Below, one piece after another: positions 1 to 33,288 of a stretch of DNA of 33,288 bases (position 1 is the first letter of the stretch; each line of letters starts with the position of its first letter). A model generated the notes under the pieces. The model saw only the letters and a program-made list of their open reading frames with translations, was not told the origin of the DNA and searched no databases. This DNA comes from Bifidobacterium breve (GTDB taxonomy: Bacteria > Actinomycetota > Acidimicrobiia > Acidimicrobiales > Microtrichaceae), in the NCBI GenBank assembly GCA_945901935.1, contig CAMDLX010000018.1, forward strand, positions 1-33,288, written 5' to 3'. Both the position numbers and the translations under genes were made by a program.

Positions 1-378
1 GGAAATCGACTTCAGGTAGAGATCAAGCCGGGTCCTGGCGATGACCTGATCACGGATCAGGTCTCACGCAAATTTGTTGCAAGCGATGGTTCCAATGTGC
101 AGGTCTGGTCGATGATGGCAGTAGGCGACGTCATCGTGGCAACCGATTATCTGGGACCAGCTGCTCCACAAAAGTCGCTGCTGCGCGATCTCGAGAAGAA
201 GATCCTTCTGCGACTTGCTCCCGAGAACTTTGCCCTTGGTGGGGCTAGTGCGACAAGCACTCCTTCTACGGTTTCACCCGAAGGGTCACCCACCACGGTC
301 TTAGAAGGTGGTGCGGCTGATGAATCCTCCGGTGATCAGCCAGCAAGCAGCGAAAGTTCAACAACCCTTCCGGGCTAG
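1..378 (+). CDS. 3' end of an unknown protein (start outside window)
   Basis: Frame 1 is open from the first base to a TAG at 376-378, giving 125 residues of a C-terminus. The first ~77 residues look like a folded alpha/beta segment (for example VWSMMAVGDVIVATDYLG around residues 35-52). The last ~45 are low-complexity Ser/Thr/Pro/Gly/Glu, like a flexible tail. An internal ATG at 97 would start the protein mid-domain, so I treat the gene as truncated by the window edge. The tail could fit an exported or envelope protein, but no signal peptide or membrane segment is visible in this part. I do not recognise the family. It runs convergently toward the PIG-L deacetylase gene, with 67 bp between them. 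Confidence 0.6.
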   Translation, partial: GNRLQVEIKPGPGDDLITDQVSRKFVASDGSNVQVWSMMAVGDVIVATDYLGPAAPQKSLLRDLEKKILLRLAPENFALGGASATSTPSTVSPEGSPTTVLEGGAADESSGDQPASSESSTTLPG

Positions 379-445
379 CAGAACGCACTGACTGCAACGA
401 CTCGAACAAGTGCACCGCAGGACAGAACAGAGTTCGCCTGCAGCG

Positions 446-1240
446 CTAGAGCTGCTCGGTGAGCAAGTGAAACTGCTGAGCAAGGGGCACAGAGGCCCAC
501 TGACCTAAGCGCTCATGTCGTTCGAACTGTTCTATCCGGAACTGCTGAAGTGGGTCAGCAGCAGCGGACTTGTACAGGTGGGTGGTCTCGATCTGGCTCT
601 CATGGGCTAGTAGAGCGTCAATTTGAAGCTGTAGATCTTGCTCAGAAATCGTCTCAGCATGGTTGGGCTGATCGGGTTCGAAGAGGAGTAACGCCTCCGG
701 GCGATGAGGCGTGATTCGGTCCACGAGTTGCTCAGGGTGAAAGAAGGGATCGCGGGCCGCCACGATTCCTTCAATGCAGAGCCGGCCGGCGGCAGCGTGA
801 TCTGGGTGAAGTCGGTAACGCTTCCACGGGTCATGACCCAAGATGACTTCGGGCTTGAGCCGGCGAATAATTGCAGACACCTGCGCCCGGGTCTCTCGGT
901 CGGAATTGAGTTCGCCATCAATCTTCCCCAGGAACACCACTCCTGTTCCACCCAAAATGGTTGCCGCTGTGCGCTGTTCCGCCTTGCGTACTTCAACAAG
1001 TACAGACTGATCCATGCCTCGGTCCCAAGTTCCCTTTGACCCGTCAGTCAGCACTAAGTGATGCACGGTGCAGCCTGCACGCGCCCACTTTGCAAGCGTG
1101 GCTCCGCAATGAAACTCTGCATCATCGGGGTGCGCGACGATCACTAAAGCCGAGTTTGGTTGAGGCAAGTCGATGGTGATCCGTTCGCCTGCTGACCCAG
1201 TGAAAAGTTGCTGCGCATCCACCCTGTTGCTGTCGTTCAT
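446..1240 (-). CDS. PIG-L/LmbE family N-acetyl-sugar deacetylase
   Basis: A 264-residue protein of the PIG-L (LmbE/MshB) zinc deacetylase family, which removes acetyl groups from N-acetylglucosaminyl substrates. The sequence shows AHPDDAEFHCGATLAKW at about residues 36-52, the hallmark AHPDD metal and catalytic motif. A second metal histidine motif, HPDHAAAG, sits near residue 145. Length is normal for the family. The ATG at 1240-1238 overlaps the stop of the upstream cofC gene in an ATGA tetranucleotide, so the two are probably translationally coupled. A role in mycothiol synthesis or mycothiol-conjugate cleavage (MshB/Mca) would fit an actinobacterium, but the motif alone does not separate these from other family members. 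Substrate is therefore left open. Confidence 0.85.
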   Translation of the reverse strand: MNDSNRVDAQQLFTGSAGERITIDLPQPNSALVIVAHPDDAEFHCGATLAKWARAGCTVHHLVLTDGSKGTWDRGMDQSVLVEVRKAEQRTAATILGGTGVVFLGKIDGELNSDRETRAQVSAIIRRLKPEVILGHDPWKRYRLHPDHAAAGRLCIEGIVAARDPFFHPEQLVDRITPHRPEALLLFEPDQPNHAETISEQDLQLQIDALLAHESQIETTHLYKSAAADPLQQFRIEQFERHERLGQWASVPLAQQFHLLTEQL

Positions 1241-1905
1241 TCTGTTTGCTGCCTTTCAATCTGTGGTGGCGCCAACGAGAGGTTCGCTGCCGAGATCCTG
1301 CCCTGTGCAAGCAGAGGAGAACTCCCCTCGAAGCCGTCGGGTACCTGCAAGTCCTCGGGTTCGTCAACATCCCAACTGAGAGAGGCAGACTGCTCGACAC
1401 GGAGGCTAAGCCCTTGCTCTGTGGCCTCCTGTTGGTGGCGAGCGAATGAACCAGCACCGTATGAAAAGGTAAATCCGCATCCGGTAGGAACTGAGATCAC
1501 ATTGGTGCCTTGAGAACGTCGATCTGCCACCAGAATTACTTCGGTCGGGTCGGCAAGTGCCAGAGCAGCAAGGTTTCGGGCAAATGGCAGATCCGCATGG
1601 CACACAACAACTCGCTGCATACCTTGTGCCTGAAGACGATCAACTGCTTCTTGAACTGCGCCATTGAGGTCTCGCCCAGGAGTCCACTGCACCTTCGCCC
1701 CGACTGACTCTGCCCAACTTGCTACCTCCTCATCCTCGCAGACAACAAAGGTTGGAAGAGGCGCCGAGGAACTCACCACAATGCCAGCCATGGCCCGAGA
1801 AAGTTCAGCACGCTCAAGATTGCTGAGCACAGAAGCTAGGCGCAGCTTGGCCTGTGAAAACGCTTTGACCGGAATGAGCACACAGGAGGAGGTCGCTGAC
1901 GGCAC
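1237..1905 (-). CDS. cofC: 2-phospho-L-lactate guanylyltransferase (coenzyme F420 biosynthesis)
   Basis: A 222-residue CofC/FbiD-type nucleotidyltransferase that activates 2-phospholactate (or phosphoenolpyruvate in many actinobacteria) with GTP, an early step in making the side chain of cofactor F420. The N-terminus VLIPVKAFSQAKLRL is the family's nucleotide-binding signature (VPVK...KSRL-like). Further conserved stretches are VVCHADLPFA near residue 104, RSQGTNVISVP near residue 130, and the C-terminal DVDEPEDL. The GTG start at 1905 is preceded by TACACT (1912-1917 on the minus strand) six bases upstream and no Shine-Dalgarno, suggesting a leaderless mRNA. It is divergent from gpsA; a cofC-gpsA neighbourhood also occurs in mycobacteria (fbiD beside a gpsA paralogue). 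Its presence implies that the host makes F420. Confidence 0.82.
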   Translation of the reverse strand: MPSATSSCVLIPVKAFSQAKLRLASVLSNLERAELSRAMAGIVVSSSAPLPTFVVCEDEEVASWAESVGAKVQWTPGRDLNGAVQEAVDRLQAQGMQRVVVCHADLPFARNLAALALADPTEVILVADRRSQGTNVISVPTGCGFTFSYGAGSFARHQQEATEQGLSLRVEQSASLSWDVDEPEDLQVPDGFEGSSPLLAQGRISAANLSLAPPQIERQQTE

Positions 1906-1911
1906 TCGCTC

Positions 1912-1917
1912 AGTGTA
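1912..1917 (-). promoter_or_regulatory. -10 box TACACT for leaderless cofC
   Basis: On the minus strand TACACT ends six bases before the GTG start of cofC. It fits the TANNNT pattern, which would place transcription initiation on the start codon. No -35 element is recognisable. Confidence 0.5.
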
Positions 1918-2028
1918 GGGACTCGATGAGGGGCCTGAGCTGCAGCGGAGTCACACGTTTGGCCACAGCACAGCAGCAAAGGCGCAAGTTGGAGCAGTTC
2001 GACTCTTCATCCGAAGAACCGTTCGACC

Positions 2029-2034
2029 TAGAGT
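2029..2034 (+). promoter_or_regulatory. -10 box TAGAGT for leaderless gpsA
   Basis: TAGAGT fits TANNNT and ends six bases before the GTG at 2041. The TAG within this box is an in-frame stop, so the coding region cannot start further upstream. Confidence 0.5.
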
Positions 2035-2040
2035 CTGGCG

Positions 2041-3051
2041 GTGGATATTTCTGTAGCAGTCATCGGCGGCGGATCCTGGGGCACCACGGTGGCCCACCTT
2101 GCGGCCCACCAAGTTCCGACGGTGTTATGGGCGCGCAGGGGAGAACTCGCAGCCGAGATCAACGAGCAGCATTCCAACGAGCGCTATCTGCCCGGCTACA
2201 AACTGCATCCGGCGCTGAGGTCCACGACTGACTTGGCCGAAGCTGTGGAGCAAGCCGATGTGATTGTTATGGGAGTTCCCTCACAAGGGTTTCGCTCTGC
2301 TTTAGAACTGGTAGCTCCGCATGTTCGTGCTTGGGTTCCGGTCGTCTCGCTGACCAAGGGCCTAGAGCAGGGCACCCGGCTGCGCATGACTCAACTTATT
2401 AACGAAGTGCTGCCCGGACATCCAGCTGCAGTTCTGACAGGTCCGAATCTTGCCAAGGAAATTCTGGCTGGCCATGCCGCTGCTGCAGTGATTGCTACCC
2501 CTGACCCTGTAGTAGCTGATTGTCTGCAACGCATCTTTCATATGAATCTGTTCCGGATTTACACGAATCCAGATGTGATCGGATGCGAGGTAGCCGGCGC
2601 GCTCAAGAATGTGATTGCCATAGCAGCAGGAATGGCTGATGGTCTTGGGGCTGGAGACAACACGAAGTCAGCGGTGATCACTCGCGGGCTAGCCGAATTG
2701 TCGCGACTCGGAGAAGCGATGGGCGGTCAGTTCGCGACCTTTGCAGGGTTAGCTGGAATGGGTGACCTTCTTGCTACCTGTATGTCCCAGCAGAGCCGGA
2801 ATCGCTTTGTGGGCGAGCAACTAGGTCAGGGGCACAGTATCGACGAGATCATCGCCGATATGAACATGGTTGCCGAGGGAGTCAAGACCAGCCGGGTGGT
2901 AATGGAACTCGCTGAGGAATACGGAGTGGAGATGGCGATTGCCTCCGAGGTTTTTGCCGTCTGTCACGAAGGGGCGAGCGCTCAGGATGCTTATCGCGGT
3001 TTGATCCGACGCGAATCCAGCGGCCCTGAATACCCGTCACTCAGTTACTAG
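2041..3051 (+). CDS. gpsA: NAD(P)H-dependent glycerol-3-phosphate dehydrogenase
   Basis: A 336-residue soluble enzyme that reduces dihydroxyacetone phosphate to sn-glycerol 3-phosphate, the backbone for phospholipids. The Rossmann motif VAVIGGGSWGTT lies at residues 5-16. The family segments SLTKGLEQGT (near 110), LTGPNLAKEI, CEVAGALKNVIAIAAGMADGLG (substrate-binding lysine in ALKN), TRGLAELSRLG and GMGDLLATC follow in the expected order. Length is typical. The GTG start is fixed by an in-frame stop 12 bases upstream. There is no Shine-Dalgarno, and a -10-like hexamer sits six bases before the start. It is transcribed away from cofC and precedes the 702-residue gene by 72 bp on the same strand. 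Confidence 0.96.
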   Translation: MDISVAVIGGGSWGTTVAHLAAHQVPTVLWARRGELAAEINEQHSNERYLPGYKLHPALRSTTDLAEAVEQADVIVMGVPSQGFRSALELVAPHVRAWVPVVSLTKGLEQGTRLRMTQLINEVLPGHPAAVLTGPNLAKEILAGHAAAAVIATPDPVVADCLQRIFHMNLFRIYTNPDVIGCEVAGALKNVIAIAAGMADGLGAGDNTKSAVITRGLAELSRLGEAMGGQFATFAGLAGMGDLLATCMSQQSRNRFVGEQLGQGHSIDEIIADMNMVAEGVKTSRVVMELAEEYGVEMAIASEVFAVCHEGASAQDAYRGLIRRESSGPEYPSLSY

Positions 3052-3110
3052 GTCGCTAGTAAGCAGTCGAATTTCACGGGTCGAGTTGCAGGACCCGGAC
3101 TACCTGCTTC

Positions 3111-3116
3111 TACCCT
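3111..3116 (+). promoter_or_regulatory. -10 box TACCCT for the leaderless 702-residue gene
   Basis: TACCCT fits TANNNT and lies seven bases before the GTG at 3124. No Shine-Dalgarno is present. Confidence 0.45.
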
Positions 3117-3123
3117 CTCTTGC

Positions 3124-5232
3124 GTGGCCAACAATCCTGACCCTTCTGCTTCCTCCTCTGGAGCCTCTCCTGAGCAAAATCCGCTAGATGAATCTCAGGG
3201 TGAGGGCGCAGGATTGCCAGCGAAAAGTAGTGTCGAAACTCCTTCAAGGATTGAGCCTTATGCGCTAGCAAGGGCGGCTGCGAATGACTCCAGAATTGTC
3301 CACAACTGGGCGCCCCTAGGAACCGTTGATGCAGGGGCGATTGCTGACTGTGACCCAGCCGGCTTGGTGCAGATGCGCGGCGAGACCTGGTGTCTGGACT
3401 GGTGGATCGGCGCAGAGGACCGTTGGCACTATCCCAGCATTGATGCTGCGGTTCGACAGCGTCGAATCGGCGATTCACCGGTTCTTGAGACAGCTATGCG
3501 CGTTCCGGGCGGCGACATTATCCAGCGCATCTTTGGAGTCCGAGCCACCTCCGCTGTCTCGGATGAAAGCCTGTGGGAGGACTCCGCCGTTATCGTCGAG
3601 ATTGAGAACCTGACGGCCGTTCCTGTTGCGCTGGCACTCACGATCCGGCCGTATCTGTTGGATGGAACTGGGTCAATTGCATCACTGAGCTCCGAAGGTT
3701 CTGTGATCTCGGTAGATGGAGTAGTGGCCGCAGTGCTCTCCAAAGCCGTCGCACGAAGAGTTGTGGGTGAACTTGGCACCGTTGCGGCTCGTCTAGCTAA
3801 CGCCGATGATGAACAACCAGACGGCAGTACTACCTCGGCGGGAAGTTGTCTCGAAGGCGCCTTTGTAGTGGCGCTGCCTCACACAGCCGTGGTGAGAATC
3901 CTGCTTCCGCGGTCCACTCGTGCGAAGGCTTCTTCGCGAAGCAAAAAAAGTTCCGAGCCGAGGTCCGCTCCGTCTGCACAGTGGGAAGCACCTGATGCAG
4001 AAGCCATCGAGGCTGGATGGGCTGCGCACACCAAGCAGGCGGCCCGAGTCGAACTCCCGGATTCAACATTGGATCGGGTAGTCGCTCGCTCTGAGAGCTT
4101 GTTGTTGCTAGCGGCCACCGACGAGTTCTTTGCAGCTACGGGAACATCGACTTCGGCTCTGCGCGCAGCGGAACTTTGCGACACCCTGGTACGGGTGGGG
4201 CTTACTGAGCCCCTTGGACCCATAGCTCGCGCCCTACTCGGCCAGCAGCGCTTGCGGGGATCGATTCGCATGCCGGACCGAAGTGACGCAACAGTTGCAC
4301 TCCTGCACGTTTCGGCCCCGTTGCTAGCTGGCAAGCAGCAGGAACTGTGGGCCGAGGACCTCGTTGGACCAGTAGCGCAGGCAATCCACCGGCTCTCGAA
4401 AGGCCGCGGTGTTGCTAGGCCTTCGCTGCTGCGTTCAGCAGTCATAGCGCTTGGCCGGGTTGCCCCCTCATTACGTGCAGTGGGTCAACCCGAGGTTGCC
4501 GATGCCGCAGAAGAGCTTGCGAGCACCCTCTGGGAATCTGTTGGGCCAAGTGCTGCAGCGAGGCCAAGCGAGGGATCGGATTCCGCCAAGCGTTGGCTGT
4601 TTGCAGAAGGACTCTCAGCGCGCTCCGCTCTGGCAGCCTCGGACAGCAGTGCGATCACCAGCATTGTTGAACTTTGCCGCATTGGTGATCAGGCAGTGCT
4701 CCCTGATTGCACTGATGCACAAGGCCTTGCATGTGGAGCCATGGCGCTCGATCCTGCGGCTGTTGCAGTCCGTGTAGGTGCCATCTTGGACCTTGCCCTG
4801 GTCGAGGAACCCACGGGGCTCGTCATCTTGCCGGTCTGGTCAGACTCTTGGTTCGGGTCACCTGTCGAAGCTCACGGGTTGCGCACACGCTGGGGAGTGG
4901 CCTCGTTTGCTCTCCGTTGGCACGGGGAACGCCCAGCTCTGCTGTGGGAGGTGATCCCCGGTTCAGGAGTTGATCCGACTGGGTCAGGACCGCAGTTCAC
5001 AGCTCCTGGGCTAGATCCAAGCTGGTCGGCAACTGGATGGACTGGCGAAGCGCTCTTGGCCCCAATGGGTCCGGTTGTGGTTGCGGGTCAGCCGGAGGCT
5101 GCTAGCAGCACCGATGATCTGCCTAGTCCTGTTGAGAGCGCTCCTGTTCAGAGCGCTCCTGTTCAGAGCGCTGCTGAGACTGCTGCGAAGCCTCAGGTGG
5201 AAGCCCCTCGCGAGGGTGATTCCTTCACCTGA
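3124..5232 (+). CDS. Large protein of unknown function, possibly glycoside-hydrolase-like fold
   Basis: A 702-residue protein that I cannot assign to a family. Residues 1-45 are Ser/Pro/Glu-rich and probably disordered; there is no signal peptide. Residues ~50-260 look like a beta-sandwich, with DCDPAGLVQMRGETWCLDWW and IENLTAVPVALALTIRPY as its most distinctive stretches. After a basic Ser/Lys linker (~262-285), residues ~300-640 alternate helices and short loops. The order beta-sandwich then helical region resembles the N-domain plus (alpha/alpha)6 barrel of some glucoamylase or amylo-1,6-glucosidase-like proteins, but this is inference from layout only and no catalytic acid is identified. 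The C-terminus has three in-frame 15-bp repeats (VESAP/VQSAP/VQSAA). Its last 40 bp overlap the convergent P450 gene. Confidence 0.75.
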   Translation: MANNPDPSASSSGASPEQNPLDESQGEGAGLPAKSSVETPSRIEPYALARAAANDSRIVHNWAPLGTVDAGAIADCDPAGLVQMRGETWCLDWWIGAEDRWHYPSIDAAVRQRRIGDSPVLETAMRVPGGDIIQRIFGVRATSAVSDESLWEDSAVIVEIENLTAVPVALALTIRPYLLDGTGSIASLSSEGSVISVDGVVAAVLSKAVARRVVGELGTVAARLANADDEQPDGSTTSAGSCLEGAFVVALPHTAVVRILLPRSTRAKASSRSKKSSEPRSAPSAQWEAPDAEAIEAGWAAHTKQAARVELPDSTLDRVVARSESLLLLAATDEFFAATGTSTSALRAAELCDTLVRVGLTEPLGPIARALLGQQRLRGSIRMPDRSDATVALLHVSAPLLAGKQQELWAEDLVGPVAQAIHRLSKGRGVARPSLLRSAVIALGRVAPSLRAVGQPEVADAAEELASTLWESVGPSAAARPSEGSDSAKRWLFAEGLSARSALAASDSSAITSIVELCRIGDQAVLPDCTDAQGLACGAMALDPAAVAVRVGAILDLALVEEPTGLVILPVWSDSWFGSPVEAHGLRTRWGVASFALRWHGERPALLWEVIPGSGVDPTGSGPQFTAPGLDPSWSATGWTGEALLAPMGPVVVAGQPEAASSTDDLPSPVESAPVQSAPVQSAAETAAKPQVEAPREGDSFT
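5131..5175 (+). repeat. Three in-frame 15-bp tandem repeats
   Basis: Units at 5131-5145, 5146-5160 and 5161-5175, of the form GTTCAGAGCGCTCCT with one or two changes, encode VESAP, VQSAP and VQSAA in the C-terminal tail of the 702-residue protein. Confidence 0.9.
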
Positions 5233-6482
5233 ATCGGCAGCGATTCAAGCCCGCGAAGCGTAAAGCTCGGTCGGAAAGTTGGCACACCTGCGGGCAGTGT
5301 CGCCGGATCGAGTGTCATCTCCGAGAATCGCTCGAACAGGGAGCGAAAAACAATCTCTCCTTCTGCGCGAGCTAGGTGAGCGCCAAGGCAGTGATGGCCT
5401 CCCCATCCGAAGCTGAGCGGCTGAGGGGCATCGGGGCTAACGAAGCGCGCGATGTCAAACTTTTCGCCTTGGGGGTAGACGGCAGAGTCACGGTTTCCGC
5501 AGCTTTGCAACACGATGAAGGATCCACCCCGGGGGTGCACTTCTCCAAAGAGTTCAACAGGCTCAAGGGCCACTCGGACATTCATCTGCACTGGTGAGTC
5601 AGCGCGAAGCATTTCCAAAATGGCCGGAGCTAACAGGGCGGGTTCGCTGCGCAGGCGTTCCACCTGCTCCGGGTTATTCAGCAACAGCAGCAGCCCGTTT
5701 CCAATCAGGTTAGAAGTGGTTTCAAACCCGGCGGCATACAACAGCACTGTGTTCGTGATGAGTTCGTCAATCGAGAGTTTGTCGCCGGCCTCCTCAACCT
5801 GAATGAGCGCGCTCAGCAACAGATCGTCAGGGTTGGCCCGCTTCTCTTCAACTAGTTCAAGAAAATACATAGCGATCTCGATACCCGCTGCCTCACCCTG
5901 AGCTGTTAATTCTGGGGTCGAGGCAGGGTCGATGAGCGCCGTGAGGGAGCGAACTAACGGAAGGATGTGTTCGTTTCCCTCCTTGGGTACACCGAGGAGT
6001 TCGCTAATCACGGCTACGGGGTACGGGACAGCAAGATCGGCCATCACGTCGCCTCCGCCCTGATCCACAAAGCGGTCGAGCACCGGCAGCAGCAAGTTCT
6101 CGATGGTTGGGCGGAGTTCTTCGACTCTGCGGGGGGTAAACGCCCGGCTCACCAGAGAACGAATGCGGGTATGGTCGGGTGGGTTGAGCAACAACATGGT
6201 CGAGGTGTCTTCAGCAACCCGTCGCTCGTTTCCAGCAATCGAAAGCGGCAAGTCCATATCTGCCTCAGCCCGACCAAGCTTGGGGTGGCGAAGCACCTCT
6301 AGACAATCCTTATAGCTCGTGAGAACGATTGCACCAGCTTCGCTGCGCCACCGTCCCGGAGACTCACGCAGTTGGCTGTAAACGGGGTACGGATCTTGCC
6401 GTCCCTCATTCGTCTGAATCGTGTAATTCAGAAGCTCATCGGCTTGTGCAGGTGTCATGAAAGAACTCTCGGGCATGACCAC
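5193..6482 (-). CDS. Cytochrome P450 monooxygenase
   Basis: A soluble bacterial P450 of about 429 residues, which inserts one oxygen atom from O2 into a substrate using electrons from a ferredoxin/reductase pair. All core motifs are intact: the I-helix oxygen-activation motif AGFETTSN, the K-helix ExxR as EMLR, and the haem-binding loop FGWGGHHCLG with its Cys ligand. The segment LNPPDHTRIRSLVSRAFTPRRVE is typical of bacterial CYPs. Substrate cannot be predicted; no redox partner gene is adjacent. Three starts are possible: GTG 6482, ATG 6476 and ATG 6458. The last has GAGAG about seven bases upstream and may be the true one. It lies 92 bp downstream of the mannosidase gene on the same strand. 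Its 3' end overlaps the convergent gene by 40 bp. Confidence 0.93.
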   Translation of the reverse strand: MVMPESSFMTPAQADELLNYTIQTNEGRQDPYPVYSQLRESPGRWRSEAGAIVLTSYKDCLEVLRHPKLGRAEADMDLPLSIAGNERRVAEDTSTMLLLNPPDHTRIRSLVSRAFTPRRVEELRPTIENLLLPVLDRFVDQGGGDVMADLAVPYPVAVISELLGVPKEGNEHILPLVRSLTALIDPASTPELTAQGEAAGIEIAMYFLELVEEKRANPDDLLLSALIQVEEAGDKLSIDELITNTVLLYAAGFETTSNLIGNGLLLLLNNPEQVERLRSEPALLAPAILEMLRADSPVQMNVRVALEPVELFGEVHPRGGSFIVLQSCGNRDSAVYPQGEKFDIARFVSPDAPQPLSFGWGGHHCLGAHLARAEGEIVFRSLFERFSEMTLDPATLPAGVPTFRPSFTLRGLESLPIQVKESPSRGAST

Positions 6483-6574
6483 AGGATGTCACGAGCGGGT
6501 GGTTCATCGCACGACAGCAATTCCGAGGAGTCGCACAAGGAGTGTGAGGGGAAGTCCTTTTTGCAAGCCTGCTG

Positions 6575-9343
6575 CTAGATCGGATCCAGAGACAGGGTCA
6601 GTATTTGGTGTGCTCGAACCTCAAGTTCCTCAGCGAACGGACCCAAGTTGTTGCCAAGCAAGTCAACAATCTGTCCGCTGCGTCCAAGTACTCGCATTCT
6701 GGCGGCCTGCCCCCAGGGTTCATGGCAACGAACCACAAGTCTGCCGGTGCTATCGGTAAGGACTGCATCAACTTCCATTCCGCTGATATCTAGCTTGGAG
6801 CCTTCATTCGCCAAGCTGCCCTCACCGGCAGATGTACCAATCTGAAGTGGCGACCAGACCCGATCTGCAAGCTCGTAGGGGTCGGGGTGATTGAGCGCAA
6901 TTGCGTAATTCAGGGTGAGCGGCTTTTGCATCTGTGCTCCGAGTAGCTGATTCTCTGGCCCAGCTGGAAGCGGACGAGAAGCCATTGGCCCTCTCGACAA
7001 CCAGCCTGTGCAGCGCAGCAGCGTCAGGGCAAGGGCTCCTGCAGTTGTGAGTGGGTCCTGCGGATCGCCATCTAGATCTACTAGTTCGTACTCGCACAGA
7101 CCCTCGTGAGTGACAGTCAGATCCCCCGCATGAACAAACCTTCTTGAGGGGAACGTTGGTACTCCCCATTCGTTTGGACCACCCTCGGCGGCAAGTGGCC
7201 GTTGTACTAGTCCGAACGCACACTCTGCCCGAGAGTTGCTGGCCCGCTCCTGCAATGGGAAATGGACGCGCATCCGGTGATCTCGTACCTGATTGTTCAA
7301 GCTCGTGCTGACTCGCAGGATGCCCTCATCGGCACGCAACTCAATCACCGTCGTGACTGCCTGCAGCAGGCTCTCCGGCTCGGGGTCAGCCTCGGTAGGG
7401 GCACAAGTAGGGAGCAGGTACTCGGAGTCAATTCGCAGCCGGCCTCGAAGAGGCCCCTGCTCAATGACCTGCGCCCGTGTTGCCATCGGTTTACCTACTG
7501 CCAACTCAGGCTCAGTCGGACACCAGTTGTAGGTATCTCCCACGTCTACGTCGTCAATGATGTGACCGTAACCAGCATGACCATTGACCGAGAAGGTTCC
7601 GTCCTCGGTGTTGACCTCAACAGAGATCAACCCGTTTGTCAGGCCGTAGGGGCCAGAGCTCTGCACTAGGGAACTAGGTGGATGAGGCTCCCAGATTCTC
7701 CAGCCAAAACCGGGAACTCGACCGGAGATCGCCAGTGCCCGGGTTGAAGCCTCTGCGTGATGCAAGACGGTACGAATGAGCAAACTCGGGTCCTGTTCGC
7801 AGCGCTGCCCAAGTTGGCTGAGTGCTTCAAGTGGGCTGAGTGCTTCAAGGGCACTGAGTGCTTCAAGGTGGCTCTCTACGTTCTCGGCATTGCTAAACAT
7901 GTGAACCTCGAGCACCCTGCGAGCATCGCCGGCGGCCTTGGCCGAGTCCTCCCTGTCGATCAAGAGAACTTGAACAGTTTCGGGGTGTTCAAAAATCAGT
8001 TCTCGGGCGACGACCATCGGTCCATCTGCTGCTGTGGTCAGGTGCAACTCCTCTTGTGCAGGTCGTTCCGACAACACCTGTACCCAAGATTGGCCTAGTG
8101 CTTCGATTCCCTCGGCAAGGGCGCTTGCTGTCAGGTCAACCTCGATGAGTTCCGTGCGCTCACGAGCACACGGGTTGAGCAACAGGATTCCGGCCTGCTG
8201 GATCTGCGTTGAGGCATGCTCGATTGCAGACCTCGCAACTCCTCGAGCAGTCTCAGTGGCTTCGGCATAGCGATGCAGCACAGCATCTACAACCTCATCG
8301 TGACTACACGCGCATATGGAGTCGTGGGCCGCATTGCGAATCACCTCCAACCAGGCCAAGTCCAGCAGAGGCTGATCCCGGATCGGCTCAGCAGACCACA
8401 AAGTGCAGAGTGGCTCGGCTAGGCGTTCAAGAGTTCGTTCCGCTCTTGCAGCAGCAATCTTTACGTCCACCCGGTTTGATGCCACACCCATCAATAAGTT
8501 GGCACGCGCCCCGGAACGCAACTCGCCACGGTGGGTTTGGAGATTTGTTGAAGGTACCGACTCAAGGTACTCAGTCAGAGATCCGATTTGGAGGTCGTAG
8601 CGTTGCGCGTCTGGGTGCGTGCTAGCTCGCAGGGTTTCTTGAGCCTGGAACTCTGCCACCACGCGAGACAAGTGCGCTGGCGGCGCCTCATGATCCATCC
8701 CGGCCATCCACAAACAAGGGTCTCCAACAAGTCCTCCTTGCACCTCGAGAAACATCTCGATTCGCTCTCGGAGTTGCGATGCTTCTGCTGGCATATCCGA
8801 GCCGTTTCCGTACCCAGCTGACAAGTACTCAGCACGAACCCGGCTGCCGTCAGGAGATTCCCAGAAGAAGGCCGGCTGATCGATTGACAGCGGCACACCG
8901 CGCCAGACCACGGCATGGTCAAACCCAAACAACTTGAGAATCTGCGGCATGGCTGCGATGTGACCAAACATGTCGGGTAAGTAGCCAACCTGCATGGCTC
9001 CACCAAACTCCTCGGCCCGAGTAATTCCAAGTTGTAGGTTCCGAATCAGGGTTTCGCCAGAAACCAAGAACTCGTCGGGCAATACATACCACGGGCCCAT
9101 TGAGAGTCGTCCAGCTGCACTCAGATTCTGTAGCGACTCGCGTTGTTCTGGTCTAACAGCCAAGTAGTCGTCCACAACGGCCATTTGTCCATCGAGTTGG
9201 AAGTGACCAAAGCTCGGATCCCCGAGTAATCGAGGTAGCAGTTCGTCGAGCATCTGAACGAGCCGGCCACGAAAAGTGGGGAAGGGGTCATACCATTCGC
9301 GATCCCAGTGGGTATGCGGCAACACGTGTATCGAGCGAACCAT
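6575..9343 (-). CDS. Glycoside hydrolase family 38 alpha-mannosidase
   Basis: A 922-residue GH38 enzyme that releases alpha-linked mannose from glycans or mannosyl-glycerate-like substrates. HTHWDREWY at residues 10-18 is the GH38 signature, with zinc ligands expected at H12 and D14. GYLPDMFGHIAAMPQ near residues 120-134 carries the predicted nucleophile and zinc ligand D124. A helical middle domain (HDSICACSHDEVVDAVLHRY) and large C-terminal beta domains follow, giving a normal family length. No signal peptide is present, so it is probably cytoplasmic, like bacterial MngB-type enzymes. The ATG at 9343 has TACGAT six bases upstream and no Shine-Dalgarno. An Ala/Leu/Glu-rich linker near residues 490-510 contains three 18-bp repeats. 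The P450 gene follows on the same strand; no functional link is evident. Confidence 0.93.
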   Translation of the reverse strand: MVRSIHVLPHTHWDREWYDPFPTFRGRLVQMLDELLPRLLGDPSFGHFQLDGQMAVVDDYLAVRPEQRESLQNLSAAGRLSMGPWYVLPDEFLVSGETLIRNLQLGITRAEEFGGAMQVGYLPDMFGHIAAMPQILKLFGFDHAVVWRGVPLSIDQPAFFWESPDGSRVRAEYLSAGYGNGSDMPAEASQLRERIEMFLEVQGGLVGDPCLWMAGMDHEAPPAHLSRVVAEFQAQETLRASTHPDAQRYDLQIGSLTEYLESVPSTNLQTHRGELRSGARANLLMGVASNRVDVKIAAARAERTLERLAEPLCTLWSAEPIRDQPLLDLAWLEVIRNAAHDSICACSHDEVVDAVLHRYAEATETARGVARSAIEHASTQIQQAGILLLNPCARERTELIEVDLTASALAEGIEALGQSWVQVLSERPAQEELHLTTAADGPMVVARELIFEHPETVQVLLIDREDSAKAAGDARRVLEVHMFSNAENVESHLEALSALEALSPLEALSQLGQRCEQDPSLLIRTVLHHAEASTRALAISGRVPGFGWRIWEPHPPSSLVQSSGPYGLTNGLISVEVNTEDGTFSVNGHAGYGHIIDDVDVGDTYNWCPTEPELAVGKPMATRAQVIEQGPLRGRLRIDSEYLLPTCAPTEADPEPESLLQAVTTVIELRADEGILRVSTSLNNQVRDHRMRVHFPLQERASNSRAECAFGLVQRPLAAEGGPNEWGVPTFPSRRFVHAGDLTVTHEGLCEYELVDLDGDPQDPLTTAGALALTLLRCTGWLSRGPMASRPLPAGPENQLLGAQMQKPLTLNYAIALNHPDPYELADRVWSPLQIGTSAGEGSLANEGSKLDISGMEVDAVLTDSTGRLVVRCHEPWGQAARMRVLGRSGQIVDLLGNNLGPFAEELEVRAHQILTLSLDPI
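7818..7871 (-). repeat. Three in-frame 18-bp tandem repeats in the mannosidase
   Basis: Plus-strand units at 7818-7835, 7836-7853 and 7854-7871 each begin CTGAGTGCTTCAAG. On the coding strand they encode LEALSA, LEALSP and LEALSQ-like repeats in an interdomain linker. Confidence 0.9.
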
Positions 9344-9349
9344 TGCAGC

Positions 9350-9355
9350 ATCGTA
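9350..9355 (-). promoter_or_regulatory. -10 box TACGAT for the leaderless mannosidase gene
   Basis: On the minus strand TACGAT ends six bases before the ATG at 9343. The 62-bp gap to rnhB therefore holds two divergent -10-like boxes. Confidence 0.5.
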
Positions 9356-9393
9356 GGGTCAGGCATCACAGCGTGCTGAGCGACAGGGACAAC

Positions 9394-9399
9394 TAAACT
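9394..9399 (+). promoter_or_regulatory. -10 box TAAACT for leaderless rnhB
   Basis: TAAACT fits TANNNT and ends six bases before the GTG at 9406. No clear -35 or Shine-Dalgarno is present. Confidence 0.5.
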
Positions 9400-9405
9400 C
9401 ATAAG

Positions 9406-10089
9406 GTGGCAGCACTGCGGAAACAACGACGAGCGTCACCAACGCTTGCCGTCGAGAATCGGCTCTATGCGCAGGGCCATGAGGTCATCGTGGGCATGGA
9501 TGAGGTGGGACGAGGCGCCTGGGCTGGGCCTCTAACGGTTGGTGCAGCGGTGCTCAGTCGGGACCGAAGGGTGAACGGTGTGCGTGACTCCAAACAGCTT
9601 TCCGAAGCCCGCAGGGAACTGCTCTTTGACCGTATTGCCGACTGGTGCACAACTTGGTCGGTTGGGCATGCAAGTCATCAGGAGTGCGACGAACTCGGAA
9701 TGTCTGCAGCACAACGTCTTGCGGCGCGTCGGGCACTTGATGGGCTGACCCTTCAGGCAGACATGGTGCTGATGGATGGCAGTTGGGACTTTGTTGGTGG
9801 TGGGAACACCGAAACAATCATCAAAGGTGACACTTCGGTGTTATCAATCGCCGCAGCCTCGATTTTGGCCAAAGTGACTCGCGACAGGATCATGCGGGCT
9901 CAAGCAGATACTTATCCGGGGTTCGATTTTGACCGCAACAAGGGGTATCCATGCCCCCGTCATCAGTTCGCATTGCGTGGGTATGGGCCAACTCCGATTC
10001 ACCGCCGATCTTGGGCCTTTATGGACTCCATTCCGTGGCTTGGAACCCGAACCGATCCTGCCTCAAACTCGCAAACCACAGTTAGCTAA
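9406..10089 (+). CDS. rnhB: Ribonuclease HII
   Basis: A 227-residue RNase HII, which cuts RNA in RNA-DNA hybrids and starts removal of single ribonucleotides misincorporated in DNA. VIVGMDEVGRGAWAGPL at residues 28-44 holds the first two acidic catalytic residues (D32, E33). RDSKQLSEARRE, the Asp in ADMVLMDGS, and AAASILAKVTRD with the last acidic residue follow in family order. The C-terminal KGYPCPRHQFALRGYGPTPIHRRSW is also typical. The first ~25 residues are a basic N-terminal extension. The start is a GTG with a leaderless-type -10 box. A nucleotide cyclase gene follows 102 bp downstream. Confidence 0.96.
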   Translation: MAALRKQRRASPTLAVENRLYAQGHEVIVGMDEVGRGAWAGPLTVGAAVLSRDRRVNGVRDSKQLSEARRELLFDRIADWCTTWSVGHASHQECDELGMSAAQRLAARRALDGLTLQADMVLMDGSWDFVGGGNTETIIKGDTSVLSIAAASILAKVTRDRIMRAQADTYPGFDFDRNKGYPCPRHQFALRGYGPTPIHRRSWAFMDSIPWLGTRTDPASNSQTTVS

Positions 10090-10191
10090 TGCTTGCTAAA
10101 GTTTGCAGTCGGTGACATACTCGGAGGGTCGCTTGCAGGCGAGAAGCAGAGCGGATACAGCCACCGAGTTATGGCTCAAAGGGTGATGTAG

Positions 10192-10812
10192 ATGAGCGAA
10201 AACAGAACACGCGGTATTCAGTTTGGAGCGCCCCGCGCGTCCGAGGCCCCGGGCGGAACAGGCATTGAGCCTCCAGTCCCAGAGTGGGTAGACGTTTCTC
10301 AAACCCTTGAGCGATGGTTTGCATTTGTGGACGTTTGCGGGTTTACCTCCTACACGGAACGCTACGGAACTCCTGCTGCGCTGGCAGTGCTGACCAGGTT
10401 CCGCACTGCTGTTCGCGGTGTGACGGGCAGGCGCGGCGTGCGAGTTCTGAAGTGGCTAGGAGACGGCGCCATGTTGGTCGGGGTTGAACCCGGACCAGTG
10501 ATTGCGGCTGTTTGTGAACTCGGCCTTCGCTTTGAAGAAGACAACTTTGATATCCACGCAGGTATAGCAGGTGGACACGTGTTGCTCTTCGAGGGTGACG
10601 ACTACATCGGGCCCGCTGCGAATCATGCGGCCCGGCTCTGCGAGGCCGCCGATGCAGGAGAGATTCTGGCGCTCGGAGTCGCACCGCATTTGCCCAACTG
10701 GGTCAGGATTGTTCGAGAGACTCAAGTGCAGGCGCATGGCCTTGGGTTACTCCCACAGGTCTCACAGCTAGAAGTTGTGAATCTCTCCTTCGATCAGCAG
10801 GCTGCGGGCTAA
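10192..10812 (+). CDS. Single-domain class III adenylate/guanylate cyclase
   Basis: A 206-residue soluble protein consisting of a short N-terminal stretch and one class III cyclase homology domain, which would make cAMP or cGMP as a homodimer. The two metal aspartates are seen in FVDVCGFTSYTE (D47) and KWLGDGAML (D91). K87 sits at the purine-recognition lysine position. DDYIGPAANHAARLCEAADAGEIL carries the transition-state Asn and Arg (N144, R148). All catalytic positions look present, so it is likely active; adenylate cyclase is favoured by K87 and the Asp in DDY. There is no sensor domain, HAMP or membrane segment. The ATG at 10192 follows an in-frame TAG, with a weak AGGG about nine bases upstream. 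Confidence 0.85.
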   Translation: MSENRTRGIQFGAPRASEAPGGTGIEPPVPEWVDVSQTLERWFAFVDVCGFTSYTERYGTPAALAVLTRFRTAVRGVTGRRGVRVLKWLGDGAMLVGVEPGPVIAAVCELGLRFEEDNFDIHAGIAGGHVLLFEGDDYIGPAANHAARLCEAADAGEILALGVAPHLPNWVRIVRETQVQAHGLGLLPQVSQLEVVNLSFDQQAAG

Positions 10813-10837
10813 GAGTTAGCCGCAGCGCCACACCCAA

Positions 10838-12124
10838 TCAGCTATCGGTGCGGTTGATTGCCAAATCTTTGAATGCAGTTTTGGAATCAATGCCTGGGTC
10901 TTTGGGAAGTCCAAGGACCCGCTCAGCAACGATGTTCTTCATGATCTCATCAGTCCCGCCGGCTACACGCATGCCTGGAATTCCACAGAGCATCTGCGAG
11001 AACGCATAGGCGCCCCACTCGCCACCATCAGCAGTGATGCGTGGGCCGAGCACGGCAGAAACCCACTCAGTAAACGCTGAGAGATTGTTGGTGAGTGCCA
11101 GCTTTGCCGTGGACATTTCTGGGCCGGGCAATTGCCCAGCACGAATCTTGTCGAGGGCTCGTTGGTTATTCCACTTTGCAACTGTGAAGTTCACATAGAG
11201 GCGAGTCGCTTGATCCACCAGTACTGCGTCATCAGCGGCTCCAAAATGCTCGAGCATTGCATGCAGACGCTGAGGGCTAAACAAGCCGCCGCCGCCTCCG
11301 CCGCCCCCACCAGCTCCGATTGAGGAGCGTTCGTTCATGAGGGTAGTGAGAGCAACTCCCCAGCCGCTGTTTACCTCTCCGAGTCGGTGGGTGTCAGGAA
11401 TGCGCACCTCATCAAAGAACACCTCGTTAAAAGTGGCGCCACCGGTCATCTGTCGTAATGGTCGAATTTCTAGTCCTGGAGCGTGCATGTCTACGACAAA
11501 TACGGTGAGGCCTTTGTGCTTCGGCAACTCTGGGTCAGTACGGCAAATGACTTCGCCAATCTCTGCCAAATGGGCCGCCGATGTCCAGACCTTTTGGCCG
11601 CTCACGATCCACTCGTCACCATCGCGGATCGCTTTCATCGAAACCGAGGCCAAGTCCGACCCCGCTCCTGGTTCCGAAAAAAGTTGGCAGGCAACGCGAT
11701 CCCCGCGATACAGGTCTTTCAAGTACAAATCCTGAACCTCGGGAATTGCATGAGCCAGAATCGTCGGGGCAACCATCCCTAGGCTGATAGTGAACACGCC
11801 CATGTTTGGTGTCAGGAACTGGGACTCGATGGAGTTATAGGCCCGTTCGTAGGCTGCTCCAAGCTCGCGCCCGCCAAACTTTTCCGGCCCACCGATCCAA
11901 CCAAACCCATGATCGAATCGTTTACGTCTCCACTCTTTGGCCCGCTCGGCCTGAGCAGATTCAGACTCTCGATCCATCTCATCAAACATTGCAACATCGT
12001 CTGATCCTTGACCCCAGACAAACTCTTTGACCGGCGGCCTTGGGGCGGCGTTGGCTTCAAGAAATGCTCGGGCTTGAGCAGAGAATTCCTCAATGCTGAT
12101 GGTGTCCTGCTGTGTATCTGACAT
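10838..12124 (-). CDS. Acyl-CoA dehydrogenase family protein
   Basis: A 428-residue FAD-dependent acyl-CoA dehydrogenase, predicted to introduce an alpha-beta double bond in an acyl- or sterol-side-chain-CoA. The FAD-binding stretches QLFSEPGAGSDLAS (148-160) and WIVSGQKVWTSAAH are clear. The medium-chain catalytic Glu motif (YEGT) reads AGGTDEI here, so that Glu is absent. E265 in LMNERSSIG matches the position used by isovaleryl- and long-chain-type enzymes and is the likely base. An uninterrupted run of nine glycines (272-280) follows. ATG 12124 has AAGGGG four bases upstream. A perfect palindrome 67 bp upstream suggests control by a TetR-like repressor. Confidence 0.93.
   Translation of the reverse strand: MSDTQQDTISIEEFSAQARAFLEANAAPRPPVKEFVWGQGSDDVAMFDEMDRESESAQAERAKEWRRKRFDHGFGWIGGPEKFGGRELGAAYERAYNSIESQFLTPNMGVFTISLGMVAPTILAHAIPEVQDLYLKDLYRGDRVACQLFSEPGAGSDLASVSMKAIRDGDEWIVSGQKVWTSAAHLAEIGEVICRTDPELPKHKGLTVFVVDMHAPGLEIRPLRQMTGGATFNEVFFDEVRIPDTHRLGEVNSGWGVALTTLMNERSSIGAGGGGGGGGGLFSPQRLHAMLEHFGAADDAVLVDQATRLYVNFTVAKWNNQRALDKIRAGQLPGPEMSTAKLALTNNLSAFTEWVSAVLGPRITADGGEWGAYAFSQMLCGIPGMRVAGGTDEIMKNIVAERVLGLPKDPGIDSKTAFKDLAINRTDS
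11284..11320 (-). repeat. Polyglycine-coding trinucleotide tract
   Basis: A CCG/CCT/CCC-rich plus-strand tract encodes G270-A271 followed by nine consecutive glycines in the acyl-CoA dehydrogenase, next to predicted catalytic E265. The codons are mixed, so it is not a pure trinucleotide repeat. Confidence 0.8.
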
Positions 12125-12190
12125 GAGTCCCCTTGAAATCTTTGGCGATGAGTGAGCGGCAAAGTCTGAAAGATCAACCTGTCCGCTGGC

Positions 12191-12214
12191 TTACTTGACT
12201 AGGCAGTCAAGTAA
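12191..12214. promoter_or_regulatory. Perfect 10+10 bp palindrome, TetR-type operator candidate
   Basis: TTACTTGACT (12191-12200), four bases AGGC, then AGTCAAGTAA (12205-12214): both arms match perfectly. It lies in the divergent gap between the acyl-CoA dehydrogenase (start 12124) and the small membrane protein (start 12255). The TTGACT/AGTCAA core resembles operators of TetR-family repressors that control acyl-CoA metabolism in actinobacteria. No regulator gene is in the window. Confidence 0.65.
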
Positions 12215-12242
12215 CACCGAAATCTAGTACCCCGGGCAAGGC

Positions 12243-12248
12243 TAACTT
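12243..12248 (+). promoter_or_regulatory. -10 box TAACTT for the leaderless membrane protein gene
   Basis: TAACTT fits TANNNT and ends six bases before the ATG at 12255. No Shine-Dalgarno is present. Confidence 0.5.
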
Positions 12249-12254
12249 GGTCGG

Positions 12255-12674
12255 ATGCGTACTCGGTCAGCAGTGAGCGTTGGTGCCTTCTTGGTCTGGA
12301 CCATCTTTGTATGGGGCATCGTCCGGGTTCGAAACATCATGGGAGATGCTGATCTGACCGGCTCTGAGCGCACCTGGCCTTTGGTATTGGCTGCAAGTTT
12401 GTGGGTTCCCGCAGCAGTCCTGCTGATCGTGTTGGTGGTCACTCTGATTCGCAAGAAGCCCTTTGCGAAGGGAGCCACAGTTGGAGTGGCAGTCCTGGGT
12501 GTCTGGACCACCTTGGTGTGGATGGTGAGGGCCTTCGATATTGCTCTCGTCAGCGACCGTGAACTTCCCTTCATTCTGGTTCACTTGGTGCTTGCTGTGA
12601 TCTCTGTCGGTCTTGCGGTTCTTGCCGCTCGAGCCTTGCGACCGGACCCGACCCCCACACCTAATTTGCCCTGA
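12255..12674 (+). CDS. Small four-helix membrane protein of unknown function
   Basis: A 139-residue, strongly hydrophobic protein. Four membrane segments are visible at about residues 7-27, 42-65, 73-92 and 103-125, with short polar loops. There is a basic RKKP turn after helix 2 and a Pro/Thr-rich C-terminus after the fourth helix. No enzymatic motif is seen and I do not recognise the family. It is divergent from the acyl-CoA dehydrogenase and shares the intergenic region that holds the palindrome, so it may share its control. Codon usage and GC do not look foreign. Confidence 0.8.
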   Translation: MRTRSAVSVGAFLVWTIFVWGIVRVRNIMGDADLTGSERTWPLVLAASLWVPAAVLLIVLVVTLIRKKPFAKGATVGVAVLGVWTTLVWMVRAFDIALVSDRELPFILVHLVLAVISVGLAVLAARALRPDPTPTPNLP

Positions 12675-12788
12675 ATGGAAACCCAGAACTGGTGGGGGGG
12701 GCGTATCCTTCTGCGGCACCGAGCTTTGGAGATACCAATGCTTGGCCCAGTGTGTAGCAGCTAGAAATGACGAATAATTTTCAAAAGT

Positions 12789-12821
12789 GGCGTGAGGCAC
12801 CTCGCGCCGACTCGCATTTTT
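12789..12821 (+). terminator. Possible intrinsic terminator
   Basis: GGCGTGAGG (12789-12797) pairs with CCTCGCGCC (12800-12808), allowing one G-U pair. Eight bases later comes ATTTTT. The T-run is short and displaced, so the call is weak. Confidence 0.35.
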
Positions 12822-12859
12822 GGGGTGACTGAGAGATAATGGAGATGTGGTGTTAACCA

Positions 12860-12913
12860 CGATTTGTGTCATCCTCCCATTCACCCTTCCTCTCCCACGG
12901 ATGACACAAATCG
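12860..12913. repeat. Perfect 15-bp inverted repeat with 24-base loop
   Basis: CGATTTGTGTCATCC (12860-12874) and GGATGACACAAATCG (12899-12913) are exact reverse complements around a pyrimidine-rich 24-base loop. There is no T-tract, so it is not a standard terminator. It could be a structured RNA, a regulator site or a relic mobile-element end. Confidence 0.85.
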
Positions 12914-13025
12914 AGGGCCTTCCTTTCACTAGCGGTGATGGGGTCTAGTGCTTGGGCGGCCCTCACTATGTAATTTGCTGCGGGTTCAGGCCCCTGAAGG
13001 GGCAGCATGCTCGTAGCGGTTCTGC

Positions 13026-13517
13026 TTACTTCTGGTCTTGTTTGGTGGGCAGAACACAGGCCGTGTCTAGGCCGAGAACATGATTGAGGCGACCAAAAGC
13101 CAACCATGACCCAAGACACATGCTGAGTTCTACGATTTCGGCATCGCTGTATTCCGCTTTCATGCGTGACCAGAACTCCTGATCAAGACCGTGATGGTCG
13201 AGGGCATAGCGCTCGGCATACTCTGCGGCTAGCTTGGATCGGTCATCCAAATCCTGCGTGGTACGCCAGTCAGTGACTGCTTGAGGGAAGGTGTCCTCAA
13301 CAGTTTTCCCGCCCATCTCGGTGCGCCAGTCTTGGCAAAAAATGCATCCGTTGATCTGAGCTGTCCTCAGCCGCGCAGCTTCAAACTCGCGCAGACCCAG
13401 AGTGGTGTCCTCGTAGACCTTCTGCGAAAAGTTTGCGGCGGCTGGTCCAATGCCGGGAACCATTTCTCCCCATACGTACATGATGGGATGCTTGCCTTCG
13501 GGTACGTCAATAATCAT
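13026..13517 (-). CDS. Carboxymuconolactone decarboxylase / AhpD-fold protein with CxxC
   Basis: A 163-residue alpha-helical protein of the CMD/AhpD-like superfamily, whose members act as peroxidase or alkylhydroperoxidase partners or decarboxylases. RLRTAQINGCIFCQDWR at residues 49-65 carries the redox CxxC (C58, C61). The downstream His of the AhpD motif CxxCxxxH is Arg here (R65), so classical AhpD proton relay is doubtful. The ATG at 13517 overlaps the stop of the upstream dehydrogenase in ATGA, so both are translated from one transcript. Function is probably tied to that dehydrogenase, perhaps in catabolism of a cyclic or steroidal compound, but no substrate can be named. Confidence 0.8.
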   Translation of the reverse strand: MIIDVPEGKHPIMYVWGEMVPGIGPAAANFSQKVYEDTTLGLREFEAARLRTAQINGCIFCQDWRTEMGGKTVEDTFPQAVTDWRTTQDLDDRSKLAAEYAERYALDHHGLDQEFWSRMKAEYSDAEIVELSMCLGSWLAFGRLNHVLGLDTACVLPTKQDQK

Positions 13518-14659
13518 GAGTTCTGCCCCTGCTGGAGTTGTTGTTGGCTTTGGATCTGGGCAGTGAGTCCAAGCCGACCAACTGCTGGACTGAGTGGCAC
13601 ATCAAATGCGTCGTATACCCCAGGGGTCGCAGCAACCAGCCAAGGAATGGAGTTGACCAGACGGGCAGCGGCAGTCGCGTTGCCACCTGCGGCGCGGTTG
13701 CCGCCTTCGTCAGTTGCCTCGATGTTGACTTCAATTCGTGGACGACCCTCTAGAACAACTTTGTGAGCACCGGCTCCTCCGTCAGGAGGCGAGGGCCAGT
13801 CGGGTGCAACCCCAGCATCGATACGCGTGATGTGTTCGATGATGATGAGTGCTTCCCCATCCACGATTCCTTGCACCTCGAAACGCAGCCCGCCTTGTGT
13901 GCCTGCATCGAAGGTTCCCATAGCGTTTGTCACCGTAGCTTCGAGCGGTACTCGATCGACGGTCTCGCGGACCTCATCCAGAGTCACTCCGAGAGCCCGC
14001 GCAATCATTCGAACCTGACCGCCCCAGACCATGGTGGGCACAGTTGGTGCAACCATCGGAGGCACCTCGTCCATGGGCTGGCCAAATCCCACTAGGTAGC
14101 GGACGGCATCTGGCTGGTCGTAGGTTGAGTAGTCAAAAATCTCTTGGCATCTGATCTGGTCGATGGTGCTTGCTAGACCCGTCAGAATGACCGGCAGGAT
14201 GTCGTTGCCCCAGCCGGGATCGATACCTGTGACGAGCAGTGATGCACCCCCCGTCTGTGCAATCTCGCGGATGGGATCGAGCAGTTCTTGTGGGGCGTTC
14301 CGAGGGTCATAGAGCGGGTAGACCGAGGGGGTGACCACGGTAATTCCCGCTCGCAGTGCTTGTTGAATATCTGCAACTGCGTCATCGGGCCGAATGTCCC
14401 CTGATGCTGTGTACACCAGCGCAGCCGGAGATCGATCAAGTACTGCCTCCACATCGCTACTAGCAGCGACCCCGAGCTGGTAGCCAAGGCCGGCAAGGTC
14501 ACCGGCATCCTTGCCCACTTTGTCGGGGTTGTTGACGATCACATCCACAAGTTCAAGCCCAGGGTGAGCAGCTACTGCACGAATGGCAGCTCGTCCCATG
14601 TTTCCGGTGCCCCAAACAACAGTGGCGATACGTGAGTCCTGTGAATCCTGTGAAGACAT
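13514..14659 (-). CDS. NAD(P)-dependent dehydrogenase, DapB / diaminopentanoate-dehydrogenase-like
   Basis: A 381-residue protein with an N-terminal Rossmann fold: VVWGTGNMGRAAIRAVAAHP at about residues 14-33 gives the GxGxxG-type dinucleotide site. The next segment (LVDVIVNNPDKVGKDAGDL) resembles dihydrodipicolinate reductase and 2,4-diaminopentanoate dehydrogenase homologues common in actinobacteria. The middle holds GIDPGWGNDILPV. A weakly conserved C-terminal alpha/beta domain follows. The last ~15 residues are Gln-rich. The ATG at 14659 has TACTAT six bases upstream, suggesting its own leaderless transcript. The CMD-fold gene overlaps its stop by 4 bp. Substrate is unknown; DAPDH activity should not be assumed. 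Confidence 0.75.
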   Translation of the reverse strand: MSSQDSQDSRIATVVWGTGNMGRAAIRAVAAHPGLELVDVIVNNPDKVGKDAGDLAGLGYQLGVAASSDVEAVLDRSPAALVYTASGDIRPDDAVADIQQALRAGITVVTPSVYPLYDPRNAPQELLDPIREIAQTGGASLLVTGIDPGWGNDILPVILTGLASTIDQIRCQEIFDYSTYDQPDAVRYLVGFGQPMDEVPPMVAPTVPTMVWGGQVRMIARALGVTLDEVRETVDRVPLEATVTNAMGTFDAGTQGGLRFEVQGIVDGEALIIIEHITRIDAGVAPDWPSPPDGGAGAHKVVLEGRPRIEVNIEATDEGGNRAAGGNATAAARLVNSIPWLVAATPGVYDAFDVPLSPAVGRLGLTAQIQSQQQLQQGQNS

Positions 14660-14665
14660 GCGCCG

Positions 14666-14671
14666 ATAGTA
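14666..14671 (-). promoter_or_regulatory. -10 box TACTAT for the leaderless dehydrogenase gene
   Basis: On the minus strand TACTAT ends six bases before the ATG at 14659, so the dehydrogenase-CMD pair may be transcribed separately from the haemoglobin gene upstream. Confidence 0.5.
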
Positions 14672-14725
14672 CTGCTCGGTATGGGCTGAATTCTGTACGG
14701 GATCAGGCGGGTCTGACAGGTTTGG

Positions 14726-15169
14726 CTAATCTGCAGAATTCACTAGGTGTTGTGCCGAGAGTTCAAAGTATTCACGCATTCGATCCCGAACTGCTTCTTG
14801 TAGCTCGGGGTCGAGGGGTGTGCCTGGCATCGTAGAATCGAGCGCCAAAAACATTGCGTGCACCCAGTGGTCGCGTTCAGTCGCCCCGATGACGAATGGC
14901 GCGTGGCGCATACGCAACCTTGGGTGGCCTCGTTGTTGAGAATAGGTGTCTGGCCCACCCCAGTATTGGCCAAGAAACAGGGCGAGACGCTCGCGAGCCG
15001 GTTCCAGATTCTTTTGATCGGGATACAAACGAAGGAGCACATCGTCCTGAGCAACTTGTTCATAAAAATGCCGAACCAGTTCGTCAAAGAAGCTTTGTCC
15101 GCCGACTGCTTCGTAGACCGTTACCTGCTGATCCGGTGTTGTGTCGGGTTGAGCGCTGTCATTCACCAC
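14726..15169 (-). CDS. glbO: Group II truncated haemoglobin (GlbO-like)
   Basis: A truncated 2-on-2 globin that binds O2/NO, often linked to NO or peroxide detoxification. VYEAVGGQSFFDELVRHFYEQV is the N-terminal helix pair with the B10-type Tyr. RLRMRHAPFVIG contains the proximal F8 His, and ERDHWVHAMF has the G8 Trp typical of group II. I choose the GTG at 15169 (or the adjacent GTG at 15166), giving ~147 residues. The open frame continues to a GTG at 15256, but that adds 29 Pro/His/Cys-rich residues that partly encode a 12-bp repeat and do not resemble globins. Start remains uncertain. It lies 66 bp upstream of the dehydrogenase gene on the same strand. Confidence 0.88.
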   Translation of the reverse strand: MVNDSAQPDTTPDQQVTVYEAVGGQSFFDELVRHFYEQVAQDDVLLRLYPDQKNLEPARERLALFLGQYWGGPDTYSQQRGHPRLRMRHAPFVIGATERDHWVHAMFLALDSTMPGTPLDPELQEAVRDRMREYFELSAQHLVNSAD

Positions 15170-15223
15170 TCCATGGTGGCAGTGAAGGGGAGCAGGAGGC
15201 CAGAACGGCGAACTGGAGCAGTG

Positions 15224-15259
15224 GGGGACAGCAGTGGGGACAGCAGCGGGGAACACAGT
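15224..15259. repeat. Three 12-bp tandem repeats
   Basis: GGGGACAGCAGT (15224-15235), GGGGACAGCAGC (15236-15247) and a diverged GGGGAACACAGT (15248-15259) lie in the gap between the haemoglobin gene and the Nfu-like gene. Confidence 0.85.
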
Positions 15260-15287
15260 TGAGTGTGGCGCCCAGCGGGTTGGGCAG

Positions 15288-15293
15288 TACTGT
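15288..15293 (+). promoter_or_regulatory. -10 box TACTGT for the Nfu-like gene
   Basis: TACTGT fits TANNNT and lies nine bases before the ATG at 15303. This allows a leader of only a few bases. Confidence 0.4.
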
Positions 15294-15302
15294 GTGAGTT
15301 CT

Positions 15303-15638
15303 ATGGGCCAGCCAGTAACTGTTATTGAGAAACCTTCGAGTCAGAGCGGGGTTATCCGCTTTGAGATCAACCGCACGCTGACTGGTATGGGCCATGAGCG
15401 TTATCTGGCGAATCAGACTATTGAGGGTGATCGTCCGCCAGATGAGTTAGCGCGTCGACTTTTTGCTCGGGGTGGAATCGAAGGTATTCACATCAACTCC
15501 AATCTGATTACTGTCACTCTTGAGCGAGGCGCCGATACCGAGGGTCTTCTCGAGATCATTGGATCCTTGTACACCTTCTATGGCGAAGGTGTGGCCGTTC
15601 CCACACATGCAGACTTTGGGTATGTAGAAGAGGAATAA
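15303..15638 (+). CDS. Nfu/NifU N-terminal-domain-like protein
   Basis: A 111-residue protein. DELARRLFARGGIEGIHINSNLITVTLERGAD closely follows the pattern of the Nfu N-terminal domain (SPLA..LF...GV..VFF...FITVTK). It lacks the C-terminal CxxC iron-sulfur scaffold domain of full Nfu proteins. Such stand-alone domains may assist Fe-S delivery, but here that is inference. I start at ATG 15303, because an upstream in-frame extension to 15234 would run through the tandem repeat and the -10 box. The C-terminus is acidic (YVEEE). It ends 39 bp before the imuA ATG, with the SOS operator in between, so it is not expected to belong to the SOS transcript. Confidence 0.68.
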   Translation: MGQPVTVIEKPSSQSGVIRFEINRTLTGMGHERYLANQTIEGDRPPDELARRLFARGGIEGIHINSNLITVTLERGADTEGLLEIIGSLYTFYGEGVAVPTHADFGYVEEE

Positions 15639-15648
15639 TCATTTGTAA

Positions 15649-15670
15649 GTATCGAACAAGTGTTCGATAC
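15649..15670. promoter_or_regulatory. SOS (LexA) box upstream of imuA-imuB
   Basis: Perfect palindrome: arms GTATCGAACA (15649-15658) and TGTTCGATAC (15661-15670) around two bases. The core CGAAC-AAGT-GTTCG matches the actinobacterial LexA consensus. It overlaps the putative -10 box of imuA (15666-15671), so LexA binding would block transcription directly. Confidence 0.88.
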
Positions 15671-15671
15671 T
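15666..15671 (+). promoter_or_regulatory. -10 box GATACT for leaderless imuA
   Basis: GATACT differs from TATACT only at the first base and ends six bases before ATG 15678. It shares its first five bases with the right arm of the LexA palindrome. Confidence 0.5.
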
Positions 15672-15677
15672 TGGGTG

Positions 15678-16469
15678 ATGCGTGCTGTTGACTCAAAAAA
15701 AAGCCCTGCTGCAATTGCCCAATTGCGCACAGCTCTAGCGCATACACGACCTGTAGTTCTTGCTGAACAGCGGAGACTGCCGCTGTTGCAAGCCTTCCAA
15801 GAAGTGTTCCCCGGTGGTGGGTTGCAACGCGGTTCCGTAGTGCATGTCAGCGGGGCTGTTGGGGCAACAGCGGTTGCATTGGCCGTAGCAGCGGGGCCAA
15901 CCCAAACAGGTTCTTGGGCTGCTTGCGTTGGTGTAGAGCAAATGGGCTGGGCTGCTGCTGCTGAGCTAGGGGTGCAGTTGCAGCGTGTGGCCGTTATCCA
16001 AACTCCTAGCAAATCCTGGGCCACAGTAACTGCGGCATTGGTGGACTCATTCGACCTTGTGCTGTGCGGGGCACAACACGCACCATCTGCGCAAGATGCG
16101 CGGCGCTTAGTTGCTCGCGCACGCGAACGCGGATCAGTTGTGATGTTCATCAGCGGAGAATCGCTAGGAGCGGCTCGTCATGCTCGGCCTTGGCCCTCGG
16201 TTGCTGATGTGGAGCTTTCCGTCGTACATGCCGAGTGGTTTGGGATTGGTCAGGGCACGGGTCGGTTGCGTCAGCGTCATATCAGCCTTGATGTGACTGG
16301 GCGGCGAGGCCTAAGTCGTTCGCAGCGACTGGAGTTGTGGCTGCCAGATATTTCGGGTGCTGTAGCGGCAGCTGAGCATATTCAAGCCTCGACTCCTACA
16401 GAACCGACTCCTGCAGAACTGACTCCTACAGAACTAACTCCTTCTAGTCCGCTACTGGATGTGGGTTGA
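15678..16469 (+). CDS. imuA: ImuA, RecA-like component of the SOS mutasome
   Basis: A 263-residue RecA/SulA-like protein that works with ImuB and DnaE2 in damage-induced translesion synthesis. The N-terminus (VLAEQRRLPLLQAFQEVFPGGGLQRGSVVHVSG) leads into a P-loop position reading SGAVGATAVAL. The Walker A lysine is replaced by Ala, so ATP hydrolysis is doubtful, as in ImuA relatives that act structurally. SFDLVLCGAQHAP looks like a Walker B-equivalent strand. The open frame extends to GTG 15660, but that codon lies inside the SOS operator; ATG 15678 sits six bases after a -10 box and is preferred. The C-terminal tail holds 15-bp repeats. Its stop lies just before or within the start of imuB (11-bp overlap, or a 1-bp gap if ATG 16471 is used). 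Confidence 0.88.
   Translation: MRAVDSKKSPAAIAQLRTALAHTRPVVLAEQRRLPLLQAFQEVFPGGGLQRGSVVHVSGAVGATAVALAVAAGPTQTGSWAACVGVEQMGWAAAAELGVQLQRVAVIQTPSKSWATVTAALVDSFDLVLCGAQHAPSAQDARRLVARARERGSVVMFISGESLGAARHARPWPSVADVELSVVHAEWFGIGQGTGRLRQRHISLDVTGRRGLSRSQRLELWLPDISGAVAAAEHIQASTPTEPTPAELTPTELTPSSPLLDVG
16392..16442 (+). repeat. 15-bp tandem repeats in the imuA tail
   Basis: Units at 16392-16406, 16407-16421 and 16422-16436, each ACTCCT(A/G)CAGAAC plus two bases, and a partial fourth copy. They encode TPTEP, TPAEL, TPTEL and TP. Confidence 0.9.
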
Positions 16470-18300
16470 GATGCCCAACACCGGCAGTGCTGATTCTGCA
16501 GGCAGTGCTGATTCTGCAGGCAGTGCGGCACGGACGTTGGTTGTGTTGTGCGCCGATTGGCCAGCAGTAGCAACTGCACGACCCGCCGAGAAACCGCTCG
16601 TCGTAGTCCATGCCAACAGAGTGATCTCGCTCAACTTGGGTGCAAGACGTCAAGGCATTGCTCTTGGGTTCACGATGCGTGAAGCGCAAGCGCATTCCCC
16701 CGCTGTAGAGGTAGTGCAATACGACCAACAACGAGATGCGAGGGCATTCGAGTTAGTTCTTGCAGCAGTTGAAGAGTTCGTGCCACGAGTCGAGGTCATA
16801 GAACCTGGTCAATGTGCCTTTCCGACTCTTGGTCCATCGAGTTACCACGGAGGGGATCATGCTCTGGCACAACTTGTGCTTGCCCGAGTGCAAACAGCCG
16901 TACTCAACACAGCAGGACTCAACACAGCCGGACTCAACACAGCAGGACTGCAAGAAAGTGGATTCGCTCATAACAGGGGAGCAACGCTTGCTTGTGTCGT
17001 CGGAGTGGGTATTGCCGATGGCCCACAGGGCGCTCAGATCGCAGCGAAAGAGTCGATTCTCCGTTCTGGTGTTCTGGGTACTGGTGTTCTGGGTACTGGT
17101 GTTCTGCAAGCGATGGTTGTGCAACCAGGAAAAACTGCCGAGTTTCTTTCTCCTCTTCCGATCGAACGTCTTGGCGTGGCAACTGACTCTACGCATTCAT
17201 CGAAATCTGCCGCCGAGATGTTTGATGTATCTCGGCGTTTAGGAATCAGAACAGTAGGACGCTTTGCAGCGCTCCCTATTGCCGATGTGAGTGCACGTTT
17301 CGGCAGTCTCGGCATGTCTGCGTATCGCTTAGCAACTGGGTTCGAGACAACACCGCTCAACCTTGCTGATCCCTCAGTGGATTTTTCTGTAGAGGCTGCA
17401 ATAGACCCGCCGGCGGAACGAGTAGATCAGGTCGCCTTTGTGGCGGTTGCATTAGCTGATCAACTTCATGCCGAACTATCTGGTCAGGGTCTTGCATGCT
17501 CGCGCGTACTCGTGGTGGCCCAAACCGATGCGGGTGATCGTATTGAGCGGCTTTGGCGTCATGAAGGTGCACTTTCAGCAGCCGATATCGCTCGGCGGGT
17601 TCGCTGGCAGTTAGAGGGATGGTTGAGCACAGGTCGTTCTTTGGGTCGTTGTTCCGGTGGTGTTGAACGACTGCAACTCATCCCAGAGCAGGTGATTGCA
17701 GATACGGGCATGCAGCTTGGATTCTGGGGAGAGATACACAATGCAACCGAACGCGCTGTTCAAGCCTTGGCTCGGGTGCAAGCGTTGCTCGGTGCAGATG
17801 CAGTGAAATTGCCAGAGTTGCACGGTGCAAGGTCAGTCTCTGAGCAGTGTCAACTTGTGCCAATCGACGCAGTTGATCTGTTCGCAAAAGGGCGTTCCGC
17901 AGCAAATCGGAGCCCTGCTAACAGTCAGAATTCAGCTAGCAGTCAGAACCCAACTAGTAGTCAGACTGCAGCTATGGGTCCTTGGCCGGGCCGTCTGCCG
18001 CTGCCCTCGCCGACCGTGGTCTGGTCTGAGCCTGTAGAAGCAGAGCTTGTTGATGCCTTTGGGCGCAGCCTGGGGGTGAGCGGCCGGGGTGTGATGAGCG
18101 CAGTACCAGTTCGCTGCCGTGTGGCCGGTGGACAGTGGCACCAGATCCAACATTGGGCTGGCCCTTGGTGCACTGATCAGCGATGGTGGGATGCCATCGG
18201 CCACCGCCGGCGTGCTCGGGTGCAGGTTCTCTTTGATACTGCTGCGCACCTGCTGGCGCTTGAAGCTGGTCAGTGGTGGTTAGAGGCAACCTACGACTAG
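16459..18300 (+). CDS. imuB: ImuB, catalytically inactive Y-family polymerase-like mutasome hub
   Basis: A 613-residue Y-family homologue that links ImuA, DnaE2 and the sliding clamp. The palm starts LVVLCADWPAVATA, keeping one Asp. The SIDE catalytic motif position reads EPGQC (VEVIEPGQCAF), so the two essential acidic residues are lost, as expected for ImuB rather than DinB. A clamp-binding-like hexapeptide QLGFWG occurs at residues 419-424, comparable with the QLPLWG motif of mycobacterial ImuB. The little-finger-like region and a C-terminal domain with GQWHQIQHWAGPW follow. The start may be ATG 16459 or 16471. Four tandem-repeat tracts interrupt the protein (N-terminus, ~149-163, ~205-216, ~488-505), all in frame and in probable loops. 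Confidence 0.92.
   Translation: MWVEMPNTGSADSAGSADSAGSAARTLVVLCADWPAVATARPAEKPLVVVHANRVISLNLGARRQGIALGFTMREAQAHSPAVEVVQYDQQRDARAFELVLAAVEEFVPRVEVIEPGQCAFPTLGPSSYHGGDHALAQLVLARVQTAVLNTAGLNTAGLNTAGLQESGFAHNRGATLACVVGVGIADGPQGAQIAAKESILRSGVLGTGVLGTGVLQAMVVQPGKTAEFLSPLPIERLGVATDSTHSSKSAAEMFDVSRRLGIRTVGRFAALPIADVSARFGSLGMSAYRLATGFETTPLNLADPSVDFSVEAAIDPPAERVDQVAFVAVALADQLHAELSGQGLACSRVLVVAQTDAGDRIERLWRHEGALSAADIARRVRWQLEGWLSTGRSLGRCSGGVERLQLIPEQVIADTGMQLGFWGEIHNATERAVQALARVQALLGADAVKLPELHGARSVSEQCQLVPIDAVDLFAKGRSAANRSPANSQNSASSQNPTSSQTAAMGPWPGRLPLPSPTVVWSEPVEAELVDAFGRSLGVSGRGVMSAVPVRCRVAGGQWHQIQHWAGPWCTDQRWWDAIGHRRRARVQVLFDTAAHLLALEAGQWWLEATYD
16483..16526 (+). repeat. 18-bp tandem repeats at the imuB N-terminus
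   Basis: Two identical copies of GGCAGTGCTGATTCTGCA (16483-16500, 16501-16518) plus eight bases of a third encode repeated GSADSA. Confidence 0.9.
16903..16947 (+). repeat. 15-bp tandem repeats inside imuB (LNTAG)
   Basis: CTCAACACAGCAGGA occurs three times (16903, 16918, 16933), with one silent change in the middle copy, encoding LNTAG three times. It lies shortly after the inactive catalytic motif. Confidence 0.92.
17071..17106 (+). repeat. 15-bp tandem repeats inside imuB (VLGTG)
   Basis: GTTCTGGGTACTGGT occurs twice without change (17071-17085, 17086-17100), plus GTTCTG. It encodes VLGTG-VLGTG-VL, 41 codons downstream of the LNTAG tract. Confidence 0.92.
17920..17973 (+). repeat. 18-bp imperfect repeats inside imuB (SQN-rich)
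   Basis: Units at 17920-17937, 17938-17955 and 17956-17973 encode NSQNSA, SSQNPT and SSQTAA, a likely flexible linker before the C-terminal domain. Confidence 0.85.
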
Positions 18301-18329
18301 GCAGAGTCACCGCACCCACGATTCAGGAC

Positions 18330-18363
18330 CAGAGAGTTCCTTTTAGAAAGCAGAGAGTTCCTT
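18330..18363. repeat. Direct repeat CAGAGAGTTCCTT, 21-bp offset
   Basis: Exact 13-bp copies at 18330-18342 and 18351-18363 lie in the intergenic region after imuB. Confidence 0.85.
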
Positions 18364-18397
18364 CAGGAAACTGCTGATTATTCGACCCTGAGCCCCA

Positions 18398-18434
18398 TTC
18401 CTGAGAAGAAACCTGAGAGACTGTTCCTGAGAGA
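18398..18434 (+). promoter_or_regulatory. CCTGAGA direct repeats upstream of the response regulator
   Basis: CCTGAGA occurs at 18400, 18412 and 18426, within the contexts TTCCTGAGA, AACCTGAGAGA and TTCCTGAGAGA. Spacing of 12-14 bp on one helix face is what OmpR-family regulators often bind, so autoregulation is plausible but unproven. Confidence 0.4.
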
Positions 18435-18505
18435 ATCTGTTCAGTGGGAAGATCTCGCTACAGCAGTATTCAGCAGTAAATGTGCACAGTCGCAAAGGAG
18501 CGAAC

Positions 18506-19222
18506 ATGACTACATCCGGTTCAGAGACCACTCCCGCCTCGGGGCGAATTCTTCTGGTTGAGGACGAGGCCGCACTCGCCGACGGTGTAGCGCGCGGTCT
18601 GCGGGCTGAAGGGTTTGATGTTGAAATCACCTATGACGGCCTGAGTGGCTTGGCGCGAGCGCGAGAGGATGACATTGATGCAATCGTTCTCGACATCATG
18701 CTCCCCGGGTTGAACGGCTACAAAGTGTGTCGGACACTGAGAGAAGAAGGCATCGGTACTCCCATCTTGATGCTCACCGCTAAGTCTGGCGAATACGACG
18801 AGGCTGAAGCCCTTGATACTGGCGCAGATGATTTTCTGACCAAGCCGTTCTCTTATGTCGTGCTGGTGGCCCGAGTGCGAGCATTGCTACGCCGCTCAGC
18901 CGATGGTCGGGCCCAACCGATTGTGATCGATGATCTGCTGTTGGATCCCCTTGCTCGAACATGTCGGCGCGGCGAGACGGACATTCCGCTCACCACTCGC
19001 GAGTACGAATTGTTAGAAGCGCTCATGCGGAAGCCCGGTCAAGTCGTTCCGAAACAGACGCTGCTTGAGCATGTCTGGGGTGAAGACTTTAAAGGTGACC
19101 CCAATGTTGTTGAGGTCTATGTGGGCTACCTACGCCGCAAAATAGATCGCCCGTTTGACCGCCAAGATATCGAAACCATTCGTGGAATCGGTTACCGGAT
19201 CGGTGAAGGGGCCAGTGTCTGA
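18506..19222 (+). CDS. OmpR/PhoB-family response regulator (MprA-like)
   Basis: A 238-residue two-domain regulator. The receiver domain begins RILLVEDEAALADG with the acidic pocket, has the phospho-accepting Asp in AIVLDIMLPGLNGY, the conserved Thr in MLTAKSG and the Lys in FLTKPFSY. A winged-helix DNA-binding domain follows (LTTREYELLEALMRKPGQVVPKQ ... VWGEDF ... VEVYVGYLRRKID ... TIRGIGYRI). ATG 18506 is chosen because AAAGGAG (18494-18500) lies five bases upstream; a GTG at 18482 would lie before this site. The stop overlaps the following kinase gene, so the two form a two-component operon. Similarity is to MprA-type envelope-stress regulators, but the signal is unknown. Confidence 0.93.
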   Translation: MTTSGSETTPASGRILLVEDEAALADGVARGLRAEGFDVEITYDGLSGLARAREDDIDAIVLDIMLPGLNGYKVCRTLREEGIGTPILMLTAKSGEYDEAEALDTGADDFLTKPFSYVVLVARVRALLRRSADGRAQPIVIDDLLLDPLARTCRRGETDIPLTTREYELLEALMRKPGQVVPKQTLLEHVWGEDFKGDPNVVEVYVGYLRRKIDRPFDRQDIETIRGIGYRIGEGASV

Positions 19223-20732
19223 AGGTCGGGGGCCCCAGATTGCCTCTGAGCTAGGAACTGAGCCAAGAACCGACTCCGGAACCAACTCGGGAACCGAACC
19301 CGGAACCGAGCCGGCCGCCGCGTACTCTCGCCCGCGAAAGCGTGAGTTGGTTCGTCTCCGGCTTACTGCCATCGTGGTGTTCACAGTTTTTATCGCACTG
19401 GTCCTCGGTGCTGTGCTGCTTCGAACATGGGTCCAAGCAACGCTGACCAACGACCTACGTGCTCGTAATGAGCGCATCGTAAGTTTTATGGCCGATTCGC
19501 TCAGCAAAGGTCGCGTCCCTGCAGAGCTCTTTGCCTCGGTCAATACCCTCGAGGGTCAGTTGGATCAGCAGACCTCGGCTGATCTCTTTGGTCGCGCAGC
19601 AAACGCTGAGCAGGTGTTGTCGACCACCTACTTCTATCTAGACGGTCAAGGCCTGTCTGAATTGAACTTCAAAGTCGATGATCAGGGCCGCCTTGTACTG
19701 TTCGGCCGTCAAGGACCCCCGCGGCCAACCGCCGCAAACGCTATCGAGGTCGTCCGGGATCTACCTACCCAATATGGCACCCTCCGGCTTCATGCCGTAT
19801 CACCGGTAGACGAGATCAACCGATCGGTATCTGCGCTCTCGAATGGGCTACTCATGAGCCTTCCGCTCCTGATTGCCGGAGCCGGTTTAATGACCTGGAT
19901 CATTACAGGTCGGGCGCTTGCCCCAGTGGCGAACATGACGGGTCGAGTCCAAGAACTGACAGCGAATAATCTTGATGCACGTGTGCCCGTTCCGAATACA
20001 AATGACGAGATTGCTCAGCTGGGACACATGCTCAACGAGATGTTGGGTCGTCTTCAGAAATCCTCGATCACGCAGCGTCAGTTCATTTCTGACGCCAGCC
20101 ACGAACTGCGTTCCCCGGTTGCATCGATTCGTGCTCAGCTCGAGACGGCGTTGCAGTACCCCCAAGATGTGGATTGGCCCGCAGTCGCTCGCATTGTTCT
20201 TGCAGAAGATGACCGCCTAGAACACCTTGTTGACAACCTCTTGGCTATGGCTCGCCTAGAAGAGGGTCGACTCGGCCGTCGCAGCGAGGTCGACCTAGAC
20301 GATCTGGTCATGGAACAAACGCACCGGATGACTTCGGTTCGAATGGATGTCTCCGCCGTTTCGGCCGGTCGCGTTTGGGGTAACCCGGATGAACTCACCA
20401 GCGTGATCCGCAACCTGTTAGATAATGCAGCTCGCTACGCAGCCTCAACCATCAAAGTGAGCGTCGCCGAACATGGCCCTTGGGTGGTGCTCTCAGTGGC
20501 CGATGATGGCCCCGGAGTACCTGAAGGCGAACGGAATCAAGTCTTCGAGCGGTTTGCTCGCCTGCAAGAGAGTCGAGAACGAGATAAGGGCGGAACAGGA
20601 CTGGGCCTGTCACTGACCAAGCGAATCGTCGAGAACCACGGGGGTACGATTCGCGTCGAAACCTCAGCTTCTGGAGGAGCTCTCTTTATTGTTTCGCTGC
20701 CCGCTACTGGTGTAGCTGATCTCCCAACGTAG
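19203..20732 (+). CDS. Membrane sensor histidine kinase (MprB-like)
   Basis: About 509 residues. A Pro/Thr/Glu-rich cytoplasmic N-terminus contains five 12-bp repeats. TM1 is VVFTVFIALVLGAVLL, followed by an extracytoplasmic sensor region of ~130 residues, TM2 (SLPLLIAGAGLMTWII), a HAMP domain (GRALAPVANMTGRVQELT...) and the H-box FISDASHELRSPVASIRAQL with its phospho-acceptor His. The ATP-binding domain has the N-box NLLDNAARYA, the G1 box VADDGPGVPEG and GGTGLGLSLTKRIVENHGG. All catalytic boxes are intact. The frame is open from TTG 19155, but GTG 19203 or GTG 19215 (with AAGGGG just upstream) better fits the operon overlap with the response regulator; the exact start is uncertain. Confidence 0.92.
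   Translation: MKGPVSEGRGPQIASELGTEPRTDSGTNSGTEPGTEPAAAYSRPRKRELVRLRLTAIVVFTVFIALVLGAVLLRTWVQATLTNDLRARNERIVSFMADSLSKGRVPAELFASVNTLEGQLDQQTSADLFGRAANAEQVLSTTYFYLDGQGLSELNFKVDDQGRLVLFGRQGPPRPTAANAIEVVRDLPTQYGTLRLHAVSPVDEINRSVSALSNGLLMSLPLLIAGAGLMTWIITGRALAPVANMTGRVQELTANNLDARVPVPNTNDEIAQLGHMLNEMLGRLQKSSITQRQFISDASHELRSPVASIRAQLETALQYPQDVDWPAVARIVLAEDDRLEHLVDNLLAMARLEEGRLGRRSEVDLDDLVMEQTHRMTSVRMDVSAVSAGRVWGNPDELTSVIRNLLDNAARYAASTIKVSVAEHGPWVVLSVADDGPGVPEGERNQVFERFARLQESRERDKGGTGLGLSLTKRIVENHGGTIRVETSASGGALFIVSLPATGVADLPT
19254..19313 (+). repeat. Five 12-bp repeats in the kinase N-terminus
   Basis: Five imperfect units of the GGAACCGAACCG type encode GTEP, RTDS, GTNS, GTEP and GTEP ahead of the first membrane segment. 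Confidence 0.85.
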
Positions 20733-20733
20733 A

Positions 20734-20767
20734 TGCAGTCCTAGAGCAAGAGACTGCAGTCCTAGAG
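20734..20767. repeat. 13-bp direct repeat spanning the EAL gene stop
   Basis: TGCAGTCCTAGAG occurs at 20734-20746 and 20755-20767. The second copy holds the TAG stop codon of the minus-strand GGDEF/EAL gene. Offset is 21 bp. Confidence 0.85.
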
Positions 20768-22921
20768 GGCCGAGCGAGACGAGGTTGCCGAAGCGGCGAT
20801 GGGCTTGTGGCTCTGCATGAATTTCTCGAAAGCCAAACGCGGCAGCGGGGGAGCATAGAAAAACCCTTGCACCGAATCGCATCCGCCGTCGATCAGGAAC
20901 CGGCGTTGCTCTTCGGTTTCTACACCTTCCCCGACTGTGTGAATTCCAAGCCCTTGGGCCAGGTTCAAAATGGCGCGAGTGATGGTTTCTGATCTGCCAT
21001 CACCAAGTTCACTGACAAAGCAGCGATCAACCTTCAGGGTGTGAAGCGGCAGCATGTGCAGGTGAGATAGCGATGAATACCCAGTGCCAAAGTCGTCGAG
21101 CGAGACCAAGAAACCCAGTTCGTGCAGGTCGCTCAGGCGTTGCGCCGTTACCTCGACATCACGCATGAGCAACGTCTCGGTGATTTCGAGTTCAAGCTGG
21201 GACGGAAGCACCCCAACGTTGTCAAGGGTGGCAGCGAGACGTTGAACAAATCCCCGCTGCTCAAATTCGGTAGCTGAAATGTTGATCGCAATACGTGAGC
21301 CTGCATTGAGCAGGTTCTGCTGGTTCCACCCTGCTAGATCTTCCGCAACAGTCGTGACGACCATGTCGCTAATCGCAGAGATTGCTCCAGTGGCTTCGGC
21401 ATCTGGGATGAAAATAGAAGGCGGAATCGGGCCATGTTCTGGGTGGTTCCAGCGCACCAGTGCTTCGGCCCCAGAGACTGCGCCAGATTGCAGGTCAATA
21501 ATGGGCTGGTAGTACACCTGCAAATTGCGCTGCGCAGCAGCAAGGCGAAGGTCTCGGTCCAAAGCAAGGCCCGTTCGGCCCCGCTTATCAAGGGAACTTT
21601 CGAAGAAGCGAACCTGATGGCGACCTTCTCTTCGGCTCGCTGCAAGAGCAGTATCAGCTGAGCGTACAAGAGTTGCACCATCGCGTGCATTGGCAGGGTA
21701 GCGAGAGATTCCGACCGACGCAGTCAAGCGAAGCTCAAGACCTTCCACAACTAGTGGTTGTTCAATCCTTCGCTGTAATTCTTCTGCCAGTCGGCGAAGG
21801 CGAGTATCGAAAGAAAGGCTTGCATCGTTGCCCGTGATGACGACGAGGAACTCATCGACACCAACTCGACCGATTTCAATGTGACGTTCCGTTAGATCCC
21901 GGATGCGATCGGCAACAGCGATGAGTACCTCGTCGCCGAAGGCAGTGCCAAAGGTGTCGTTGACGCTACGAAAGTCATCAAGGTCAACGTGGAGCACGCC
22001 CACTCGTGCATCATCGGCGTTGGATGAATTCCGTTCTGCTGCTCGAACTGCTGCGTCTACCTGAGCGGTGATGTGGTGCCGGCTACGAAGAGAGGTGAGG
22101 TGGTCAGTTGCCTCAATCTGTTCACGACGGTCGACTGACTGCAGCAGCGCAGTGAGATCACCCAGAACGAGCACAGCACCACGAAGAGATTGATCAGTCC
22201 CAAGGAGCGGTTCACAGCTGACCTCTACCGAGATAAGTTCACCCAAGACGCGATTCAGGCCGTTACCTCTGAGTTGTACATGATCGAGGCGCTGCGGTTC
22301 GCCGGTTCGAAGGGCCTTGACGGGGGGAGTGTCCTCAATCTCTAAGAAATCCCCTTCCAGCGATTGCCAGATCCAAGGAGGGTCAAACACGCTGTGATCG
22401 AGCACCAGGCTTTGCTGCAAATCTACGAGTTGTAAGAAGGCAGTATTTGCCCGTTCAACCCGGCCCAGATGATCCAGAATTGCCACGCCCTCTCCAAGGG
22501 CCTCAAGGGTGGCATCAAGCAAGGACTCAACTTGTGGAGGTTGGGCGGCGGGCAGCGTTGCGAGCGGTTGGGATCTGGTGATTGCCAGCACTCGTGTTTG
22601 TTCAGGTTCGCCCGAGTAATCGAGAGTGAGCGTCAGATCAACGAGTTGCACGAATCCAATCTCTGAACGTAGGCCCACCGAGACAGTGTGGCTAGCAGCA
22701 GGGGGAATTTGTGCCAGCAGTAGTTGCCAAGCCTCCGAGGAAATTTCTGGCTCGATCAGACTGCAGAAGTTGGCCCCGAGAAGTACTCCCGGATGAGATC
22801 CCGCTTGTAGTGAACCTGATTGGCTGACTTCAACAATGGAAGCATCGCTGGCATCGAGCAGCCAGACACCATCTTGCAGATGATCTACAAGCAGTGCCAG
22901 CAGTTCTTCGGCCTCAGACAT
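20762..22921 (-). CDS. PAS-GGDEF-EAL c-di-GMP phosphodiesterase
   Basis: A 719-residue cytoplasmic signalling protein. Two PAS-like sensor regions occupy about residues 5-115 and 132-255. A GGDEF domain follows (residues ~270-430), in which the active-site loop reads GVDEF (354-358) and the upstream inhibitory RxxD site is missing (ERHI). The EAL domain has the full catalytic set: EALVRW, NISATEF, ELEITETLL, SLDDFGTGYSSLSHL, LKVDR and GEGVETEEQ. Hence it probably degrades c-di-GMP, with the GGDEF domain perhaps regulatory. ATG 22921 has a very strong Shine-Dalgarno (AAGGAGGT, four bases before the start). It is convergent with the kinase gene, 29 bp away. Confidence 0.93.
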   Translation of the reverse strand: MSEAEELLALLVDHLQDGVWLLDASDASIVEVSQSGSLQAGSHPGVLLGANFCSLIEPEISSEAWQLLLAQIPPAASHTVSVGLRSEIGFVQLVDLTLTLDYSGEPEQTRVLAITRSQPLATLPAAQPPQVESLLDATLEALGEGVAILDHLGRVERANTAFLQLVDLQQSLVLDHSVFDPPWIWQSLEGDFLEIEDTPPVKALRTGEPQRLDHVQLRGNGLNRVLGELISVEVSCEPLLGTDQSLRGAVLVLGDLTALLQSVDRREQIEATDHLTSLRSRHHITAQVDAAVRAAERNSSNADDARVGVLHVDLDDFRSVNDTFGTAFGDEVLIAVADRIRDLTERHIEIGRVGVDEFLVVITGNDASLSFDTRLRRLAEELQRRIEQPLVVEGLELRLTASVGISRYPANARDGATLVRSADTALAASRREGRHQVRFFESSLDKRGRTGLALDRDLRLAAAQRNLQVYYQPIIDLQSGAVSGAEALVRWNHPEHGPIPPSIFIPDAEATGAISAISDMVVTTVAEDLAGWNQQNLLNAGSRIAINISATEFEQRGFVQRLAATLDNVGVLPSQLELEITETLLMRDVEVTAQRLSDLHELGFLVSLDDFGTGYSSLSHLHMLPLHTLKVDRCFVSELGDGRSETITRAILNLAQGLGIHTVGEGVETEEQRRFLIDGGCDSVQGFFYAPPLPRLAFEKFMQSHKPIAASATSSRSAL

Positions 22922-23095
22922 GATTACCTCCTTATGCAGCCTGCAAGCGAAAGCAGAGAGCGGCCAGACTCACTTCAGACGCGGAACTCAGGAACAGGAA
23001 TTAAGTAGATCAAAGTTGGCCGAGACATAGTTTTACTTTCGCGCGGAGCGTGGTCGGTGGATGCCTGCCGAATACTTGGCGCGGTTCTCAGCGAT

Positions 23096-25006
23096 TCAGA
23101 TTCGCCCAGCCTCTCGGGCTGCCTCTGTAGCTGCATCGAGCTGTGCTTCGACGATGTTGAGCCCGGCATCCCAAAAACCGGGATCTTCAAGGTCGCAATC
23201 AACGATTCGACCAAGTTCTCCGGGAGTTTTGGAGCCCCCTGAGCTGAGTAGTTCTAGATAGGCCGGCACGAAGGAGTCACCTCGCTCTGAGTAGCGGGCG
23301 TAGACAGAGAGGGCCAAGAGTTGCCCATAGGCATATGCGTAGACGTAGCCCGGTGTCCCGATGAAGTGAGGAATGTAACTCCACCAGGTGGAGTATCCAG
23401 GGGTGAGCTCCACTGAGTCCCCAACCATGGCTGTCTGAGAATCAATCCAGAGTTCGCCGAAACGGTCCACCGAGAGCTCGCCTTCTTCACGTCGCGAGAC
23501 ATGCACAGACTCCTCGAAGCGATTCATTGCTACCTGTCGAAACACGGTGGCAATTGAGTCCTCGAGCGTGGATGCCAGCAACGCAAATCGGGCATGTGGG
23601 TCTTCGAGCTTTCCGAGCAGCGCGTTATTTGTCACGGTCTCACCGAATACTGATGCAGTCTCGGCAAGAGTGAGTGGTGTGGACTGGTGGAACACTCCCT
23701 GTTCGCGGGCCATGTACGCGTGAAGTCCGTGGCCAAGCTCATGGGCCAAGGTAGCCACATCTCGGGGTCGGCTAGTCCAGTTCAAGAACACGTATGGGTG
23801 ATGCGACGGCACGGTATAGGCACAGAATGCGCCGGGTCGTTTGCCCTGTCGAGTGGGCGCATCAATCCAGTTCTCATCAAAGAACCTCTTGGCGATTCCT
23901 GCCAGCTCTGGAGAGAAACTGCCATAGGCATCCAGAACAATTTCCTTGGCCTCGGACCAGCCGATTGCAGTTTCATCCTCGGCCACGGAAGCCATGCGGT
24001 CATAGTCAGCGAGCTGATCAATCCCAAGGACCTGGGCTTTTAGCGCGTACCAGCGCTGCGGCAGATCGTAACGGCCTACCACAGCTTCGATCAGGGCCTG
24101 CACTGAGTCATCGGTTGCGTCGTTTGACAAATTCCGTTCAGAGATCCAGCTGGGATAGCGACGCAGCCTGTCATCTGTCGCCTTATCAAGGAGCAACGTG
24201 TTGAAGACAAACGCTCGAGTTCGCAACCCTGGCTCAAGGCCTTTGGTGACGGCTTCCGCAGCTTGTCGGCGTACCTCTCGATCTGGGTGTTGAAGCCGAG
24301 ATAGCCCTTGCTCGAGTCCAACTGTTTGTGTCGCAGCAGCGCCCGGTGTTGCGGGCGCAGACTCAGTGGTGGATTCGGCGGCTTCGCTGCTGCTCTCGTT
24401 CAACTCGATTGTGATTGCCGAGGTGAGTTCGTCAAATAAGCGCACCCAAGCAGATCCGCCGCTGACTGATTTCTCGGTGAGTAGCTTCTCTTCGGGCTCG
24501 CTCAACAGGTAGTCACGGTAGCGACGAGCCGACCGCAAGTGATGTGCGCAGAAGTCCAAGCTCGCAGTGTCGAGCAGTGCTTCTGCTGCGTCATCATCAA
24601 GCGCTGCCCATTCGAGTTCAAAGAACACAAGTCGCGTGGCAAGGGGAACCGAACGCTCCTGTACGCGCATCATGAGTGCACCGCGCTCGGGGTCAGAGGT
24701 GTTCTCTGAGAAGCGCAGTATGGCGTAGTACCCCGCCCGGCCCTGCACCTCTTGTAGATCTGCCATGAGCCTCATCGCTGTGACAAGTTCCTCCTGAGTC
24801 ATCGACCCAACCCGCCCTCGATAGGTCTCGAGTTGATCTGCTATCTGGTCGGACTGATCGAGCAGTGAGTCAAGATCAGTGCCTTCGATCAAGGAGTCAA
24901 GATCCCAAGCCACATCTGCAGCAGTCAGGTCTGCGAATTGTTGGTCTGCAAGCAGGGATACCGATGGGGGAGTGGATTCTGGAGAATCTGAAGTAGTGGT
25001 AGTCAC
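23096..25006 (-). CDS. pepF: Oligoendopeptidase F (M3 family zinc peptidase)
   Basis: A cytoplasmic zinc metallopeptidase that cuts short peptides. The HEXXH site is LAHELGHGLHAYMA (H422 and H426 counted from GTG 25006). Upstream come VPSHHPYVFLNW and, downstream, the family segment TLAETASVFGETV with the third zinc ligand Glu. PGYVYAYAYGQLLAL near the C-terminus is also typical. The frame is open to GTG 25051, which would give 651 residues. I prefer GTG 25006 (636 residues), because TAACCT lies seven bases upstream on the minus strand, and the 15 extra residues show no family features. The N-terminal ~25 residues are Thr/Ser/Pro-rich. It is divergent from the H-NOX gene. Confidence 0.93.
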   Translation of the reverse strand: MTTTTSDSPESTPPSVSLLADQQFADLTAADVAWDLDSLIEGTDLDSLLDQSDQIADQLETYRGRVGSMTQEELVTAMRLMADLQEVQGRAGYYAILRFSENTSDPERGALMMRVQERSVPLATRLVFFELEWAALDDDAAEALLDTASLDFCAHHLRSARRYRDYLLSEPEEKLLTEKSVSGGSAWVRLFDELTSAITIELNESSSEAAESTTESAPATPGAAATQTVGLEQGLSRLQHPDREVRRQAAEAVTKGLEPGLRTRAFVFNTLLLDKATDDRLRRYPSWISERNLSNDATDDSVQALIEAVVGRYDLPQRWYALKAQVLGIDQLADYDRMASVAEDETAIGWSEAKEIVLDAYGSFSPELAGIAKRFFDENWIDAPTRQGKRPGAFCAYTVPSHHPYVFLNWTSRPRDVATLAHELGHGLHAYMAREQGVFHQSTPLTLAETASVFGETVTNNALLGKLEDPHARFALLASTLEDSIATVFRQVAMNRFEESVHVSRREEGELSVDRFGELWIDSQTAMVGDSVELTPGYSTWWSYIPHFIGTPGYVYAYAYGQLLALSVYARYSERGDSFVPAYLELLSSGGSKTPGELGRIVDCDLEDPGFWDAGLNIVEAQLDAATEAAREAGRI

Positions 25007-25013
25007 CGTGCCA

Positions 25014-25019
25014 AGGTTA
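25014..25019 (-). promoter_or_regulatory. -10 box TAACCT for leaderless pepF
   Basis: On the minus strand TAACCT lies seven bases before the GTG at 25006. This fits the window's leaderless pattern and argues against the start at 25051. Confidence 0.45.
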
Positions 25020-25222
25020 GAGCCTTGATGTGCTGGATCCTCGCGGGCCACCGACCTGCTGTGGGCCTGTGCCTACGGGTGGCATGCCGAGAGCAATTTG
25101 GGGGTCTGAGCTACTCTTAGTGCCGATTCCGATTGAAGCTGCCAAGCTCATCACCGTGTCGCTACGGGGGAGTCGCGAGTTGCTTACTGAGACATGCCAC
25201 ACTGCTGTCCTCAAAACTTTTC

Positions 25223-25229
25223 AAGGAGG
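25223..25229 (+). promoter_or_regulatory. Strong ribosome binding site of the H-NOX gene
   Basis: AAGGAGG, six bases before GTG 25236, fixes the start of the H-NOX protein. An in-frame ATG at 25194 lies upstream of it and is not used on this reading. Confidence 0.85.
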
Positions 25230-25235
25230 CCTTTC

Positions 25236-25784
25236 GTGAAAGGTGTTGTCTTTATTCTGGTTGAAGAATTTGTTACTGATCAGTTCGGCGCCGAGGCCTG
25301 GGATGGGCTGTTAGAGGCTGCTGGACTAGATGGGGTCTGGACAACGCTCGGCACCTATCCCGACGAGCACCTAGCGATGCTCGTCAATGCCGCAGCCGAG
25401 CGATTTGAGTTGCCTCCGGAGCAAGTCCAGCGACTAGTCGGGCAAGGGACGTTCTCCGGGTTAGCGGCACAGCACCCAGCGCTACTTGAAGATCACACAA
25501 GTTCCCGTACCGTGCTCCTCGACCTGAACGGAATCATTCACCCCGAAGTTATGAAGTTGTACCCCGGCGCAGAGGTTCCTTGGTTTGACATTACCGAGCA
25601 AGCGGACGGATTGCTGCACCTGCACTATCGGTCGCGACGCGCTTTGGGGCCACTTGCAGAAGGGCTTATTGTGGGAGCCGGTGCATACTTTGGCGAGTCG
25701 ATAGAACTGTTGTCGGTCGTTGATACTGGCGAGGAGTGTCAGATGGTGATCCGCATTGAACAGAGTACGGGTGCGAAGGGCTGA
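25236..25784 (+). CDS. H-NOX haem-based nitric oxide sensor
   Basis: A stand-alone 182-residue H-NOX (HNOB) domain. The N-terminus VKGVVFILVEEFVTDQFG is family-typical. With GTG 25236 as residue 1 the diagnostic residues fall exactly at canonical numbering: proximal haem ligand H102 (LNGIIHPEV), haem-distorting P115, and the propionate clamp Y131-S133-R135 (YRSRR). Position 140, a Tyr in O2-binding H-NOX of Thermoanaerobacter, is Leu, which predicts NO selectivity over O2. Stand-alone H-NOX proteins normally control a partner histidine kinase, cyclase or phosphodiesterase encoded next to them. Here the next gene starts within its stop codon (TGATG). A strong Shine-Dalgarno is present. Confidence 0.93.
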   Translation: MKGVVFILVEEFVTDQFGAEAWDGLLEAAGLDGVWTTLGTYPDEHLAMLVNAAAERFELPPEQVQRLVGQGTFSGLAAQHPALLEDHTSSRTVLLDLNGIIHPEVMKLYPGAEVPWFDITEQADGLLHLHYRSRRALGPLAEGLIVGAGAYFGESIELLSVVDTGEECQMVIRIEQSTGAKG

Positions 25785-26692
25785 TGCTCGATAAGACGGC
25801 GTCTCGGATTGCTCTTCTAGAGCGGCGCGCCGATCGAGAACGCCAGCGACGCCAAGCGGCCGAGCGTGCAGCCGAGAGGGGACTGCGCCGCTTATATGAG
25901 GTGAATCAAGACCTAGACCAGCTCGTAGCTGAGCGAACTGCAGAGGCTTTGGAATCATTCCAAGTTGCTGAGCAGACACTCGCCTCTCGGGTGGACATCC
26001 TTCGAATGATTGCCCAAGAGATTCTGACGCCTCTGCAGCAGATTCAAGGAACTGTAGAACTCGTTGCTAGCGCTCCGCTTCAAGAGGTGGAGCAGCACCG
26101 CGTTGCAGCTTCGGCAGTCACAGCTGAGCGTTGTGTGCAACTTGTGCGAGACGTGGTTGACCTAGTGGAAATCGAGTCTGCTGTTGTGAGCGAGCCAGTC
26201 GAACCGTGCCGTCCGCTCGAGCTTCTCGATGAGCTGATTTCCTTGCGGCGGACTCAGGCTGCTCAACAGGGTTGCACTCTCGTTTTGGAGGTTGAGTCCG
26301 ATAGCAATGTCGATGCTCTGCTAGATGGGAGCCGTGCGGTTCGAATAGTTGATGAACTTCTCGCAGGAGCACTAGACGTAGGAAGTGCGCAAGTTGTAGT
26401 GACGGCAAGTGTCGCCGTGTATGAAGATGACTCAGTTGCTGAGATGATGAGCGAGATGGCCGCCGAGAATTTCTCGCAGCTGCAAGATGCGCTGCGCTCC
26501 TCTGAGCTGGTTATTTCGGTGGACCATGATGGTGAGTCGCAATCTGCAAGCATGGTTGGAGCAGAGGCCGGCCTGGTGTTGGCCACGCGATTAGCAGAAG
26601 CACTTGGAGGCACGCTCTTGGTGGTGCCGTCTGAGCTAGGCGGCGTAGCGAGAGTCCTGCGGTTGCCTATCAGGCAGGCCGGGAGCCGATAA
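25784..26692 (+). CDS. H-NOX-partner pseudo-histidine kinase (phospho-acceptor His replaced by Gln)
   Basis: A 302-residue cytoplasmic protein. Residues ~8-68 are a highly charged coiled coil (RIALLERRADRERQRRQAAE... LYEVNQDLDQLVAERT), of the sort placed before DHp helices. The H-box reads IAQEILTPLQQIQ (76-88) in place of the usual SHE-(I/L)-RTPL: Gln78 (codon CAA) sits at the His position and Leu81 at the Arg. Residues ~140-300 resemble the ATP-binding domain in layout (DGSRAVRIVDELLAGALD, later AGLVLATRLAEALGGTL ending in a RVLRLPI strand). The N-box Asn and most G-box glycines are gone. So neither autophosphorylation nor normal ATP binding is expected. It probably transmits the H-NOX state by protein contact. 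Calling it an HK relative is inference from this alignment by eye. Confidence 0.75.
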   Translation: MLDKTASRIALLERRADRERQRRQAAERAAERGLRRLYEVNQDLDQLVAERTAEALESFQVAEQTLASRVDILRMIAQEILTPLQQIQGTVELVASAPLQEVEQHRVAASAVTAERCVQLVRDVVDLVEIESAVVSEPVEPCRPLELLDELISLRRTQAAQQGCTLVLEVESDSNVDALLDGSRAVRIVDELLAGALDVGSAQVVVTASVAVYEDDSVAEMMSEMAAENFSQLQDALRSSELVISVDHDGESQSASMVGAEAGLVLATRLAEALGGTLLVVPSELGGVARVLRLPIRQAGSR

Positions 26693-26707
26693 CTAGCGGA
26701 ATGGGCA

Positions 26708-26729
26708 GTATCGAACATGTGTTCGCTAC
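26708..26729. promoter_or_regulatory. SOS (LexA) box upstream of dnaE2
   Basis: Core CGAAC-ATGT-GTTCG at 26712-26725, matching the imuA box over 20 of 22 positions in the extended site (GTATCGAACA...TGTTCGCTAC). It abuts and overlaps the -10 box TACAAT. Confidence 0.88.
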
Positions 26730-26732
26730 AAT
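26727..26732 (+). promoter_or_regulatory. -10 box TACAAT for leaderless dnaE2
   Basis: TACAAT differs from TATAAT at one base and ends six bases before ATG 26739. It overlaps the right end of the SOS operator. Confidence 0.6.
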
Positions 26733-26738
26733 GTCTAG

Positions 26739-29700
26739 ATGGCGGTTAACAGTCTTTCAGGATCTGCAGTTTCCTATGCAGAACTACATTGCCATTCAAC
26801 GTTTAGTTTTCTTGATGGGGCATCCTCTCCTGAGGCCCTCGCACAAGAAGCAGAGCGTCTTGGCCTTGAGGCGCTCGCTATCACCGACCATGGTGGATTT
26901 TATGGTGTCGTACGCTTTGCTGAAGCTGCTCGCGAAGTAGGACTGCCCACAGTATTCGGTGCTGAACTCACCCTGAATGCCACGGAACAACGCACAGGTT
27001 CGACAGACCCTGACGGCCAACACTTGATCATTCTTGCCCGAGACCCAGTTGGGTATGCGTGTCTAGCAGCGCTGCTCTCACAGGCGCAGATGGCAGGTGA
27101 GAAGGGCCGGCCAGAAATCTCATTTGCAGCAGTAGCTGAAGCAGCGTCTCACCGTGCTCGAGGGCATTGGGCAGTGCTCACGGCCTGTCGTAAGGGCACG
27201 GTTCCGCTGGCGCTAGCGCAGCGCGGAGTTCGAGCCGCTGAGCAAGAACTCCGCTCGCTCGTCGCAGCGTTTGGGGTTGATAATACTTTTATCGAACTTT
27301 GGGATCATGGGGATCCGCTTGACTCGGATCGCAACGATGCGTTGTATCAACTTGCACGTCGCGTTGGAACCGGGGTGATTGCTACAAACAATGTTCACTA
27401 CGCCAGCCCGCAGGACCATGCTCTGAGCACGGCGCTAGCGGCAATCCGTGCTGCTAAGAGTTTGGACCAGATGGATCCGTGGCTGCCCGGTGCTGCTAGT
27501 GCGCATCTACGCTCCGGTGCAGAGCAAGCACATCGCTTTGTGCGCTACCCCCAGGTAGTGGGTGCCGCTGCCGAGTTGGGAAAACAGTGCGCATTTGACC
27601 TTGCACTTATTGCTCCGCAATTACCCCCGTACCCATGCCCCCCGCATCCAGAGCGGCCAGCTTCTCGGGCACTCACTGAGTCTGAGTACTTAACGCTGCT
27701 CGTTGAGCAGGGTGCCACCCGTCGCTATGGGCCGCGTCATGCCGAACGATTTCCTGGCGCATGGGCGCAGATCGATCATGAATTGCAGATGATTACAGCC
27801 CTAGGTTTTCCTGGTTATTTCTTAATCGTCTGGGACATTGTCGAGTTCTGCCGCCGCAAGGACATCTATTGCCAAGGCCGAGGCTCTGCGGCTAACTCCG
27901 CAGCTTGTTATGCGCTCGGAATCACCAAGGCTGATGCGGTGCGACTTGGCCTGCTCTTTGAGCGGTTCTTATCCCCCGAACGAGATGGGCCACCCGATAT
28001 TGATCTCGATATCGAGTCGGGAAGGCGAGAGGAAGTTATTCAGTACGTCTATGAGCGCTATGGCAGGTCTCATGCTGCGCAGGTTGCAAATGTGATTACT
28101 TATCGCACCCGATCTGCAGTTCGCGACGCTGCTCGTGCTTTGGGATTTTCGCAGGGGCATCAAGATGCGTGGGCTAAACAGCTCGACCGCTGGAACAAAG
28201 TGCCACAAGCTGCTTCATCTCAGCAGGGCGAATCAGTGTCCCAGCCGATTCCGGACACAGTTCTTTCTCTGGCCAGTCAGCTCGAGGAATTGCCGCGCCA
28301 TCTTGGGATTCATTCCGGTGGCATGGTGATCTGTGATCGCCCAGTTATCGAGGTGTGTCCTGTTGAGTGGGCGCGGATGCAAGGCCGCTCCGTGCTGCAG
28401 TGGGACAAAGAGGATTGCGCCACTGCTGGTCTGGTCAAGTTTGATTTGCTGGGGCTCGGCATGCTCACGGCGTTGCATCTAGCAGTAGACCTGATTGCAG
28501 AACATCATGGGGTTGTTGTTGATCTAGCCGAACTTCCTCAAGAGGATGCGGTGTACGAGATGTTGTGTCGCGCCGACTCGATTGGGGTATTCCAAGTCGA
28601 GTCTCGTGCGCAGATGGCCACCCTTCCACGTTTGAGGCCGCGTTGTTTTTACGACCTTGTTGTTGAAGTCGCACTCATACGACCCGGCCCTATCCAAGGT
28701 GGTTCGGTTCATCCCTATATCCGTCGCCGTAAGGGTGAGGAACCGGTCACGTATTTGCATCCCTTGTTAGAGAATTCTCTTGCAAAGACTCTCGGGATTC
28801 CGCTCTTTCAAGAACAACTCATGCAGATGGCTATTGATGTGGCTGGCTTTACTCCATCCGAGGCCGATCAGTTGCGTCAGGCGATGGGCTCAAAAAGGTC
28901 GAGCCGAAAGATGGCTGTGCTTCGCGAGCGATTTGATGTCGGCACGTCACAACGAGGAGTGACTGCAACGGTGGCCGAGCAGATTTGGGAAAAAATTGCG
29001 GCTTTCGCCAACTACGGATTTCCAGAGTCGCACTCGGTCAGCTTTGCCTATCTGGTGTACTCCTCTTCTTGGATCAAGTTGCATTATCCGGCAGCATTTT
29101 GCGCGGCATTGCTGAATGCTCAACCGATGGGTTTTTATTCGCCGCACTCGCTCGTCCAAGATGCCCGCAGGCACGGAATCAAGGTGCACACTCCTGACCT
29201 ACATCGTTCTGACTGGTGTGCCACGCTCGAAAGCGAAGACCCGGATGAACCTGTGGGCAGTTCGGGCACTGCAGTCCGCTTAGGACTCTCTTCTGTTCGC
29301 TTGATTGGAAAAACTCTGGCTAAGCAAATTGCGGCAGGTCAGCCATATGCAGATATGGAAGACCTGATGCGCCGATCTTCTTTGAACCAGGCGCAACTTG
29401 AAGCCCTAGCAACGGCCGGAGTCTTTGGGTCAGATAACCGCCGTTCGGCACTTTGGTCTGCTGGTGCGGTAGCTCAATCTGGGTCGGATCGTTTGCCTGG
29501 AATTCTGCTTGGTCTCGATGCACCCCAACTGCCCGGCATGGACGACTGGGAACATGCCGTGGCTGATCTGTGGTCTACAGGGATTGCTCCCGAGGGTCAC
29601 CCAACAAAATTCCTGCGAGCAGACCTTGATCGCCGCGGAGCCGTCACTGCGGTTGAACTGAGCGAGTTAGCAAATGAAGCCAGAGTGTTAGTTGCTGGGG

Positions 29701-29954
29701 TGGTCACACATCGGCAACGCCCTGCTACTGCTGCGGGGATTACTTTCGTCAGCCTCGAAGATGAGACTGGGATTGTCAATGTGGTGGTGTCGCGTGGGTG
29801 TTGGGCCCGATTTCGGCCAGTGGTGGCCTCTGCTGCGGCGCTCCTTGTGAGTGGCCGTCTCGAACACAGCGTAGATGGGGTGATGAATGTGGTGGCAGAG
29901 AAGATTCAGCTGTTGCCTGTTGTGGCTGCTTCGCAATCTCGTGATTTTCGCTGA
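26739..29954 (+). CDS. dnaE2: Error-prone DNA polymerase DnaE2
   Basis: A 1071-residue C-family polymerase of the DnaE2/ImuC type, which performs mutagenic translesion synthesis with ImuA and ImuB. The N-terminal PHP domain begins [17 protein letters not shown] (H17, H19). The palm has [20 protein letters not shown], with catalytic aspartates near residues 420-424, and [17 protein letters not shown] just before it. Later come [41 protein letters not shown] and [20 protein letters not shown], all typical of the family. An OB-fold region is near the C-terminus ([15 protein letters not shown]). Length is typical for DnaE2 and shorter than replicative DnaE1. Control by LexA is indicated by the operator at 26708-26729. 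Confidence 0.95.
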   Translation: [1071 protein letters not shown]

Positions 29955-29974
29955 TCAAAGCCCCCTTCGCTGGC

Positions 29975-29980
29975 TATTCT
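29975..29980 (+). promoter_or_regulatory. Possible -10 box TATTCT upstream of the AIM24-like gene
   Basis: TATTCT fits TANNNT and would start transcription near 29987, leaving a leader of ~57 bases before ATG 30044. No convincing -35 is seen. Confidence 0.3.
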
Positions 29981-30043
29981 GAAGACGTACACCACACAAA
30001 GACTTGGGCAGGTCATCAACGCACAATCAGAGAGGGCTACAGC

Positions 30044-30784
30044 ATGCCAATTCATGGGTCACTATTTCAGGAATACGCAGAAACAACGGGTCAAGACCCG
30101 TTTACAAATCAGAACAAAAAGATGCTCAAGGTGGCAATGCAGTACGGCCCCGTTTTGGCCCGAACCGGATCCATGGTGGCCTACCAAGGTGATGTGAAAT
30201 TTACGAATAGCGGGTCCGGGGGTATGAGCAAATTGCTGAAGTCAAAGATGACTGGCGAAGGGGTCGACATGATGACCTGCGAGGGGACGGGCGAACTGTT
30301 CCTTGCTGACATGGCCTCAGAAATTCAGATCATCTACCTAGAAAACGACATGGTCTCTGTGAATGGGGCAAACGTGTTGGCCTTCTCTGCATCGATTGAC
30401 TGGGATATTCATCGTGTGAATGTGGGCCGGGCTTCCATGATGGCGGGAGGAATGTTCAACGTGTCATTACGTGGCACCGGCTATGTGGCAGTCACCACCA
30501 AAGGCGACCCCGTTGCACTTGATGTAAGCGGAGCAGCAACCTATGCAGATGCCGATGCCGTGGTCCTCTGGACAGCGGGAGTGGTGATGGATGTTCGAGT
30601 CGACACCGGTGGAATGAAATCCATGCTACGCGGAGGCACCGGTGAACTCATTCAGATGGCATTTGGCGGACAAGGCTATGTTCTGGTTCAGCCCGCTGAG
30701 AGCGTGGTGAGCGGCGGCCACCAAGCCACTGCGCAGCCCAAATCCAGTTCGCTGGGTGGCCTTGGAGGCCTGCTCGGAAGCTGA
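30044..30784 (+). CDS. AIM24 family protein
   Basis: A 246-residue protein of the AIM24 (TRAP-like beta-helix) family, conserved but poorly understood in bacteria. Recognisable segments are MLKVAMQYGPVLARTGSMVAYQGDVKF, MMTCEGTGELFLADMASEIQIIYLEN, ALDVSGAATYADADAVVLWTAG and GELIQMAFGGQGYVLVQPAE. The C-terminus is a Gly/Leu/Ser-rich tail (LGGLGGLLGS). There is no signal peptide. ATG 30044 follows AGAGAGGG by about seven bases. It is transcribed in the same direction as the M15 peptidase gene, 141 bp downstream. No specific function can be assigned. Confidence 0.87.
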   Translation: MPIHGSLFQEYAETTGQDPFTNQNKKMLKVAMQYGPVLARTGSMVAYQGDVKFTNSGSGGMSKLLKSKMTGEGVDMMTCEGTGELFLADMASEIQIIYLENDMVSVNGANVLAFSASIDWDIHRVNVGRASMMAGGMFNVSLRGTGYVAVTTKGDPVALDVSGAATYADADAVVLWTAGVVMDVRVDTGGMKSMLRGGTGELIQMAFGGQGYVLVQPAESVVSGGHQATAQPKSSSLGGLGGLLGS

Positions 30785-30832
30785 AATCGGCATCGGTTCG
30801 GGGTATCCGTACACCTAGGTGCCCTGATCGCA

Positions 30833-30838
30833 TAACCT
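30833..30838 (+). promoter_or_regulatory. Possible -10 box TAACCT upstream of the M15 peptidase gene
   Basis: TAACCT fits TANNNT; initiation near 30845 would leave a GC-rich leader of ~80 bases containing the small stem GCCC-TGCT-GGGC. No known riboswitch consensus was recognised in it. Confidence 0.3.
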
Positions 30839-30925
30839 AAAGATCCTCTGCGGGCGGCCGATAGGAGTAAATGTGCTGCGCGCCCGAGTGTCAACCTGTT
30901 GCCCTGCTGGGGCGTTGAGTAACAG

Positions 30926-32335
30926 ATGACTGTGTCACGGACCACTCCTGTTCAACGAACGAACCTGCGCCCGCGGGCAGTTCTTTGGTTTGTAGCAGCG
31001 GTTTCGGTTCCGGTATTCCTCACAGGCGCTCTTCCCGTTGCTGCTGCGCCTCAGGCTGCGCTGCGCGCACCCATCCAGGCGGCACAGACGGCACAAAAAG
31101 GTGGACCGGGTTCTGGCAGTTCTAGTAACCAAATTGATGTTCTGACCGCAACCCGAGAAGAAGTCACGCAAAAAATTCAGGAACTCGATGCCCAGTACGC
31201 AGAACAACAAGGCGCCGTGGCACAAGCCGAGGTTGCAGTTGGGCTAGCAAACGAGGCAGTAGGCCGGGCAAGAGCTCGGGTGACGCTCGCCGAGAACGAA
31301 GTCGAACTCGCTCGCCAAACCGTTCGTGCCTACGCAGTCGAGGCGTATATCACCCCGCCCGCAGAGGATGCTCTTCGTGTGCTGTCGGTGGGTCAAGCAG
31401 ATGATGCTTCTTATGCAAATGAGGTCATCAAGATCATGGCTGATGACCGCCATAAGGTGGTTGACATCTTGGTTGGGAAGCGCAAGATTGCCGCCGATGA
31501 GTCTGCAACTGCCGATGCCGCTGCGGCTGCTGCGGCCGATCAAGTTGCGGCCAAGCAGGCACAGCTTGGCGAACTTGAAGGAATCCGTTCCGAGCAGGAG
31601 TCACTTGCCACAGAGCTTGATGACCGTCTCGATGCTGCTCTTGCAGAGGCCGCTGCGTTGGCCGAAATAGATCGTCAAATGGCGGCAGAGTTAGCGGCTC
31701 AAGAAACCGCTCTTCGCAACGTTGCTGCCGTGCCATCACCTCGCTTGCAGGATGTAGCAGTACCCGCAGGCGCAGCGCCCGTTGGAACCGTGCCGGCAAA
31801 TGGGCCAGCGCCAACTGAGCCGACAACTCCAAACCCAGTACCTGGGGCTCCGGCGCCCACTTCGCCTCCGGCGCCCACTTCGCCTCCGAGAACAGCCCCG
31901 CCAGTGACCTCGCCCCCTCCGGTACCTGTGCCGAGCGGAGGCAGTGTGAGCGTTACCTCTGTGGGGGGAATCACGGTCAACGTTGCGATTGCTAGCCAGA
32001 TCAGGGGATTGCTCGATGCCGCCACTGCCGCTGGGTTGAATCTGCGCGGCGGCGGTTACCGAAGTTCAGCTGCACAAGTGGCCACTCGTCGCGCCAATTG
32101 TGGGTCCAGCTATTACGACATTTATCAGAAGCCTGCTTCACAGTGCAGCCCACCCACTGCAATCCCGGGCCGCTCCATGCATGAGCAGGGGCGCGCCATT
32201 GACTTCACCTCGGGTGGGGCGCTGATTACTTCTCGATCCAATCCGGCATTCGTTTGGCTCAGTAGAAACGCCAGCAGGTTTGGCATGTATAACTTGCCCT
32301 CTGAGCCTTGGCACTGGTCAACGAACGGAAGATAA
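30926..32335 (+). CDS. Secreted coiled-coil / M15 D-Ala-D-Ala carboxypeptidase-like protein
   Basis: A 469-residue exported protein. The N-terminus has basic residues, then the hydrophobic core VLWFVAAVSVPVFLTGALPVAAAP, a signal peptide with cleavage likely near AAA-P. Two long Ala/Glu-rich coiled-coil stretches (about 70-130 and 185-275) resemble the N-terminal helices of peptidoglycan-hydrolase regulators. A Pro-rich linker (~300-345) contains an 18-bp repeat. The C-terminal domain is a VanY/M15 peptidase: SMHEQGRAIDF gives zinc ligands H419 and D426, and SEPWHW gives catalytic E460 and ligand H463. It should trim cell-wall peptides outside the membrane. The ATG at 30926 follows an in-frame TAA six bases upstream and has only a weak ribosome site. 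Confidence 0.9.
   Translation: MTVSRTTPVQRTNLRPRAVLWFVAAVSVPVFLTGALPVAAAPQAALRAPIQAAQTAQKGGPGSGSSSNQIDVLTATREEVTQKIQELDAQYAEQQGAVAQAEVAVGLANEAVGRARARVTLAENEVELARQTVRAYAVEAYITPPAEDALRVLSVGQADDASYANEVIKIMADDRHKVVDILVGKRKIAADESATADAAAAAAADQVAAKQAQLGELEGIRSEQESLATELDDRLDAALAEAAALAEIDRQMAAELAAQETALRNVAAVPSPRLQDVAVPAGAAPVGTVPANGPAPTEPTTPNPVPGAPAPTSPPAPTSPPRTAPPVTSPPPVPVPSGGSVSVTSVGGITVNVAIASQIRGLLDAATAAGLNLRGGGYRSSAAQVATRRANCGSSYYDIYQKPASQCSPPTAIPGRSMHEQGRAIDFTSGGALITSRSNPAFVWLSRNASRFGMYNLPSEPWHWSTNGR
31848..31888 (+). repeat. 18-bp tandem repeat in the Pro-rich linker
   Basis: CTCCGGCGCCCACTTCGC occurs at 31848-31865 and 31866-31883, plus a partial third copy, encoding repeated PAPTSP. Confidence 0.88.
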
Positions 32336-32337
32336 AC

Positions 32338-32380
32338 CTGCTCAAGGTGCGCACTCGAGACCTTCTAAACACTTGAGCAG
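32338..32380. terminator. Inverted repeat between convergent genes, weak terminator candidate
   Basis: CTGCTCAAG (32338-32346) and CTTGAGCAG (32372-32380) are perfect 9-bp arms around a 25-base loop between the M15 and YccA genes. There is no T-run on either side, so it may be a weak or factor-assisted bidirectional terminator. Confidence 0.35.
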
Positions 32381-32389
32381 TTGAGGTCT

Positions 32390-32434
32390 GGTTACTGACT
32401 AACCGGTTACTGGCGAACTGGCTACTGGCGAACT
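32390..32434. repeat. 15-bp repeats duplicating the stop region of the YccA gene
   Basis: GGTTACTGGCGAACT (32405-32419) and GGCTACTGGCGAACT (32420-32434) are tandem; a half-matching unit lies at 32390-32404. On the minus strand each of the two good copies reads Val-Arg-Gln-stop, so the end of the gene is duplicated just after its own stop codon. Confidence 0.88.
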
Positions 32435-33288
32435 TTGGAGAGCAATCGCAGCATCTCAAGGTAGAGCCAGACCAGAGTCAGAATCAGTCCAAACGCTGCG
32501 TACCAGTCCATATAAGCCGGCAGGTTGTTCTTTGATCCGCGCTCAATGAAATCAAAGTCCAAGATCAAGTTGAGCGAAGCAACAATAACGATGACCACGC
32601 TGATGCCAATGCTCAGCAGACCTCCACCCTCCCATGGTGGCTGTAGATCCGTAAAGAGGCTCAGAACGAACCCCAAGAGGTACATAATCATGATGCCGAA
32701 CATTGCACCGATAACGCCTTTGGTGAACTTGGGTGTTGCCCGAAGAATGCGCAACCCGTACATGACGAGCATGGCCAAGAACACTCCGAAGGTTGCCAGA
32801 ATTGCTTGCACAACAATGCCGTCGAACCGGGCGTTGTAGTAATGCGAAATCATGCCGAGCAAGGCGCCTTCAAGCAGTCCATAGGGAAGCGCAGTGAATC
32901 GGGCAAGTTTGGGCTTAAACACCGTGAGCATCGCAATGGCGAATGCGCCGAGCATGCAACCGAGTAACAAACCTGGGTTGTCGAAGCTGACCGGGGTGCT
33001 CACTGATCCGTCGGTCCGCAGCACCGGTGCGCCCTCAGTGACGAGCGTCCAGCCGTAAGCCGCCCCGATGAGCAAGAAAGTGAATATGAAGAGCGTTGCT
33101 GCAGACACGCCGCCGAGTGTCATAACTCGTCCCGAACCTGCTGGTGGAGTTGCAGCAGCAGTTGATTGGCCTTGGCCCTGTAGACCAACCGCCGCAGCGG
33201 CTCCCTGCTGCGCCGTGTCCCACTCCTGAGCTGGACTTGCGCCCTGTTCAGTGGGTGTTTCGCCAAATGCTTTGTCCGACAGAACGGG
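32422..33288 (-). CDS. Bax inhibitor-1 / YccA family membrane protein (5' end outside window)
   Basis: The reading frame stays open on the minus strand to the window edge, so the 5' end is missing; 288 residues are visible. The first ~55 visible residues are Gln/Ala/Thr-rich and hydrophilic (LSDKAFGETPTEQGASP...), and VMTLGGVSAATLFIFTFLLIGAAYGW begins the membrane core. Six to seven hydrophobic helices follow, including LLGCMLGAFAIAMLTVF, VVQAILATFGVFLAMLVMYGL and GLLSIGISVVIVIVASLNLILDFDFIE, the last with the Asp-containing end typical of the family. BI-1-like proteins are proton-sensitive Ca2+ leak channels in studied bacteria; the role here is not known. An ATG at 33123 exists but would cut into the core, so it is not taken as the start. 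Confidence 0.9.
   Translation of the reverse strand, partial: PVLSDKAFGETPTEQGASPAQEWDTAQQGAAAAVGLQGQGQSTAAATPPAGSGRVMTLGGVSAATLFIFTFLLIGAAYGWTLVTEGAPVLRTDGSVSTPVSFDNPGLLLGCMLGAFAIAMLTVFKPKLARFTALPYGLLEGALLGMISHYYNARFDGIVVQAILATFGVFLAMLVMYGLRILRATPKFTKGVIGAMFGIMIMYLLGFVLSLFTDLQPPWEGGGLLSIGISVVIVIVASLNLILDFDFIERGSKNNLPAYMDWYAAFGLILTLVWLYLEMLRLLSKVRQ

Follow-up and report, generated by a model that had tools for sequence, protein, structure and literature searches.

We found that the haem-based NO sensor (H-NOX) encoded in the window, a stretch of 33,288 nucleotides, is paired with a kinase partner that has lost its phosphorylation chemistry while the sensor itself stays under strong selection. 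This points to protein contact, and not phosphate, as the present route of the NO signal. Judged by its sequence, the pair is an H-NOX family member joined to a descendant of HisKA kinases that lacks the catalytic features of a histidine kinase, and it appears to be the remnant of an NO-sensing phosphorelay. In the clade in which glutamine has replaced the phospho-acceptor histidine (the Gln clade) the H-NOX partner would serve as a contact adaptor, a reading to which we give a probability of about 0.55. The six genomes of the genus provide a natural before-and-after experiment, one with the histidine, a hybrid kinase and a regulator and five without them. Together with losses elsewhere in the order, they make contact signalling by H-NOX partners testable, with a coiled coil as the likely interface.

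The H-NOX sensor and its kinase-like partner

The H-NOX gene (25236–25784, forward strand) encodes a protein of 182 residues and has a GTG start at 25236 and a TGA stop at 25782–25784. Its product matched Pfam HNOB (PF07700) with an E-value of 7.8e-34 and 117.4 bits, against a cut-off of 25.5. An earlier note on this DNA had credited the protein with all canonical haem residues and Leu140, and a residue check against 36 homologues from the order bore this out. His102, Pro115, the YxSxR motif (Tyr131/Ser133/Arg135) and Gly143 are all present and are invariant in 36/36 homologues; residue 140, leucine in the window, is leucine in 34 of the 36 and tyrosine in none. According to established H-NOX knowledge, leucine instead of a distal tyrosine at this position means binding of NO rather than O2 (PMC12329717), and we infer that the window protein binds NO and not O2. 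The zinc site of group 2/3 H-NOX proteins (three cysteines and one histidine or glutamine) was not found, the aligned residues being Gly138, Ser160, Asp163 and Cys168. Since the zinc ligands are absent, a redox switch of the Caulobacter type is not available to this sensor.

Among the Gln-clade genomes, with the 99%-identical pair G000/G002 left aside, omega for H-NOX is 0.04–0.19, a sign of strong purifying selection, and H-NOX is much more conserved than the partner kinase. Its ribosome-binding site, AAGGAGG (25223–25229, forward strand), is identical in 5/5 of these genomes. The leader directly 5′ of the gene (25190–25235) is strongly conserved in the same five genomes and contains a short GACA..TGTC inverted repeat; an operator in this leader is possible. 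No conserved RNA structure was found 5′ of H-NOX, where the GACA..TGTC hairpin folds no better than shuffled sequences.

The partner gene (25784–26692, forward strand) starts with an ATG that overlaps the H-NOX stop codon (TGATG), in agreement with the translational coupling proposed in the earlier note, and encodes a pseudo-histidine kinase of 302 residues. On the same strand, an N-terminal coiled coil (residues 1–66, 25784–25981), the H-NOX-linked module, is followed by a DHp-like helical hairpin (residues 67–135, 25982–26188) and an eroded ATP-binding domain (residues 136–302, 26189–26689). The HisKA match lies above the Pfam cut-off (33.9 versus 26.9 bits), so the profile search, which the earlier note had named as a possible refutation, identifies the partner as a kinase relative; the HATPase_c match lies below its cut-off (13.1 versus 26.4 bits). 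The H-box reads MIAQEILTP as compared with LSHEMRTP, with Gln78 (codon CAA, 26015–26017, forward strand) in place of the phospho-acceptor histidine and Leu81 in place of the usual arginine. The N-box is without its asparagine (ELLAGAL as compared with ELLDNAV), G1 is absent and G2 is degenerate. Changes to the H-box, N-box and G-box had been read from the letters alone, and alignment and profile scores agree with that reading. The partner is predicted to be a histidine-kinase relative that is unable to autophosphorylate in the normal way.

An AlphaFold2 model of the partner (mean pLDDT 83.6) contains helices at residues 2–96 and 101–131, consistent with the coiled coil and DHp-like helix that the protein had been said to keep, and it retains the fold of the ATP domain. 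The coiled coil is modelled with a pLDDT of mostly 95 or more, and the lid region poorly (pLDDT 55–63 in residues 211–240). Fold matches of the model include the RetS/GacS complex and DivL (Z 17.7). Since ordinary kinases score equally, we do not claim that the partner is structurally akin to these two proteins in particular.

We made a profile from the first 50 residues of the protein and searched it against 397 genomes of the order. It returned 32 matches at E ≤ 5e-11, and 32/32 immediately follow an H-NOX gene. Weaker matches (E below 3e-4) were H-NOX-adjacent hybrid kinases, and two weaker matches in the fragmented genome G056 do not adjoin H-NOX. The same coiled coil also heads the GGDEF-EAL partners beside H-NOX in G033, G177 and G114. 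Since it is found beside H-NOX across output domains, the coiled coil is the H-NOX-linked part of these proteins, and it is likely to be the binding interface with H-NOX.

The glutamine clade and the loss of the relay genes

The H-NOX gene and its partner are adjacent in all six members of the genus in the collection (G000–G005). Glutamine is fixed at the H-box in five of them (G000, G001, G002, G004 and G005). Thus two questions raised by the earlier note, whether the partner always sits beside H-NOX and whether the glutamine and the N-box loss are conserved, are answered in the affirmative for the six genus members and the five species, respectively. The sixth member, G003, has histidine at the H-box with the same Leu81; it too is without the N-box asparagine, and its HATPase_c match is likewise below the cut-off (14.6 bits). 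Histidine is also found in 27 other aligned partner kinases. When 40 H-NOX-partner kinases were placed in a maximum-likelihood tree with the H-box column left out, the Gln sequences formed one clade (support 100/98) whose sister is the His-bearing G003. Because this sister and most relatives have histidine, glutamine is the derived state. The stem that leads to the Gln clade and G003 together is long, at 1.55 changes per column, which places the onset of rapid change ahead of the loss of the histidine. The order of events would then be erosion of the ATP domain followed later by loss of the histidine.

The CAA codon is one base from a histidine codon and the genome is a fragmented metagenome assembly (MAG), which could suggest an error in sequencing or a mutation that arose very recently in a single strain. 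The same residue is shared by five genomes that were assembled separately and whose synonymous divergence reaches about 0.28. Fixation of the same residues in five such genomes is beyond chance and is not a recent or sequencing change, which makes that explanation hardly credible. The earlier note had named a recent single mutation as one of the results that would undo its proposal. The change is not recent, being shared by five of six genus members, but it is derived, and most relatives have histidine. The idea of an ancient, stable pseudokinase family was rejected since the nearest sister has histidine. The trait is a derived state and no stable family of its own, for at the corresponding site G003 carries the histidine together with a full set of phosphorelay genes. 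These results come from fragmented MAGs and from a sample of 397 genomes of the order. The isolate names of relatives ('RH') point to a freshwater origin, and the clade probably belongs to freshwater actinobacteria.

The G003 locus is otherwise syntenic with the window, with an RR/HK pair, GGDEF-EAL, PepF and ImuC. Two further genes are present there: one for a hybrid kinase (PAS-HisKA-HATPase-REC-Hpt), between PepF and H-NOX, and one for an OmpR regulator, which follows the small kinase in convergent orientation. Both genes are absent from the site in the window and in the four other Gln genomes. The earlier note had missed this loss, as well as the independent catalytic losses elsewhere in the order and the standing of the coiled coil as the conserved part tied to H-NOX. 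No remnants of the hybrid kinase were found in the PepF/H-NOX gap of the Gln genomes. A search of the five Gln genomes for relocated orthologs of the G003 hybrid kinase and regulator returned paralogs only; the most complete of these genomes, G005, reaches about 92% and consists of 10 contigs. The best matches in these genomes reached about 27–38% over partial lengths for the hybrid and 44% or less for the regulator. Counterparts at other H-NOX loci match the G003 proteins markedly better: their hybrids mostly share 33–38% identity with that of G003 over about 450–670 residues, and their regulators score 185–211 bits against that of G003, compared with at most 161 for paralogs in the genus.

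H-NOX is present in 40/397 genomes of the order. By hand count, 31/31 small-kinase loci outside the Gln clade have a second kinase that is encoded by the same strand and no more than about 2 kb away, and 0/5 Gln loci have one close by. The histidine and the relay genes were lost in a single phylogenetic event, so the link between the two losses counts as one observation.

Catalytic features have also been lost elsewhere in the order. Arginine replaces the H-box histidine in one clade of six (98/95; G142, G198, G222, G344, G347 and G362); the two members tested still give a recognisable HATPase_c match (38–52 bits). The small kinases of G020 and G037 keep the histidine and have no HATPase match (CA truncation). 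In the single-contig genome G038 the partner (locus L109, 7668–8441; 258 residues) matches the coiled coil, has no Pfam kinase-domain match and adjoins an apparently complete hybrid kinase. The upstream hybrid kinase is retained in the Arg clade, G020, G037 and G038, and a linked OmpR regulator also in G198, G222, G362, G347, G020 and G037. Since these losses occur beside a retained hybrid kinase, catalysis by the small kinase seems to be dispensable where the relay persists. Of all the observations, these losses hint most strongly that enzymatic activity is not required of the small kinase. Locus L189 (G563), from a different lineage of the same phylum, encodes a small H-NOX-linked kinase with an extra C-terminal stretch that resembles an Hpt domain.

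Contact, decay or phosphate chemistry

We propose that the layout across the order, H-NOX, a small kinase with a coiled coil, an adjoining hybrid kinase that carries REC and Hpt and, at part of the loci, an OmpR regulator, would work as follows. H-NOX would grip or sense the coiled coil of the small kinase, and the DHp hairpin of the small kinase would bias another kinase, in the manner of RetS and DivL. In the ancestor, the small kinase probably acted on the adjacent hybrid kinase. The window's clade has lost the hybrid kinase and the regulator and exchanged histidine for glutamine. With hybrid kinase, regulator and histidine lost, any output must run by contact with an unlinked partner; NO binding, the H-NOX contact and the unlinked target are putative steps of this scheme. 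A broader version is held more tentatively, at somewhat less than even odds: throughout the order the small kinase would be primarily a contact adaptor between gas sensor and hybrid kinase, with catalysis lost in several lineages and the window's clade keeping a pure H-NOX/pseudokinase switch without a linked phosphorelay.

Contact signalling, as suggested in the earlier note, is the best current reading, though a putative one, and with its near-neutral ATP domain the partner may instead be decaying. Decay of the orphaned pair is the main rival. The pseudokinase would be a decaying passenger after loss of the relay, and H-NOX would act alone or on an unlinked target, for instance a c-di-GMP enzyme. 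In the G000–G001 comparison the ATP domain is indistinguishable from neutral (P = 0.25), and it is weakly constrained in closer pairs. Measured against H-NOX, the DHp has changed more quickly in the Gln clade than it has in pairs that bear the histidine, although the numbers are small. Both results fit decay and speak against an adaptor, as does the absence from the window's own clade of the putative ancestral contact target, gone with the other relay genes. H-NOX is also far more conserved than the kinase. However, the partner open reading frame is intact in five species, and neutral simulation at the G000–G001 divergence gave P = 0.012 for the absence of a stop codon. The coiled coil and the DHp are each under purifying selection in two of three comparisons, and the start-stop overlap has been kept. 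Even under decay, the coiled coil by itself might persist as a chaperone or tether. We regard decay as less likely than contact, though a serious contender.

The partner might instead still take part in phosphate chemistry without a histidine of its own, for instance as a phosphatase-like or ATP-sensing subunit that pairs with another kinase. Such a role would suit the ATP-domain fold retained in the model, and RetS acts in part by taking phosphate from GacS (PMC12189002). It is improbable given the loss of the N-box asparagine and G1 box, the HATPase_c score below the cut-off and a locus with no relay gene left.

Known systems and other features of the window

Contact adaptor or not, the pair resembles several known systems in part. 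In Shewanella oneidensis and Vibrio cholerae (H-NOX/HnoK) an H-NOX gene is likewise followed by a histidine-kinase gene, and Fe(II)-NO H-NOX inhibits autophosphorylation of the kinase (PMC12329717, PMC8738867). The window pair differs in that its kinase is without the phospho-histidine, its ATP domain is eroded, and there is no linked relay and no zinc site. In H-NOX/HqsK and in Caulobacter H-NOX/HnoK, H-NOX also lies beside a kinase, and the kinase feeds into a phosphorelay (PMC12329717). HqsK and Caulobacter HnoK are active hybrids, whereas the ancestral hybrid of the window was a third, separate gene that has been lost; in addition, Caulobacter H-NOX is switched by oxidation of a zinc site that the window protein does not have. 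HaCE-type H-NOX proteins have GGDEF-EAL partners, and some members of the order bear the same coiled coil on such partners, but the output domain in the window is a degenerate kinase.

Precedents for contact come from kinases outside the H-NOX family. RetS of Pseudomonas aeruginosa, the best sequence match to the partner among solved structures, is a kinase-fold protein that controls the REC- and Hpt-containing hybrid GacS by heterodimerisation (PMC12189002). RetS, however, is a hybrid kinase of the membrane that carries a sensor of its own and has no H-NOX, and for the window partner the contact is presumed. DivL of Caulobacter, which matches the partner by sequence and fold, has its phospho-histidine replaced and acts on the kinase CckA by contact (PMC9491836, PMC12189002). 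Unlike the partner, it has tyrosine and not glutamine, carries PAS domains and is controlled by DivK and not by a gas sensor. ChrS is a further precedent, with DivL (PMC9491836). For the H-NOX/kinase pairs that have been characterised, the described mode of action is control over the autophosphorylation of an active kinase (PMC12329717), and a literature search for H-NOX joined with a pseudokinase returned no relevant paper. A 2022 review noted that an H-NOX had yet to be solved at high resolution together with its partner (PMC8738867).

A PAS-GGDEF-EAL protein is encoded on the opposite strand at 20762–22921, two genes upstream of H-NOX. A c-di-GMP link through this protein is conceivable. 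We considered it as a target, but its distance of two genes and its presence in G003 as well leave it with no specific support.

The region around H-NOX is flanked by perfect TCGAAC-N4-GTTCG palindromes at 15652–15666 and 26711–26725, which precede an ImuA-like gene (15660) and a DnaE2/ImuC-type polymerase gene (26739). With one mismatch allowed, five matches to this motif were found where 0.61 are expected. The two genes are likely to form the halves of an SOS/LexA-controlled mutasome on either side of the H-NOX region. About 10 kb from the NO sensor, the window also encodes a bacterial-type truncated globin (14726–15256; Pfam Bac_globin, E 5.3e-31), which possibly handles NO or O2.
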